A stretch of 64,000 bases of DNA from Planctomycetota bacterium. Lineage in GTDB: Bacteria; Planctomycetota; UBA1135; GCA-002686595. Positions within the stretch are counted from its first letter, which is position 1, and each line of letters starts with the position of its first letter. Below the pieces are notes generated by a model. It was not told where the DNA came from and ran no database searches. It was given only the letters and a program-made list of their open reading frames with translations. The translations under genes and the position numbers were made by a program. Positions 1 through 64,000 of the stretch are shown here, piece after piece. The DNA lies in the NCBI GenBank assembly GCA_016220085.1, contig JACRIN010000083.1, positions 1 through 64,000 on the forward strand, read 5' to 3'.

Positions 1-1019
1 GAATCGGGCGGCACGAGCACGGCGTCGCGCTCGTGCTCCAGGATCTCGCGGATCGACGGCAGGTCGCTCGCGACGATCGGCACGCCGAGCGCCATCGCCT
101 CGAAGATCTTCAGCGGCGAGGTGTACTTCGCGCTGATCAGCGGTTCCGAGCGATTGGGCACGACGGTGACGTCCGCGGCGGCCAGGTAGAGCGGCACGCG
201 CGTCGGCGCCTGGAAACCGTCGACGCGGAAGTTCGCGAGGTCGTGCGCGAGCAGCTTCAGGCGCTCGACGTCCTTGTCCATGCCGCCGGCGATCACGAAC
301 TGCACCGCGGGGAGCTTGCGCGCCGCGTCGATCAGCAGATCGGCGCCCTTCCACGCGAGCAGACCGCCGGTGTAGACGACGACCGGGCCGTGCTTCGAGA
401 GCGAGAGCTCGTCGCGCGCGACGTCGCGGTCGGGCGGGCGGCGGAAGCGCTGCGGATCGAGCGCGTCGTGCTCGACGCGGATTCTCGCGGCCTCGACGCC
501 GAGCGCGATCAGGTCCTCGCGCACGCCGCCTGAGATCGCGACGACGCCGCGCACGCCGCGCGCGGCGTCCAAGAGCCAACGGCGACGCGTGGCGCTGCCG
601 GGGACGCGATGGAGCTCGAGGAAGACGCGTTCCAGGCCGCGTTTGACCAGATGGCGCGCGCTCTCGATCTCCCGCGAGTAGACGAGCGAGTGCGTGTGGC
701 GCTCGAGCACCTGCTTCGCGGCGTTGCGCGCGAACGTCAGCTCCTGGACGCGCGCAGGGAAGTACTGCAGGAGCACCGGCACGCCGTCGACCCAGTCGGT
801 GCACGGCGCGGTCTCGAGCTTCGGCCGCGCGTCCGAAGCGATGCCGTAGTACGAGAACACGTCCTGGCCCTCGGGCAGCGCGACCTTCTTGCGCCGGTCG
901 GCCGTCAAGAGCGTCACCGCGGCGCCCGCGCGATGGAACGCGGACGCCGTGTGCATCAATTGGACCGACTGCGCCCGTTGCGACGGGATGCGCGCGTTGG
1001 CGACCAGCACGAGCTTCAT
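1..1019 (-). CDS. Glycosyltransferase family 4 (GT-B fold), 3' end truncated by window edge
   Basis: Read from minus strand: MKLVLVANARIPSQRAQSVQLMHTASAFHRAGAAVTLL...SEPLISAKYTSPLKIFEAMALGVPIVASDLPSIREIL; GT4 C-terminal signature. Not in the ORF track because it is open at the window edge. Confidence 0.85.
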   Translation of the reverse strand, partial: MKLVLVANARIPSQRAQSVQLMHTASAFHRAGAAVTLLTADRRKKVALPEGQDVFSYYGIASDARPKLETAPCTDWVDGVPVLLQYFPARVQELTFARNAAKQVLERHTHSLVYSREIESARHLVKRGLERVFLELHRVPGSATRRRWLLDAARGVRGVVAISGGVREDLIALGVEAARIRVEHDALDPQRFRRPPDRDVARDELSLSKHGPVVVYTGGLLAWKGADLLIDAARKLPAVQFVIAGGMDKDVERLKLLAHDLANFRVDGFQAPTRVPLYLAAADVTVVPNRSEPLISAKYTSPLKIFEAMALGVPIVASDLPSIREILEHERDAVLVPPD

Positions 1020-1026
1020 CGCGCGG

Positions 1027-3126
1027 TCACTTGTGCTCGCGTTCGTCCGGCCGGGGCTCGTCCGGTCGGGGTTCGCCCGGAGGCTCTGCGTCCGGAAGGT
1101 GACCACCCGAATGCGTGTCTGCGCCGACGCCGTCGAGGTAGCCGAGTTCGCGGAAGATCCGCAGATCCTCCGCGTCGCGGTCGGACTGCACGAGCTCGTC
1201 GCGCCGGATCGGCATCGACGCGCTCCACTCGCGCAGCGCCGCGAGCAGTCGCTCCGCGTCCTCGCGCCGCTCGCGGATCGCGTTGCGCTTCTCGCCGGGA
1301 TCGGCGGCGAGGTCGTAGAAGTGCGGTTGCTCCGCGCGCCCTTCGAGCGCGGCGGCCCAGCCCTCCGGCGTCAACGCTTCGGTGGTGACGAACAGCTTGG
1401 TGGTCGCGTCCTGGATCGAGAGGTACACGCCGTTCTCGGCGAACGAGTAGCGGTGCGGCGGCTCGCCGGTGCCGTGCGCGATCGCAACCAAGCTCTTGCC
1501 GTCGACGAACTCGCGCGGATCGGTCAGACCGAGCCCCGGAGCCTCGATCCCGGCGAGCTCGCACACCGTCGGCACGATGTCGATCGACTGCACGAGCGCC
1601 TCGACGCGCTTCTTCGCCGGCAACTTGCCGGGCAAGCGCATCACGAGCGGCACGCGCAGGTTGGTCTGGAACATCCAGTTGTGTTCCCAGAGCCCGTGAT
1701 CGCCGAGCTCCTCGCCGTGGTCCGCGGTGACGATCACCAACGTCTCGTCGAGCACGCCCGCGCGCTCCAGCGTGTCGAGCACCTGCCCGATCATCGCGTC
1801 CGCCTGCTCGACGCCGGCGTAGTAGAGGTTCTGGATCTGCGCGACGTCGGCGGGCGTCAGCACGTACTTGCCTTGCTCGATCGCGAGGCGGTGCTCGGCC
1901 CAGAACGAGCGGATCGGGCCGTCGTACTTCGGATCGCACAGGCCGTCGCGGAACTCCGCGGGCGGGTCGTACGGCGTGTGCGTCGAATAGAAGTGCAGCT
2001 TGGTCGCGAAGCGGCGTTCCGCGTGCTCGGCGAGCCACTCGCTCGCGACGCCGGCGACCTGCGCGGCGTCGAGCCGCTGCGCGAGCTTGTTCTGGAAGAT
2101 CGAGATCAGGAGCTCGGAGCGGAACACGCTCCACGGATTCTCGACCTCGACCAGCGCGTGTCCGACCAGCGCCTCGAAGTAGCTGTCGAACCCGCGCGCG
2201 AGCCCGGAGCCGTGCGACACCGTGCCGGTGAGGAACGCGGCAGTCACGTAGTCGTCCGCTTCGAGCGTTCGACCGTCGAGGCGCTTCGCGTTCTTCAGGT
2301 GCCACGGCAACGTCACGTTCGGCGGCATCGTGACGCCGGGCACCATCTTGACGAGCCCGTGCCGTCGCGGGTACTTGCCGGTCAGGATCGAACCGAACGA
2401 CGACCAGGTGAACGGCGCTTGCACCATCGCGCGCTCGAAGAGCACGCCTTCGCGCGCGACCCGATCGATGTGCGGCGTCTGCACGCGCGGATGGCCGTAG
2501 CACGAGAGCACGTCGGCGCGCAGCGCGTCGACGACGATCAAGACGACGTTCGGCAGGTCGCGATTGCGGTCGTTCAGCGCGCCGCGCTCGGCGCTCTTCG
2601 CCGATTGCACGCCGAGGTACGCGACGCCGCCAAGGCACGCGATCGGCACGGCGAGCGCGAGCGCCCACTTCGCGCCGCGCGGCGCGCGCGCGGCGAGCTT
2701 CGTGACCACGATCGCGAGCCCCGCGCCGATCACGAGCGAACCCGCGGCGACCGCGAGGCGCCGCGGATCGACGGACGAGACGCCGTAGAAGAGCCACTCG
2801 CGGCTCCACCAATAGAGCTCGCCGGCGAACGCGAGCGCGAGGCCGAGCGTCACCAACGTCGCGATCCGTCCGCGCAGATCCTTCGCGCGCAGCCAAAAGT
2901 GCAACACCAAGCTCACGCCGCCGAGGACGACGACCCAGAGCAGCGCGTAGCACAGCACCGAGCCCGCGAGGCAGCCGAGCACGTCGAGAACGCCGCTGGT
3001 GCGCGTCCGGTACGCCGCGACGACGCCGTCGACGAGCCCGTTCCAAAAGCCGACCAACAGGCCGGCGTTCCAGCCCGCGCGCAAGCTCGCGAGCCTGCCG
3101 GGCGATCGTTCGTTCGACGGGGACAT
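1027..3126 (-). CDS. Membrane-anchored sulfatase/alkaline-phosphatase superfamily enzyme (N-terminal TM segments)
   Basis: Hydrophobic N-terminal half, then NVVLIVVDALRADVLSCYG ... LVIVTADHGEELGDHGLWEHNW typical of the sulfatase fold. Confidence 0.85.
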   Translation of the reverse strand: MSPSNERSPGRLASLRAGWNAGLLVGFWNGLVDGVVAAYRTRTSGVLDVLGCLAGSVLCYALLWVVVLGGVSLVLHFWLRAKDLRGRIATLVTLGLALAFAGELYWWSREWLFYGVSSVDPRRLAVAAGSLVIGAGLAIVVTKLAARAPRGAKWALALAVPIACLGGVAYLGVQSAKSAERGALNDRNRDLPNVVLIVVDALRADVLSCYGHPRVQTPHIDRVAREGVLFERAMVQAPFTWSSFGSILTGKYPRRHGLVKMVPGVTMPPNVTLPWHLKNAKRLDGRTLEADDYVTAAFLTGTVSHGSGLARGFDSYFEALVGHALVEVENPWSVFRSELLISIFQNKLAQRLDAAQVAGVASEWLAEHAERRFATKLHFYSTHTPYDPPAEFRDGLCDPKYDGPIRSFWAEHRLAIEQGKYVLTPADVAQIQNLYYAGVEQADAMIGQVLDTLERAGVLDETLVIVTADHGEELGDHGLWEHNWMFQTNLRVPLVMRLPGKLPAKKRVEALVQSIDIVPTVCELAGIEAPGLGLTDPREFVDGKSLVAIAHGTGEPPHRYSFAENGVYLSIQDATTKLFVTTEALTPEGWAAALEGRAEQPHFYDLAADPGEKRNAIRERREDAERLLAALREWSASMPIRRDELVQSDRDAEDLRIFRELGYLDGVGADTHSGGHLPDAEPPGEPRPDEPRPDEREHK

Positions 3127-3157
3127 GGGAAACCTAGAGCCTACCCCACGCGCCCGC

Positions 3158-4915
3158 TCAGGCCAGCCGGTAGCGCACTTCGTCGGCGTCGCGCTCGACG
3201 TCGCGGGCGGCGCGCGGCACCGAATACGCGAGGTCGAGCCCGGCGGGAGCGCGGAGCCGTCGCTCGCGGACCGACAAGCCGCTGCCGTCGAGTTGGAACG
3301 TGCGTTCGAGCAGGACGCCCGGCACCGGGCGGCCGTCGCGCCACGCGACGCCGCTCGTAAGCACGATCGAATCGCCGAACACGCGCGCGGTCGGCGCGAG
3401 GAAGAACGCGCTCGACACCCGCGGCGCGGCGTACGCGACGAGACCGCGCGCGGCGACCGCGAATGGAGCGCGGAGCGCGGCGCCGTACCGCTCGCCGCGC
3501 CAGTGGTTGCGAGCGAGCCACAGCGAGAAGCGCAGCTCGTCCTTGTTCGCGCGCCAACCGCGCAATGGCGCCGGCAGTCCGGCCTTGCCGTTCCATTCGG
3601 CTTCCTGCGAACCGCCGAGGCGACAGCGCGTGACGAGCTCGGCCCCGTCCGACTTGCGCAACACGCGGATCAAGCCGGCGCCGTGCGGGCTGCCGTGGTG
3701 CACGTTGAAGCCCGGCCGCGCGCCGCGCACCCACGCGACGACCGCGTCGTCCTCGAGGCGACCGAGCTCGGCGTTCGGGAACCAGCCGACGCGCAGATCG
3801 ATGCCCTGACCGACCGTGCGCGCAAGACTCGGCGCGGACGCGGCGGCTTGTTCGAGCAACTCGAACGAGCGCGCGACCCACTCCGCGTGCGCCGCCCAGA
3901 AGACCGGACACTGGTAGCTCTTCGTGCGCCCGTGCCCGTCGAAGTGACTCCTCGGTCGCCCGTCGGGCTCGAGGTGCGCGGCCCACGCGCGGAACGCGCG
4001 CAGCGCGGCGTCGGCGAGCGACCTGCGCCGGAACGCGCGCCAGCCCGCGGCGAACGCGTAGACGTCGAAGACGTTCGACGCGACCTCGTAGGTCGCGCCC
4101 CAGTACCACGGTTTCGCCTCGACGAGCCCGGCCTTGATCCCGTCGGGCCCTTGCATCGCGAGCAGGAAGTCGAGCCCGCGTTCGAGCGGCCCCGCGAAGA
4201 GCCCGTCGCGCGGATCGCGGCCGAGTCGCTCGAGCGCGAACAGCAGGAAGCCCGTGACGCGCGATTGATAGAACGCCGACACGTCGCCGCACCCCGCGTG
4301 CGCGCCGCCCCACTCGAGCGGATGGTACGGGTAGCTCCCGTCGGCGTTCTGGATGCCTTCGAGCACGCCGACCGCTTCGAGCGCGGCCCGTTCGAGCGTC
4401 TCGTCGCGCTCGAGCGTCCAGGCGTTCGCGAGCCCGCTCAAGCCCCACGCGCGCTGCGCCGGGATGCCCTTGTCGAGCACCGCATAGCGCAGGTACGTCC
4501 GCGCGTGCAGCAAGCTCGCGTCGCGGAAGCGCTCGCGCTGCTCGCCGTCCATCCGCGGACCGAGCCGGTGCACGAGCTCGGCGAGCGCGTCGCTGCACGC
4601 GCCGCCGTCGATCACGCTGTTCGAGCAGTTGAACGGATCGTGGCGGCCCGGCCGGAACGTGTGACACGGGCTGGTCCCTTCGCGCACCAGGTTCGCGACC
4701 ATTCGCTCGCCCTGCTGGAGCGCCGCGGCGCGCAACGTGTCGTCGTCGTCGAGCTCGCCGAGGATCGCGGCCATCACCGCGGCGCCGGCGCTCTTGCCGG
4801 TGTGCTCGACCTTGTGCTCCGGGCACACGATGCGGCCCTGCGCGTCGCGGAGCGAGAGCATCCAACGCAACGTGCGCCGCACCGGCTCGCGGAACTCCTC
4901 GCGGATCGTGCTCAT
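3158..4915 (-). CDS. Putative alpha/alpha-toroid carbohydrate-active enzyme-like protein (about 585 aa)
   Basis: Start MSTIREEFREPVRRTLRWMLSLRDAQ; repeated helical segments with GSYPYHP/AWGLSGLANAW motifs, beta-rich C-terminus. Family uncertain. Confidence 0.6.
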   Translation of the reverse strand: MSTIREEFREPVRRTLRWMLSLRDAQGRIVCPEHKVEHTGKSAGAAVMAAILGELDDDDTLRAAALQQGERMVANLVREGTSPCHTFRPGRHDPFNCSNSVIDGGACSDALAELVHRLGPRMDGEQRERFRDASLLHARTYLRYAVLDKGIPAQRAWGLSGLANAWTLERDETLERAALEAVGVLEGIQNADGSYPYHPLEWGGAHAGCGDVSAFYQSRVTGFLLFALERLGRDPRDGLFAGPLERGLDFLLAMQGPDGIKAGLVEAKPWYWGATYEVASNVFDVYAFAAGWRAFRRRSLADAALRAFRAWAAHLEPDGRPRSHFDGHGRTKSYQCPVFWAAHAEWVARSFELLEQAAASAPSLARTVGQGIDLRVGWFPNAELGRLEDDAVVAWVRGARPGFNVHHGSPHGAGLIRVLRKSDGAELVTRCRLGGSQEAEWNGKAGLPAPLRGWRANKDELRFSLWLARNHWRGERYGAALRAPFAVAARGLVAYAAPRVSSAFFLAPTARVFGDSIVLTSGVAWRDGRPVPGVLLERTFQLDGSGLSVRERRLRAPAGLDLAYSVPRAARDVERDADEVRYRLA

Positions 4916-5820
4916 CGCGCGAGGAACGCGAACAAGGCGCGCGTGACGGGACGGACGGGCTCGTGCGGCCGGCGGACGACGCCCGCCCAGGCTTGCCGCA
5001 GCGCGAAGTCGGCGTAGGCGAACACGACGCAGAGCTTGACCCACCACGCGGTCGCGCGGCCGAAGTGCGCGCGGTAGTAGAGCAGTCGATCGGCGTGCCA
5101 CCGCGAGAGGAAGTCGGCGAACTGACGCGTGCTGCGGCCGAGGTGGTGCGTCGCGCGCGCCGACGCGAGGTAGCGGATGCGCTCGCCGGTGCGCAGGATG
5201 CGCGCGGCGAGGTCGACGTCGGAGAAGAAGAGCCACAGCCGCTCGTCGAGCCCGCCGAGCTTCTCCAGCGTCGCGCGCCGGACCAAGAGGCACGCCGCCG
5301 CTGGCTGCTCGACGTCGGCGTCGCTCTCGTAGTCGAAATCGCGCGCGAAGTAGCGCCGCAGCTCGGCGTTCTGCGGGAACCAGCGCTCGCACGGCGTCGC
5401 GAAGCAAAGCGGCGTCAGCCGGCCGGGCAGGCGCATGATCGAAGGCTGCAGGGTGCCGTCGGGATTCTCGAGGCGCGGCGCGACCGCGCCGTACTCGCGC
5501 TCGCGGTCGAGGAACCGCACGAGCTCCGCGAGCGTGTCGCGTTCGAGGCGCGCGTCGGCGTTCAGCAGCAACACCAGCGGCGCGCGGGAGGCGGCGAGGC
5601 CCTGGTTGCACGCGCGGGTGTAGCCCTGGTTCTCGCGGTTCTCGAGCAACGCGACGTGGGGGAACTCGCGTCGCACCGCGGCCGCCGAGCCGTCGCTCGA
5701 CGCGTTGTCGACGACGACGACCTCGCGCGGCGGCGGCTCGCTCGCGTCGAGCGAGCGCAAGCAGTCGAGCAGCAGCTCGCGCGTGTTCCAGGAAGGGATC
5801 ACGACCGCGACGTCGCTCAT
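4912..5820 (-). CDS. Glycosyltransferase family 2 (rhamnosyltransferase-like)
   Basis: MSDVAVVIPSWNTRELLLDCLRSLDAS...VVVDNASSDGS...LLLNADARLE; ATGA overlap with next gene. Confidence 0.9.
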   Translation of the reverse strand: MSDVAVVIPSWNTRELLLDCLRSLDASEPPPREVVVVDNASSDGSAAAVRREFPHVALLENRENQGYTRACNQGLAASRAPLVLLLNADARLERDTLAELVRFLDREREYGAVAPRLENPDGTLQPSIMRLPGRLTPLCFATPCERWFPQNAELRRYFARDFDYESDADVEQPAAACLLVRRATLEKLGGLDERLWLFFSDVDLAARILRTGERIRYLASARATHHLGRSTRQFADFLSRWHADRLLYYRAHFGRATAWWVKLCVVFAYADFALRQAWAGVVRRPHEPVRPVTRALFAFLAR

Positions 5821-6881
5821 CGCGGCCGCTCCATCTCCGCGCACAGGCGCGCCATCAAGCGCTCGACCTCGTGGTCGCGCGCGACGATCGCTCGCAGGCT
5901 CGCGCCGAGCGCCTCGCGCTCGCCCGCACTGCGCGCAAGCAGTCGCTCGAGCGCCTGGTCGAGCGCCGCCGGGTCGCGTTTCGCGAAATGGAGCGCTTGC
6001 GCGTCCGCGCCGAGCTCGCGCACGACGCCCGCGAACGCGTCGTTGCACGACAACACCGGCCGCGCCGCCGCCATCGCCTCCAGCACGACCTTATCGAGGC
6101 TGCCGGTGTGGCTCGAATTGACCACCGCGGTCGCCCGCGCGTAGAAGCGCGGCACGTCGCGATACGGCACGGCGCCGTGCAGCACGACGCGGTTGGCGAG
6201 CCCGAGCTCGGCGATCCGGCGCTCGACGACGCCGCGGTACTCCGCGTCGCCCGCTGCGAGCCCGCCGCCGACCCACTCGAGCCGGACGTCGCGCCCGCGC
6301 GCGGCGAGTCGCGCGACCGCCTCGATCACGGTCAACGGATCCTTCGACGGCGTCAAGCGACCGACCGAGAGCAGCACCGGCGGCTCGTCCGGCCGCGCGC
6401 CGCGCGGATCGAAGTGCGCGAGGTCGACTCCGTGACCGGTGACGACGGTCTTCGGACTGTCGACGCGCAGCGACTCCGGCGTCGCGGTGAAAACCTTGTC
6501 GACCTGCCGCACCGCGCGCTCGAGCCGCGCGTCGACGCCGCCGTGCGTGTACCAGAGATAGAGACGCGCATCGTTCCTCTGCACGAACGGCGCCGCGACG
6601 TTGGCGTAGCGCGGCACCATGTGCGCGAGCACCGCGTCGAAGCCGTCGCGCTCCAATGCCTCTTTCAGGATCGAGCGATAGCGCAGATAGCGTCGGATCA
6701 CGCCGCGCCTGCCGACCTCGCGCCAGTCGACGTTCGCGGGCAGCTCGCGGGTGTCGCCGACCTCGAGCGCGACGACGCGCACGCGCTCGGCGTGGCGCGC
6801 GAAACCCTCGATCCAGCGCGGCACGAAGCCGAGCACGGCGTCGCCGCGGTCGAGCACCTGCGTCAGGAAGACGAGCTTCAT
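5817..6881 (-). CDS. Glycosyltransferase family 4
   Basis: MKLVFLTQVLDRGDAVLGFVPRW...VLLSVGRLTPSKDPLTVIEAVARL...VVNSSHTGSLDKVVLEAMAAARPVL. Confidence 0.9.
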   Translation of the reverse strand: MKLVFLTQVLDRGDAVLGFVPRWIEGFARHAERVRVVALEVGDTRELPANVDWREVGRRGVIRRYLRYRSILKEALERDGFDAVLAHMVPRYANVAAPFVQRNDARLYLWYTHGGVDARLERAVRQVDKVFTATPESLRVDSPKTVVTGHGVDLAHFDPRGARPDEPPVLLSVGRLTPSKDPLTVIEAVARLAARGRDVRLEWVGGGLAAGDAEYRGVVERRIAELGLANRVVLHGAVPYRDVPRFYARATAVVNSSHTGSLDKVVLEAMAAARPVLSCNDAFAGVVRELGADAQALHFAKRDPAALDQALERLLARSAGEREALGASLRAIVARDHEVERLMARLCAEMERPR

Positions 6882-8011
6882 CTCCGCACGCCCTCGAGCC
6901 CGACCAGCCGATGCAGGCCTTCGGCGTAGCCGCGCAGGATCTGCGAGTACTCGAAACGCTCGGCGCGTCGGCGCGCCTCGAGCCCGAGTTCGCGCCTGCG
7001 CCGTTCGTCCGCGAGCACCGCGGCGAGCCCCTCGGTCAGCGACTCGACGTCGAAGCCGACCAAGCGGCCCGCGGCGCCGTCCTGGAGCAGCTCGGTCATC
7101 ATCCCGACCGCCGTGCTGACCACCGGCGTGCCGCACGCCATCGCCTCGACGGTGAAACGCGGTCCGCCCTCGCACGTCGACGCGCAGACGACGACGCGGC
7201 TCTTGCGATACAGCTCGGCGAGATCGCTCGCGCCCTGCACCCACTCGACGAACCGCGCGTCGAGCCCGCGTCGCTCCGCGCGCGCGATCGTCGCCGCCCG
7301 GAGCGGTCCCTTGCCGACGAACAGCGAGCGCGTCTTCGTCCCCCGACGGTCGAGTTCGGCGAGCGCGTCGACGATGCGATCGAGGCCCTTGTTGTTGACC
7401 ATCCGGCCGACGAACAAGACGTCGAGCTCGGGCTCGACCGGCTCATTGGTCGGCGAGAAGACCGCGAGGTCGATGTAGAGCGACGGCAGGACGATCACCT
7501 TGTCCCTCGGAACGCCCCAGCGTTCGAGCAACGGCGGCATCTCAGCCGAATTGACGACGCGGAACGCGAGCGCGCGCTCGGACGCCCAACGGACGTACAG
7601 CTCGGCGATCACGCGATCGATGCGCTCCTTGAAATCCGCCGCGACCGGAAAGCCGGGCACGTGATGGATCTCGGAGAGGTACGGCACGCCGTGCGCTCGC
7701 GAGAGCCGCGCCGCAGCGAGGCCGTTGTAGAACCAGCCGTAGTCGTGGCTGACGATCAGCTCGTGGCGGTGCAGCGCGAGCAGCTCGCCGCCGCGCCGCG
7801 TCAGGTACGACAGCATCCCCGCGCGCGAGGACGGCGACGGATGGAAGTGCACGCGCTCCCAGATCGTCGACACGGTCGGCGGCTTCGGCGGCTTCGGGCA
7901 GAGCACGTCGATGCGCTCGAACCAGCGCGAGAACTCGCGCTGCATCGCGTGGAAAGGTCCCTGTTCGCCGATCGAGACCTGGCGGTCTCCGGAGAGCATC
8001 AAGAGGCGCAC
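6878..8011 (-). CDS. Glycosyltransferase family 4
   Basis: MRLLMLSGDRQVSIGEQGPFHAMQREFSRW...VLFVGRMVNNKGLDRIVDAL...CEGGPRFTVEAMACGTPVVSTAVGMMTELL. Confidence 0.9.
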   Translation of the reverse strand: MRLLMLSGDRQVSIGEQGPFHAMQREFSRWFERIDVLCPKPPKPPTVSTIWERVHFHPSPSSRAGMLSYLTRRGGELLALHRHELIVSHDYGWFYNGLAAARLSRAHGVPYLSEIHHVPGFPVAADFKERIDRVIAELYVRWASERALAFRVVNSAEMPPLLERWGVPRDKVIVLPSLYIDLAVFSPTNEPVEPELDVLFVGRMVNNKGLDRIVDALAELDRRGTKTRSLFVGKGPLRAATIARAERRGLDARFVEWVQGASDLAELYRKSRVVVCASTCEGGPRFTVEAMACGTPVVSTAVGMMTELLQDGAAGRLVGFDVESLTEGLAAVLADERRRRELGLEARRRAERFEYSQILRGYAEGLHRLVGLEGVRR

Positions 8012-9162
8012 GCGCGCTCCTCGTGGACTCGGCGGTAGAGCTGATCGAGCCGCTCTGCGAGCGCCGTCGCGGAATGCCGCGCCTGCACTCGGATACGCGC
8101 GCGTTCGCCGAGCGCACGGCCGCGGTCCGGTTGATCGAGCACCTGCGCGAGGCCGAACGCGAGCTCGTCGACGGTCTGGCCGAGAAAGCCCGTGCGCTCC
8201 TCCGCGACGAGCTCCGGCACGCCGCCGACGCGCGTCGCGACCACCGGAAGTCCGGCGGCGGCGGCTTCGATCAGCGACACCGGCAAGCCCTCGGAGCGCG
8301 ACGTCAGCAGCACACCGTCGAGCTCCGCGAGCACCGCGCGCATGTCGTCGCGGTTGCCGAGCAAGTGCACGCGGCGTTGCCCGTCGGCATCGAGCGCGAG
8401 AATCCGCCGCTCCACCGCGCGCCTTTGGTCGCCGTCGCCGACGAACGCGAGCTGCAGCATCGGGTAGCGTTCGCGCACGAGCTCGAACACGTCGATCGCG
8501 TGCTCGGGCTGCTTGACCTCCGCGAGCCGGCCGACGACGCCGATCAGCACGTCGCTATCGGCGACGCCGAGCTCGCGCCGTAGCGCGCCCGGCTTGCGCA
8601 CGATGTCCAGCAACGGCGCGAGGTCGATACCCGGCGGGATCACGACGAGCTTGTCCTCCGGGACGACGCCGAGCCGCACGAGGTCGTCCGCGGTCGCGTG
8701 CGACACGGCGACGATGCGGTCGGTGTCGCGGGCGAGCCGCCGCTCGATCACAGCGAGGCCCTTCGACACAGCGCCGTTGAAATAGCCTTCGAGCACGTGC
8801 CCGTGGAACGTGTGCACCAACGCGGTGCCCGCGCGCCGTTTCGCGGCGCTGCGGCCGAGCGCTCCGGCCTTCGACGCGTGCGTGTGCACGACATCGGGCT
8901 CGAACTCCGCGAGCGCGGCCGCCAGGAAGCGTTTCGCGCGCAGGTCGCCCGCCGGGTTCAGGCCGCGGGCAAGGCCCGGCACGCGGACTACGTCGACACC
9001 GAGCTCGCGCGCCGTGTCGAACAGGTCGCCCTCGCCCGTTTCGGGCGTGCCGGTGAAGACGCGCACGACGTGCCCGCGCCGAGCGAGCAACGGGTCGCTC
9101 GCGAGCACCTGCCGCGCGGGTCCGCCGAGGTTCAGGCGCGTGAGGATTCGAGCGATGCGCAT
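7999..9162 (-). CDS. Glycosyltransferase family 4
   Basis: MRIARILTRLNLGGPARQVL...VHTHASKAGALGRSAA...IGVVGRLAEVKQPEHAIDVF...SRSEGLPVSLIEAAAAGLPVVATRVGGVPELV. Confidence 0.92.
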   Translation of the reverse strand: MRIARILTRLNLGGPARQVLASDPLLARRGHVVRVFTGTPETGEGDLFDTARELGVDVVRVPGLARGLNPAGDLRAKRFLAAALAEFEPDVVHTHASKAGALGRSAAKRRAGTALVHTFHGHVLEGYFNGAVSKGLAVIERRLARDTDRIVAVSHATADDLVRLGVVPEDKLVVIPPGIDLAPLLDIVRKPGALRRELGVADSDVLIGVVGRLAEVKQPEHAIDVFELVRERYPMLQLAFVGDGDQRRAVERRILALDADGQRRVHLLGNRDDMRAVLAELDGVLLTSRSEGLPVSLIEAAAAGLPVVATRVGGVPELVAEERTGFLGQTVDELAFGLAQVLDQPDRGRALGERARIRVQARHSATALAERLDQLYRRVHEERACAS

Positions 9163-9216
9163 CGGAGGGGCCGACCAGTGTAGGCGCACCGCGGACGGCG
9201 CTCCACCGGGCTCCGC

Positions 9217-9702
9217 TCAGAGCAGCGACAAGTGGTAGGCGAGCAGAAGCGTGTACGCGCCGCTCGCGAGCCAGAGCCCGGCGCGCGCGATCGCGAAGTT
9301 CTTGTGCTGGCACAGCACGAGCAGCGGGATCGTGATCAGCGTCCCCTTCATCGTCACGAACCCGAGCCGGCCCAGTCCGAGCATCGCTCCGGCGACGGGA
9401 TTGAGCTCGATCCCGCCGTTCTGGAGGTGCACGAGCGTGAAGAAGCTGTCCGCCGAGTTCATCACGGCGATCCAGCAGAGCAGCACCAAGAGCCGGCCGC
9501 TGTATTGGTCGACGAACGCGCCCTCGAGCTCGGACTCGCGCCTCGGCTTGCGGCGTCGGCCGCCCAAGAACGTGAAGCGCGAGAAGCGCGGCGTCGGCCG
9601 ATTGCGGCGATCGGGGCCGCGATAGCTGACGGGACGGACCTCGGGCGCGGGCTCCGGGGTCGGAGCCTCGTCGACGGAACGAACGTCGAAAGGAAAGGGC
9701 AT
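9217..9702 (-). CDS. Small membrane protein, DUF5658-like
   Basis: LVLLCWIAVMNSADSFFTLVHLQNGGIELNPVAGAMLGLG: pattern of the DUF5658-type membrane family. Confidence 0.65.
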   Translation of the reverse strand: MPFPFDVRSVDEAPTPEPAPEVRPVSYRGPDRRNRPTPRFSRFTFLGGRRRKPRRESELEGAFVDQYSGRLLVLLCWIAVMNSADSFFTLVHLQNGGIELNPVAGAMLGLGRLGFVTMKGTLITIPLLVLCQHKNFAIARAGLWLASGAYTLLLAYHLSLL

Positions 9703-9775
9703 CGCGCGAGAGGCCGATCGCTCGGAGGGCAGTCTATCGTCGGCGGGACGCCGCTGCCTGAACCGAGGTCGGCGT

Positions 9776-10897
9776 CTACTTGGACGAAACTTCCCGATAG
9801 ACCGCGAGGGTTTCGTCGATCATCCGGGAGAGCCCGAAGCGCTCGAGCACGCGCGCGCGTCCGGCGGCGGCGAGCCGCGCGACTCGCGCCGGATCGGCCG
9901 CGAGCGCGAGCATCGCCTCGGCGACCGGCTCGGGCACGCCCGGCGCGACCAGCACGCCGGTTTCGCCGTCGACGACGACCTCGGGGACGGCGGAGACGCG
10001 GGTCGCGAGCACCGGCAGGCCGCTCGCCATCGCCTCGAGGAACACCAAGCCGAGTCCCTCCCACAGCGACGTCATCACGAACGCATCGCACGCCGCGTAG
10101 ATCTGCGGAACGTCGCGGCGGATGCCGGCGAAATGGACCGCGCGGTCGAGTTGGAGCTCGCGCGCGACCGCCTCTGCGCGCTGACGGCCGTCGCCGAACG
10201 GGTCGTCGCCGACCAAGAGCAGTTTGAGCCGCGCGCCGCCGGGCGTGCGATGCGCCGCGGCGAATCCGCGCAGCAGCACGTCGTGCGCCTTCTGCGTCGC
10301 GAAGCGCGCGACGCAGACGAACACGAAGTCGTCGGCGCCGAAGCCGAACTCGGCGCGCAGCGCGGGCCGCCAGCGAGCCGCCTCGCGCCGCGCGGTCTCG
10401 AACGGCGTCGGATCGAGGCCGTAGTAGATGCGCTTCTGGCGCGCGAGCGGCACGCGACCGTGCTCGGCGACGAAACGACCGACGTGATCGGAGAGGACGA
10501 TCGTGCGCTGCGGCAGGCGACCGAGCACGCCGTGCACCAACGACACCGCGGGCTTCTTCAGCACCTGCTCGTCGTTGTGCTTGCTCGCGATCAGACGGTG
10601 ACGCCGGCCGTGCAGCGTCGCCGCGACCGCTCCTAGCATGTCCGCCTTCAGCAGGTGCGTGTGCACGATGTCCGCCCAGCGCATCGGACCGCGCAGCGCG
10701 AACAACGCGCCGGGCCCGGCGAGTCTCGTCACGTCGGTCGCGCCCGCGTCGCGGAAGTCGCGCTCGAGCGTCGCGTGGCCCTTCAGGAACGCGACGCGCA
10801 CCTCGTGGCCGCGCGCGGCTTGCCCGCGCACCTGGGCGAGCACGTGCATCTCCGCGCCGCCGACGTCGAGCGTCGTGAGCAAGTGCAGGATCTTCAC
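9776..10897 (-). CDS. Glycosyltransferase family 4
   Basis: MKILHLLTTLDVGGAEMHVLAQV...VARFATQKAHDVLLRGFAAA...MTSLWEGLGLVFLEAMASGLPVLATRVSAVPEVV. Confidence 0.92.
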   Translation of the reverse strand: MKILHLLTTLDVGGAEMHVLAQVRGQAARGHEVRVAFLKGHATLERDFRDAGATDVTRLAGPGALFALRGPMRWADIVHTHLLKADMLGAVAATLHGRRHRLIASKHNDEQVLKKPAVSLVHGVLGRLPQRTIVLSDHVGRFVAEHGRVPLARQKRIYYGLDPTPFETARREAARWRPALRAEFGFGADDFVFVCVARFATQKAHDVLLRGFAAAHRTPGGARLKLLLVGDDPFGDGRQRAEAVARELQLDRAVHFAGIRRDVPQIYAACDAFVMTSLWEGLGLVFLEAMASGLPVLATRVSAVPEVVVDGETGVLVAPGVPEPVAEAMLALAADPARVARLAAAGRARVLERFGLSRMIDETLAVYREVSSK

Positions 10898-12051
10898 GCG
10901 ACCTCACGGTAGACGGCGACGAGCCCGCGCGCCATCGCCGCGGAGCTGTAGCGGCGCAGCACGCGCTCGCGACCGGCGACGCCGAGCAGAGCGCGGCTTC
11001 TCGGATCGAGCGCGAGCACCTCGGCGGTCGCGAGCGCGAGCGCGCGCGGGTCCTCGAGCGCGACCAGACGGCCGGTCACGCCCTCGGCGACGAGCTCGCG
11101 CGCGCCGTCGACCGCGGTCGCGACCACCGGTTTCTCGGCGGCCATCGCTTCGAGCACGGCGTACGGCATCGCTTCCCAGCGCGACGGCAGCAGCACGACG
11201 TCCGCCGCCGCGAAGATCCGCGGAACGTCGTCGCGCCAGCCGAGGAAATGCGTGCGCTCGGCGACGCCGAGCTCGCGCGCGAGCCGCTCCCATTCGGCGC
11301 CCTCCTCGCCGTTTCCGGCGAGCACGAGGTGCGCCGACGCGAGCTCTCGCTCGGCGAGCGCGCGGATCGCGACGTCCTGGCCCTTGGCGACGTTGAGCAG
11401 CCCCGCGACGACGAGCAGCGGCGCGCGGTCGGGCACGCCGAGCTCGGCGCGCGAAATCGGCGGCACGTCGACCCAGCGCGCGATGTCGATGCCGTTCGGC
11501 ACGACTCGAACGCGCTCCGGCGGCACCACGCCCGACGCGCGGATCGTCTCGCCCTCGCTCTCGCTGACCGCGATCACCGCGGAGGTCGAGTCGGCGAGCC
11601 CGCGCTCGATCTGGCGGAAGAGCCTGCGCTTGGTCGCACCGAACATCGCGTGGAAGAGGAACGCGAACGTGTGCGGCGTGTGGACGCGCGCGCCGATCGA
11701 GAGCTCGAGCGACGCGAGCCGTCCGAGCACCCCGGCCTTGCTCGAATGCGTGTGGACGACGTCGGGTCGGCGGGCGACGAGCTCGCGCTCGATCGCGCGC
11801 AGGTGGCGCAGATCGATCCCCGGACGGATCTCGCGGACCATCGGGAGCTCGACGACGCGCACGCCTTCGTTCGCGAGCTGGGCGAGATCGCGCCGGAACT
11901 CGGCGACGCGCTCCGCGGACGCGATCACGTCGACCGAGAGGCCGAGCCGTCGCTGCTCGCGCGCCACGTCGATCAGATGCCGGCGCGTGCCGCCGATCGT
12001 CGCTTCCATGACGTGCAGGACCCGGAGCTCGGCTCGGCCGTTCGCGTTCAT
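10894..12051 (-). CDS. Glycosyltransferase family 4
   Basis: LHVMEATIGGTRRHLIDVA...VHTHSSKAGVLGRLAS...LLPSRWEAMPYAVLEAMAAEKPVVATAVDGAREL. Confidence 0.92.
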   Translation of the reverse strand: MNANGRAELRVLHVMEATIGGTRRHLIDVAREQRRLGLSVDVIASAERVAEFRRDLAQLANEGVRVVELPMVREIRPGIDLRHLRAIERELVARRPDVVHTHSSKAGVLGRLASLELSIGARVHTPHTFAFLFHAMFGATKRRLFRQIERGLADSTSAVIAVSESEGETIRASGVVPPERVRVVPNGIDIARWVDVPPISRAELGVPDRAPLLVVAGLLNVAKGQDVAIRALAERELASAHLVLAGNGEEGAEWERLARELGVAERTHFLGWRDDVPRIFAAADVVLLPSRWEAMPYAVLEAMAAEKPVVATAVDGARELVAEGVTGRLVALEDPRALALATAEVLALDPRSRALLGVAGRERVLRRYSSAAMARGLVAVYREVA

Positions 12052-12081
12052 CGACCGCTCGGACTCATCTGTCGCCGCGCG

Positions 12082-13557
12082 TCAGTACGCGCCGGTGCCC
12101 TTGACCACCGCGAACGCGGTGAGCGCGATGATCACGACGTCGAGCAGGATCGACTGGTGCTCGATGTAGTAGATGTCGTACTCGAGGTTCTCGTGGATCG
12201 CCTCGCCGCGCGCGTAGGAGATCTGCCAGAGCCCGGTCAGGCCGGGCTTGACGGTCAAGCGCTCGCGCTCGAGCGGACCGTACGCGTTGACGATGAACGG
12301 CATCTCCGGGCGCGGCCCGACGACCGACATCTCGCCGCGCAGCACGTTCAGGAACTGCGGCAGCTCGTCGAGGCTGTAGCGGCGCAGCCACCGACCGATG
12401 TTGGTGATCCGCGGATCGCGCCCCGACTTGGGTTTCGGCGCGTCGCCGGACATGTGCGCGTGCATCGTCCGGAACTTGATCATCTGGAAGAGCTTCCCGT
12501 CGCGGCCGACGCGCTTCTGCAGGAAGAACACCGGACCGGGCGATTCGCGCTTGATCAGGAGCGCGGGGATCAGGAAGAACGGCGCGCCGATCACCAGCAC
12601 GATCAGCGCGACCGTCAGGTCGATCGCGCGCTTGCCGGCGCTGAACACCACGCCGGGCCGGCGGTCGGTGCGCGTGATCAGCGGGATCGAATCGACCGTC
12701 TCGATGCGCACCGAGTGCGAGAGCAGGTGATAGAAGCGCGGGACGATGTGGTAGACGACCCCCATCCGATCGAGCACCTCCGCGATCTCGAGGACGCGCT
12801 CCTCCGTCGACTCGGGCATCGCGACGAAGACCTCGCTGATCTTGTGCTGGCGCACGAGGTGGTCGAGGTCGCCGAGCTTGCCGACGACGCGCGAGTGCGA
12901 AATCTGCTTGCCGACCTCGTTGTCGTCGTCGCTGACGAAGCCGACCAGGTTCAGCCCGAGCGTCGGCACGAGCATGAACTTCTTCTGGAGCCGCCGCCCG
13001 GTCTGCCCGGTGCCGAGGATCAACACGTTGCGGTTGCCGATGCCGCGCCGGTGCAGCATCTGGATGATCTTGAACGAGACGAAGCGGCTGACCAGCGTCA
13101 ACGCGAGGATGAACCCGAACGACAACACGACCGCGAAGCGGCTGAAGCGCTCCGGTTTCCCCGCGATGTCGATCAAGCGGTGGATCTTGACCAGGATCGA
13201 CCAGAACGGCCCCTCCGGCGGCACGTCGGTCTTGCGCAGGAAGAAGAACAGCACGTTCAACACCAGGAACGCGACGATCGTCGCCTTCGCGATCGACTTG
13301 AACTCCTCGATGTTGAGCAGGCTCTTGATCGGGCTGTACATGCCGAACGCGTGGTAGCACACCAGGCACACCGCCGCGGACAGGTAGAAGAGCTGCCACT
13401 GACCTTCGAGCTTGGTCGGCGAACGCCAACCGATGTACTCGCGCGTTTGGTACGCGAGCCAGCAGGCGAAGAGGATCACCACCAGGTCGATCAGGACCTG
13501 GGCCGACAGCATCAGCGGCTCGAAATGCCGCCGGGTGAACGTGCCTACGGAGCTCAT
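12082..13557 (-). CDS. Exopolysaccharide polyprenyl glycosylphosphotransferase (undecaprenyl-phosphate sugar phosphotransferase)
   Basis: GKRAIDLTVALIVLVIGAPFFLIPALLIKRESPGPVFFLQKRVGRDGKLFQMIKFRTM...DELPQFLNVLRGEMSVVGPRPEMPF...VKPGLTGLWQI. Confidence 0.95.
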   Translation of the reverse strand: MSSVGTFTRRHFEPLMLSAQVLIDLVVILFACWLAYQTREYIGWRSPTKLEGQWQLFYLSAAVCLVCYHAFGMYSPIKSLLNIEEFKSIAKATIVAFLVLNVLFFFLRKTDVPPEGPFWSILVKIHRLIDIAGKPERFSRFAVVLSFGFILALTLVSRFVSFKIIQMLHRRGIGNRNVLILGTGQTGRRLQKKFMLVPTLGLNLVGFVSDDDNEVGKQISHSRVVGKLGDLDHLVRQHKISEVFVAMPESTEERVLEIAEVLDRMGVVYHIVPRFYHLLSHSVRIETVDSIPLITRTDRRPGVVFSAGKRAIDLTVALIVLVIGAPFFLIPALLIKRESPGPVFFLQKRVGRDGKLFQMIKFRTMHAHMSGDAPKPKSGRDPRITNIGRWLRRYSLDELPQFLNVLRGEMSVVGPRPEMPFIVNAYGPLERERLTVKPGLTGLWQISYARGEAIHENLEYDIYYIEHQSILLDVVIIALTAFAVVKGTGAY

Positions 13558-13691
13558 GCGCCGCGAAGGGAAGTCCGACGCCGATCTGGTCGAGGGTGGT
13601 TCATCCGAGGTGTGGGGCGTCCGCGCCGAGGGAGCGGCGCGGCGGGACCGCCGGTGAAAGGAGCGCTTTCGTCCGACGACCACCGCTCACT

Positions 13692-14399
13692 CTAACGAGG
13701 CGCTCCGTCGACCGGCAAACCGTACGACGGGAGAGCGGAAAGACGTTCCAGGAGCGCGGGCACGGTGTCGGCGGCTCGGCCGGCCTGCGCGGCGAAGTTC
13801 GCTCGGAAGGAGAAGTGCCCGCCTTCGGTCGAACGATCGGTGACCGTGCGCAACGCGGCCCAGGGGATCTTGGCGGCCGCTGCGGCCGCCGCCGCCGCAG
13901 CGGTTTCCATGTCGGCGACGCACGGACCGGCGAAGGCCCGCGCGAGCCGCAGTCGACGCCAGAGCGACAGCACCGGACGATCCGCGGTCAAGAACCACCC
14001 CGCCGAGCCCGGCGCGACTTCGCGCCACGTCGCGAGCAAGTGCGGATCGGGCGCGCTCTCCCTGCCTTCGAGCCGCACGAAATCGGTCTGCGCCGCGCGC
14101 GTGCAGTGGACCAGCGAGCCGGGGACGAGCGACTGCCTCAGTCCGCCGCACGTGCCGACGACGAAGAGCCCGCTCCGCGCGCCCTCGGCGAACAGGATCG
14201 TCGCCGTGCGAGCCGCTTGGACCTTGCCGACGCCGGAGACCGCGGCGAGCACCCGCATCGTGCCGACCGGGATTTCCAGGATCTCGAGCCCGAGCACGCG
14301 CCGTCGCGCGGTCGCGCGCTCGCGGAGCGTGCCGAGCTCCTGCGGCAGCGCGGAGAGCAGCGCGAAAGGCGCGCGCGCGCCGTCCGTCGGAGTTTGCAT
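13692..14399 (-). CDS. Nucleoside phosphorylase-superfamily protein (MTA/SAH nucleosidase- or futalosine hydrolase-like)
   Basis: FVVGTCGGLRQSLVPGSLVHCTRAAQTDF...ADMETAAAA...LRTVTDRSTEGGHFSF. Confidence 0.75.
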   Translation of the reverse strand: MQTPTDGARAPFALLSALPQELGTLRERATARRRVLGLEILEIPVGTMRVLAAVSGVGKVQAARTATILFAEGARSGLFVVGTCGGLRQSLVPGSLVHCTRAAQTDFVRLEGRESAPDPHLLATWREVAPGSAGWFLTADRPVLSLWRRLRLARAFAGPCVADMETAAAAAAAAAAKIPWAALRTVTDRSTEGGHFSFRANFAAQAGRAADTVPALLERLSALPSYGLPVDGAPR

Positions 14400-14500
14400 C
14401 CTTCCATTTTGCCGGGCAACCCGCGGAGCGACAGCTCCCCGTCCTTTCTCCGTCGTCGGCGCGCGAATACAATCCCGCGTTCCCCTCGAGACGACCTCCC

Positions 14501-15433
14501 ATGCGCATTGCGATCACTGGCGCGACCGGCTTCATCGGCAAGTACATGGTCCGCGGCATGGCCGCGGCCGGACACGACGTCCGCGTGCTCGCCCGACGCG
14601 GGCGCGAGTCCACGATCGAGCAGCCGGGCCCGCGCCCGGTCGAGATCCACGTCGGCGATCTGATCGACCGCAAGTCGTTGGACGGATTCCTGTCGGGCTG
14701 CGACCTGCTCCTCCACCTCGCGAGCGCCCACGAGCACCTCGGCGACGTCGAGATGCAACAAGTGAACATCAAGGGGACCGAGCACCTGCTCGACGAAGCG
14801 AAGGAGCACGCGAACAAGGGCTTTCGCATCTGGGTCGTGTCGTCGGCGGTGATCGGCGCGCCGGTCTACAGCTACTACCGCGACTCCAAGCGCGTGCAGG
14901 AGAAGATCATCCGCGGCTCGGGCATCGAGTGGGCGTCGTTCCGACCGACGCTGGTGTACGGCGTCGGCGACTACCGGCACACCGCGCCGCTCCTGCGCAA
15001 GTGCGCGAAGCAAGGCGGGCGGATGCTGATCCCCCACGACGGCGTCTCGAAGATCAACCCGGTGCACGTCGACGACGTCGTCGACGCGGTCAAGCGCTTC
15101 TTCGGGTTCGAGCGCGGCGTCGACTGCGTGTACGAGCTCGCCGGCCCCGCCGCGATCCCCTACAACGAGTTCATCGACCTGACGATCCGCGCCGCCGGCG
15201 GAACGGTCCGCCGCCGCAACATCTCGAAGAAGTGGGCGGACCGCATGATCTTCCTGAAGGGCTTCTTCACCGACACGACGGCGGACCGGCGCGCGAGCTC
15301 GTACTTCAACCTCCACCACGAGCACAACATCACCAACGCGGTCGACGAACTCGGTTGGCAGCCGCGCAGCTACGCCGAGGGCATCGCGCAGGTCGCCTCG
15401 ACCGACTGGTGGAAGCACGACGAGCCGGCGTGA
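14501..15433 (+). CDS. NAD-dependent epimerase/dehydratase
   Basis: MRIAITGATGFIGKYMVRGMAAAGHDVRVLAR; Rossmann TGxxGxxG, YYRDSK motif. Confidence 0.9.
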   Translation: MRIAITGATGFIGKYMVRGMAAAGHDVRVLARRGRESTIEQPGPRPVEIHVGDLIDRKSLDGFLSGCDLLLHLASAHEHLGDVEMQQVNIKGTEHLLDEAKEHANKGFRIWVVSSAVIGAPVYSYYRDSKRVQEKIIRGSGIEWASFRPTLVYGVGDYRHTAPLLRKCAKQGGRMLIPHDGVSKINPVHVDDVVDAVKRFFGFERGVDCVYELAGPAAIPYNEFIDLTIRAAGGTVRRRNISKKWADRMIFLKGFFTDTTADRRASSYFNLHHEHNITNAVDELGWQPRSYAEGIAQVASTDWWKHDEPA

Positions 15434-15440
15434 GCCGCGC

Positions 15441-16991
15441 TCAACGCGTGGTCTCCGTGAGCCAGTAGTCGCCGTCGGCGTCGCACCGAGCGAACACGCC
15501 GGTGTCGAAGCGCTCGCTCGAGTCCGCGCGCGCTCCCGCGTCGGCGCCGCGCTGTCCGCACGCGCCGAGGAACCGCGACGGCCACGGTCGTCGGAGCACC
15601 AAGCGGCCGACCGTGCCTCGCGGAACCTTGCGGCCGAGCGCGTCGACGAGCGCGGGCTCGACGCCGAAGAACGGCCGACCCGACGAACCGGGTTTCGTCG
15701 CGTCGAGGCCGGGCAGCGGCGCGAAGAGGATCGAGCCCGACTCCGCGCTGAGCCACGCATCGACGATGGGGCAGCGCTCGCGGCCGACCTCCGCGCGGTA
15801 CCAGAACCACGTCGGGGGATCGAGCGGCGCGCCGAGCGAGCCCAAGAGCCGCAGCGAATCGAGCGCGAGCCCGCGCGAGCTTGCGCCGCCGTCGCGAGCC
15901 GGCGCGCGCAGCGCGTTCGCCGTCGAGCAGAGCACGGTCACGCGATGACGCGCAGCGACTTCCAGGTGGCGCGCGGGCTCGCGCTCGCTCGAGACGTCGT
16001 CGTGCAGCACGACCGTGACGCCGTTCGCGAGCGCGCCGTAGACGCCGTACGCGTGCCACGCGGCGGAGCTCGGATCCGACGTGCAATAGAACACGTCGCC
16101 CTCGCGGAGGTCGAAGGCGTACTGCGCGGACAGGTACGCCGAAACCACGTAGCCGCCGGTCGCGTGCACGACGCCGTGGTCGGCGTTCGCGGCGTGGAGC
16201 ACGCAGAGCGGTGCGTCGGCGTCGAGCGACGCGGGCGGGCACTCGTCGCTTGCCACCGCGACGACATCGTGGAACCAGAGGTCGCGTCCGTGACTCCAAG
16301 GCACGTGGCCCGAGCCGCGACGCACGACGACGACGTGCTTCACGGTCGGCGCGTGCTCGAGCGCGGCGTCGACCGTCCCCTTCGTCGAACCAGCCGAACC
16401 GCCGACGCGGTCGACGTCGGTGGTGACGACGAGCACGCAGCTCGAGGCGCACAGACGCTCGCGGAGTGCGTCCGCGGACACCGTGAACGGGACCACGACG
16501 TGCGGCGCGCCGAGGCGGGCGCATGCGAGCATCGCGACGACGAGTTCGGGGATCGCAGGCAGATGGATCGCGACCGGCGTGCCGCGCGCGACCCCGAGCG
16601 CCGCGAGCGCGTTCGCGAAGCGGCTGACCTCGACGTGGAGCTCGGTGAAGGTCAGCGTGCGGCGCTCCGCGAGCTCCCCGTCGAAGATCAGCGCGAGCCG
16701 TCCGCCCGACAGCGACTCGATGTGCTGATCGAGGCACACCGCCGACGCGTTCGAGCGCGCGCCGACGAACCAGCGCGCCGAGCCGGTCGCCGACGCGTCG
16801 AACGCGCGCGCCCAAGTTCGTTGCCACGGCAGCTCGCGTCCGATGCGGCTCCAAAAGGCCTCCGGATCGCGAAGCGACTCCGCGTACATCCGTTCCCGCG
16901 TCGACGGGTCGTTCAGACGGCTGTGCTGGCGGAACTCCGGCGTCGGCGGAAAGCTCCGACCGTGTGGGAGGCCGCGATCGGTCTCGGACAT
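15441..16991 (-). CDS. Acetyl-CoA synthetase-like protein, truncated and active-site degenerate (predicted pseudoenzyme)
   Basis: Acs-like N-domain (SLRDPEAFWSRIGRELPW, RWFVGARSNASAVCLDQH, RFANALAALGV, IPELVVAMLACARLGAPH, HATGGYVVSAY, LRLLGSLGAPLDP, RPWPSRFLGACG) but motifs altered and C-terminal domain absent. Confidence 0.85.
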   Translation of the reverse strand: MSETDRGLPHGRSFPPTPEFRQHSRLNDPSTRERMYAESLRDPEAFWSRIGRELPWQRTWARAFDASATGSARWFVGARSNASAVCLDQHIESLSGGRLALIFDGELAERRTLTFTELHVEVSRFANALAALGVARGTPVAIHLPAIPELVVAMLACARLGAPHVVVPFTVSADALRERLCASSCVLVVTTDVDRVGGSAGSTKGTVDAALEHAPTVKHVVVVRRGSGHVPWSHGRDLWFHDVVAVASDECPPASLDADAPLCVLHAANADHGVVHATGGYVVSAYLSAQYAFDLREGDVFYCTSDPSSAAWHAYGVYGALANGVTVVLHDDVSSEREPARHLEVAARHRVTVLCSTANALRAPARDGGASSRGLALDSLRLLGSLGAPLDPPTWFWYRAEVGRERCPIVDAWLSAESGSILFAPLPGLDATKPGSSGRPFFGVEPALVDALGRKVPRGTVGRLVLRRPWPSRFLGACGQRGADAGARADSSERFDTGVFARCDADGDYWLTETTR

Positions 16992-17061
16992 GCGAGCGTC
17001 TCCTGACTGTGAGCGCCCCGAGCCTAGCGCGTCGGCGCGCGCGCGGAAACCGGCGCGATCA

Positions 17062-17081
17062 CGCGGAGCGCTTGCTCCGCG
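17062..17081. terminator. Perfect 8-bp hairpin (CGCGGAGC-gctt-GCTCCGCG) between radical SAM gene and Acs-like gene
   Basis: Direct inverted repeat in intergenic region; no clear T-tract. Confidence 0.4.
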
Positions 17082-17117
17082 CGGAGCGTACGAGCCCTAG
17101 CGGGGCGGCGCATGCGC

Positions 17118-18542
17118 TCACGCGCGCTTGGCGAACAGCGTGAAGTAGCGCACGACCTTGCCGGCGAGCCGACCGGGGTGACGGAACTCGCGCGCGAGCC
17201 GCTTGGGACGGGTGTAGAAGCGCCGATAGCCCTCGCGGATCTTCTTCTCGATCTGCGCGGCGGTCATGTGCTCATTGCCTTCGAGCGCCTGGAAGCCGGT
17301 CATCAACGCGAAGTCGAAGTCGCGCTCGCCGCGCAGCATCTTGTAGAGCGGCGTGCCCGGATACGCGGTCACCGCGCAGAACTGCACTTGGTCGGGATCG
17401 CAGTGCTCGACCAGAGCGAAGGTCTCGTCGACCATCTGCGGCGTCTCCTCGGGGAAGCCGACCATGCAGAACGCGCGCGTCTCGATGCCGAGGTCGCGGC
17501 ACGCGTCGAACACCTCGCGGCAGCGCTCGAAGTCGATCGCCTTGTTGCCGTCGAGCAGCTTTGCGCCGCAGTGCTTCTTCTGGATCTCGACGTTGCCCGA
17601 CTCGACGCCGAGAGAGATGTGCCGACAGCCGGCCTTCGCCATCTTCTCGAGCAGCGCGCGGTCGAGCGTCTTCACCGCGGTCTCGCACTGCCAGACGAGG
17701 TCGAGCTTCTCGGCGAGGATCCCGTCGCAGATCGCGTGCACGCGATCCTTGCGGGTCGTGAAAATCGGGTCGCGGAAGATGACGTGGTGCACGTTCCACT
17801 TGCGGACGATCTCGACGAGCTCGCGGACGACGTGCTCGGGCGAGCGGAAACGGAAGCGCAGCCCCTGCGCGAGCGTGTAACCGCAGAACGAGCAGTCCAA
17901 TGGACAGCCGCGCGACGACTTCACCGTCGTGATCGGCCCGTCGACGCCCGGGAACCGGTAGAGCGCGTTGTCGAGCAGGTGCCGCGCGGGCAAGGGCAAC
18001 TGGTCGAGCTGCGCGATCTTCTCGCGCTCGGCTTCGTGCACGACCTTGCCGTCGGCGCCGAGCCATGACGTACCTGCGGTGCCGGCGAGCGGCGCGCCGT
18101 CGCGCACGCGGCGGGCGAGCTCGCGGACGGTGTACTCGGGCTCGCCGCGGACGACCACGTCGACGTCGCCGCCCTTGAAGATCTCGTCGGGCGCGAACGT
18201 CACCTGCGAGCCGAGCATCGCGACCGGCTTGCCGAGCCGCTTGCGCAGCGTGCGCGCGAGCGCCAGGTCGCGATCGAGCGACGTGCTCGAGCTGTCCAGC
18301 AGCACGAGATCGGGAGCGAGCGACACGACGCGCGCCTCCGCGGCCGGCGAATCGAGGCCTTGCGCGTCGCTGTCGACCAACGCGACCTCGAATCCGCCGG
18401 CCTCGAGCGCGCTCGCGACGTGCGCGAGCTCGATCGGCGGGTACAAGAGCCCCGGGTTGACGGCCATGCCGAAGCCCCCCATCAGCCCTCGGCTGACGCG
18501 GAACTCCGGGGGGCTGGGCGGATTGACGAGGACGACTTTCAC
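17118..18542 (-). CDS. B12-binding domain radical SAM protein
   Basis: MKVVLVNPPSPPEF... N-terminal cobalamin-binding type domain, then KSSRGCPLDCSFCGYTLAQG (CxxxCxxC). Confidence 0.93.
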   Translation of the reverse strand: MKVVLVNPPSPPEFRVSRGLMGGFGMAVNPGLLYPPIELAHVASALEAGGFEVALVDSDAQGLDSPAAEARVVSLAPDLVLLDSSSTSLDRDLALARTLRKRLGKPVAMLGSQVTFAPDEIFKGGDVDVVVRGEPEYTVRELARRVRDGAPLAGTAGTSWLGADGKVVHEAEREKIAQLDQLPLPARHLLDNALYRFPGVDGPITTVKSSRGCPLDCSFCGYTLAQGLRFRFRSPEHVVRELVEIVRKWNVHHVIFRDPIFTTRKDRVHAICDGILAEKLDLVWQCETAVKTLDRALLEKMAKAGCRHISLGVESGNVEIQKKHCGAKLLDGNKAIDFERCREVFDACRDLGIETRAFCMVGFPEETPQMVDETFALVEHCDPDQVQFCAVTAYPGTPLYKMLRGERDFDFALMTGFQALEGNEHMTAAQIEKKIREGYRRFYTRPKRLAREFRHPGRLAGKVVRYFTLFAKRA

Positions 18543-18636
18543 GCGTGGTTGCGGCGTTGGCCGTCCAAGGATACTCGACCCAGGGCGCGCGGACAGGCGG
18601 AAGCGCTTTCGCTACGCGCGGCGCGCGAGCGCCGGC

Positions 18637-21063
18637 TCACGCCTTGCGCAGATCGCCGCCGAGCTCGGTCGCCGCGCGTTCGACGCGCTGAAGGAACTTC
18701 TGCGCGTCTTGGTCGGTCAGGGTGCGCTCGTCGGACTCGAGATGGACGTGGTACGCGAGCGATTTGCGGCCTGGGCCGACGTTTGGGCCGGTGTAGACGT
18801 CGAAGAGCTCGATCGCTCCCGCCAACCCCTTCGCCGCGCGTTCGATCGCGACGCGGACGTCTTCGGCCGCGACCGCAGCCGGCAACGCGAGCGCGACGTC
18901 GAGCTTGACGCCCGGGAAGCGCGGCATCGGCCGATAGATCTTCTCGCGCACCGGCGCGGCGAGCAGCGCGTCGAGGAAAAGTGTCGCGAGCGCGACGTCG
19001 CTCTTCTGCTCGCCGACGAGCCCGAGCTCGCGCTCGACCCGCGGATCGAGCGCCGCCAGCCAGCCGAGCTCGTGCTCGCCGAGGCGGATCGCGAGCGTCT
19101 TGCCCGGGTGCAGGTACGGCGCGCCGTCGACGTGCTCGACCTTCGCGAAGGCCGGAGCCTCGAGCCGCAGCCCGAAGCACAGGTCGTCGATCGCACCGCG
19201 CAACGCCGCGAGCGCGTTGTCGTCGAAGCGCGCGTTCGCCGCCGCGGGCTCGCGCGCGACGAGCAACACGAGCTCGTGCACTTCGGCGGGCTCGCCGTTC
19301 TGCGCCGCGCACTCCGGCCGGTAGCCCTTGCCGAGCTCGAAGAGTCGCACTTCCTTCGCGTGCCGCCGATTGTGCTCGACGGTCGCCAGCAAGCTCGGCG
19401 CGACCGCGCGGCGGATCCGCGTCAGGCCCTCCGCGACCGGATTGATCACCGCGCAATGCGGCAGCTCGGCGAGACCGAGTTTGGCGAGCAGCGCGTCCGC
19501 GACAAACGAGTACCCAATCGTCTGACGGAACCGCCCGACGCCCGCGAGCCGGTCCTCGACCTTGCGCACGAGCGCGCGCCGTCGATCGACCGGCGGCGCG
19601 GCGAGCGAGCCTTCGAGCCGGTGCTCGGGCACGTTGCCGTACCGGAAGATGCGGCCGACCTCCTCGACCAGATCCTGCTCGAGCGAGATGTCCTTCGTCG
19701 CGCGGACCGACGGCACCGCGACGTCGAGCCCGCCGTGGGAGCTCGTCACGCCGAAGCCGAGGCGCGTCAGGATGCCGACGATCTCGCCGTCTGCGATCGG
19801 CGCCCCGAGGCGTTTGCGCACGATGTCCGGCCGGACGCGCACGGTGCGAGCGGGATCCTTCCAGCGCCCCGCGTCGGCGAGCGGCGCCGGCAGCACGAGG
19901 TCGGGTTGGATCGCGGAGAGCAACCTGACCAAATGGCCCGCGGCGTCGAGCGCGAGCGTCGGTGAGAGATTCTTCTCGAAGCGCGCCGACGCGTCGGTGC
20001 GCAGGCCGAGCCGCGCCGACGTGCGTCGGACGACCGCGGGTTGGAAGCTCGCGACTTCGAGCAAGAGCTCGCGCGTTTCGACCGCGACCTTGCTCTCCTC
20101 GCCGCCCATGATGCCGGCGAGCGCGACCGGCTGCTCGCCCGCGCAGATCAAGAGGTCGTCGGTCTCGAGCTTGCGTTCGACGGCGTCGAGCGTCTGCATG
20201 CGCTCGCCGGGGCGCGCCTTGCGCACGACGATCGGCCGGCCGGCGAGGCGCGTGCGATCGAACAGGTGGTTCGGTTGCCCGAGATCGAGCATCACGAAGT
20301 TCGACACGTCGACCAAAAGGTCGATCGGCCGTTGACCGACCGCGAGCAGGAGCCGACGCAACCACTCGGGACTGCGCTCGGCGCGCACGCCGTCGATCGG
20401 CAGCGCGAGGTAGCGCGGGCAATCGTCGGTCTCGACGCGCACTTCCCACGGCCGCCAGTCGCCGGTGCGCGGCAGCGAGGTGTCGAGCGCCTTCAGCGGA
20501 CGCTGGAAGATCGCCGCGAGCTCCGCGGCCATCCCGCGATGGCCCCACAGGTCCGGACGGTGCGTCACCGACTTGTTGTCGATCTCGATCACCCAATCGA
20601 CCAGGTCGAGCGCGTCCGCGACGCGCTTGCCGATCGGCGTCTCGTCGGGAAGGACCCAGATGCCGTTGTGCTCGTCGCCCAGGCCGAGCTCGCGCTCGGA
20701 GCAGATCATCCCGCACGACTCTTGCCCGCGGATCTTCGACTTCTTGATCTTGAAGTCGGCGCCGAGCGTCGTGCCGATCGTCGCGACCGCGACCTTTTGG
20801 CCGCGCGCGACGTTCGGCGCGCCGCACACGATCTGCACGAGCTCGCCCGCGCCGACGTCGACCTTGCAGATCGAGAGGTGATCGCTGTCGGGGTGCGCCG
20901 CGCGCTCGGCGACGAAACCGACGGTGACGTCGGACAACGCGGGCGCGAAACGGGCCAGGCCCTCGACCTCGCAGGTCGACAGCGTCAGGTTCGTGCGCAC
21001 GTCCTCCGGCGAGATGCCGGCGAGATCGACGTGCCGTTGGAGCCAGCGGTACGAGAGGTGCAT
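18637..21063 (-). CDS. pheT: Phenylalanyl-tRNA synthetase beta subunit
   Basis: MHLSYRWLQRHVDLAGISPEDVRTNLTLSTCEVEGL...CGAPNVARGQKV...FDVYTGPNVGPGRKSLAYHVHLESDERTLTDQDAQ. Confidence 0.97.
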   Translation of the reverse strand: MHLSYRWLQRHVDLAGISPEDVRTNLTLSTCEVEGLARFAPALSDVTVGFVAERAAHPDSDHLSICKVDVGAGELVQIVCGAPNVARGQKVAVATIGTTLGADFKIKKSKIRGQESCGMICSERELGLGDEHNGIWVLPDETPIGKRVADALDLVDWVIEIDNKSVTHRPDLWGHRGMAAELAAIFQRPLKALDTSLPRTGDWRPWEVRVETDDCPRYLALPIDGVRAERSPEWLRRLLLAVGQRPIDLLVDVSNFVMLDLGQPNHLFDRTRLAGRPIVVRKARPGERMQTLDAVERKLETDDLLICAGEQPVALAGIMGGEESKVAVETRELLLEVASFQPAVVRRTSARLGLRTDASARFEKNLSPTLALDAAGHLVRLLSAIQPDLVLPAPLADAGRWKDPARTVRVRPDIVRKRLGAPIADGEIVGILTRLGFGVTSSHGGLDVAVPSVRATKDISLEQDLVEEVGRIFRYGNVPEHRLEGSLAAPPVDRRRALVRKVEDRLAGVGRFRQTIGYSFVADALLAKLGLAELPHCAVINPVAEGLTRIRRAVAPSLLATVEHNRRHAKEVRLFELGKGYRPECAAQNGEPAEVHELVLLVAREPAAANARFDDNALAALRGAIDDLCFGLRLEAPAFAKVEHVDGAPYLHPGKTLAIRLGEHELGWLAALDPRVERELGLVGEQKSDVALATLFLDALLAAPVREKIYRPMPRFPGVKLDVALALPAAVAAEDVRVAIERAAKGLAGAIELFDVYTGPNVGPGRKSLAYHVHLESDERTLTDQDAQKFLQRVERAATELGGDLRKA

Positions 21064-22124
21064 CAGAACTGCTCCAGGAAACGCAGGTCGCCGGACAGGA
21101 GGAGGCGCACGTCGTCGATGCCGTAGCGCAGCATCACCAGGCGCGAGAGCCCGAGGCCGAACGCGAAGCCGCTCCATTCCTCCGGATCGAGCCCGCACTC
21201 CTTCAGCACGTTCGGGTGCACCAGGCCGCAAGGCAGGAGCTCGATCCAAGTGCTGCGCTTGCAGACGCTGCAGCCTTCCTTGCAGAACGGACAGCGCGCG
21301 TCGAGCTCGAAGCCGGGCTCGACGAACGGGAAGTACCCCGGGCGCAGACGGATCTCGATCTCGCGGCCGAACACGCCGCGCAAGAGCGTCTTCATCGCGC
21401 CGATCAGGTGACCGACGGAGATGTCCTTGCCGACGACCAGGCCCTCCATCTGATGGAACGTGTGCTCGTGGGATGCGTCGGTCGTTTCCTGACGGAACAC
21501 CTTGCCGGGCACGATCGCGCGGAACGGCGGCGCGAAGCGGCCGGCGCGGACCTCCTCGGCGAGCCGCTTCAGGCCGCGCGCTTGCACCGCGGACGTGTGC
21601 GTGCGCAACACGAGCTTGCCCTCGGGATCGAGGCGGAACGTGTCCTGCATGTCGCGCGCCGGGTGGTCGCGCGGGATGTTGAGCGCCTCGAAGTTGTGGT
21701 AGTCGGTCTCGATCTCCGGGCCGTCGAGCACGACGTAGCCCATCGACGTGAAGAGATCCTCGAGCTCGCGCGTCACGGCGACCAGCGGATGCAACCCGCC
21801 GCGCGCGGCGCGCTGACCGGGAAGCGTCGCATCGAAGCCGGAGCCGGCGCGCTCGCGTTCCATCGCGCGCGTCGCGAGACGCTCACGCGCTTCGGCGAGC
21901 GCGAGCGTGATCGCTCCCTTCAGCTCGTTCGCGCGCTTGCCGGCGAGCGGACGCTCGGGCCCCGGCAGCGTCGGGATCGCGGCGAGCAGCGCGGCGACCA
22001 CGCCGCCCTTGTCGAGCGTCTCGCGTTCGACCTGGCGCAGGACGTCTTCTGCGCTCTCCTGCGACTCCGCGGCGGCGATGCGCGCACGAATTGGTTCGAA
22101 CAAGGACTCAAGCGTCTCGGTCAT
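21063..22124 (-). CDS. pheS: Phenylalanyl-tRNA synthetase alpha subunit
   Basis: MTETLESLFEPIRARI...HPLVAVTRELEDLFTSMGYVVLDGPEIETDYHNFEALNIPRDHPARDMQDTF...GFAFGLGLSRLVMLRYGIDDVR. Confidence 0.98.
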   Translation of the reverse strand: MTETLESLFEPIRARIAAAESQESAEDVLRQVERETLDKGGVVAALLAAIPTLPGPERPLAGKRANELKGAITLALAEARERLATRAMERERAGSGFDATLPGQRAARGGLHPLVAVTRELEDLFTSMGYVVLDGPEIETDYHNFEALNIPRDHPARDMQDTFRLDPEGKLVLRTHTSAVQARGLKRLAEEVRAGRFAPPFRAIVPGKVFRQETTDASHEHTFHQMEGLVVGKDISVGHLIGAMKTLLRGVFGREIEIRLRPGYFPFVEPGFELDARCPFCKEGCSVCKRSTWIELLPCGLVHPNVLKECGLDPEEWSGFAFGLGLSRLVMLRYGIDDVRLLLSGDLRFLEQF

Positions 22125-22182
22125 CGTGCGTTCCGGCGTGGTCTCGTTGGGGTGCGTCGGGCTTCGAGTGCGTTTCCGAAGC

Positions 22183-22213
22183 ACGAACGGCCCGGGAGGC
22201 CCGGGCCGTTCGT
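22183..22213 (-). terminator. Perfect 14-bp stem / 3-nt loop hairpin between rplT and pheS (terminator/attenuator candidate)
   Basis: acgaacggcccggg-agg-cccgggccgttcgt read directly; no U-tract. Confidence 0.55.
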
Positions 22214-22239
22214 CGATTCCGAGGTCGGCGCGTCCCGAG

Positions 22240-22596
22240 TCAGGCGCGCGCGGCCTTCGCTTCCTCGCAAACGCGATCGAACGCCGCGGCGTCGTGGATC
22301 GCGAGCTCGGCGAGTTGCTTGCGGTTCAGTTGGATGTTCGCCTTGTGGACGCCATCGATGAACGCGGAGTAGGTCATGCCACGCAGCCGGGCCGCCGCGG
22401 AGACGCGGACGATCCAGAGCGCGCGGAACTCACGCTTCTTCTGCCGGCGGTCGCGGGTCGAGAACGCCCACGCGCGCAGCAGGGTTTCCGTGGCCGTACG
22501 CCACAGCTTCGAACGTCCACCCCAGTAGCCCTTGGCTTGCTTGAGGCGCCGATTTTTCTTCTGCCGCAGAGCGGCACCGTTGCTCACACGAACCAT
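22240..22596 (-). CDS. rplT: 50S ribosomal protein L20
   Basis: MVRVSNGAALRQKKNRRLKQAKGYWGGRSKLWRTATETLLRAWAFSTRDRRQKKREFRALWIVRVSAAAR. Confidence 0.98.
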   Translation of the reverse strand: MVRVSNGAALRQKKNRRLKQAKGYWGGRSKLWRTATETLLRAWAFSTRDRRQKKREFRALWIVRVSAAARLRGMTYSAFIDGVHKANIQLNRKQLAELAIHDAAAFDRVCEEAKAARA

Positions 22597-22609
22597 GGTC
22601 TCGTCGCTC

Positions 22610-22798
22610 CTACATCATCTTGCTGATCAACTCGGACCAGGTGTCGTTGAGGACCAAGCGACGGCGCAGGCGTCGGCTGGTCTTCCCTTTGAAGACCGCG
22701 TGACCGTGGCCGCGACCGGAGCGCGAGCAGACGGCCTTGCCGTTCTTCGACATGCGGAAGCGTTTCTTGACCGCTCCCTTCGACTTCATCTTCGGCAT
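22610..22798 (-). CDS. rpmI: 50S ribosomal protein L35
   Basis: MPKMKSKGAVKKRFRMSKNGKAVCSRSGRGHGHAVFKGKTSRRLRRR. Confidence 0.97.
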   Translation of the reverse strand: MPKMKSKGAVKKRFRMSKNGKAVCSRSGRGHGHAVFKGKTSRRLRRRLVLNDTWSELISKMM

Positions 22799-23048
22799 TG
22801 GGGGGACCCTTGCGAAGCACCAACCGGCTCCGAGCCCGCTCCGACGACGCCGTCGAGACCGCGGGCCCGGCATTGGGGCCGGGCGGCTGGAAAAGGCCAA
22901 GACGATAGCGTCCGAAACCGCTCTGCGCCAGCCGGCGACGCCACGCGATCGCGCGGCCGTCGCGCCGAAGTCGATCCGCGGACGATCCGAGGTCGCGTCG
23001 CGGTCACTCGGAGTCGCTGGGGTCCGCCGAAAAACGCGGCGGCGCCCC

Positions 23049-23561
23049 CTAGCGGTGGGCGATCAGCATCGTCATCCGCTTGCCGAGCAGCTTCGGCGAC
23101 GACTCGATCTTGCCGAGCTCGCCCATCCCCGCGACGACCGCGTCCATCACGCGGTGGCCCATCTCGGGGTGCTCCATCTGGCGGCCGCGGAACACGCAGA
23201 CCACTTGGACCTTGTGACCTTCCTCGAGGAAGCGACGGCCCTGCTCGATGCGGTAGTCCAGGTCGTGCTGGTGCATCGCCGGACGCACGCGGAGCTCCTT
23301 GAGCTGGCCGCCATGGTGGTGGCCCTTGGCGCTCTCGCGCTCCTTCTTCTTCTGCTGATAGCGGAACTTGCCGTAGTCGAGGATGCGGCACACCGGCGGC
23401 ACCGCGGTCGGCGAAACCTCGACGAGGTCGAGCCCGGCTTCCTCGGCGCGACGACGTGCGTCATCGGTCGACACGACGCCGACTTGCTCGCCGGTGTGAT
23501 CGATCAGGCGTACCTGCGGGACGCGGATACCACGGTTGACGCGGAAGTTGCGCTCTGACAC
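23049..23561 (-). CDS. infC: Translation initiation factor IF-3 (GTG start proposed)
   Basis: SERNFRVNRGIRVPQVRLIDHTGEQVGVVSTDDARRRAEEAGLDLVEVSPTAVPPVCRILDYGKFRYQQ; AGGAG upstream of GTG at 23561. Confidence 0.96.
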   Translation of the reverse strand: MSERNFRVNRGIRVPQVRLIDHTGEQVGVVSTDDARRRAEEAGLDLVEVSPTAVPPVCRILDYGKFRYQQKKKERESAKGHHHGGQLKELRVRPAMHQHDLDYRIEQGRRFLEEGHKVQVVCVFRGRQMEHPEMGHRVMDAVVAGMGELGKIESSPKLLGKRMTMLIAHR

Positions 23562-23669
23562 GAAGCTCCTACTGAAGCGGTTGAGAAGACGGAAGCGTGC
23601 TCGGCCCTGAACTGGAGACCGCGCCAAGAATAGATCGGTTGCGGAGATTCCGCCACTCGCGCGGAAGTC

Positions 23670-25445
23670 TCACGGCTTCGGGTCCGGCTCGGTCACCGTC
23701 CGGATGTGGACCTCGGTGAGCTGCTCCGGGGCGACGATCGACGGCGCGTCGCACATCAGGTCGGTCGCCGACGCCGTCTTCGGGAAGGCGATCACCTCGC
23801 GGATGTTGTCCAAACCGAGGGTGAGCGCCGAAATGCGGTCGAGGCCGAGCGCGAAACCCGCGTGCGGCGGGGCGCCAAAGGAGAGTGCTTCGAGCAGGAA
23901 CCCGAACTTGCGCTGACGCTCCTCGGGCCCGATGCCGAGGATCTCGAAGATGCGCTGCTGCACGTCGGCGCGGTGGATCCGGACGGATCCGGAGCCCAGC
24001 TCCCAGCCGTTCAGGACCAGGTCGTAGGCGCGGCTCGAGAGCTTGCCGAGATCCGGCGTCGGACCGCCCAGGGTCCAGTCGACCGGCGCGGTGAACGGGT
24101 GGTGCGCGGAGAACCAGCGCTTCGAATCCTCGTCCCATTCGAACATCGGGAAGCTGGTCACCCAGGTGAAGCGCCATTCTCCTTGCTTGGCGAGGCCGAA
24201 CTTCCGCCCGAGCTGATTGCGCAGGTCGCCGAGCACCTTGCGGACGATCGCCTCGCGGTCGGCGACGAACAGGAGCGTGTCGCCGTCGCCGGCGCCCGTG
24301 AGCTTCATCAAGCCCTCGGCGGCACCCGGCGCGGCGCAGAACTTCGCGAGCGGGCCCGCGCCGCCCGACTTCTCCGCCTTCCACCAGGCGAGCCCTTTCG
24401 CGCCGACGCCCTTCGCGTGCTCTTCGAGCCCGGTGACGTCCTTGCGAGAGAGCGCATGCGCGGCCGGCACGACGATGCCCATCACGCGGCCGCCGGACGC
24501 GAGCGCGTTGCGGAAGACCTGGAACTCGCACGTCTCGGCCCACGCCTTCGCGTCGACGAGCTCGAGTCCGAAGCGCAGGTCCGGCTTGTCGACGCCGAAA
24601 CGCTCCATCGACTCGTCCCACGACATGCGCGCGAACGGCACGGCGATCTCGACGCCGCAGGCTTCGCGCATCGTCGCTTGCATCACGCGCTCCCACACGC
24701 CGAAGATGTCCTCTTCGTCGACGAAGGACATCTCCATGTCGAGCTGCGTGAACTCGGGCTGACGATCGGCGCGCAAGTCCTCGTCGCGGAAGCAGCGCGC
24801 GACCTGGAAGTACTTGTCGTAGCCCGCGACCATCAGGATCTGCTTGAAGATCTGCGGCGACTGCGGGAGCGCGTAGAACTCGCCCGGATGCACGCGGCTC
24901 GGCACGAGGTAGTCGCGCGCGCCCTCGGGCGTCGCTTTGGTCAGGATCGGCGTCTCGATGTCGAGGAAGCCCTCGCGCTCGAACGCGCGGCGCATCGACT
25001 GGATGAAGCGCGAGCGATGAATCAGGTTGCGCTGCAGATTGGCGCGGCGCAGGTCGAGGTAGCGGTAGCGCAGGCGCGTGTCCAACGCGGTGTCGAGCTG
25101 CTCCTCGATCGGGAACGGCGGCACCGGCGACGCGGAGAGCACCTCGACGTACTCGACCAGCACTTCGACCTCACCGGTCGATCGCTCGCGATTGATGTTC
25201 GAGCCTTCGCGCGCGGAGACCTTGCCGCGCACCGACAGCACGTACTCGGGCCCGAGCTTGGTGTCGCCGAGCACCGCCTGAGACAGCACGATCTGCGTCA
25301 CGCCGTAGCGATCGCGCAGGTCGAGGAAGTAGATGCCGCCGTGGTCTCGCCGGGCTTGCACCCAGCCGTTCAGCACGACGGTTTGGCCCGCGTGAGTCGC
25401 TCGCAGCTCGCCGCAGGTGTGCGTGCGCTTCCAGGAGGCCGTCAT
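23670..25445 (-). CDS. aspS: Aspartyl-tRNA synthetase
   Basis: HTCGELRATHAGQTVVLNGWVQARRDHGGIYFLDLRDRYGVTQIV...FRDEDLRADRQPEFTQLDMEMSF...FALGLDRISALTLGLDNIREVIAFPKT. Confidence 0.98.
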   Translation of the reverse strand: MTASWKRTHTCGELRATHAGQTVVLNGWVQARRDHGGIYFLDLRDRYGVTQIVLSQAVLGDTKLGPEYVLSVRGKVSAREGSNINRERSTGEVEVLVEYVEVLSASPVPPFPIEEQLDTALDTRLRYRYLDLRRANLQRNLIHRSRFIQSMRRAFEREGFLDIETPILTKATPEGARDYLVPSRVHPGEFYALPQSPQIFKQILMVAGYDKYFQVARCFRDEDLRADRQPEFTQLDMEMSFVDEEDIFGVWERVMQATMREACGVEIAVPFARMSWDESMERFGVDKPDLRFGLELVDAKAWAETCEFQVFRNALASGGRVMGIVVPAAHALSRKDVTGLEEHAKGVGAKGLAWWKAEKSGGAGPLAKFCAAPGAAEGLMKLTGAGDGDTLLFVADREAIVRKVLGDLRNQLGRKFGLAKQGEWRFTWVTSFPMFEWDEDSKRWFSAHHPFTAPVDWTLGGPTPDLGKLSSRAYDLVLNGWELGSGSVRIHRADVQQRIFEILGIGPEERQRKFGFLLEALSFGAPPHAGFALGLDRISALTLGLDNIREVIAFPKTASATDLMCDAPSIVAPEQLTEVHIRTVTEPDPKP

Positions 25446-25452
25446 GGCCGCC

Positions 25453-25896
25453 TCAACTGCGCACTCGATCGCGCGAGCCGTACTCGAGCACCTTCAAGCG
25501 CATCAGCGCGCGCCGCAGCGCGCCTTCCGCCCGAAGTTGATCGAAGGCTTCCGTCGCGGTCGCCGCCTCGCCTTTGTGCGCCAACCGCTCTCTCGCGCGC
25601 TGCTCGGCTTCGCGAGCCCGCTTCTCGTCGATCTCCCCCGCCGTTTCGCCGGCCTCGGAGACGACGCGCAACAGGTTGTCGCGCACCTCGGCGAAGCCCT
25701 CGGACACGAAGAGCACCTGCTCGCCGGACCGGCCGCGGTAACGCAGCACGCCGGCCTGCAGCGCCGCGACCATCGGCGCGTGACGCGGCAGAATGCCCAT
25801 CGATCCGTCGAGCGCCGGGATTTGCACGGACTCGACCGGCTCGTCGACGACGATTCGGTTGGGCGTGATGACGCGCAGGGTGAACTCGCCGGCCAT
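25453..25896 (-). CDS. atpC: F1 ATP synthase epsilon subunit
   Basis: FTLRVITPNRIVVDEPVESVQIPALDGSMGILPRHAPMVAAL; position in operon. Confidence 0.95.
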   Translation of the reverse strand: MAGEFTLRVITPNRIVVDEPVESVQIPALDGSMGILPRHAPMVAALQAGVLRYRGRSGEQVLFVSEGFAEVRDNLLRVVSEAGETAGEIDEKRAREAEQRARERLAHKGEAATATEAFDQLRAEGALRRALMRLKVLEYGSRDRVRS

Positions 25897-25902
25897 GAAT
25901 CC

Positions 25903-28252
<2,350 letters not shown>

Positions 28253-28256
28253 GGTG

Positions 28257-29825
28257 CTAGCTCACGAACTGTTTCTTGACGGCCGCGATCGCCTTGTCGA
28301 GCGTCGCCTTCGCGGCGTCCGACACGTTCTTCGTCTCGAGGATGCCCGCGCCGACTTCCGGGTGCGTGTCCGCGACGTACGAAAGGAAGGCCTTCTCGAA
28401 CTCGGCGAGCTTCTTGGTCGGGAAGTCGTCGAGCGAACCGGACGTGCCGGCGTAGATGACCATGATCTGCTTCTCGACCGGCACCGGGACGTACTGGCCC
28501 TGCTTGAGCAGCTCGACGAGCTTCTCACCGCGCGTCAGCGCCGACTGAGTCGCCTTGTCGAGGTCCGAGCCGAACTGCGCGAAGGCCTGCAGCTCGCGGT
28601 ACTGCGCGAGGTTGATGCGCAAGCCGCCCGCGATCTTCTTCATCGCCGGGATCTGCGCGGAACCACCGACGCGTGACACCGAGACGCCGACGTTCACCGC
28701 GGGACGGACGCCTGAGTTGAACAGGTTGGACTCGAGGAAGATCTGACCGTCGGTGATCGAGATCACGTTGGTCGGGATGTACGCCGAAACGTCGCCTTCC
28801 TGGGTTTCGACCACCGGAAGCGCGGTCAGCGAACCGCCGCCCGCCTTGTAGCGAGGGTTGTTCTTGTGCGCGTCGCGCGAGAGCTTCGCCGCGCGCTCCA
28901 GCAGACGGCTGTGGAGGTTGAACACGTCGCCGGGGAACGCTTCGCGGCCCGGAGGACGGCGCAGGAGCAGCATGACTTGGCGGTACGCGAGCGCTTGCTT
29001 GTACAAGTCGTCGTACATGATGACGACGTGGCGGCCTTCGTCGCGGAAGCGCTCGCCCATCGTGCAGCCGCCGTACGCCGCGAGGTACTGCATCGACGCT
29101 TCGTCGGTCGCGCTCGCCGACACGACGATCGTGTACGGCATCGCGCCCGCGAGTTCGAGCCGGCGCACGACGTCGACCACCGTCGACTGCTTCTGCCCCA
29201 TCGCGACGTAGATGCAGATCACCTGCTCGGGGTTCTTCGGATCCCCGCCGCCGGTGGTCTTCTGGTTGATGATCGTGTCGATCAAGAGCGCCGTCTTGCC
29301 GGTCTGACGGTCGCCGATCACGAGCTCGCGCTGGCCGCGGCCGATCGGGATCATCGCGTCGATGGCCTTGATGCCGGTTTGCAGCGGTTGCTTGACCGGC
29401 TCGCGCTCGACGACGTTCGGCGCCGGCTGCTCGATCGGGAGGTAGTCCGACGCGGTGACCGCGAGCGGTCCCTTGCCGTCGAGCGGGTCGCCGAGCGCGT
29501 TGACGACGCGGCCGAGCAGCGCCGGGCCCGTCGGCACCGAGATGATGCGGCCGGTGGTCTTGACGCGGTCGCCTTCCTTCACCTTCGTGGCGTCGCCGAG
29601 GAGCACGCAGCCGACGTTGTCCTCTTCGAGGTTCAACGCCACGCCGCGGACTCCGCCCGCGAACTCCAGGAGCTCGTTCATCATGCAGTCGTCGAGCCCG
29701 TACACGCGAGCCACGCCGTCACCGACGGTGAGCACGGTGCCCACGCCCTGGAGCTTGGTGTTGCCTTGGTAGTTCTCGATCTCGCGCTTGAGGATCGAGG
29801 TCACTTCGGCCGGTCGGAGGTCCAT
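28257..29825 (-). CDS. atpA: F1 ATP synthase alpha subunit
   Basis: [19 protein letters not shown]...[18 protein letters not shown]...[37 protein letters not shown]. Confidence 0.99.
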
Positions 29826-29870
29826 CTGAGTTACCTGACGATTCGTGGGGAAGTCGAGGAGAGGGGTGGA

Positions 29871-30419
29871 TCAGTTCGAGTTCAGGCGCGCGGCCATCAT
29901 CTGCGCGCGCAAGGCGTCGAGGCGCCCTTGCGCCGACGCATCGATCATGCGGTTCTCGACCACGACGCGCGCGCCGGCGAGCAACGCCGGCTCGACGCGG
30001 TTGGTGAGGAGGATTTGCTTCTTGAAGAACGGCGTCAGCGCCGTGGCGATCTCGGCCAAGTCCGCGGGGGAGAGAGCGCGCGCCGATTCGACCTCGCCCT
30101 CGACCGCGCCGCGCTCGCGCAGCACGAACCGGCGATACGCGATCGCGAGCTCGGGCAGGATCGAGAGACGCTGCTTGTCGGCGAGCAGCCGCAGGAAGTT
30201 CTGCGTCAGCGCGTGGCAGGAGGCGCCGAGGAGGTCGAGGTGCTTCCGCTTCTCCGCGTGGGCGACGCGTGCATCGGCGAAGTACGCGCGAACGCTCGGT
30301 TCGGCGAACTCGACTCCGATGCGCTCGACGTCGCGATCGATCTCGGCGGCGGCGCCCTTCTCGCGTGAAAGCTCGAAGAGCGCGCCGGCGAAGCGGACGG
30401 TGACGGGACTGGTATTCAC
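29871..30419 (-). CDS. atpH: F1 ATP synthase delta subunit
   Basis: ATP synthase delta-like sequence, position between atpF and atpA. Confidence 0.9.
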
Positions 30420-30447
30420 CTGAGACGGACTCCTCTAGTGCCGCGGA

Positions 30448-30978
30448 CTACTTCCGCTGCCCGACCATGTCGCGGACCATGCGTCGATCGTCCTCGCTGC
30501 CGACGTTGCGACCGATCACGCGGCCCGCGGCCTGGATCGTGAGGTCGACCACTTCCTCGCGGATGGCGGCGACCGCCTTCTCGCGCTCGGCTTGGATCGT
30601 CCGACGCGCGGACTCCTCCAGCTCCTTGGCCCTGGCCTCGGCGGCGCCGATCAGCTCTCGCTCGCGGACTTCGGCGCGCGCGCGCGCCTCGGTCACGAGC
30701 TTGAGCGATTCGGCACGGGCTTCCTCGAGCTTCTTCGCCACTTCGGCTTGCGCCTTCTGGGCTTCGCTCGAGGCGCGCTCGGCGGCGACGATCGCGGCGT
30801 TCGCGCGGTCGTCGCGAGCTTCGAGCGCGGCCGTGATCGGGCCCATCACCATTTTCCAGATCGGCACGAGCGCCGCGACGAAGATGATGATGGTCCAGAA
30901 CAGGCCGCCGCCGCCCGAGAGGTCGAGCGGGTTGAACCCGCCGCCTTCGGACACGAGAGCGATCGTCGACATGGTCAT
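30448..30978 (-). CDS. atpF: Fo ATP synthase b subunit
   Basis: LFWTIIIFVAALVPIWKMVMGPITAALEARDDRANAAIVAAERASSEAQKAQAEV; N-terminal TM, long charged helix, SD before ATG. Confidence 0.94.
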   Translation of the reverse strand: MTMSTIALVSEGGGFNPLDLSGGGGLFWTIIIFVAALVPIWKMVMGPITAALEARDDRANAAIVAAERASSEAQKAQAEVAKKLEEARAESLKLVTEARARAEVRERELIGAAEARAKELEESARRTIQAEREKAVAAIREEVVDLTIQAAGRVIGRNVGSEDDRRMVRDMVGQRK

Positions 30979-31055
30979 GACGGACTCCTGGGGTGGGACG
31001 CAGGCCGACGGAGCGACGCTCCCCCGGCTCGGACGCCCCGACTCGGACTCTCGGG

Positions 31056-31391
<336 letters not shown>

Positions 31392-32378
31392 CTAGTGGTC
31401 CGGATGGAACGAAGCCTGGATGAACATGATCGAGAGCATCGTGAAGACGTACGCCTGGAGCAGCGCCACGAAGCTCTCGATGATCATGATGAAGACTGCG
31501 AACCCGACGACGAGCGGCGAGGTCGCGTACGCGGCCATCTCGCCCGCACCGCGGGCCATGAAGAACAAGAGGCCCATGAACGACAGCACGACCATGTGCC
31601 CGCCGGTCATGTTGGCGAAGAGACGCACGGTGAGCGCGAAGGGCTTGACGATCAGCCCGAGCAACTCGAGCGGGATCATCAGCGGCAGCAACGCGATCGG
31701 CACGTGCGGCACCAGGTGTTTCCAGTACCCGATCGGGCCTTGAACGATCATCCCGCCGACCACCATCATCACCAGCGTCGTGATCGCCAATCCGGCGGTG
31801 ACGAAGATGCTCGCGGTCGCGGTCGCCGAACCCGGGATCAGGCCCAGCAGGTTCATGAACATCACGAAGAAGAAGAGCGTCAGGAAATACGGCAACAGCT
31901 TCTTGCCGGTCTCGCGCCCCATCGCCGGATACACCATCTCGTCGCGGATCCACAGTGCGAAGCCCGCGAAGAGCTTGCTCAGCGAATCGCCTTGACCGGT
32001 GCGTAGGTATTTCGGCACGCCGGAGAAGCAGACGAAGATCAGGAGCACCGCGCAGATCTGGAAGATCTGCAGGTTGGTCAACACGAACTGCGTGCCCGCT
32101 TCCGCCGGATTGGCGTCGAACGCGGCGGGCGCCCAGTCCGCGGGGACCTGCACGAGGTAGTGCGGCGCGCCCGCTGCATGGTCGGTGGCATGGTCGGTGG
32201 CATGGTCGGCACCAGACTCGTCGCCGTGCGCGGCCGGGCTGACCAACGGCGCCGGGACCAAGTGCGAGTAGAGCGCGACGAACGGATCGTCGATCGTGTG
32301 GTGCGCGGTGTAGCGCGCGCTCAGGAAACACGCGCCGAGCACCAGCGCGAGGGCGAGGACGGGCCGCAGCAGATTCAC
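31392..32378 (-). CDS. atpB: Fo ATP synthase a subunit (GTG start proposed)
   Basis: C-terminal PFALTVRLFANMTGGHMVVLSFMGLLFF...FVALLQAYVFTMLSIMFIQ. Confidence 0.95.
   Translation of the reverse strand: MNLLRPVLALALVLGACFLSARYTAHHTIDDPFVALYSHLVPAPLVSPAAHGDESGADHATDHATDHAAGAPHYLVQVPADWAPAAFDANPAEAGTQFVLTNLQIFQICAVLLIFVCFSGVPKYLRTGQGDSLSKLFAGFALWIRDEMVYPAMGRETGKKLLPYFLTLFFFVMFMNLLGLIPGSATATASIFVTAGLAITTLVMMVVGGMIVQGPIGYWKHLVPHVPIALLPLMIPLELLGLIVKPFALTVRLFANMTGGHMVVLSFMGLLFFMARGAGEMAAYATSPLVVGFAVFIMIIESFVALLQAYVFTMLSIMFIQASFHPDH
32177..32209. repeat. 12-bp tandem repeat (catggtcggtgg, 2.75 copies) inside atpB
   Basis: Direct reading; encodes DHATDHATDHA on the minus strand. Confidence 0.95.
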
Positions 32379-32860
32379 GAGGGCGTTCCTTGCTGGTACG
32401 CGACACCGGTCGGCATCGCGCGCGTCGGAGCTCGGTCCTGCGTCAGGCGCAGGAGCTCCCACGCGGTGCAGGGCAAGAGCCCGAGCACCGCCGCGGCGAA
32501 GGCCAACATGAAAGCACGCCACTCGATGCCCGCTCCGAGCGGCGCGATGAAGCGCACGCACAGCGTCAGCGCGAGGAGCGCGAAGATCTTGATCAGGAAG
32601 CCGCCGCCCAAGACGTGCACCCAGAGCGCGGGCCGGCGCGCGGCGATGCGCTTCTGGAGGACCGCGCTCGAAAGCGCGACACCCGCGCCGGCGAGGAAGC
32701 CCGTGACGATCCCCATGCCCAGCGCGCCGATTCCGAGCGCGCCGAGCACGCGAGGGGCGCCGGTCGAGCCGTGGAGCCCGTCAGCCGGACCATCGATCAC
32801 GTACGCCAAGGCCACGGCGGCGGCGCAGCCGGCGAGGGTGACTTTGGTGGACGGGAGCAT
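32375..32860 (-). CDS. Small membrane protein within atp operon, unknown (possible assembly/AtpI-type accessory)
   Basis: MLPSTKVTLAGCAAAVALAYVIDGPADGLHG... several hydrophobic helices; overlaps atpB start by 4 nt. Confidence 0.7.
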   Translation of the reverse strand: MLPSTKVTLAGCAAAVALAYVIDGPADGLHGSTGAPRVLGALGIGALGMGIVTGFLAGAGVALSSAVLQKRIAARRPALWVHVLGGGFLIKIFALLALTLCVRFIAPLGAGIEWRAFMLAFAAAVLGLLPCTAWELLRLTQDRAPTRAMPTGVAYQQGTPS

Positions 32861-32874
32861 GGCGGCGGTGGGAC

Positions 32875-33123
32875 TTACTCGGGGGGGCGAGGCGGCTTGG
32901 AGCTGGGGACGGCGCGGACGAGGTTGAAGAACCCCGCGACCGAACCGAGGACGGCACCGACCACCAGAAGCCAAGGCGTCGTTTCCCAGCGCGAATCGAG
33001 CCACCAGCCGATTGCGGCGAGCAGCGCGATCGTCAACGCGTACTGCAAGCCCAACCCGGCGTAGCGTCCGAAATCGACCGCGACCCGACGTCCGGCAGGC
33101 TGGCGAGGATCACTCGGCTGCAT
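32875..33123 (-). CDS. AtpI/AtpZ-like F0F1 ATPase accessory membrane protein
   Basis: YAGLGLQYALTIALLAAIGWWLDSRWETTPWLLVVGAVLGSVAGFFNLVRAV: AtpZ/AtpI family pattern. Confidence 0.85.
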   Translation of the reverse strand: MQPSDPRQPAGRRVAVDFGRYAGLGLQYALTIALLAAIGWWLDSRWETTPWLLVVGAVLGSVAGFFNLVRAVPSSKPPRPPE

Positions 33124-33500
33124 GGCTCTGAGGGGGAACGGCTTCCGGTCGCGTCGGCCTGGCGCTCCTCGGCTCGCTCGATCGCGATCGGCGATCGCAT
33201 CGGGCGTTGGGAGGGAGCTCGCAGCGGACGTGGCGTGAGGAACGAAGCGTTTGGAGCGAGTTGTCGGCGAACCGCTCCAGCGCTCGCGCGGAGCCCCGGC
33301 GCAGTTCGAGGGCGGACAATGTAGGGACGGCCGCTCGCGCGTCAACTCAGGACGCGACGAAATCGCCTGGGGCGGCCGCGCGCTTCGCCCGCATTGCTCC
33401 GGGCGCGCGGTCGCGGTACGCTCCCCCTCTTTGGCTGGGCGCGCCCGATTCCGCGGGCCCGATCGGCCTTCCGACACCTCCAACCCGATTCGACCTCGCC

Positions 33501-33971
33501 GTGGAACGCACTCTCGTCCTCCTGAAGCCCGACGCCCTCCAACGCGGCCTGATCGGCCGCATCCTGACCCGCTTCGAGGAGAAGGGGCTGAAGTTGGTCG
33601 GCTTGAAGCTCCGCCAGTTCCCCCGCTCGACGTTCGAAGCGCACTACGCGGTGCACAAGGAGCGTCCGTTCTATCCGAAGCTCGTCGAGTACATGACGTC
33701 CGGCCCGGTGGTCGCGCTGGTGCTCGAAGGCAAGGATTCGATCGAGGTCGTGCGCAAGCTGGTCGGCAAGACCAACTCGCGCCAAGCCGAGCCGGGCACG
33801 ATCCGCGGCGACTTCGGTATGTCGTTCTCGAACAACCTGGTGCATGCGTCCGACGGCGCGGATTCCGCGAAGCTGGAGCTCTCGCTCTTCTTCCCGAACG
33901 CCGACGAGATCGCCCCGTGGACTCCGGCGACCCTCGGCTGGCTCTACAACGTCGAGGAAGAGCTGCGCTGA
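33501..33971 (+). CDS. ndk: Nucleoside diphosphate kinase (GTG start)
   Basis: VERTLVLLKPDALQRGLIGRILTRFEEKGLKLVGLKL...TNSRQAEPGTIRGDFGMSFSNNLVHASD. Confidence 0.97.
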   Translation: MERTLVLLKPDALQRGLIGRILTRFEEKGLKLVGLKLRQFPRSTFEAHYAVHKERPFYPKLVEYMTSGPVVALVLEGKDSIEVVRKLVGKTNSRQAEPGTIRGDFGMSFSNNLVHASDGADSAKLELSLFFPNADEIAPWTPATLGWLYNVEEELR

Positions 33972-35494
33972 GCCTCAGCGCGCACCATCTCGGTGAGCTC
34001 GCGGCGGAGCTCGCGCCGTTGCTCGACGGCGCCGAGCTCGCCGACGTGCATCCGCTGCCTCCGTACGACTTCTTGTTGGTGTTCCAACCGCGCGCGGCGG
34101 ACTTCGTGCGGCGCATCCGCGCGAGTTTGCACCCGGAAGCGTCGCGCGTGCATCTGCAGCACGGCCGCGTCGAGCTCCACGAAGGCTCGGTCGGGCCGTT
34201 CTTCCGCGCGCTCGAGACCGACCTGCGCGGCGCGCGCCTCGCGCGGCTCTCGCAAGTGCGCGGCGACCGCGTGTTGCGCCTCGATTTCGTCGAGACGCCG
34301 TCGGGCCGCGCGCGAGCGTTGGTCGTCGAGCTGTTCGGTCGTCGCTCGAACGCGTATCTCGTCGACGGCAACGATCGCATCCTCGCGCTCGCGGTGCCGC
34401 CGCCGCCGGACAAGACCGATCCACGCGCGGCGGTCGGGTTGACGTGGACGCCGCCGATCTCCCGTGCGAGCGCGGAGCCCGGTCCGGCGCTCGCCGAGAG
34501 CCTGCCCGAGGCGCCGGCGCCGCCGCGCGGCACGACCGAGGCACCGCTGTCGTGGCGCGTCGAGCATGCGCTCGCCGCGCGCGCGGACGAGTCCGATCGC
34601 GAGCGCTTCGCGCGCGAGTTGGTCGACCGCGCGAAACGCAAGCTCGAACGCGCGAAGGCGCTCGAGCACGGCCTGGTCGAGCGTTCGAAAGCCGGCGACG
34701 ACGCGGAACGCGTGCGTCAGGACGGCGAGCTGATCAAGGCGAACCTCCACGCGATCGCGCGCGGCGCGACGCACGTCGAGGTCGACGATCTGTTCGACCC
34801 CGAGTGCGCGAGGCGCAAGCTCGCGCTCGATCCGAAGAAGCGCGGCATCGAGAACGCCGAGGCGTACTTCGATCGCTATCACAAGCTGCTGCGCGCGAAA
34901 GCGAGCGTCGCGGACGAGCTCGAGCGAGCGCGCGCGAAACGCACCGCGCTCGAGACGCTGCTCGCGCGTTCGGCGGACACGTCGCTCGATCCGCGCGACC
35001 TGGAGGCCGAAGCGATCGAAGCCGGCCTGCTCGACCGGCGGCAAGAGCCCGACGCGCGGCGCCGCGAGAAGCACAAGCCCGAGCCGCGCAAACCGTACCG
35101 CTCGTATCGCGCGTCGAAGGGCAGCGAGATCCGCGTCGGACGCAACGCGTCCGACAACGACGATCTCACGTTCCACTACGCGCGCGGCAACGACATCTGG
35201 ATGCACACCGCGGACACGCCGGGCAGCCACGTGGTGCTCGTGCTCGCCGGCAAGAGCGAGCCCGACCACGAGGAACTCGTCGACGCCGCGCACCTCGCCG
35301 CGCATTTCTCGCCGCTGGAGCAAGCCGCCCGCGTCCGCGTGCACGTCGCGCGCCGCAAGGAAGTCCACAAGCCGCGCGGCTCGAAGCCCGGGCTCGTGCA
35401 CCTCTCCGGCGGGAAGATCCTCGACCTGCGCGTGCAACCGGAACGCACCAAGCGGTTACTGGAAACGGCGCGCACCCCGCCCCCGGCGTCGTAG
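33968..35494 (+). CDS. NFACT/RqcH (FbpA-like) RNA-binding protein
   Basis: LHPEASRVHLQHGRVE...VELFGRRSNAYLVD...PYRSYRASKGSEIRVGRNASDNDDLTFHYARGNDIWMHTADTPGSHVVL. Start codon ambiguous (CTG at 33968 proposed). Confidence 0.88.
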   Translation: MSLSAHHLGELAAELAPLLDGAELADVHPLPPYDFLLVFQPRAADFVRRIRASLHPEASRVHLQHGRVELHEGSVGPFFRALETDLRGARLARLSQVRGDRVLRLDFVETPSGRARALVVELFGRRSNAYLVDGNDRILALAVPPPPDKTDPRAAVGLTWTPPISRASAEPGPALAESLPEAPAPPRGTTEAPLSWRVEHALAARADESDRERFARELVDRAKRKLERAKALEHGLVERSKAGDDAERVRQDGELIKANLHAIARGATHVEVDDLFDPECARRKLALDPKKRGIENAEAYFDRYHKLLRAKASVADELERARAKRTALETLLARSADTSLDPRDLEAEAIEAGLLDRRQEPDARRREKHKPEPRKPYRSYRASKGSEIRVGRNASDNDDLTFHYARGNDIWMHTADTPGSHVVLVLAGKSEPDHEELVDAAHLAAHFSPLEQAARVRVHVARRKEVHKPRGSKPGLVHLSGGKILDLRVQPERTKRLLETARTPPPAS

Positions 35495-35541
35495 TCCGCG
35501 ACGCGTGCTATCGTCTGCGTCCCGCCCCCCACCGCACCACC

Positions 35542-36531
35542 ATGCCGCGATTCCATTCGTCCCTTGCCGTCCTATTGCTCGCGTTCGCGTCCGGTTGCGC
35601 CTCCGACGGACCGAAGGAAGTCGATCCGGAGAAGCAGCTCGAGCTCCACCGCGAACTCGCGCTGCGCTTCTACGATCTCGACGACCTGAACCGCGCCGAG
35701 GATCAAGCGGTCAAGGGTCTCGAACTCGAGCCCGAGGACGTACAACTGCGCCTGCTGCTCGGCTGGGTCTGTCAACGACGCGGCACGTCGCGCGACATCT
35801 TCGCGGCCGAGAAGATCTTCCGCGAGCTCGAGACCTCCGACGACTACCGCGCCGTGCTCGGCCTCGGTGTCGCGCTCGAGCGCAAGGGCATGCTCTACGA
35901 CGAAGCGGCCGACGGTGTCGACTCCGGCTCGCGCGTCACCAACGCCGACGATCCGAAGGAACGCGTCGTCGAGCTGCGCAAGCTCGCCGCCGACGCATGG
36001 AAGGAATCGGAAGCGACCTACCGCCGCGTCCTCGAGAAGAAGGACGGCGAATCGCAGGCGCTGAACGGCCTCGGGCGCGTGCTCGCGCTCCAGCGGCGTT
36101 GGGACGAGAGCCTGCAGTGGAATCACAAGCTGCTCGCGCAATGCGAGAGCGAGCTCGAGATCTGGGGCGAGCAACTCGGACGCCCCGATCTCTCCGCGGA
36201 GGAAGAGCGTCGTCTGCGCGATCTGCGCTCGAAGACCGAGAAGATGGTGCTCGCCGCGACCCAGGAAGCCGCGACGCTCTACCGCACGCTCGGTCGGCCG
36301 GAGGACGAACTCGCCGCGCTCGACCAGGCGCTGCTCTACGCGCCGGACCTGCCCGAGATCCACAGCCGTCGAGGCCAGGTGCTCGCCGAGCTCGGTCGCT
36401 CCGCGGAGGCGATCGCGAGCCTCGAGAACTTCCTCAAGCTCTCGACGCTCGAGTTCGAGCACCCCGACATCCAGCGCGCCTACGAGATGATCGCGGCCTG
36501 CAAACGCAGCGCGGCGGCGAAGCAGGAGTAG
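35542..36531 (+). CDS. TPR-repeat lipoprotein
   Basis: MPRFHSSLAVLLLAFASGCASDG lipobox; TPR-like helices. Confidence 0.85.
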   Translation: MPRFHSSLAVLLLAFASGCASDGPKEVDPEKQLELHRELALRFYDLDDLNRAEDQAVKGLELEPEDVQLRLLLGWVCQRRGTSRDIFAAEKIFRELETSDDYRAVLGLGVALERKGMLYDEAADGVDSGSRVTNADDPKERVVELRKLAADAWKESEATYRRVLEKKDGESQALNGLGRVLALQRRWDESLQWNHKLLAQCESELEIWGEQLGRPDLSAEEERRLRDLRSKTEKMVLAATQEAATLYRTLGRPEDELAALDQALLYAPDLPEIHSRRGQVLAELGRSAEAIASLENFLKLSTLEFEHPDIQRAYEMIAACKRSAAAKQE

Positions 36532-36558
36532 CTCTCCGCGGCGGGGCGCGAAAACGCG

Positions 36559-36599
36559 GACACCGCGGAGCGTCTCGCCTTGGCGAACTCCGCGGTGTC
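36559..36599. terminator. Bidirectional terminator candidate between convergent genes
   Basis: gacaccgcggag ... ctccgcggtgtc perfect 12-bp stem in gap between convergent stops. Confidence 0.5.
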
Positions 36600-36631
36600 G
36601 AACGAGTCGCGTTCCGCGACCGGCGCGCGCG

Positions 36632-37750
36632 TCAGATCTTGCGCAGTTCGGGCTCGGCGCCGCTCGGCTTGGGCGCGGGTGCGGCGGTCGCTTCGGGCTT
36701 CCAGGTGCGCGCGCGCCGCTGGCCCCAGCGATCGATCAGCTCGACCCGGATTTCGCCGTCGGCTTGGCGCGCGCAAAGCTGATCGGTGATGTCCTGCGCG
36801 GCGCGGAGCTCGTGGCCGTTCATGCCGACCAACACGTGACCGCGCTGGATGCCGAGCGCGGCGGCGAGGCTCTGCGCCTCGACCCTTTCGACCACCAACC
36901 CGAGCCCCAGGTCGAGCCCCATCGCCTTCGCTTCGTGCTTGGGCAGCGGCCGAACGGTGACGCCGAGAACGTCGGTGCGCATCTCGGGCCCCGCGGCCCG
37001 ATCTCCGAGACGCAGATGCAGCCCCGGAAAACCCAGTCGATCGGTGCTCCGCTGAGGCGCGTTGGCGTCGAGCTTGTCGCGGAGCTCGGGATGCTCCTCG
37101 AAGAGCTTGTCCATCGACTCGGCGCTGTACTCCTTCTCGTCCCGGTTGCCGTCGTGCTCCTCGACGACCGTCACGCGGACGCCGTCGGGGCCGGAACGGA
37201 GTTGGAAGGACTGCGCCCGGCTCGACGAGCCACCTTGCGCGCCCGGACCGAGTGCAAGCGGCGGCGCGCTCGGCAGTCCGAGGAGCGGATCGCGACCGAG
37301 CAATGGCTCGAGCTCCTGCATCCAAAGATCGAGTCCGTCGAGCCCGCCATCGACGCCGCCACGTCCATCGGGCATCTGGAGCCAGAGAGCGTGCGGACCG
37401 CCGACGCCGGCTCGACCGCGGCCTTCGGCTTCGCGCAGCAACAACCGCGCGGTCCACGCGAGCTCGCCGTCGCCCTCGCGTGCCCACTGCTCGACCTCCG
37501 CGCGCGCGATCGGATCGAGGCGCAGACGCTGGGCGAGCGCGGCGAAATCCTGCTCGCGTCGATCGAGGTCCGCGGTGGAGAGCTTCGAGCGCCACACGTC
37601 GGCGGAGAACGGCTCGAGCTCGGCTTGCAGCGGTTGGATCCGGATCAAGCCCGGAGCGTCGGGCTGCTGAGCGCTCGGCGGTTGCGCGGTCGGCTGCAGC
37701 GAGAGCCCGAGGACGGGCGTGAGGAAGAAGAGTGCGTGGAGGTGGTTCAT
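36632..37750 (-). CDS. PDZ-domain secreted/periplasmic protein
   Basis: MNHLHALFFLTPVLGLSLQ signal; C-terminal LGLGLVVERVEAQSLAAALGIQRGHVLVGMNGHELRAAQDITDQL PDZ-like. Confidence 0.8.
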   Translation of the reverse strand: MNHLHALFFLTPVLGLSLQPTAQPPSAQQPDAPGLIRIQPLQAELEPFSADVWRSKLSTADLDRREQDFAALAQRLRLDPIARAEVEQWAREGDGELAWTARLLLREAEGRGRAGVGGPHALWLQMPDGRGGVDGGLDGLDLWMQELEPLLGRDPLLGLPSAPPLALGPGAQGGSSSRAQSFQLRSGPDGVRVTVVEEHDGNRDEKEYSAESMDKLFEEHPELRDKLDANAPQRSTDRLGFPGLHLRLGDRAAGPEMRTDVLGVTVRPLPKHEAKAMGLDLGLGLVVERVEAQSLAAALGIQRGHVLVGMNGHELRAAQDITDQLCARQADGEIRVELIDRWGQRRARTWKPEATAAPAPKPSGAEPELRKI

Positions 37751-37773
37751 GGTGGACTCCCCCGGTCCCGCGC

Positions 37774-38424
37774 TCAGCGAATCTGTTCGTCGCCCGCGAG
37801 GTTCAGGGCCGGGTTGTTCTGACTTCCGTGACGAGAGCGCGAGAGCTGACCGTCGATCGACTCGGCGCTGAAGATCAACGCTTGGTCGCCGACTCCGGCC
37901 TTGCGCAGCGGCGAGTTCGCGAGCTGCACTTCCGACCCCGGAAGCAGCTCGGGCGCCGATCGAAGCTCCGGCGGCGGTTGAAGATCCGCCTCGGCGCGCG
38001 GCGTCGGCTCGGCGATGTTCTCGCCCGGGAGCTTCGGCGACGCGGTGTCGGAGCGATCGAACAACGCGAAGAGACCGACGGCGACGAGCACCGCCGCCGC
38101 CGCGGCGAGCGGCACCCAGGAGAGGCGACGCCACGCCGCGGGACGGGTCGGCTCTGCGCGCTCGACGAGCGGGGAGCCGATGCGCCCTTCACGCACCAGT
38201 TCCGCACGCACGTCCGACCAGACGCTCGGACCGGAGAACTTCGTCGCGTCGCGCAGCGTCGCGAGGCGCGCACGGTTCTCCATCCAACGCGCCTGCTCGG
38301 CACGGCACGGGCCGCACTCGGCGAGGTGCCGCGCCACGCGAGCGTTCTCCGCGGCGTCCAAGTCGTCGCCGACGAAGAGCACCAGCAGGGCGCGGATCTC
38401 GTTGCAGTTCAGGGAGTCGTTCAT
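37774..38424 (-). CDS. Anti-sigma factor (zf-HC2 type, single TM)
   Basis: ENARVARHLAECGPCRAEQ (HxxxCxxC); TM WVPLAAAAAVLVAVGLFALF. Confidence 0.88.
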   Translation of the reverse strand: MNDSLNCNEIRALLVLFVGDDLDAAENARVARHLAECGPCRAEQARWMENRARLATLRDATKFSGPSVWSDVRAELVREGRIGSPLVERAEPTRPAAWRRLSWVPLAAAAAVLVAVGLFALFDRSDTASPKLPGENIAEPTPRAEADLQPPPELRSAPELLPGSEVQLANSPLRKAGVGDQALIFSAESIDGQLSRSRHGSQNNPALNLAGDEQIR

Positions 38425-39272
38425 GACGTCGGTTCGTCGAACTCGGGGTCTTCTACGTCGTCGTCGTCGGAAGCGTTGGCGGCATCCGCCGGTACCGAGC
38501 GCGGAGCGCTCCACGCGCTCGGATCGCCGCGCTCGGAGAGGCGCTCACGCCGCTCCCACTCCTCTTGGAAGAGTTTTCGGCCGCGGTGCAGGCGCCAGCG
38601 CACGGTGACGTGCGTCGCGCCGACGATCTCCGCGATCTCCGGGCAGCCAAGCCCTTCGATCTCGCGCAGCGCGAGCACAGTACGGAAGTGCGGAGCGAGG
38701 CTCGCCAAGCACACTCGCACGCGAACGGCCGTTTCGACGGTTTCCGCGCGGTGCGAGGGCGAGGGGGCGTTCGGGTCGGCGAGATCGAGTTCGCCCTCGC
38801 CATCCTCGTCGCCCGCGTTGGTGCTGGTGGTCGTGCGGCGCTTGCGCAGGTGGTCGATCGCGAGGTTCGTGACGATCCGGTAGAGCCAGGTCGGGAACTC
38901 GTGCTCGAAGTCGAAGCGATCGAGGCTGCGGAAGACGCGCAGGAACGCGTCCTGCACCAGGTCGCGCGCGTCGTCCTCGCGGGGGACCATGTTGCGCGCG
39001 ACGCGCCACGCTCGCTCTTCGTAGCGGCGGACCAAGAGCTCGAACCCGCGCTCGTCGCCGGCTTGGGCGCGGCGGATCAACTCGTGATCGGACGCTTCCG
39101 CCAGAACGGCCGCCGCGGTGGCCGGCGCGGGCGCACCACGGGGCGAGGGCGCCGAGGGACTCGGGCCGCCGGCCGCCCCGGGGCCGCCGAGAACGCCTGA
39201 GGTCGCCGGGGCGGGCTCGCGCGGCGGGGTCTCGCCTCTCGGGTTGCGCTTCGTGGCCATCTGGGGATGCAT
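38421..39272 (-). CDS. ECF-family RNA polymerase sigma factor
   Basis: ERAWRVARNMVPREDDARDLVQDAFLRVFRSLDRFDFEHEFPTWLYRIVTNLAIDHLRKR...LREIEGLGCPEIAEIVGATHVTVRWRLHRGRKLFQ. Confidence 0.95.
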   Translation of the reverse strand: MHPQMATKRNPRGETPPREPAPATSGVLGGPGAAGGPSPSAPSPRGAPAPATAAAVLAEASDHELIRRAQAGDERGFELLVRRYEERAWRVARNMVPREDDARDLVQDAFLRVFRSLDRFDFEHEFPTWLYRIVTNLAIDHLRKRRTTTSTNAGDEDGEGELDLADPNAPSPSHRAETVETAVRVRVCLASLAPHFRTVLALREIEGLGCPEIAEIVGATHVTVRWRLHRGRKLFQEEWERRERLSERGDPSAWSAPRSVPADAANASDDDDVEDPEFDEPTS

Positions 39273-39519
39273 GGTCGTCGCGAGGGCGGCAGAGATCCAG
39301 TGTGTACGGGCAGCGACGGCCCCGCGTTGGGAGTCCGGCGCGGAAATCGACGCCCGAACGGGCCGCGCGCGACCAAGACGCCGCGAGGCGCGCCTCGACG
39401 CCGCGGGGCACGCCCCGACGCAGCGGCGCGCTGCCGGCCTCTCGATCCGGCCCGCCGCCCACGCGGGTGGCCCGAGCGGTTCGCCGGGATCCTTCCGCGA
39501 GCGCCAGCGACGTCCGAGC

Positions 39520-40533
39520 CTACGGAACCGCGCTCTCGACGCTCGGGAAGCGTCCGGGCAACGCCCCGAGGTGCCGGTAGCGGTCGCGGCGGCGGCGCAG
39601 CAGCTCCTCGGTCGGTATCCGGTCGAGCCCGTCGAGCTCGCGCAGGATCGTCCGCTTGACCTCGTCCATCAGCACGGTCGGGGCCCGGTGCGCCCCGCCG
39701 AGGGGCTCGGGGATGACGCCGTCGATCACGCCGAGCTTGCGCAGGTCGCTCGACGTCAGCTTGAGCGCCTCCGCGGCCTCGGGAATGCGCTCGGTGTCCT
39801 TCCACAGGATCGCGGCGCAACCTTCCGGCGAGATCACCGAGTAGTACGAGTATTGGAGCATCAGCACGCGATCGCCGATGCCGATCCCGAGCGCTCCGCC
39901 CGACCCACCCTCGCCGATCACGATCACGAGGATCGGCACGCGCAGGTAGAACATGCCGAGGATGTTCTCGGCGATCGCCGCCGCCTGGCCGCGCTCCTCG
40001 GCGCCGATGCCCGGATAGGCGCCCGGCGTGTTGATCATCGCGACGATCGGCAGCTTCAGTCGCTCGGCGAGCTTCATCTTGCGCAGTGCCTTGCGGTAGC
40101 CCTCGGGGTGCGCGCAGCCGAAGTTGCAGGCGAGCCGCTCCTTGGTCGTGCGCCCCTTGCGGTGCGCGATCAGCATGAAGCGGCGGTTTTGGATGGTCGC
40201 GAGCCCGCTGACGATCGCGGGGTCCTCACCGAAGACCTTGTCGCCGTGTAGCTCGATGAAGTCGTCGAGGATGTTCGCGATGTAGTCCACCGCGCCCGGG
40301 CGATCGACGTTGCGGGCGACGCTGACGGTCTCCCACGCGTTGAGATTCTTGTAGATCGACTCGGTGCGGGAGCGGACGCTCTTCTTCAGCGCCTCGATCT
40401 CCTCGGAGATGTCGAGCCCGGTGCGGAGCGAGAGCGATTCGAGCTCGGAGAGACGCGCTTCGAGCTCCTGGATCGGACGTTCGAAGGACATCCCCATCGG
40501 GGCGCCCTCGGACTTCTGCGGCTTGTCGCTCAC
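39520..40533 (-). CDS. accA: Acetyl-CoA carboxylase carboxyltransferase alpha subunit
   Basis: ERPIQELEARLSELESLS...KGRTTKERLACNFGCAHPEGYRKALRKMKLAERLKLPIVAMINTPGAYPGIGAEERGQAAAIAENI. Confidence 0.97.
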   Translation of the reverse strand: MSDKPQKSEGAPMGMSFERPIQELEARLSELESLSLRTGLDISEEIEALKKSVRSRTESIYKNLNAWETVSVARNVDRPGAVDYIANILDDFIELHGDKVFGEDPAIVSGLATIQNRRFMLIAHRKGRTTKERLACNFGCAHPEGYRKALRKMKLAERLKLPIVAMINTPGAYPGIGAEERGQAAAIAENILGMFYLRVPILVIVIGEGGSGGALGIGIGDRVLMLQYSYYSVISPEGCAAILWKDTERIPEAAEALKLTSSDLRKLGVIDGVIPEPLGGAHRAPTVLMDEVKRTILRELDGLDRIPTEELLRRRRDRYRHLGALPGRFPSVESAVP

Positions 40534-40778
40534 GGTGTGGAGTGGCTCCTGGCTCGAGGGGTCGGACGACGCGGCGCATCCTGCGCGATCGGTCCCTCAC
40601 CTGCAACCGTCTTCCCGGACGGGCCGGCGCTCACCGACCGGGGCTGGAGTCGGCGCTCCAACTCGCTAGGATTCCGCGCCTGTGCGTCCGCGAGAGAAAT
40701 CGCAACGCCCCCAAGATTTGGTGGACGTGCGGACCTGAAGCCACAAAATGTCGCGCACGCGGACCTTTTCCCCCGCCC

Positions 40779-43727
40779 ATGTCCACAGTGACCGCCGAGC
40801 TTGATTCGAAGCCTCGCGAGCGCCTGCCCAAGGCGTGGCGCGTGGAGGTGTTCCGACGCCCCGACCTCGACGACCCCGACGGGGCGCGGGTGCTGCGCGA
40901 GTTCGCCGAACTCGGGGTGCGCGCGCTGACTTCGGCGCGCCTCGGCCGCGGGTTCCTGCTGTCGCCGACGCTCCCGCGCGCGAGCGTCGAGCGCGTCGTG
41001 CACGAGCTCTGCGCCGATCCGGTGCTCGACGTCGTGCGCATCACCGCGCCGGAGGCCGCGCCGAGCGTCGGCCAAGGCGTGCGCCATCGCGTGCTCGTGA
41101 TGCGCAAGCCCGGCGTGATGGACTCCGTCGCGCAGACGATCGAGCGCACGCTCGCGCGCTCGGCACTTGCCTCGCTCGCGGGTGGAGAGCGCGTGCGCGC
41201 GTTGACCTACCAAGCGTGGGAGTTCGTCGGAGCGCTCGACGCGCGCGCTCTCGAGCACGCCGCGAAGCGCACGCTCGCGAACGACGTGATCGAGGACGTG
41301 TGGGTCGATCGCGAGGACGTGCACTTCACGTTGCCCGACGATCACGCGGTGCGCGCGAGCGTCTCGGTGCCGCTCCGCGACGCGAGCGACGACGAGCTCG
41401 TGCGCATCTCGCGCCAGGGTTGCTTGAGCTTGACGCTCCTCGAAATGCACGCGGTGCGCGATCACTTCCGCGCGCTCGAACGCGAGCCCACCGACTGCGA
41501 GCTCGAGACGATCGCGCAGACGTGGAGCGAGCACTGCAAGCACAAGACGTTCGCCGGCAAGATCGACTTCCAAGGCGAGCGCATCGAGAACCTCTTCAAG
41601 GACACGATCCAGCGCGCGACGCGAGAACTCGCGAAGCCGTGGTGCATCAGCGTCTTCAAGGACAACGCGGGAATCGTCGCGTTCGACGGAGACTGGGACG
41701 TCTGCTTCAAGGTCGAGACGCACAACCACCCGAGCGCGATCGATCCGTACGGCGGCGCGGGCACCGGCATCGGTGGCGTGATCCGCGACGTGCTCGGCGT
41801 CGGCCTCGGCGCGAAGCCGATCGCGAACACCGACTGCTTCTTCGTCGGGCCGCTCGATCTCGACGAAGCGCGCGTGCCGAAGGGCTGCATGCATCCCAAG
41901 CGCATCCTGCGCGGCGTGGTCGCCGGTGTGCGCGACTACGGCAATCGCATGGGCATCCCGACGGTCAACGGCGGCGTGTGGGTCGATTCGCGCTACATCG
42001 GCAATCCGCTGGTGTACGCGGGCACCGTCGGCCTGATGCCGCGCTGGGCGGCGGAGAAGAGCGTTCGACCCGGCGACGTGATCCTCTGCGTCGGCGGCCG
42101 CACCGGACGCGACGGCATCCACGGCGCGACGTTCTCCTCGATCGAGCTCGACGAGAGCTCGTCGGTGGTCTCTTCCTCCGCGGTGCAGATCGGCGACCCG
42201 ATCACGGAGAAGCGCGTCCAAGACGGCCTCCTGCGCGCGCGCGACCTTCGGCTCTATCGCGCGTTGACCGACTGCGGCGCCGGCGGGCTCTCGTCCGCGA
42301 TCGGCGAGATGGGCGCGGAGTGCGGCGCACGCGTGCAGCTCGAGCGCGTGCCGCTGAAGTACCCCGGTCTCTCCCCCGCCGAAATTTGGATCAGCGAAGC
42401 CCAGGAGCGCATGGTGCTCGCGGTGCCGCCCGAGCACCTCGATGCGATCCGCGCGGTCTTCGCGGCCGAGGACGTCGACGCGACCGCGATCGGCGAGTTC
42501 ACCGACACGCAGAAGCTCGAGCTCTTCTACGGCGAGCGGTGCGTCGGCACTCTCGACGTCCACTTCCTGCACGAAGGCACGCCGCGGCCGTTGCGCAACG
42601 CGCGCTTCACGCCGCGCGTCGTCGCCGATCCGGGCGCTCCGCCGTGCCCCAATCCCGGCGCGATGCTGCTCGCGTTGCTGCGTTCACCGAACATCGCGAG
42701 CAAGGAGTGGATCGTGCGCCAGTACGACCACGAGGTGCAGGGCACGTCGGTGATCAAGCCGCTGGTCGGCGAGCGCGAGGATGGTCCGGGCGACGCCGCA
42801 GTGCTGCAACCGCTCGCGCATTCGCGCGCGGGCGTCGCGATCGGCTGCGGCGCGAATCCGCGCTACGGTTCGCTCGATCCCTGGGCAATGGCGTCCGCGG
42901 CGATCGACGAAGCGCTGCGCAATGTCGTCGCCGTCGGCGGCGATCCCGAGCGCACCGCGATCCTCGACAACTTCAGTTGGGGCAACTGCGCGAACCCCGA
43001 GCAGCTCGGCGCGCTCGTGCTCGCCGCGCGCGCGTGCTACGCGACCGCGGTCGCCTTCGGCACGCCGTTCGTCTCCGGCAAGGACAGTCTGAACAACGAG
43101 TTCCGCGTCGGCGACGAGGTGATCGCGATCCCGGCCACGCTGCTCGTGTCGGCGCTCGCGCACGTGCCCGATGTCGCGCACACGACGACGATGGACGCGA
43201 AGGCCGCGGGCAATCGCATCTATCTCGTCGGGCTCACGCACGGCGAGCTCGGCGGCTCGCACTACCTCGGCGAACTCGGGCTCGAGGGCGGCCGCGTGCC
43301 GCGCCCCGATCTCGCGCTCGCGCCCAAGCAACTCGCCGCGCTCCACGCGGCGATCCGGGCCGACCTGGTGCGCAGCGTCCACGACCTTTCGGAGGGCGGG
43401 CTCGCCGTCGCGGCGGCGGAGATGGCGTTCGCGGGCCGGCTCGGCCTCGACCTGTCGCTCTCCGCGGTTCCGACCGCCGAGCTCTCGGCGGACCACGACC
43501 CGAACGCGACCCGGCTCTTCTCCGAGAGCTGCACGCGCTTCCTCGTCGAGGTCGAGGACCGTCATGCGGGAGCGTTCGAGCGCGCGCTCGCCGGACGCGA
43601 CTTCGCGCGGATCGGCGTCGTCGACGCGAGCGCTCGCCTGAAGCTCCGCGGCGTCAAGGGTCAGACGCTCCTCGACCTCTCGGTCGAGGAGCTCGCCGCC
43701 GCCCACCGAGGAGGGTTCGCCGGATGA
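40779..43727 (+). CDS. purL: Phosphoribosylformylglycinamidine synthase PurL with two N-terminal PurS-like domains
   Basis: TWSEHCKHKTFAGKIDF...VCFKVETHNHPSAIDPYGGAGTGIGGVIRDVLG...VHDLSEGGLAVAAAEMAFAG; N-term two PurS-like segments. Confidence 0.95.
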   Translation: MSTVTAELDSKPRERLPKAWRVEVFRRPDLDDPDGARVLREFAELGVRALTSARLGRGFLLSPTLPRASVERVVHELCADPVLDVVRITAPEAAPSVGQGVRHRVLVMRKPGVMDSVAQTIERTLARSALASLAGGERVRALTYQAWEFVGALDARALEHAAKRTLANDVIEDVWVDREDVHFTLPDDHAVRASVSVPLRDASDDELVRISRQGCLSLTLLEMHAVRDHFRALEREPTDCELETIAQTWSEHCKHKTFAGKIDFQGERIENLFKDTIQRATRELAKPWCISVFKDNAGIVAFDGDWDVCFKVETHNHPSAIDPYGGAGTGIGGVIRDVLGVGLGAKPIANTDCFFVGPLDLDEARVPKGCMHPKRILRGVVAGVRDYGNRMGIPTVNGGVWVDSRYIGNPLVYAGTVGLMPRWAAEKSVRPGDVILCVGGRTGRDGIHGATFSSIELDESSSVVSSSAVQIGDPITEKRVQDGLLRARDLRLYRALTDCGAGGLSSAIGEMGAECGARVQLERVPLKYPGLSPAEIWISEAQERMVLAVPPEHLDAIRAVFAAEDVDATAIGEFTDTQKLELFYGERCVGTLDVHFLHEGTPRPLRNARFTPRVVADPGAPPCPNPGAMLLALLRSPNIASKEWIVRQYDHEVQGTSVIKPLVGEREDGPGDAAVLQPLAHSRAGVAIGCGANPRYGSLDPWAMASAAIDEALRNVVAVGGDPERTAILDNFSWGNCANPEQLGALVLAARACYATAVAFGTPFVSGKDSLNNEFRVGDEVIAIPATLLVSALAHVPDVAHTTTMDAKAAGNRIYLVGLTHGELGGSHYLGELGLEGGRVPRPDLALAPKQLAALHAAIRADLVRSVHDLSEGGLAVAAAEMAFAGRLGLDLSLSAVPTAELSADHDPNATRLFSESCTRFLVEVEDRHAGAFERALAGRDFARIGVVDASARLKLRGVKGQTLLDLSVEELAAAHRGGFAG

Positions 43728-44572
43728 CCGTCCCCAGCTCCCAGAGCTCCCCCGGCACCGCCGGCGCGCCCGGCGCAAGCGCGACGCGCACCGTGCGCGC
43801 ACTGGTCGTGCGCACCGCGGGAACGAACTGCGATCGCGAGACGTGTCTCGCGCTCGAACGCGGCGGCGCCGCGCCGGAGCTCAAGCACGTGCTCGAGCTC
43901 TGCGAGAAGCCCGTGCTGCTCGATCCGGTCTCGATCTTCGTGATCCCCGGCGGGTTCTCGTACGGCGACGACCTGGGAGCGGGCCGCGTGCTCGGCTTCC
44001 AACTGCGCACACGCCTCGCCGAGGCGCTCGCGCGCTTCGTCGCCAAGGGCGGCGTCGTGCTCGGCGTGTGCAACGGCGTCCAGGTGCTCGCCGACACCGG
44101 CGTGCTCGAAGGCGTGCGCACCGCGCGCGCCGAACGCGGCGTCGGACTCGACGTCAACGCGTCGGGTCGCTTCGAATGCCGCTGGGTCACGCTCGAGGCG
44201 CAAGCGAGCGCGTGCGCGTGGCTCGAGCCGGGCGAGCTCCTGCCCGTGCCCGTCGCACACGGCGAGGGTCGTTTCACCGTGCGCGACCCGAGCGTGCTGC
44301 AACGCCTGAAGCAGAACCGACAGATCGCTCTGCGTTACGTCCGTCCCGACGGTTCGCGCGCCGAGTACCCCGACTGCCCCAACGGTTCGGTGGAGGAAAT
44401 CGCCGGCATCTGCGACCCGACCGGTCGCGTGCTGGGCCTGATGCCTCACCCCGAACGCAATTTGACGCCCTGGAACCATCCGCGCTGGACCCGTTTGGGC
44501 CCGCGCGCGGAAGGCGAGGGCTTGCGCTTCTATCGCCGGATGGTGGAGACCGCATCCGCTCTGGCGAAGTGA
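43724..44572 (+). CDS. purQ: Phosphoribosylformylglycinamidine synthase glutaminase subunit PurQ
   Basis: GTNCDRETCLALERGGA...FVIPGGFSYGDDLGAGRVLGFQLR...VLGVCNGVQVLADTG...GLMPHPERN. Confidence 0.96.
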   Translation: MTVPSSQSSPGTAGAPGASATRTVRALVVRTAGTNCDRETCLALERGGAAPELKHVLELCEKPVLLDPVSIFVIPGGFSYGDDLGAGRVLGFQLRTRLAEALARFVAKGGVVLGVCNGVQVLADTGVLEGVRTARAERGVGLDVNASGRFECRWVTLEAQASACAWLEPGELLPVPVAHGEGRFTVRDPSVLQRLKQNRQIALRYVRPDGSRAEYPDCPNGSVEEIAGICDPTGRVLGLMPHPERNLTPWNHPRWTRLGPRAEGEGLRFYRRMVETASALAK

Positions 44573-44602
44573 TTCCACACCTCTACCCATCAGCATCCAT
44601 CC

Positions 44603-44989
44603 ATGAAGAATCTCTTCCTGATCGCCCTCGTGTGCGCACCGCTCGGAGCGGGTTGCGCCGCCGTGGCCGCCGGCGCAGTCGGCGGCATCGTCATGACCAC
44701 GGAGTTCACCGACGCAGCCACCTACGTCACGCATCTCAACATCGATGCGAAGAAGGTCTGGCCGGAGGCGAAGAACGTGCTCCAAGACACGACGCTCGAT
44801 CTGCTCGAGGTCGACGACACGATCCGCGTCGCCAAGGCCAAGATCGACGGCGCCACCGTCACCGTCTCGGTCGAGCCCTACGACATCGACAAGTCGACGC
44901 TGCTGATCAAGGCGCGCAAGTACGGCTTCCCGGACGGCGAGACCGCTCGCCTCGTCCAAGAGAAGATCGTGCGTCGCCTGCAGCCCTGA
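44603..44989 (+). CDS. DUF3568-like small lipoprotein
   Basis: MKNLFLIALVCAPLGAGCAAVAAGAVGG lipobox; short alpha/beta domain. Confidence 0.75.
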   Translation: MKNLFLIALVCAPLGAGCAAVAAGAVGGIVMTTEFTDAATYVTHLNIDAKKVWPEAKNVLQDTTLDLLEVDDTIRVAKAKIDGATVTVSVEPYDIDKSTLLIKARKYGFPDGETARLVQEKIVRRLQP

Positions 44990-44999
44990 GCGAATCGGA

Positions 45000-45533
45000 C
45001 TATTCGCCCGCGCCCGACGCTTCGCGCGTCGCGGCGCGGGCGGCTTCGTTTCCGGAGCGCTCGACGCCGATCAGATGCGCGGGCCGTTCGGGGCGCGTGC
45101 GCTTGCACGCGCGGCAATAGCCGAGCAGGCGCAGGTCGTGATCGACGAGCTCGAAGCCCTTGCGCGCGCAGGCGGCGAGCTGGAGCTCCTCGATCTTCGG
45201 GTCGGAGAACTCCTCGATCTTGCCGCAGCCCAAGCAAACCATGTGGTCGTGGTGCGGGTGCCCGAGCGTGTGCTCGTACACGAGCTCGCCGCGGCCGGCG
45301 TCGAGCGAACGCATGAACTCGCCTTCGACCAAGAGCCCGAGCGTGCGGTACACGGTGGCGCGCGAGACGCGCGTGCCGGGCTCTTCGAGCATCCAACGAT
45401 AGAGCCGCTCGGCGCTGAAGTGCTCGTGGGTCACGAACGCACGATCGAAGATGCGTCGCCGCTGCGTGGTCAGCTTCAGCGAGCGCTTCTTCAGGAACGC
45501 CTCGAACGCGCTGCGGATGGCGACTTGTCTCAC
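45000..45533 (-). CDS. Fur-family transcriptional regulator (GTG start)
   Basis: LKLTTQRRRIFDRAFVTHEHFSAERLYRWM...SRATVYRTLGLLVEGEF...HPHHDHMVCLGCGKIEEF...YCRACKRT. Confidence 0.95.
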   Translation of the reverse strand: MRQVAIRSAFEAFLKKRSLKLTTQRRRIFDRAFVTHEHFSAERLYRWMLEEPGTRVSRATVYRTLGLLVEGEFMRSLDAGRGELVYEHTLGHPHHDHMVCLGCGKIEEFSDPKIEELQLAACARKGFELVDHDLRLLGYCRACKRTRPERPAHLIGVERSGNEAARAATREASGAGE

Positions 45534-46243
45534 GGGGACGGCTCGGAATGCGGAGGGTAACGACGGACGAGCCGCGCAGGGTCCGCGCCGGCCAGGAACG
45601 CCGCCATCAGCATCCAGTTCCGGAGCGTCGCGCGCAAGGCGCCCTCGCGTTGCCAACGCCGCGCGGACACCACGAGCTCCGCGTTCGCCACGAGCCTCGC
45701 CCGCGCGACGCGCCGCAAACGCCGCGAGAACTCGACGTCCTCGAACAGCACCAGCGGTCGGAAGCCGCCGACTTGCTCGTACAGCTCGCGGCGCACCACG
45801 AGGCCCGAATCGCCGTACACGAGCCCGAAGCCGCGCACGCGGACGTTCGCCGCGCGCTCGACGAGTCGATAGAAGAGCCCCGGGGCCTCGACGCGCTGGG
45901 CGAACGCCGCGACCGCGAGCTCGTGTTCCTCGAACGCCTCCCGCAAGCGAGCGAGCGCGCCCGGCGCGGGCACGCAGTCGGCGTGCAGGAAGACCAGTAC
46001 GTCGGTCTCGAGCTGGCGCGCCGCGGCGGCGAGCTGCGTGCCTCGGCCGCGCTCGCACACGAGCACGCGCGCGCCGGCGTCGCGCGCGAGTTCGACGGTG
46101 CGGTCGCGACTGCCGCCGTCGGCGACGACGATCGCGTCGGCGCGATCGTCGGACTCACCTCGCTTCAGCCGCTCGAGCAGGCGCGGCAGCGCGCGCTGCT
46201 CGTCGAGCGCGCAGATCGCCACGCCGAGCGTCGGCCGAACCAC
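45530..46243 (-). CDS. Glycosyltransferase family 2 (TIGR04283-like)
   Basis: IVVADGGSRDRTVELARDAGARVLVCERGRGTQLAAAARQLETDVLVFLHADCVP. Confidence 0.88.
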   Translation of the reverse strand: MVRPTLGVAICALDEQRALPRLLERLKRGESDDRADAIVVADGGSRDRTVELARDAGARVLVCERGRGTQLAAAARQLETDVLVFLHADCVPAPGALARLREAFEEHELAVAAFAQRVEAPGLFYRLVERAANVRVRGFGLVYGDSGLVVRRELYEQVGGFRPLVLFEDVEFSRRLRRVARARLVANAELVVSARRWQREGALRATLRNWMLMAAFLAGADPARLVRRYPPHSEPSP

Positions 46244-46247
46244 GCGT

Positions 46248-47546
46248 TCAACGCACCGTGCGCGCTTTGATCGGTCGCTTGAGCCCGATGTCGCGGCGAG
46301 CGAACTTGCCGGTCCAGCGGACGCGCTCGTAGCCCGCGTACGCGCGCTCGCGAGCTTCGTTGACGTCGGCGCCGAGCGCAGTGACGCAGAGCACGCGACC
46401 TCCGTCGGTCACGGTCTGCCGCCCCTGCTCACGGGTGCCGGCGTGGAAGACGACGACTTCGTCGACGGCCTCGGCCGACTCGAGCCCGTCGATCGGATCG
46501 CCGCGTCGGTAGTCGCCCGGGTAGCCGTCGGCCGCGCCGACGACGCCGATGCACGCGCGCCGATCCCAGTCGGGGCCTTCGAGCTCGGAGAGCTTGCCGC
46601 GCGCGGCGGCCTGCAGGTACGGCACGAGATCGCTCTTCATGCGGCGCATCACCGCCTGCGTCTCCGGATCGCCGAAGCGGCAGTTGTACTCGAGCACCTT
46701 CGGTCCCGACTCGGTCAGCATCAGGCCCGCGAAGATCACGCCGCGGAACTCGACCTCCTCGCGGCGCAGCCCATGCAGCGTCGGCACGAGCACGTGCTGC
46801 TCGATCTGCCGCATCAAGCGCGTCGAGATCGCCGGATGCGGCGACACGACGCCCATCCCACCGGTGTTCGGCCCGGTGTCGCCGTCTCCCGCCTGCTTGT
46901 GGTCCATCACCGGATCGAGGATCAGGATCGTCTCGCCGTCGGTGATCGCGAGCACGCTGACCTCCTCGCCCGCGAGGAACTCCTCGATCACGATGCGCGC
47001 GCCGGCGGCGCCGAGCCGCTTCTCCTCCATCAGTTGATCGACGACGACGCAGCCTTCGCGCGCGCTCGACACGATGAAGACGCCCTTGCCCGCGGCGAGC
47101 CCGTCGGCCTTGATCACCAGAGGCCACTGCTTCTGGCCCTCGAGGTACGCCTTCGCGGCGCCGGAGCGATCGAACTTCTTGGAGAGCCCGGTCGGGATGC
47201 GATGGGCCTCGAGGAACTCCTTGGCGTAGGACTTCGAGCCCTCCAGCCGCGCGCCGGCGGCGCCCGGCCCGAAGACGTCGAGATTGGCTGCGCGCAGCTC
47301 GTCCGCGAGCCCGGCGACCAGCGGGTCCTCCGGTCCGACGACGACGAGATCGACGCGCTCGCTCTTCGCGAGATCGACCAGGCCTTTGATGTCCTTGGCG
47401 GCGATCGCCACGTTGCGGGCGACCTTCGCGGTGCCCGCGTTGCCCGGCGCGACGAGGATTTCGCTCACCAGCGGCGATTGGCGGATCTTCCACGCGAGCG
47501 CGTGCTCGCGCCCTCCGCCACCGACGATCAAGACCTTCATCGACAT
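46248..47546 (-). CDS. purD: Phosphoribosylamine-glycine ligase
   Basis: [38 protein letters not shown]...[17 protein letters not shown]...[10 protein letters not shown]...FRFGDPETQ-type region. Confidence 0.97.
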
Positions 47547-47721
47547 CCGTTCCTCGAAAGCCCGTTCGACGCGCACGCTCCCCGGCGAGGAGTCTTTCGC
47601 GCGCCAGGGACCCGGGCCGAGCACGAGGGCCGCGCGAAGAGCGAGGAGATTACGCCGCGCGAGCGCCCGACGCCACGCTGTCGCGGTCGCCCCGCTCGCG
47701 CGGTACCCTGGAAGTTCGGAA

Positions 47722-47797
47722 CGGGGAGTACCTCAGCTGGTAGAGGCGCAGCTTTGGGTGCTGCGAGTCGTGGGTTCAAATCCCATCTCCCCGACCA
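47722..47797 (+). tRNA. tRNA-Pro(UGG), CCA encoded
   Basis: CGGGGAG acceptor / CTCCCCG-A-CCA; anticodon stem GCAGC-TTTGGGT-GCTGC; T-loop TTCAAAT. Confidence 0.95.
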
Positions 47798-47811
47798 CCC
47801 GCCGCCCGCAC

Positions 47812-47888
47812 GCGCCCGTAGCTCAGCTGGATAGAGCATCGGATTTCTAATCCGACGGTCAGTGGTTCGAGTCCACTCGGGCGCGCCA
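47812..47888 (+). tRNA. tRNA-Arg(UCU), CCA encoded
   Basis: GCGCCCG...CGGGCGC-G-CCA; anticodon stem TCGGA-TTTCTAA-TCCGA; T-loop TTCGAGT. Confidence 0.95.
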
Positions 47889-48290
47889 ACACGATCTCGC
47901 TGGGGCCACCGAGCACTTCCGCGGTCGTCGGCGATCGATCGATGGAGGCCAAGCAGACCGCCAAGACACGCGAGCCATCGGTGCCGGTTCGCAGAGCGAC
48001 CGCCGCGTGCGGATCGTCGAGCGTCGGGAGGAGACCGATCCCAGGACTCCCGTCGTCGACCCGAACATGCGCCTCGCGATTCAGCACCGACGTGGCTGTC
48101 GAGTGTCGCGCGAATGACGGCGCTCCATTCGGTGCCGCGCAAGACGCGACGAGCCGCGGGATGATGAGGCGCATCGGCGTGTGAGCGTCGAGAGTGCGTC
48201 CCCTCGTCATCGGCGTTGAGGCCCGACGGATCGGGGAACCTGGCGCCAGGTCGACGCGCGCTGGATCCAATCGGACCGGAGGCATAGGGT

Positions 48291-49307
48291 GTGGCCGTCA
48301 TGCAGCTTGCCGACAGGATCCTGGCCGTGCGGGCAGCGGCCATTGAGCGCGGTGTCGCGCCGGTCGCTGACGTGCTCCAGGGGGTTGCGAAGGCCCGCAT
48401 CGCCGAGACACTCCGCGCGCTCGACCTGGAGACCGCGGATCGGGTCGATGCCGTGTTCGCCCTCCTCGACAACGAGCATCGTTCCTGGTTCACGACGCTT
48501 CCCAACGACGTGAAGTTCTGCGAGGGCGCGTCCATTGCCCACGTCGGTTGTCACGTCGGGATACTCCAGCGTGGTAAGTCGAAGCTCGATCGCGAGGGCC
48601 GCGACTACTGGATCAAGCCCCTGCGCGAGATCGGCGCCATCGAGCCGATCTACCTCGACTCCCATGCCAAGTTGTTCCTGCCAGGGCACCCGAAGGCGAA
48701 GTCCCCGAACTCCGCGTACCGGCTCGACGCGGCGTTCGTGGAGATCCTCCGCGCGCCGGAGCTGGAGTGGAGGTCGAAGCTCGCCGCTTGGAGCAGCGAG
48801 GACGCGAAGCGCGAACGACTGAGGTTCCGCGCGGTCCAAGCCGAGGCCACTCGCGCGGCGACGGACACCGCTCATGCGGACCTGATCCGCGCGTGCTGCG
48901 ACGTCTACGCGCCGAAGTTCTTGCCGGGGTACGACCTACTGTTCGTCGACGACTCAGATGGCGATCGTGTCTCCGAAGTCGAACGCGAAGCGCTGTACGG
49001 AACCGGGCTCGACCTCTCACTCGGCGATGCGATGCCGGATGTGCTGCTCCACCACCGGGGCCGCAACGCGCTGTGGATCATCGAGGCGGTGACAAGTGAC
49101 GGCGAGGTCGATCACCACAAGGTCGATCGGGTCCGCGAGTTCGCGAAGCGTTGCGGCAAGTCTGACGTTGGTTTCACCACCGCGTACCCGACGTGGAAAG
49201 TTGCGGCGCAGCGGCAGGGACGACACAAGAACGTCCCGCCGGGGACGTACATCTGGATTCGCGAGGACGCGGCGAAGCAGTTTCGGGCCGAGTCCTTCGA
49301 AGTTTAG
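48291..49307 (+). CDS. Type II restriction endonuclease, BsuBI/PstI family
   Basis: C-terminal GLDLSLGDAMPDVLLHHRGRNALWIIEAVTSDGEVDHHKVDRVREFAKRCGKSDVGFTTAYPTWKVAAQR matches the BsuBI/PstI pattern (MPDV...IEAVTS.GPVD...TAFP); SD ggagg before GTG 48291. Confidence 0.87.
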   Translation: MAVMQLADRILAVRAAAIERGVAPVADVLQGVAKARIAETLRALDLETADRVDAVFALLDNEHRSWFTTLPNDVKFCEGASIAHVGCHVGILQRGKSKLDREGRDYWIKPLREIGAIEPIYLDSHAKLFLPGHPKAKSPNSAYRLDAAFVEILRAPELEWRSKLAAWSSEDAKRERLRFRAVQAEATRAATDTAHADLIRACCDVYAPKFLPGYDLLFVDDSDGDRVSEVEREALYGTGLDLSLGDAMPDVLLHHRGRNALWIIEAVTSDGEVDHHKVDRVREFAKRCGKSDVGFTTAYPTWKVAAQRQGRHKNVPPGTYIWIREDAAKQFRAESFEV

Positions 49308-50827
49308 GCCAGCGCGCCGTCCACGATGGCGTCGATCCCCGCCTGATCGGGGAACGCCTTGCCGATGCGTTTCCCGATCGCCTTGAGCGTGGCTAGGTCG
49401 GGGTATCGGATGCTTCGGAGGTCGGTCGCATTGACTTGCGTGTGCCCGTTGAACTGCCGGAAGTAGCGATCGACGAGCGAGCTGTTCAGATACGCGGCCA
49501 GGCCGCGCGCGATTCCCTTGTGCAGTCCGCGTCCGCTCGCATGGAAGTAGTTGACGTGGTTCTCGATGCCGAGCTGCGCAACGCCCGAGGGCAGCCGCGA
49601 CGGATCACACACGACGGCGACGACGCGGCGACGCTCCTCCTTCGAGGTGAACCGCTTGGTCAGCACGTAGGTTTCGTTGGGCACCATCAACGCTCGCGTT
49701 GCAGGCTCGTTGGCGAGCGCGTTGGCCTTCCGTCCGCCGAGCTTGGGCCAGGCCACGTACCCGCCATTGAAGTGCGTCGGGTAGATCAGCGGAAAGGTGT
49801 TCGAGACAGGATCGTCGCGAAGGAACTCGCGAGCACGGAAGTCCACGACACGGCCGGTCGAAACCGTGAAGCCCAAGTCGGCGAGCTTGCAGGAAAGCGC
49901 CGACATGCGCTTCGCCACCTCGGCATCCTCGCTCGAGGTCGCAAGGTGGATGAAGGCGTCGGGATCTCTCGGATCGACGACGGCCGCGTGAGGCACCGTG
50001 CGCTCCGCGACGGGCTCACCGGGCGCAGCACTCGACGATAGGACGACCTTTCCGCGCGGAGCTGCCTTCTTCACGTGGAAGATGATGTTCTCCTGGAGCA
50101 CAGCGTCGTCGCGGAACGCGCGGTTGCGGCTCTCGAAGACGTGGATGCGCAGAAGCGATGCTTCTTCGAGCAACAGGCGACGGAACTGCCGGAAGTACGG
50201 CCCGTTACAGAAGCTCCTCGGAGTGATCGCAACGAGTTCCCCACCGGGCGCCAGCAGCCGAAGCGCGAGACCGACGAACGCCGTGTAGAGGTTGCTCGTC
50301 TCGATTCCGGCCGCGCGGAGTTGGAAGCGTTCGCGCGAGTGGCTGCTGATCTTTCGGTACGGCGGATTCAGGATCGCCGCGTTGAACTGTGGCGCGGTTC
50401 CCTCGCGGAACAAGCCCAAGTCGAGGGACGATGCACCGTCCTCGATGAAATCGCGCTCGACGACGCGATCGACGAACCGAACTCGCGCGACACGCGCTGC
50501 GGCCTCGCACGAATCGAGCACCTGGCGCAGGCCCGAGAGCATCACGCCGTCCACTTCGTATGCCGTGGCCTCGATGACTTTGGGTTTCCGCGGGCGCGCA
50601 AGCAGATCGTGAACGACGGCGGCCGTGAGCGATCCGACGCCCGCGCCCGCGTCGAGGAGCCGAACCTCGTGGCCCAGGTCCCCGAACATCGACGCCATGA
50701 ACGACGCCACAACCGCCGGCGTCATGTACTGGCCGAGGGTGGCGCGAGTCGTCTCGTCGAGGGCCGAGTTGGCCCGCTCGCGACTCGTGTCGGCGTCGGC
50801 TAAGAGGGATTGGGAGCGGAATGTCAC
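49304..50827 (-). CDS. N6-adenine DNA methyltransferase (Eco57I/PstI type)
   Basis: LGQYMTPAVVASFMASMF, LLDAGAGVGSLT (motif I), FNAAILNPPY (motif IV). Confidence 0.93.
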   Translation of the reverse strand: MTFRSQSLLADADTSRERANSALDETTRATLGQYMTPAVVASFMASMFGDLGHEVRLLDAGAGVGSLTAAVVHDLLARPRKPKVIEATAYEVDGVMLSGLRQVLDSCEAAARVARVRFVDRVVERDFIEDGASSLDLGLFREGTAPQFNAAILNPPYRKISSHSRERFQLRAAGIETSNLYTAFVGLALRLLAPGGELVAITPRSFCNGPYFRQFRRLLLEEASLLRIHVFESRNRAFRDDAVLQENIIFHVKKAAPRGKVVLSSSAAPGEPVAERTVPHAAVVDPRDPDAFIHLATSSEDAEVAKRMSALSCKLADLGFTVSTGRVVDFRAREFLRDDPVSNTFPLIYPTHFNGGYVAWPKLGGRKANALANEPATRALMVPNETYVLTKRFTSKEERRRVVAVVCDPSRLPSGVAQLGIENHVNYFHASGRGLHKGIARGLAAYLNSSLVDRYFRQFNGHTQVNATDLRSIRYPDLATLKAIGKRIGKAFPDQAGIDAIVDGALA

Positions 50828-50948
50828 GGCGGCACCCTAACGGATGCCGAACGTCGCGTCGAGCGCGGATCGCGAGTTCGACGGGCCCGATGGTAGCGGT
50901 CCGGGAGCGCCCTTCCGAGGACGCGAAGCGGGTCACTTGGCTCACGTG

Positions 50949-50986
50949 TCCGACGATCGGTGGTTCGAGTCCACTCTGCAGCGCCA
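50949..50986 (+). repeat. tRNA-Arg 3'-half remnant (att-like)
   Basis: tccgacgatcggtggttcgagtccactctgcagcgcca vs tRNA-Arg tccgacggtcagtggttcgagtccactcgggcgcgcca; no matching 5' half upstream. Confidence 0.8.
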
Positions 50987-51138
50987 GATCCCAGAGCTCG
51001 CCGCCGTAGAAGAGGTGCGCAGGAGGCGCCCGGCGTTCGGCGATCCGCGGTCGCGGATTGCGTCCGCGCGCTGGAGCTCGGCGAGGCCTCGCGCGTTCAG
51101 TCGAACCACCAGCGCACGACGCCGCCTGGGTCGCTGCA

Positions 51139-51618
51139 TCAGACCGCGAGCAGCGAGCCGTAGCCGACGGCGAAGCTCGCATGGGCCCGTCGCAGGCCGG
51201 CGATGCGTTCCACGTGCGCGCGCCACGCGATCGGCGCGTAGGCGGCGAGCGAGAAGAACGCCGGGAAGAGCAGGGCGGCGCCGAGTCCGTACGCGATGCC
51301 GAACGAGTCGCTCGCCGCGCCGGCGACGGACTCGTCGGCGGGCTCCCACGGCAGTCGAAGCGGGGCGAGCTCGGGCCAGCGGCCGAGTTGCACGCGCGCG
51401 CGGCCTGCGACGAGCGCGAAGGACGCGAGCCACGCGATCGGCAGCAGCGCGAGCCCCGTCAGCACGCGACCCGCGCGGCGATCGAGCCAGTCCGAGCGCG
51501 GCCCCGCGCGGTCGATCGTTCGATCGATCCAGACCACGACCGCGGCGACGACTCCGGCGACGAGGACGAGCGAGCTGGCGAAGGCGGCGGTTTCGATCAC
51601 GACCCCAGTCTCGCTCAC
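51139..51618 (-). CDS. Small membrane protein, unknown
   Basis: MSETGVVIETAAFASSLVLVAGVVAAVVVWIDRTI... multiple hydrophobic segments. Confidence 0.65.
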   Translation of the reverse strand: MSETGVVIETAAFASSLVLVAGVVAAVVVWIDRTIDRAGPRSDWLDRRAGRVLTGLALLPIAWLASFALVAGRARVQLGRWPELAPLRLPWEPADESVAGAASDSFGIAYGLGAALLFPAFFSLAAYAPIAWRAHVERIAGLRRAHASFAVGYGSLLAV

Positions 51619-52093
51619 GCGCGCGAGTCGTCAACCGCGTGCGGCCGGGCGAGCTCGCGGAGTCGTCGCTCGCCTTGCCTCTCGCGTCCTCGCGAGTGGC
51701 GTCAACGTCGCGCGGCCGTGCGGGCCCGCGTCGTTCGCCTCGAGCTCCGAGAGCGCGATTCGCGCATCGCGTGCCTCGTTCGACTTGCTCGCATCGCGTG
51801 CGAGCAACGAATCGCGTTGTCGAAACTACAAGCCAGACGGACCTCACACGGCGACTCGAGCCGCGAGCTCGCGCTCGACTCGCGCGACGTCGATCGCTGC
51901 GCCGGCGTTCGTCGAACTGCGTAGCGGCGCGCATCGACATGCGACATCTCGCACGCCAACATCCGCCGCGCCGTGACCGACAGATCGCCGCGGTCTACAC
52001 GCGCTCCTCGCGCGCCGCACTCGATCGCCGCGGCCCGAGCGCGTCCCCCACGCGATCGCGGCGATTGCTCGATCCCTCGTCGATCTCACACGC

Positions 52094-54229
52094 ATGCACT
52101 CCCCAATCCTGTCCGCTCGCGTCGCGCTCGCTACGCGCACAGCGTTCACGCTCGCGCTCCCCGCGCTCGCCTTCGCCCAGGAATCGCAGTCGACGACGAC
52201 TCCGTCGAGCCAAGAACTCGCGCGCGACGCCGACATCCCCGAGGTGGTCGTCACCGAGACCTCCGTGCCCGCCGCACAAACGGTCCAGCGCACGCCGCTC
52301 GACAACACCGCCGGCCGCGACGTGCTCTCGCCCGAAGAAGTCGAGGAAGCCGGGACGATGAACGTCCAAGAGCTCTTGCGCCGGACGCCGAGCGTGATGA
52401 TCAGCGAGGAGTCGGGCTCGGACTCGCTCCCCAATCTCGCGCTGCGCGGCGTCACCGGCAACGACGGCGTGTTCCGCAGCACCAACGTCTCGATGTACGT
52501 CGACGGCATCCCGCTCGCTTCCGCGCCGTACGGGCAAGCGGGCGCGTCGGGCTTTCCGCTTTCGCTCGAGCGCGTCTGGGCGGTCGACGTGCAGCGCGGC
52601 GGCGCGAGCGTGCGCTACGGGCCGAACAACGTGTCGGGCGTCGTCAACTTCCTGACGCGCCCGATTCCTTTCCGGCCGACGTTCGAGACCCGCGCGAAGT
52701 TCGACAGCTTCGACAACCTGACGCTCTACGAAGCGTGGGGTGACACCGTCGGCAAGTTCGGATACCTGTTCGAGGCGGTCTACAAGGACGGCAACGGTTA
52801 TCGAGAGCACGGCGACTACCTGCTCCAGAACTACTCGCTGAAGACGAGCTACGCGTTCACCGAGGACTTCCGCGCGCTCGTGCAGCTCGAGAAGTTCGAC
52901 GACGACTCCGATCAGCCCGACGGGCTCGATCTGGCGAGCTTCGAGGCGGATCCGCTGCAGTCGCTCTCGCGCCAGAACCGCTTCCAGTTCGATCAAGACC
53001 GCGCGAACGTCAAGCTCGAATGGGATCTCGGCCCGAAGACGCGCGCCGACCTGATCACCTACTACTACGACACCCAGCGCTCGTTCGAGCTCGGCAGCCC
53101 GCTCTTCTACGGCGACAACCCGACGTACATCCAAGCGACGCCGCGGCCGATGAGCGTCTGGGCGATCCAGCCGCAGCTCAGCCACGAATGGATGTGGGGG
53201 GACGTGCGCTCGAACCTGATCGCCGGCGTGCGCTACCTGCGCGAGGACATCGAGCGGCGCACCGAGCGCAACTTCCCGAACGGCACGCAGGTCGACGTCA
53301 ACGGCGACGAGTCGGTCTACGACACGGGTTCCGCGTTCGTCGAGAACACGTTCACGTTCGGGCGTTGGAAGGTGACGCCGGGTCTGCGCTACGAAGCGAT
53401 GGACCTGAACATCGAGAGCACGATCGGCTCGACCGCCGGCGCGAAGAACGACACGTACTTCACCGAGCTCCTGCCCGCGCTCAGCGCCTCCTATCTGCTC
53501 TCCGACGACTGGGCGGTGTACGCGAGCGCTTCATCGTGCCTCCAACCGCCCGCGGTGACCGCCTTGAACCTCGCCGGCCACTCGCAGGACCTCAGCGCGC
53601 AGTTCGCGCGCGAGTACGAGCTCGGCACGCGCGTGCAGTCCGAGGACGGCTCGCTCGCCGCCGACCTGACCGTGTACCAGATCGACTACACCGATCGCCT
53701 CGAGGCCGATCCGAACAACTTCAACGTGCTCGAGAACGTCGGCAGTTCGCGTCACCAGGGCGTCGAGCTCACGCTCGACAAGGATCTGTCCGACGTGGTC
53801 GTCGAAGGCCTCGGCGTGTGGTCCGCGATCGCCTACAACGACTCCGAGTACACCAACGATCTCTACGACGGCAACCAGCTGCCCTCCGCGCCGCACTGGA
53901 TCGCTTCGTGGGGCGCGCGCTACGAGCACGAGAAGAGCGGCATCACCGTCGGCGTCGACGGCGTCTACGTCGGCAACTCGTACTCCGATCGGCTGAACAC
54001 CGAGGACCTCGCGAGCAACGGCCAGGTCGGCGTCAAGCCGCAGTACACGCTCTGGAACGCGCACGTCGGTTGGGGAAAGAAGCTCTCCGACGGCTGCCGG
54101 CTGCGGATGCAGGTCAACGCGCGCAACGCCTTCGACGAGGGATTCTTCGACGTGCGCGTCGCGCGCGGCCTCTTCCTCGGTGCTCCGTTCAGCTATGGCG
54201 CCGAAATCGGCCTGACCTTCGAGTTTTGA
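52094..54229 (+). CDS. TonB-dependent outer membrane receptor (FecA-like)
   Basis: DIPEVVVTET TonB-box-like; plug NVQELLRRTPSVMISEESGSDSLPNLALRGV; VQRGGASVRYGPNNVSGVVNFLTR; C-term terminal Phe (GLTFEF). Confidence 0.93.
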   Translation: MHSPILSARVALATRTAFTLALPALAFAQESQSTTTPSSQELARDADIPEVVVTETSVPAAQTVQRTPLDNTAGRDVLSPEEVEEAGTMNVQELLRRTPSVMISEESGSDSLPNLALRGVTGNDGVFRSTNVSMYVDGIPLASAPYGQAGASGFPLSLERVWAVDVQRGGASVRYGPNNVSGVVNFLTRPIPFRPTFETRAKFDSFDNLTLYEAWGDTVGKFGYLFEAVYKDGNGYREHGDYLLQNYSLKTSYAFTEDFRALVQLEKFDDDSDQPDGLDLASFEADPLQSLSRQNRFQFDQDRANVKLEWDLGPKTRADLITYYYDTQRSFELGSPLFYGDNPTYIQATPRPMSVWAIQPQLSHEWMWGDVRSNLIAGVRYLREDIERRTERNFPNGTQVDVNGDESVYDTGSAFVENTFTFGRWKVTPGLRYEAMDLNIESTIGSTAGAKNDTYFTELLPALSASYLLSDDWAVYASASSCLQPPAVTALNLAGHSQDLSAQFAREYELGTRVQSEDGSLAADLTVYQIDYTDRLEADPNNFNVLENVGSSRHQGVELTLDKDLSDVVVEGLGVWSAIAYNDSEYTNDLYDGNQLPSAPHWIASWGARYEHEKSGITVGVDGVYVGNSYSDRLNTEDLASNGQVGVKPQYTLWNAHVGWGKKLSDGCRLRMQVNARNAFDEGFFDVRVARGLFLGAPFSYGAEIGLTFEF

Positions 54230-54231
54230 CG

Positions 54232-56319
54232 ATGTCCGGACCTCGTTCGACCTCCGTGTCCTCCACCTCGCGCCTCGCGCTCGCCGCGGTCTTGCTCGCG
54301 CTCGCCGCGTGCGGCGCTCCGAAAGCCCGCGTCGCGGCGCCCGTCGCCGACGCGCCGCTCGCCGACGCCCCGGCAACGCGCGAATTCGAGATCCGTGGCG
54401 AGCGCGCGTGGCTCGGCGGCCAAGAGATCGACCTCTGGGGCGTGCGCTGCGGCAACGCTCTGCACAGCTGGGCGGTCACCGAGCGCCACGTGCGCGCGCT
54501 CGACGACTACGCGGCGCACGGCGTCAACTTCCTCGGCGTCTACGTGCAGGGCAGCAACGGCGGTTGGCCGGATGCCGACGCCGGGCTGAACGGCTTCCGA
54601 CCCGACGGCAGCCTCAAACCCGACGTCGCGGCGCGCCTCGAGTGGCTCGTGCGCGAAGCGGATCGGCGCGGCATGGTCGTGTTGGTCGGGCTCTTCTCGC
54701 CTCGCAAGGACGAAGCGCTGCACGGCGAGCCCGCGGTGCGACGCGCGATCGAGGAGACCGCGCGCTTCCTCATGGAGCGCAACCTCGAGAACGTGCTCGT
54801 CGACTTGATGCACGAGTTCGACCACACCGAGCGCGCGGACCAAGAGCTCCTGCGCGAGCCCGACGGCGCGGCGAAGAAGGCGAAGCTGACGCGCTGGTTC
54901 AAAGCGGTCGCGCCGTCGATCGAGGTCGGAGTGTGCCCGTACGAGAAGTCGCCGACGACCGACACGTACCCCGGCATGGACGTGCGCATCGTGCAGAAGT
55001 CGATGGCGATCCCGAGCTCCGGCTTCGTCGTCAACGTCGAGACGCAGAAGCAGGATGCGTACGAGAACGACGGCGTCTTCGGTCCGGGCCAGTTCGACGC
55101 GGTCTTCTCCGACTGCGAGCGCTACCTCGCCAGCCCGAACGCCGTGATGCTCTTCCACGCCGCGTACCTGCAAGGCATCGGCAACTACAGCGGCACCGCG
55201 CCTCACGCGGAGCTCGGCGGCTACGGCACGACCACCGGCGACCGAGGCGTGCGCTTCTACTTCGACTGGGTGCGCGACCACGTCGGTCGTTGGGAGTATC
55301 CGCGGCACGTTCCGGCTGCCGCGGGCGTCGCAGGCGCCACCGGGGGCGCGACGGTCGCGGATCCGGAGCCGAAAGCCACGCGCGAGTTCGAGCTGCGCGG
55401 CGGCGAGCCCTTCCTCGGTGGCGCACCGGTCAAGCTCTGGGGCTTGCGCGTCAACAACTCACTGATGAGCCCGGCGGTCACCGAGCGCTTGCTCCACAAC
55501 CTCGACCACTACGCGGAGCACGGGATCAACTTGATCAGCGTCGCGCTCCAAGGCACCAACGGCGGCTTCCCGGACGTCGATGCGGGGCCGAACGCGTTCA
55601 CGCCGGACGGCCGCTTGATCGGCGGGTTCAAGAAGCGCCTCGAGCTCGTCGTCCGCGAGGCCGATCGCCGAGGCATGGTCGTCTGCATCGGAGTGATGAT
55701 GCCGCGCAAGGACCAGCTCGTGCGCGACGAAGCCGCGGTCGAGAACGCCTTGGAGGAGACCGCGCGGTTCCTCGAGCAGCGCAAGCTCCGCAACGTGCTC
55801 GTCAACCTCTACCAGGAGTTCAATCACCCCACGCGCATCGATCACGAGGTCTTCCGCGAGCCCGACGGCGACGCGAAGAAGGTTCGGTTGACGCAGTGGT
55901 TCAAGGCGGTCGCGCCCGACGTCGAGGTCGGCATCTGCCCCAACCACCTCTCGGGTTCTCCCGCCGCGTACACCGGCTGCGACGTGGTGATGTTCCACGA
56001 GGACATGCCGATTCCGGCCGAGGGCTTCGCGCTGAACACCGAGACGCCCGACGAGGATCAATCCGGCGCGGAGGGCGTCTTCAACGCGTTCCAGCGCGCG
56101 CACATGGAGTCGGTCTGGGCTCGCTACGAGGGCTCGCCGCGGCTCGCGATGCTGTTCCGTTCGCCGTACCTGGAAGACGTGCGCGGCCGCCAGGGCACCG
56201 GGCCGAACCTCGAGATGGGCGGACGCGGCACCGGCGAGAACGACCGCGGCGTCCAGGTCTACTTCGACTGGGTGCGCAAGCACGCGGGCCGTTGGGTCTA
56301 CCCCACGCACGTCCCGTGA
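54232..56319 (+). CDS. Lipoprotein with two tandem glycoside-hydrolase-like (TIM-barrel-like) domains
   Basis: Lipobox LAAVLLALAACG; repeat 1 TREFEIRGERAWLGGQEIDLWGVRCGNAL... and repeat 2 TREFELRGGEPFLGGAPVKLWGLRVNNSL... throughout. Confidence 0.85.
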   Translation: MSGPRSTSVSSTSRLALAAVLLALAACGAPKARVAAPVADAPLADAPATREFEIRGERAWLGGQEIDLWGVRCGNALHSWAVTERHVRALDDYAAHGVNFLGVYVQGSNGGWPDADAGLNGFRPDGSLKPDVAARLEWLVREADRRGMVVLVGLFSPRKDEALHGEPAVRRAIEETARFLMERNLENVLVDLMHEFDHTERADQELLREPDGAAKKAKLTRWFKAVAPSIEVGVCPYEKSPTTDTYPGMDVRIVQKSMAIPSSGFVVNVETQKQDAYENDGVFGPGQFDAVFSDCERYLASPNAVMLFHAAYLQGIGNYSGTAPHAELGGYGTTTGDRGVRFYFDWVRDHVGRWEYPRHVPAAAGVAGATGGATVADPEPKATREFELRGGEPFLGGAPVKLWGLRVNNSLMSPAVTERLLHNLDHYAEHGINLISVALQGTNGGFPDVDAGPNAFTPDGRLIGGFKKRLELVVREADRRGMVVCIGVMMPRKDQLVRDEAAVENALEETARFLEQRKLRNVLVNLYQEFNHPTRIDHEVFREPDGDAKKVRLTQWFKAVAPDVEVGICPNHLSGSPAAYTGCDVVMFHEDMPIPAEGFALNTETPDEDQSGAEGVFNAFQRAHMESVWARYEGSPRLAMLFRSPYLEDVRGRQGTGPNLEMGGRGTGENDRGVQVYFDWVRKHAGRWVYPTHVP

Positions 56320-56424
56320 GCCCCGCTCGACGCCTACGCGTCGGACTCGCCGCGCGAACGCAGCAGAACTGACGACGGCGCGCAATCGCTGCCGCGAGAA
56401 CTCAGCCGCGCCGACGTCGGCGCG

Positions 56425-57228
56425 TCAACGTCGACGCGCGACGACTTCCATCCCGGCCTTGTAGCGCTCGCTGATCGCGTAGTGGATCGGCTCGAGTCCG
56501 CACTCGACGAGCAAGGCGCACAGGCGCTCGCGTCCGAAGTTGTGGTGGTGCTCGAGCTCCGACCAGTACGGGTTCTGCCCGCGCTGGTCGAGCCACTTCC
56601 ACGCGAACGAATCCATGTTCGGGCACGAGACCATCAGCAGCCCGTGCGGCGCGAGCAGGTTCTTGACCTTGACCAGCGCCTGCTTCGGCAGCGCGATGTG
56701 CTCGAGCACGTCGCACAGCGAGATCACGTCGAACCCGCGCGCGTCCTGGAACTCGATCAACGTCCGGCGCTCGACCGTGTATCCGAACTCGCGCATGCGG
56801 CGCACGCAGCTCTCGCGCAGATCGAGCCCGACGACCTCGTAGCCGAACTCCTCCGCGGTCGTCAGCAGCGAGCCGTCGCCGAAGCCGACGTCGAGCCAGC
56901 GCCCGTTGAACTCGCCGCGCAGCTCCGAAACGCGCGTGACGACCTTCGCCGAGATCCGACGCGCGGCCTCGACGTCCTGCCCCGGCGTCTGCTGCGCGTG
57001 CTCGGTCGCGAAAATGCGCGCGAGCGCGGCCTCGCTCCAATACCCGTCGGTGAAGACGTGCCCACAGGCCTGGCAGCCGACCCACGCGAGCTTCTCCGGC
57101 AGCTCCGCGCTCCACGCCGCGTGCGTGCGGCATCCGGTTTCGCCGAGCGGCACGAACGTGCGGCACTCGCAGAGCGGGCAGGTCTCGAAACGGATGCGCA
57201 GCTCCTGCGCCTGACGGAGGGCTTCCAT
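56425..57228 (-). CDS. Class I SAM methyltransferase with N-terminal zinc-ribbon-like motif
   Basis: CPLCECRTFVPLGETGCR...GCQACGHVFTDGYW; WLDVGFGDGSLLTTAEEFGYEVVGLDLRESC; SLCDVLEHI. Confidence 0.9.
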   Translation of the reverse strand: MEALRQAQELRIRFETCPLCECRTFVPLGETGCRTHAAWSAELPEKLAWVGCQACGHVFTDGYWSEAALARIFATEHAQQTPGQDVEAARRISAKVVTRVSELRGEFNGRWLDVGFGDGSLLTTAEEFGYEVVGLDLRESCVRRMREFGYTVERRTLIEFQDARGFDVISLCDVLEHIALPKQALVKVKNLLAPHGLLMVSCPNMDSFAWKWLDQRGQNPYWSELEHHHNFGRERLCALLVECGLEPIHYAISERYKAGMEVVARRR

Positions 57229-57371
57229 GTCGCGCACGATCGGTCGGAGCGGCGCCCGGCTTGAGCCCGCGCGCGCCGCGCGCCGTGGACGGCCCGAAGT
57301 CGGGCCGGGGCCCATGCCGCGATGCACCCCGGGCGCAGGTCGCGAACGCGGCGGTTCGAAAAAGGGAGGCC

Positions 57372-58451
57372 ATGGTCTCGATCGGCCTCTGCATGATCGT
57401 CCGCGACGAGGAAGCCGCGCTGCCGCGTGCGCTCGGCGCGGCGCGCGAGGTCGTCGACGAGCTCGTCGTGCTCGACACCGGCTCGCGCGACCGGAGCGTC
57501 GCCATCGCGCGCGAGTTCGGGGCGAAGACCGGCTCGTTCACGTGGTGCGACGACTTCGCCGCGGCGCGCAACGCGGCGCTCGAACTCGCGACCGCGGATT
57601 GGATCCTGGTGCTCGACGCCGACGAGGAGCTCGTCGTCGCCGGCGCGCGAGCCGCGCTCGAATCCTTCGCCGCGCGGCCCGACCGCGTCGGCCAGGTGGA
57701 GATCGAGAACGTCGACGCCGCCAACGGTCCGAGTCGGGTGCTCGTCTCGCGCTTCTTCCCTCGCGATGGGCGGCATCGCTACGTCGGTCGGGTGCACGAG
57801 CAACTCGTCCGCGACCACGGCGAGCCCACACGCGCGCCGCTCGGCGTGCGCGTTCGCCACCACGGCTACTCGGCCGCGGCGCTCGCGGCGCGCGACAAGC
57901 CGGCGCGCAACCGCGCGTTGCTCGAGCGCACGCTCGCCGACTCGCCCGACGACGCCTACGCGTGGCACCAGCTCGGCAAGACCGAGCACGTCGCGGGCCG
58001 TCACGCGGAGGCGCTGCGCGCCTTCGAGCAGGCCCTCGCGCGCGCGCGCGACCACGACGCTTGGGCGATCGAGGCCGTCGAGACCGCGTCGTACTCGCTG
58101 CGCGCGCTCGGCCGCTCCGCGCACGCGCTCGCGTTGCTCGGGGACCTCGAGGCGACGTTCGACTCGCGCGCGGACACGTGTTTCCTGCTCGCGCTGCTGC
58201 GGATGGACACCGGAGACCTGACGCGCGCCGAACGCGGCTTCCTGCGCGCGCTCGAGCTCGGTGAGCGGCCGACGACCAGCGGCGAGAGCGTGCTCTCGGC
58301 CTCGACCAGCGCTCCGGCGTTCAATCTCGGCGTGATGCGCGAGGTGCAAGGCGATCCGTCCGGCGCGCGGCGCTGGTACGAGCGCGCCCTCGCGTTCGAC
58401 CCGAACCACCGCGAAGCCCGCGCGGCGCTCGCGCGCGTCGGAGCGGGCTGA
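57372..58451 (+). CDS. Glycosyltransferase family 2 with C-terminal TPR repeats
   Basis: VSIGLCMIVRDEEAALPRAL...LDTGSRDRSVAIAREFGAK...ARNAALELATADWILVLDADEEL; TPR AYAWHQLGKTEHVAGRHAEALRAFEQAL. Confidence 0.92.
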   Translation: MVSIGLCMIVRDEEAALPRALGAAREVVDELVVLDTGSRDRSVAIAREFGAKTGSFTWCDDFAAARNAALELATADWILVLDADEELVVAGARAALESFAARPDRVGQVEIENVDAANGPSRVLVSRFFPRDGRHRYVGRVHEQLVRDHGEPTRAPLGVRVRHHGYSAAALAARDKPARNRALLERTLADSPDDAYAWHQLGKTEHVAGRHAEALRAFEQALARARDHDAWAIEAVETASYSLRALGRSAHALALLGDLEATFDSRADTCFLLALLRMDTGDLTRAERGFLRALELGERPTTSGESVLSASTSAPAFNLGVMREVQGDPSGARRWYERALAFDPNHREARAALARVGAG

Positions 58452-58520
58452 GCTCGGCTGAGCACGGCCAAGCGCAGCGGAGCACTCGCGCGCGGCGGGC
58501 GAGCGGCGGCTGACCGCGTT

Positions 58521-59552
58521 TCAGCGCCGCCCGCGCCACGCGCGTTCGAGCTCGGCGCGGAGGTTCGGCTCGTTCAACAAGAAGTTCTCGCCCGGCGCCG
58601 GCCCGACGAACCACTTCCACAGGAACGCGCCGCGCAGCCAACTGCGCTCGCGTTCGACGACGCGCAGCGCGACCGCGAGGCAACGCGCTTGCAGCGAGGC
58701 GGCGGCTTCGCGCTCGGAACCGCGGGCCTCCGCGTAGCTCCACGGCTCGCGCGCGGCGCCGAGCGAGCACGGATACCCGAGCTCGGTGAACACCACCGGC
58801 TTGCCGGTGCGCTGCGAAAGCCCGCGCAGCTTCGGCACGAGCGCGTTCCACGCTTGCTCCAGCTCGGCGTCGCTCGGCTCGGCTGACGCCGCGAGCGGGA
58901 AATACGCCTGCACGCCGATCGCGTCGAGCGCATCCCAGAACGGCACGCGCTCGTAGTCGCTCCAGTTGGCGGCGTAGACGAGCTTCGCCCGGGTCCGCGC
59001 GCGCACGTCGGCGATCAAGCCGCGCCATTCACCTTCGTCGCCGAGCAACCGATCAGTCTCGTTGCCGATCGAGAACGCGTCGGCGTCGCGCACGACCTCC
59101 GCGAGCGCGCCGAGCCACGCGCGGTACGTGCTCCAGAAGCGCGCTCGCTCCTCGGGCACCGCGAAGTCGATCTCGTTGCGCGAACGGAAGCGACTGCCCC
59201 AGTACGCGAGGTGCGGCATGATCAGGATCGAGAGCCCGCGGGCGCGCGCCTCGCGGATCGGCCGCACCAGATGCTGCGGCGGAGTCTCGCTCGGGTAGCC
59301 GCGCCAACGCACGCTGCCGTCGTTCTCGATCCGCGCGTAGGGATGGATCGCGACCCAGTTGACGCCGAGCGCGCAGAGGCGATCGAGCTCGGCGGCGAAC
59401 GCGTCGGTCCCCCATTCTCGGCCGTTGGTCTGGCACGAGATCGTCACGCCGTGCACGACCAGCGCGTCCTCGATCTCCGGCGCGCGCGGCGCGACGTCCG
59501 GCGTGCGCGGCGCGACGGCGAGGCAAGCGAACGCGAGGACGAGCCGCAACAT
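58521..59552 (-). CDS. GH113/GH5-like TIM-barrel glycosidase-like secreted protein
   Basis: LCALGVNWVAIHPYARIENDGSVRWRGYPSETPPQHLVRPIREARARGLSILIMPHLAYWG...FSIGNETDRLLG...VVFTELGYPCSLG. Confidence 0.8.
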   Translation of the reverse strand: MLRLVLAFACLAVAPRTPDVAPRAPEIEDALVVHGVTISCQTNGREWGTDAFAAELDRLCALGVNWVAIHPYARIENDGSVRWRGYPSETPPQHLVRPIREARARGLSILIMPHLAYWGSRFRSRNEIDFAVPEERARFWSTYRAWLGALAEVVRDADAFSIGNETDRLLGDEGEWRGLIADVRARTRAKLVYAANWSDYERVPFWDALDAIGVQAYFPLAASAEPSDAELEQAWNALVPKLRGLSQRTGKPVVFTELGYPCSLGAAREPWSYAEARGSEREAAASLQARCLAVALRVVERERSWLRGAFLWKWFVGPAPGENFLLNEPNLRAELERAWRGRR

Positions 59553-59737
59553 CTTCGGACAGCGTACCGACGGGCGCCGCGGCGCGGGAGTCGCCGCGGA
59601 CGGGCGTGCGAACTCGATCCGGCGTCGACGCCGCATGGCGAGGCGAAGGGTTCGCGCTCGCGCTGGGAGTCGACCGCAAGGCGCGCGTCCGCACGTCGGG
59701 CGTCCACTCGGCGCGCGGAGCCGCGACGGGCCGGCGG

Positions 59738-59814
<77 letters not shown>

Positions 59815-59906
59815 GCGCGAACCGCGATCGTAACGCCGAGCACGCGCGCTCGCCGCGTCGCGAAAATTGGTAGCCTCGACGGGAACCTCCGCCCCCGAGC
59901 CCCGCG

Positions 59907-62900
59907 ATGTCCCAATCCCCCCTCGTGCGCCGCGCGCTCTTCGCCGCGGTCTTCGCCTCCGGTTCCGCCGCCCTGATCCACGAGATCGCTTGGGCGAGGT
60001 TGATCGCCAACTGGATCGGCAGCACGGCGGCGGCGCAGGCGGTGGTGCTCGCGGTCTTCATGTTCGGCCTGGCGGCCGGCGCGGTGCTCTTCGGACGGCG
60101 TTCGGACCGCGGGCGTTCGCCGGTGAGCACGTACGTCGCGCTCGAGCTCGCGATCGCCGTCTACTGCATCGCCCTACCGACGCTCGGACGCGCGATCGGC
60201 GGGATCTACGAGACGAGCATCGGCGCGCACTTCGACTCGGAGGGCTGGCGCTTCGCGTTGCGGCTGATGCTCGCCGCCGCGTTGGTGCTCGTGCCCGCGG
60301 TGTGCATGGGCGGCACGCTGCCGGTGCTCGTGCGCGCGCTCTCGACCCGCGGAGCCGACACGCGGACCTCGATCGCCGGCCTCTACGCGCTCAACAACAT
60401 CGGAGCGGTCGCAGGCACGCTCGCGGCGGGCTTCTTCCTGCTGCCCACGCTCGGAATCCAGAACTCGCTGGTCGTCGGCGCGGTGCTGAACGCCGTCGCC
60501 GCGGGCATCGCGAAGCTCGCCGGGCCGGAGCCGGACGCCTCGCCGCACGTCGGGGACGACGCCGAAGCGCGCACCGCGGGCGAATCGCTCGGCACCGCGG
60601 GCGCATGGGCGACGCTTGCCGCGCTCGGGCTCTCCGGCTTCGCCGCGATGGCGTACGAGGTCGTGTTCGTGCGCGTGATCGCGCTCGGATTCGGCAGCTC
60701 GACCTACTCGTTCACGCTGATGCTGATCGGCTTCATCAGCGGCCTCGGCGTCGGCAGTCTGATCGTGTCGAAGGTGCGCGTCCGCCGACCGCTCTGGTGG
60801 CTCGCGGCGAGCCAGCTCGGCGCCGCGGCGGCGATGGCGTCGATGATGCCGTTCGTCGAGCGGTTGCCGTACTGGTCCGCTTCGCTGCGCGCGGCGTTCA
60901 CCGGCTCGTCCAACGGTTTTGGCGCGTACTTGGTCGGCCAGGGAGCGATCGTGCTCGCGCTGCTCGTCGTCCCGACCGCGCTGATCGGCATCGGCTTCCC
61001 GTTGGTCGCGTACCTCCAATCCGCGGCGAGCCCGCGCGTCGGCTCGAAGGTCGGTTCGACCTACGCCTGGAACACGATCGGCAACGTGCTCGGCACGTTG
61101 ATGACCACGCTCGTGCTGATCCCGACGATCGGCATCGGCGGCGCGCTGCACGTCGCGCTCGCGCTGCAGATCCTCGCGGGCGGCATCCTGCTCGCGTTCG
61201 CGCTCGGCGCGAAGCCGGTCGAGCGCGGCGTCGCGATGCTCGGCACCGCGGTGGTGATGCTCTGCTACGCGATCTTCGGTCGCGGTTGGCACACGACGCT
61301 GAACCACGCCGCCGACCACCTGCGCCTGCGCGAGGGACCGCCGCCGAACGCCACCGACGCGCAGCGCGCGGTGCACCCGCTCGCGAGCTTCGACAACTGG
61401 AAGAAGCGCTACGTCATCGATCTCGAGCGCTGGCCGAACCACGTCCTCGCCGAGGATCCGGACACCACGGTGCTCGCGATCGGGCGGGAGCGCGAGGCGT
61501 ACATCTACGTCAACGGCAAGGGCGACGCGTCCGCGGGTCCGATGGACATGCTGACGATGGAGATGCTCGCGCACGCGCCGCTGATGCTGCTGCCGCACGC
61601 GAAGAGCGTCTGCCTGGTCGGCTACGGCTCCGGCGTCAGTTGCGGCTCGGCGCTGCAACACTCGATCGAGTCGCTCGACCTCGTCGAGATCTCCGAAGGC
61701 GTGCTCCAAGCGGACCCGGTGTTCCGCACGCTCAATCGCGGCGCGCTCTCCGATCCGCGGGTGACGGTGTTCCGCGAGGACGCGCGCACGTTCCTGCGCA
61801 CGACGCCGAAGAAGTACGACCTGATCCTGTCGCAGCCCTCGAACCCGTGGATCGCGGGCATCGGCTCGCTGTTCACCGTCGAGTACTACCGCGACGCCGC
61901 CGCCCGTCTGAACCCGGGCGGCGCGATGTGCATCTGGTTCCACCAGTACGAGCAGAGCGACGAAGCGGTCGAGCTCGTGCTGCGCAGCGCGCACGAAGTC
62001 TTCCCCCACGTCCAGATCTTCTTCTCCTACAGCTCCGAGGTGATCGCGATCGCGTCGCTCGAGCCGCTCGCGATCGACTTCGCCGCGATGGAGGCCCATT
62101 TCGACCGCGCGCCGCTGCGCCGCGACCTCGCGCGCGTCGCGTTCGTCGATCTCGCGTCGTTCCTCGCTTACCACGCGGTCGCCGACTCACGCGCGGCCAA
62201 GCTGTTCGGCCCCGGTCCGCTGAACACCGACGACCATCAGCGGCTCGAGTACATGGGCGCGCGAAACCTGTTCTTCGGCACCGAAGCGAGCATCCTGTTG
62301 ACGCAGGACGGCTACACGCGCGCCGCGGACGGCTCGAGCGACTACCTGCTCGAACGCTACGCCGCGTGGCGCGCCGCGCAAGGCGATCCGTTGGTGCGCG
62401 AGGAGCTCGCGTACACCGCCGCGCTGATCGGCCAGGTGTTGATGCCCGAGCACCGGATGACGCAAGCGTTGCTCGCGTTCGCCGAGCAGCTCCCGCTCGC
62501 GACCAAGCCGCCGTCGAAGGTCGCGCGCGGCGCCGCGCCCGCGCTCGAAACCCTCGACTTCGCCGAGGCGATCAACCGCGCGATGTTCTCGACCGCCGCG
62601 GGCGACGCGTACGGCGCGAAGGAGATGCTGGAGCTCTGCCTGAAGCTCGAGCCCGGCCAGCCGAAGGCGGTGATGATGCTCGCCGAGCGCATGGTCGCGG
62701 AAGGCCGCTTGCCCGACGCGACGCAGCTCTTCGAGGACGCGCTCGCGCTGCGGCCGGACGACACCGATCTCGCGATGACCGCGATGCGCTTCTTCTTCGT
62801 CACCGACCAGCACGACAAGGCGCGCCTGCCGTCCGAACGCCTGGTGATGGATCCGAACACCACCAACACCGAAGCGCTGACGATGATGGGCATCCTGGAG

Positions 62901-63230
62901 AGCGAGGCCCAGCGCTACGGCAACGCGGTGCTGCTCTATCGCCGCGCGCTCGACGTCGATCCGGCGTACTGGCAGGCGTCGGCGAGCTTGATCGAGCTGC
63001 TCGCTTCCAATCCGTCGACCGGCGCCGAAGCGGTCGAGCTGCTCGAACGCTCGATCGCGCTCGATCCGACCAACGCGGTGCTCAAGGATCTGAAGGCGCG
63101 GATGTCCCAGCCGATGCAGGCGCCGTCACCCGGCGCGGTGCCGCCCGCCGGCCCAGTGCCGTCTCCGGGCTCGGTGCCGCCGGCCGGCAACCAGCCCGCC
63201 CCTGCGACCCAGCCACCGGCGGGAAACTAG
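59907..63230 (+). CDS. Fused MFS-like membrane / spermidine synthase-like / TPR protein
   Basis: Multi-TM N-terminus; VCLVGYGSGVSCGSALQHSIESLDLVEISEGVL...YDLILSQPSNPWIAGIGSLFTVEYYRDAAARLNPGG; TPR C-terminus; Pro/Gly/Ala tail. Confidence 0.9.
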   Translation: MSQSPLVRRALFAAVFASGSAALIHEIAWARLIANWIGSTAAAQAVVLAVFMFGLAAGAVLFGRRSDRGRSPVSTYVALELAIAVYCIALPTLGRAIGGIYETSIGAHFDSEGWRFALRLMLAAALVLVPAVCMGGTLPVLVRALSTRGADTRTSIAGLYALNNIGAVAGTLAAGFFLLPTLGIQNSLVVGAVLNAVAAGIAKLAGPEPDASPHVGDDAEARTAGESLGTAGAWATLAALGLSGFAAMAYEVVFVRVIALGFGSSTYSFTLMLIGFISGLGVGSLIVSKVRVRRPLWWLAASQLGAAAAMASMMPFVERLPYWSASLRAAFTGSSNGFGAYLVGQGAIVLALLVVPTALIGIGFPLVAYLQSAASPRVGSKVGSTYAWNTIGNVLGTLMTTLVLIPTIGIGGALHVALALQILAGGILLAFALGAKPVERGVAMLGTAVVMLCYAIFGRGWHTTLNHAADHLRLREGPPPNATDAQRAVHPLASFDNWKKRYVIDLERWPNHVLAEDPDTTVLAIGREREAYIYVNGKGDASAGPMDMLTMEMLAHAPLMLLPHAKSVCLVGYGSGVSCGSALQHSIESLDLVEISEGVLQADPVFRTLNRGALSDPRVTVFREDARTFLRTTPKKYDLILSQPSNPWIAGIGSLFTVEYYRDAAARLNPGGAMCIWFHQYEQSDEAVELVLRSAHEVFPHVQIFFSYSSEVIAIASLEPLAIDFAAMEAHFDRAPLRRDLARVAFVDLASFLAYHAVADSRAAKLFGPGPLNTDDHQRLEYMGARNLFFGTEASILLTQDGYTRAADGSSDYLLERYAAWRAAQGDPLVREELAYTAALIGQVLMPEHRMTQALLAFAEQLPLATKPPSKVARGAAPALETLDFAEAINRAMFSTAAGDAYGAKEMLELCLKLEPGQPKAVMMLAERMVAEGRLPDATQLFEDALALRPDDTDLAMTAMRFFFVTDQHDKARLPSERLVMDPNTTNTEALTMMGILESEAQRYGNAVLLYRRALDVDPAYWQASASLIELLASNPSTGAEAVELLERSIALDPTNAVLKDLKARMSQPMQAPSPGAVPPAGPVPSPGSVPPAGNQPAPATQPPAGN

Positions 63231-63249
63231 TCGCGCCACCGACCGTCGC

Positions 63250-64000
63250 TCACGCGAGCTCGAACAGGAGCTGCAAGCGCAGGAAGTCGACGTCCTTGAG
63301 CCGCACCGCGATCGGGTGGCCCTCGGTGAACGACTTCACGTTGCGGCCGACGCGGATCACGATCGTCGGGCCCTTGACCTCCGAGCGCTCGCCGATCGTC
63401 TTCGCAGGCAAGAAGCCGGTGACGTTGAAGTCGAGCAACTGGAGCTCGATCCCCGCCGGCGACACGCGCAGCACCTTGGCGGCGATCTTCTCGCCGATGT
63501 GCGGCTCCATGAACTGGCAGATCTTCAGGTCGCCGACCGCGGTCTCCGCCATCTCGGCGAGCTCGGCCTGACCGGAGCAGTGGAGCGCGACCTCGTTCAG
63601 GTCGTGCAGGAATTCCTCGGTCTTGAGCTCGGCCGCCGCGTCCGCGCCGCGCGACTGCAACTGGTGCAGCCAGCGGTGCACGACCAAGTCGGGGTAGCGC
63701 CGGATCGGCGACGTGAAGTGCAAGTACGCCTCGCGCGCGAGCCCGAAGTGCTTCGCGACGTCCTCGTGGTCGTGCACTTCGTACACCGCGCGCTCGATCA
63801 AGCCCATGATCCGCTGGGTCAGCGCCTCGGCGTTCGGCTTCTTGCGCGCCGAGCGGATCATGCGGCCGATGTCGCGTCCGGTCAGGCGTTCCTTCTGCGG
63901 CACGAGGATGCCGTGCTCGGCGAGCATCTTCGCGACCGCCTCGATCTCCTCGGGATCCTTCTCGGGGTGGACGCGATAGATCGTCGGCAGGCCGCGCGCG
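63250..64000 (-). CDS. rnr: Ribonuclease R/RNase II family exoribonuclease, C-terminal part (5' end beyond window)
   Basis: AREAYLHFTSPIRRYPDLVVHRWLHQLQ (RNB signature), downstream S1-like domain; open to window end. Confidence 0.93.
   Translation of the reverse strand, partial: ARGLPTIYRVHPEKDPEEIEAVAKMLAEHGILVPQKERLTGRDIGRMIRSARKKPNAEALTQRIMGLIERAVYEVHDHEDVAKHFGLAREAYLHFTSPIRRYPDLVVHRWLHQLQSRGADAAAELKTEEFLHDLNEVALHCSGQAELAEMAETAVGDLKICQFMEPHIGEKIAAKVLRVSPAGIELQLLDFNVTGFLPAKTIGERSEVKGPTIVIRVGRNVKSFTEGHPIAVRLKDVDFLRLQLLFELA

Follow-up and report, generated by a model that had tools for sequence, protein, structure and literature searches.

AMP-forming acetyl-CoA synthetases (Acs or AcsA) have been described in Salmonella (structures 1PG3, 1PG4 and 2P2F) and in Bacillus (AcsA, PMC11255334). 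The definitions of A5 (DTWWQTET), A7 ((S/T)GD) and the other Acs motifs used below are those listed for the Bacillus enzyme. A pseudoenzyme derived from Acs was not found in the open-access papers searched. Pseudoenzymes usually originate by duplication. In Trypanosoma, the AdoMetDC prozyme, a paralogue devoid of catalysis, activates the functional enzyme, and structural work has shown the two to form a heterodimer (PMC5201418).

Here we analyze a window of 64,000 nucleotides from a Planctomycetota bacterium (assembly GCA_016220085.1, contig JACRIN010000083.1), which contains a gene, here called psAcs, at the locus where related genera carry their normal Acs. Like the known enzymes it comprises the ACAS_N and AMP-binding regions and aligns to the N-domain; unlike them it has no C-terminal domain and has lost most of the residues expected to contact the substrates. 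We argue that psAcs is probably the ancestral AMP-forming Acs of the family, which at its own locus and on a single occasion became a non-catalytic pseudoenzyme that folds and acts by protein contact.

A truncated Acs in an intact frame

Four genomes of the genus were compared: G000, the genome of the window, and G001, G002 and G003, which are other species. The features of the gene are:

15441..16991, minus strand: psAcs, truncated Acs N-domain, predicted non-catalytic, 516 aa (open reading frame and profile matches)
17000..17004, minus strand: Shine-Dalgarno-like AGGAG, 8 nt before the psAcs ATG (AGGAG at the same place in G002)
16149..16196, minus strand: degenerate A3/P-loop region, residues 266-281, HAANADHGVVHATGGY (motif alignment)
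15735..15758, minus strand: degenerate A5, residues 412-419, AWLSAESG where TWWQTETG is expected (motif alignment)
15495..15509, minus strand: degenerate A7, residues 495-499, FDTGV (Asp to Val in all three species with the short form)

The gene is a single open frame of 516 codons with an ATG start, in line with the sequence-only reading, which had also proposed that the N-domain follows Acs almost end to end and stops before the hinge. Both proposals hold: phmmer aligns residues 26-512 to residues 18-513 of Salmonella Acs at about 36% identity, just short of the hinge, and the protein ends in YWLTETTR. Pfam recognizes ACAS_N at residues 33-86 (58 bits, cut-off 27) and AMP-binding at 97-470 (182 bits, cut-off 29.9), each above the gathering score, and gives no match to AMP-binding_C. 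The NCBIfam models for acetate--CoA ligase hit psAcs at E 1e-129 or better despite bit scores below both cut-offs (432 against 725 for TIGR02188, 464 against 657 for NF001208).

The stop codons of psAcs and the convergent epimerase gene, which ends at 15433, are 7 bp apart, as they are in G002. This spacing had been noted before, together with the claim that no C-domain is left over, and the genome agrees: each PF13193 match in G000, G001 and G002 sits within a long frame. A split or translocated C-domain is thereby ruled out for these three genomes as assembled.

Structure prediction yielded a model with the Acs N-domain fold. The AlphaFold2 model (pLDDT 85, pTM 0.90) was based on 45 aligned sequences, mostly active Acs proteins, and leans to that fold as a result. 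Its best PDB matches are Acs structures, with Salmonella Acs on top (TM-score 0.92 by query length). The model shows that the sequence is compatible with the fold, which is compatibility rather than proof.

Loss of motifs and ligand contacts

All motif readings made from the letters alone are correct (HAANADHGVVHATGGY, AWLSAESG, FDTGVFARCDADGDYW and the YWLTETTR end). In place of the P-loop-like A3 motif YTSGSTGKPKG, psAcs reads HAANADHGVVH, and the motif is lost in all three species. A5 has become DAWLSAES and A7 has become TGV, while the frame stops before both the A8 hinge and the catalytic Lys of A10 in the C-terminal domain. Judged by A3, A5, A7, the missing C-domain and the NCBIfam cut-offs, psAcs is outside the catalytic Acs family, and catalysis by its predicted product is very unlikely.

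The losses fall preferentially on the ligand contacts. For the ligand contacts we used those residues of Salmonella Acs that we take to be the contacts in its published structures. The 168 near-invariant N-domain columns then comprise 22 contacts and 146 other sites, of which psAcs of G000 retains 4 and 101, respectively. Both G000 and G002 retain 4 of the 22 contacts against 97 of the 146 others (Fisher p about 3e-5), and in all three species these numbers are 3 and 74 (p about 0.001). Among the 18 contacts lost in G000 are the P-loop, Asp500, Thr311, Trp414, Phe163, Gly165 and Arg191, whereas all three species still have Gly387, Asp411 and Trp413.

The same form in two other species

G002 (77-81% identity) and G001 (44-46%) have orthologues that are truncated alike and have lost the same motifs, and both short forms end straight after DADGxxW. 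The sequence-only reading had named a sequencing error that restores the C-domain as a possible refutation. Such an error, or a contig artefact, is ruled out by the occurrence of the same architecture in three separate assemblies. No other short Acs forms were seen among the matches listed in 154 genomes of the order, the remaining short frames being located at or near contig ends.

In the protein tree the three psAcs forms make up one clade (100/99 support), adjoining the intact-looking gene of G003. The latter is a type A Acs in which the P-loop and the acetate region are intact; the contig breaks off after 331 aligned residues, leaving the C-domain beyond view. The psAcs branches are long, with 2.24 changes per column for G001, where the median of the end branches is 0.21. 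Ten near-invariant sites carry an identical replacement in G000 and G001, including Asp500Val (D500V), Gln415Ser (Q415S) and Thr311Ala (T311A). Given these shared replacements, the inactivation most likely predates the split of the three species. With an enzyme fold in the model and catalytic residues lost across three species, psAcs matches a pseudoenzyme in these respects.

An ancestral gene changed in place

The genes that fix the position of psAcs are:

17118..18542, minus strand: B12-binding radical SAM (rSAM) gene, upstream of psAcs, conserved neighbour (profile match and synteny)
18637..21063, minus strand: pheT, syntenic anchor (synteny)
14501..15433, plus strand: convergent NAD-dependent epimerase/SDR, anchor on the other side (profile match and synteny)
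13692..14399, minus strand: nucleoside-phosphorylase-like (HpnG-like) gene, syntenic anchor (profile match and synteny)

The order infC-rplT-pheS-pheT-rSAM-acs, followed by the convergent epimerase and the HpnG-like gene, recurs in several genera of the family. A full-length Acs occupies the acs position in G007, G015 and G033 (in part also in G022 and G009), and the short form does so in G000, G001 and G002. The conserved order thus shows that psAcs is orthologous by position to the resident, ancestral Acs of the family, which was changed in situ; a recent duplicate is ruled out by synteny. With the intact type A genes of G003 and of other genera (for example L007, L005 and L013) psAcs shares its position and upstream genes. 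Those genes differ from it in having intact motifs and full length, except that the G003 gene is cut by its contig end. The gene that separates acs from the epimerase differs from genus to genus and gave no lead.

Two further observations concern this region. The radical SAM (HpnJ-like), epimerase (HpnA-like) and nucleosidase (HpnG-like) genes in 13692-18542 of the window recall families of hopanoid clusters, far below the curated cut-offs, and this gene set is conserved in much of the family. In addition, pheS of the window (21063-22184) is 87% identical to the G002 copy (L061:7073-8620) and 93% to that of the more distant G001. The G002 copy matches only from residue 65 and the gap to rplT is wider in G002, possibly through a frameshift, recombination or an assembly problem.

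A second Acs from another clade

G000, G001 and G002 each contain a second, intact Acs (type B; G000:C28) that belongs to another clade than psAcs. Type B was not seen in G003, the species with the intact-looking ancestral gene. The Acs of genus g26 shares 87-90% identity with type B of G000 (copies compared: G000:C28, G067:C21 and G028:C156, that is, L002, L092 and L091). No acs was found at the ancestral locus of this genus, and in G067 the rSAM and epimerase genes end about 50 bp apart. Genus g26 has type B and has deleted the old acs cleanly. In G000, type B looks like a replacement for the resident Acs and presumably performs the acetate chemistry. Identity between the two genera is lower than for type B in both pheT (about 61%) and the radical SAM protein (about 76%), and the G067 type B copy groups within those of the window's genus (weak support). 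Horizontal transfer of type B is possible.

Selection on psAcs

Between G000 and G002 the omega of psAcs is 0.135 (bootstrap 0.10-0.17), with a 2dlnL of 165-169 against omega = 1 and a dS of 0.77 that is similar to most neighbours. In GC-rich DNA a raw comparison of omega with 1 is biased (medians of 0.54-0.72 under neutrality), and neutral simulations therefore served as the yardstick: in these, omega was always at least 0.41 and 2dlnL at most 33. The G000-G001 omega was left aside because the pairwise dS is saturated (31.7). Constraint is spread evenly along the whole gene. The three indels between G000 and G002 (27, 18 and 3 nt) are all multiples of three, and the comparison shows neither stops nor frameshifts. 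Stop counts alone are weak, as about 6-15% of the runs simulated at 85% GC give a stop-free frame by chance. Purifying selection on psAcs is weakened but real. Compared with most neighbours (omega 0.02-0.03) its value is about 4-6 times as high; type B Acs has 0.013.

These results bear on the earlier proposal of a maintained non-catalytic Acs paralogue. "Maintained" and "non-catalytic" are supported, given the shared truncation and replacements, the low omega and the in-frame indels; "paralogue" is not, as synteny makes the gene a positional orthologue. A pseudogene, recognizable by frame breaks or neutral dN/dS, does not fit psAcs.

The amino acid composition has changed too. Within the first 516 residues the number of Lys is down from about 20 to 2-4 and that of Ile from 22-27 to 7-8, and Ala is raised. 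The copy in the window contains 4 Lys in 516 residues and is poor in Ile, a drift common to G001 and G002. Depletion of Lys and Ile is the drift expected for relaxed sites in a GC-rich genome. Together with the high omega and the long G001 branch it is a sign of relaxed selection and perhaps of slow decay.

It might accordingly be argued that psAcs is a slowly decaying relic, whose function was lost once type B arrived and whose apparent constraint stems from the avoidance of toxic misfolding and from stop codons being scarce at high GC. The relaxed omega, the GC-driven drift and the G001 branch would fit, as would the chance frequency of stop-free frames, and g26 shows that the old gene is dispensable when type B is present. 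Nonetheless, we consider a relic rather unlikely: omega and 2dlnL lie far beyond the neutral simulations, all indels between G000 and G002 are in frame, no part of the gene stands out in its constraint, and all three species have retained psAcs although g26 shows that clean deletion is possible.

Less credible still is a remodelled pocket, in which the N-domain of this ANL enzyme was neofunctionalized for a new ligand or activity. The scaffold is retained while the pocket is replaced, and several derived residues are common to all three species. At most of the replaced positions, however, G001 has another residue than G000/G002. The stretch around residues 301-400, which holds part of the pocket, is where G000 and G001 are least identical, and a new conserved polar cluster was not seen. 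An active or ligand-sensing variant (a sensor of AMP, CoA or acetyl-CoA, in keeping with the acyl-CoA/AMP sensor suggested earlier) is highly improbable, since the CoA, AMP/ATP and acetate contacts are preferentially lost and the C-domain is missing, even though three contacts persist in all species and the model suggests an Acs N-domain.

A possible role through protein contact

The pseudoenzyme reading is as follows. In the common ancestor of the three species the contacts to ATP, acetate and CoA were most likely lost and the C-terminal lid domain disappeared, and acetate activation presumably passed to type B. What remains is a fast-evolving N-domain, held in frame under weakened purifying selection. 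Its product is probably a folded domain that works by touching another protein, be it as a dead subunit or as a scaffold. A role as regulator or scaffold is possible. The first candidate is modulation of the catalytic type B Acs, which co-occurs with psAcs in three of three species; the second, by position, is joint action with the radical SAM protein encoded upstream. Neither candidate partner requires psAcs: type B occurs in g26, which lacks psAcs, and the rSAM gene in G003, which lacks a pseudo form.

More specifically, the incoming Acs may have taken over catalysis and left the N-domain of the resident one as a dedicated, conserved pseudo-Acs, that is, an obligate non-catalytic regulator or subunit such as a prozyme-like partner. 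We regard this version as doubtful. The likeness to the AdoMetDC prozyme, a dead homologue that coexists with an active member of its family, is by analogy only; there a heterodimer is formed, whereas the type B partner of psAcs is a candidate and comes from another clade.

Conclusions

For annotation the locus carries a warning, as a gene with such a strong match to acetate--CoA ligase can hardly be one. For the family, psAcs represents a resident gene that was converted in place, apparently when an Acs of another clade assumed its task. Relatives display alternative states of the same locus: intact-looking in G003, dead but kept in G000, G001 and G002, and cleanly deleted in g26. This range of states makes decay versus co-option directly testable.

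Follow-up and report, generated by a model that had tools for sequence, protein, structure and literature searches.

The segment at 47889-50986 of the window (the whole 64-kb stretch of DNA analysed here, contig C54 of a 5.55-Mb, 111-contig assembly) is best read, with a probability of about 0.87, as a relic tRNA-Arg island from which the integrase has been deleted and in which an intact BsuBI/PstI-type restriction-modification (R-M) pair is left. The segment between the repeats is a true insertion, as one congener (G003) is empty exactly at the end of the tRNA-Arg gene, and it is a decayed tRNA island resembling a cis-mobilizable element (CIME), a kind of element that is already known (PMC5704250). 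The initial annotation had suggested a decayed or trans-mobilised mini-island at this locus; direct evidence for the decay is now provided by the stub of an integrase gene. A sibling island at the same tRNA end is found in another congener (G002).

The Displaced tRNA-Arg 3′ End

ARAGORN places tRNA-Pro(UGG) at 47722-47797 and a complete tRNA-Arg(UCU) gene on the plus strand at 47812-47888, the latter being the integration target and the left boundary of the segment. The last 38 nt of this gene (47851-47888, plus strand; tRNA positions 40-77, beginning with the anticodon-stem 3′ strand and ending with CCA) form the proximal repeat copy, and the distal copy, a displaced tRNA-Arg 3′ fragment, is found 3,098 bp downstream on the same strand at 50949-50986. 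The two copies are identical at 33/38 positions and have a 17-nt core in common, GTGGTTCGAGTCCACTC; the repeat described in the initial annotation was therefore re-found in every particular, and it lies far above chance. When both strands of the 64 kb window are scanned with a 40-nt tRNA probe, the distal copy scores 33, the sole other site above 26 is the genuine tRNA-Arg(UCG) at 30, and the top non-tRNA site reaches 26, which is also the highest score obtained from 100 simulated second-order Markov sequences of 10 kb each.

The distal repeat starts at tRNA position 40, with the base that opens the anticodon-stem 3′ strand, and no tRNA 5′ half lies upstream of it; it thus represents a displaced fragment and not a tRNA gene that is dying. 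It is 13% diverged, with some of the 5/38 differences falling in the acceptor-stem part, which indicates that the insertion is old and leaves the exact attachment core unreadable. A CTGCAG (PstI) site is present within the distal repeat at 50976-50981.

Insertion into an Otherwise Empty Site

In G003, the tRNA-Arg gene is followed by ~38 nt and then by sequence matching the window from 51084 onward, that is, by an empty site, and alignment of the junctions in the window, G002 and G003 displays the common block GCGTT..CAGTCGA.CCACCAGCG.ACGACGCCGCC. The homologue of this chromosomal right flank (51084-51443 in the window) starts ~100 nt after the distal repeat in G002. In a third congener, G001, the distance from tRNA-Arg to the match of the TonB receptor gene is 507 bp, as against ~4.3 kb in the window; the segment is therefore missing from the syntenic site in G003 and, judging by distance, in G001. 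The genus is represented here by four genomes, all of them metagenome assemblies or unevenly complete. The left flank of the window is 93-98% identical to G002, and the right flank is 87% identical to G002 and 73-80% to G001; as both flanks match one and the same genus, a chimeric contig is unlikely. In the right flank, the gene after the TonB receptor appears to be made up of two related halves ~1 kb apart (54373-54942 and 55375-55940), each of which cross-matches the opposite half of the G001 counterpart at ~69%.

At the same tRNA and on the same side, G002 carries an 8.2 kb island between tRNA-Arg and a copy of the tRNA-Arg 3′ end, and this island resembles the window segment in holding restriction cargo and an integrase of the stub's subfamily. 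Its distal repeat, 50 nt in length, matches the window tRNA at 49/50 positions (98%) and its own tRNA at 40/40. Unlike the window segment, it has a near-perfect repeat, its tyrosine integrase (PF00589, 6.2e-19) is intact and directed towards the tRNA, and its restriction enzyme, of type ISP/IIG and apparently split over two frames, is unrelated to that of the window; the other genes encode AlpA/HTH_17 proteins and a protein with a weak Rep-like match.

Base composition also sets the segment apart, as GC is 0.661 inside it and 0.704 in each 10-kb flank, and GC3 is 0.82-0.83 for the two R-M genes compared to 0.91 for purD and the TonB gene. An empty site in close relatives, integrase-bearing islands at the same tRNA and a shift in GC and codon usage had been named in the initial annotation as the comparisons to make, and all three came out in favor of an island. 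Vertical, syntenic inheritance of the R-M pair among relatives, which would have spoken for the opposite, is not seen, the pair being absent from all three congeners. That a chance tRNA-like sequence merely lies beside a vertically inherited R-M pair, with no island involved, is extremely improbable: in its favor are the mismatches in the repeat and the fact that tRNAs share T-arm sequences, but 33/40 exceeds the chance maximum of 26, a near-perfect copy occupies the homologous spot in G002, the site is empty in G003, and the pair is missing from every one of the three congeners. Chance and vertical inheritance were both rejected, neither being compatible with the empty site or with the island in G002.

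The Integrase Stub

The absence of an integrase from the segment, as first annotated, is correct as far as an intact gene is concerned; what the minus strand does hold, at 47971-48204, is the decayed C-terminus of an integrase. This dead tyrosine integrase stub of 78 codons, identified by tblastn and a family HMM, lies just within the left boundary, the position that the integrase occupies in relatives. Like the intact gene of G002, it is oriented convergently with the tRNA, towards which it reads, and it stops 82 bp short of the tRNA end. The G002 integrase matches the window at 48372-47971 on the minus strand (tblastn, E 4.5e-10), with a TGA being crossed, and a search of the whole genome with the same protein returns G000:C54:47962-48360 at E 1.2e-8, with one TGA. 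An HMM built from six members of the integrase family gives the stub E 3.8e-11 compared to E 2-3 for the best noise; once the residues reading into the tRNA antisense are trimmed, the value is 5.5e-9 at 47971-48204 and that of the next match is 2.4. The catalytic Tyr has been lost, as LDRYTH reads LNREAH with Glu at the Tyr position, and the HxxR motif is broken.

A comparable stub is seen in a genome from another genus, G067 (L118, G067:C45, ~292210-295943), in which a 3.65-kb mini-island of hypothetical genes at tRNA-Arg(UCU) is bounded by the complete tRNA-Arg and a ~50 nt copy, with no intact integrase inside. Its integrase stub comprises 55 codons (E 3.7e-15) and is separated by 126 bp from the end of the tRNA. 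Two mini-islands with differing cargo have thus retained the same end of the integrase, which is explained by simple internal deletion, as the C-terminus abuts attL.

The geometry of the tRNA and its fragment, together with the empty site, points to an element with an attachment site matching the 3′ part of tRNA-Arg(UCU), which would have integrated there by means of a tyrosine integrase; its own copy would have restored the tRNA, and the original 3′ end would have been pushed to 50949-50986. The integrase, of the G002-island subfamily and reading towards the tRNA, was probably deleted later down to its C-terminal stub. The convergent endonuclease and methyltransferase genes persist intact, in an element that is no longer able to excise on its own.

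The Restriction-Modification Pair

The endonuclease and methyltransferase had been annotated as the only occupants between the repeats; both are confirmed by Pfam, but they have the integrase stub for company. The plus-strand gene at 48300-49307 encodes a BsuBI/PstI-family type II restriction endonuclease of 335 aa from the ATG at 48300, with the GTG at 48291 as an alternative start. It matches PF06616 (BsuBI_PstI_RE) with E 1.8e-19 and 70.1 bits, the curated cut-off being 27, and is locally similar to SdaI (2IXS, 8.1e-7); no match was obtained to NCBIfam models. The minus-strand gene at 49304-50827 encodes an Eco57I-type N6-adenine DNA methyltransferase of 507 aa, supported by PF07669 (E 2.2e-12, 47.9 bits, cut-off 25.3) and by the PADLOC model MTase_II (7.3e-167), and its translation holds the motifs LLDAGAGVGS, which is DxGxGxG-like, and NPPY. 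The genes are convergent with a 4-nt overlap, and the locus combines what defines a BsuBI/PstI type II R-M system, a PF06616 endonuclease above the cut-off and an adjacent N6-adenine methyltransferase with its motifs. It differs from the known SdaI-related systems in that its endonuclease lacks an NCBIfam match and that CTGCAG is not avoided: 18 sites are found in the 64-kb window where 14.6 are expected, although this count is weak evidence on the predicted specificity.

In type II R-M systems, unmodified incoming DNA is cut and the host is protected, and losing the pair can kill the cell. The pair in the window would likewise cut unmodified incoming DNA and protect its host, and its retention could be explained by the cost of losing it and by the blocking of foreign DNA. 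Both frames are open and evolve under purifying selection, dN/dS between the copies in the family being 0.12-0.14 for the endonuclease and 0.18-0.22 for the methyltransferase; hence the pair has been kept functional across genus-level separation, a constraint that is not datable to the time since the island decayed.

Distribution of the Pair and the Question of a Second Entry

The endonuclease occurs in 3/81 genomes of the family (the window genome, G005 and G064), and in all three carriers the R-M pair is located at tRNA-Arg(UCU). In G064 (L096, G064:C72), the pair follows purD, tRNA-Pro and a damaged tRNA-Arg in which positions 1-14 are fused to 40-77. The same contig has a perfect 99-nt repeat, made up of the tRNA-Arg 3′ part and flank, at 1-99 and ~6798-6896 and ends inside this repeat. 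The tRNA may be truly disrupted, or a circular or tandem form may have produced the pattern during assembly. In G005 (G005:C414:11327-27394; L085, L045), which was the sole match when the genome contig collection was scanned for the endonuclease, a 16-kb element at tRNA-Arg(UCU) carries the pair at its right end, next to an AbiJ-like protein. A scan of the whole contig shows this element to be flanked by copies of the tRNA 5′ half that form a perfect repeat of 39 nt, 16 kb apart; inside its left end is its own integrase, of the Arm-DNA-bind_3 type and unlike the stub's subfamily, and it also holds a primase-like protein and a 5-hmdU DNA kinase helical-domain protein. Islands with a 5′ fragment are a known minority, 159 in Islander compared to 3,760 with a 3′ fragment (PMC4383910).

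In the phylum sample of 392 genomes, two further carriers of R-M relatives (G196 and G360) lie outside the family, and no tRNA was found within the 11-16 kb around their R-M gene. A general association of the pair with tRNAs was rejected on this basis.

In the three islands that bear the pair, the break in the repeats falls on the 3′ edge of the anticodon loop (tRNA position 39/40), the repeats of the window and G064 running from 40 onward and those of G005 covering 1-39. In the islands without the pair (G002 and G067), the repeats begin at ~26-28. Given these differing break points in the sequences, the pair may have travelled with an integrase other than the stub's, and the stub and the pair may come from different elements. 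In a two-step history, an older tRNA-Arg island would have been reduced by decay to its two ends plus the stub, with the R-M cassette entering separately through homologous recombination or a second element. In keeping with this, the islands of G005 and G064 have other neighbors, carry the cassette in the opposite orientation as seen from the tRNA and lack integrases of the stub's subfamily; the integrase in G005 is of a different type and goes with a duplicated tRNA 5′ half; and homology to both copies stops just outside the two R-M genes. However, decay in a single step involves fewer events, the genes of islands like these are often found in shuffled order, and a second pair of ends is not seen inside the segment. 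A separate entry of the cassette is accordingly a possibility to be kept in mind, but an unlikely one beside the relic of a single tRNA-Arg island.

A Recurrent Integration Site and Its Known Counterparts

A single tRNA locus provides a series from empty (G003) through integrase-bearing (G002) to decayed mini-islands (the window and G067), and tRNA-Arg(UCU) emerges as a recurrent, defense-carrying integration site in this planctomycete family. Decayed integrative elements (ICEs/IMEs) that keep attL and attR are known as CIMEs (PMC5704250), and the window island is like them in being small, in having lost its integration genes and kept its cargo, and in occupying a site that is also used by integrase-bearing islands. 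Integration and transfer genes have been lost to the extent that, the stub aside, only the endonuclease and methyltransferase genes remain. Both repeats are present, the distal one at 33/38 and without the anticodon-loop part. The island differs from CIMEs in its damaged distal end and remaining integrase stub, and no transfer gene remains that would point to an ICE or IME. In comparison to the tRNA and tmRNA islands of Islander (PMC4383910), the segment has the complete tRNA gene and a displaced same-strand fragment downstream that reaches the tRNA 3′ end, and at 3.1 kb it falls within the 2-200 kb range; however, it holds only the 78-codon stub in place of an intact integrase gene, and the integrase filter of Islander would reject it. 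Island finders that require an intact integrase miss such relics.

If attL and attR were still usable, the mini-island might be mobile in trans, with another island at tRNA-Arg(UCU) supplying the integrase for its excision, in the manner of a CIME or hitch-hiker. Retention of both ends is a described property of CIMEs (PMC5704250), islands with an integrase occupy this tRNA elsewhere in the genus and the family (G002 and G031, the latter with two copies 29 kb apart and an integrase of the same family adjoining the tRNA), and a second mini-island without an integrase exists in G067. Recombination of the distal copy with attL is nevertheless doubtful in view of its 5/38 differences and its lack of the anticodon-loop bases common to the G002 and G067 repeats, and the closest intact integrase in the window's genome, a member of the stub's subfamily on contig C13, adjoins tRNA-Leu; continued mobility is thus very unlikely. 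In a broader form, tRNA-Arg(UCU) of the family would host tiny islands that repeatedly lose the integrase save for the stub on the attL side, remain mobile in trans and spread R-M or other cargo between genera, a speculative proposal that we regard as improbable.

Integrases of the stub's subfamily are also found beside other RNA genes, adjoining tRNA-Arg(UCG) and tRNA-Asp in G022 and lying near tmRNA in G015 and G035. The open frames of several integrases (L042, L089, L091 and L092) continue over the attachment site into the tRNA antisense, and these read-through frames yield spurious-looking C-termini such as 'GLEPATTGVTGRYS'.
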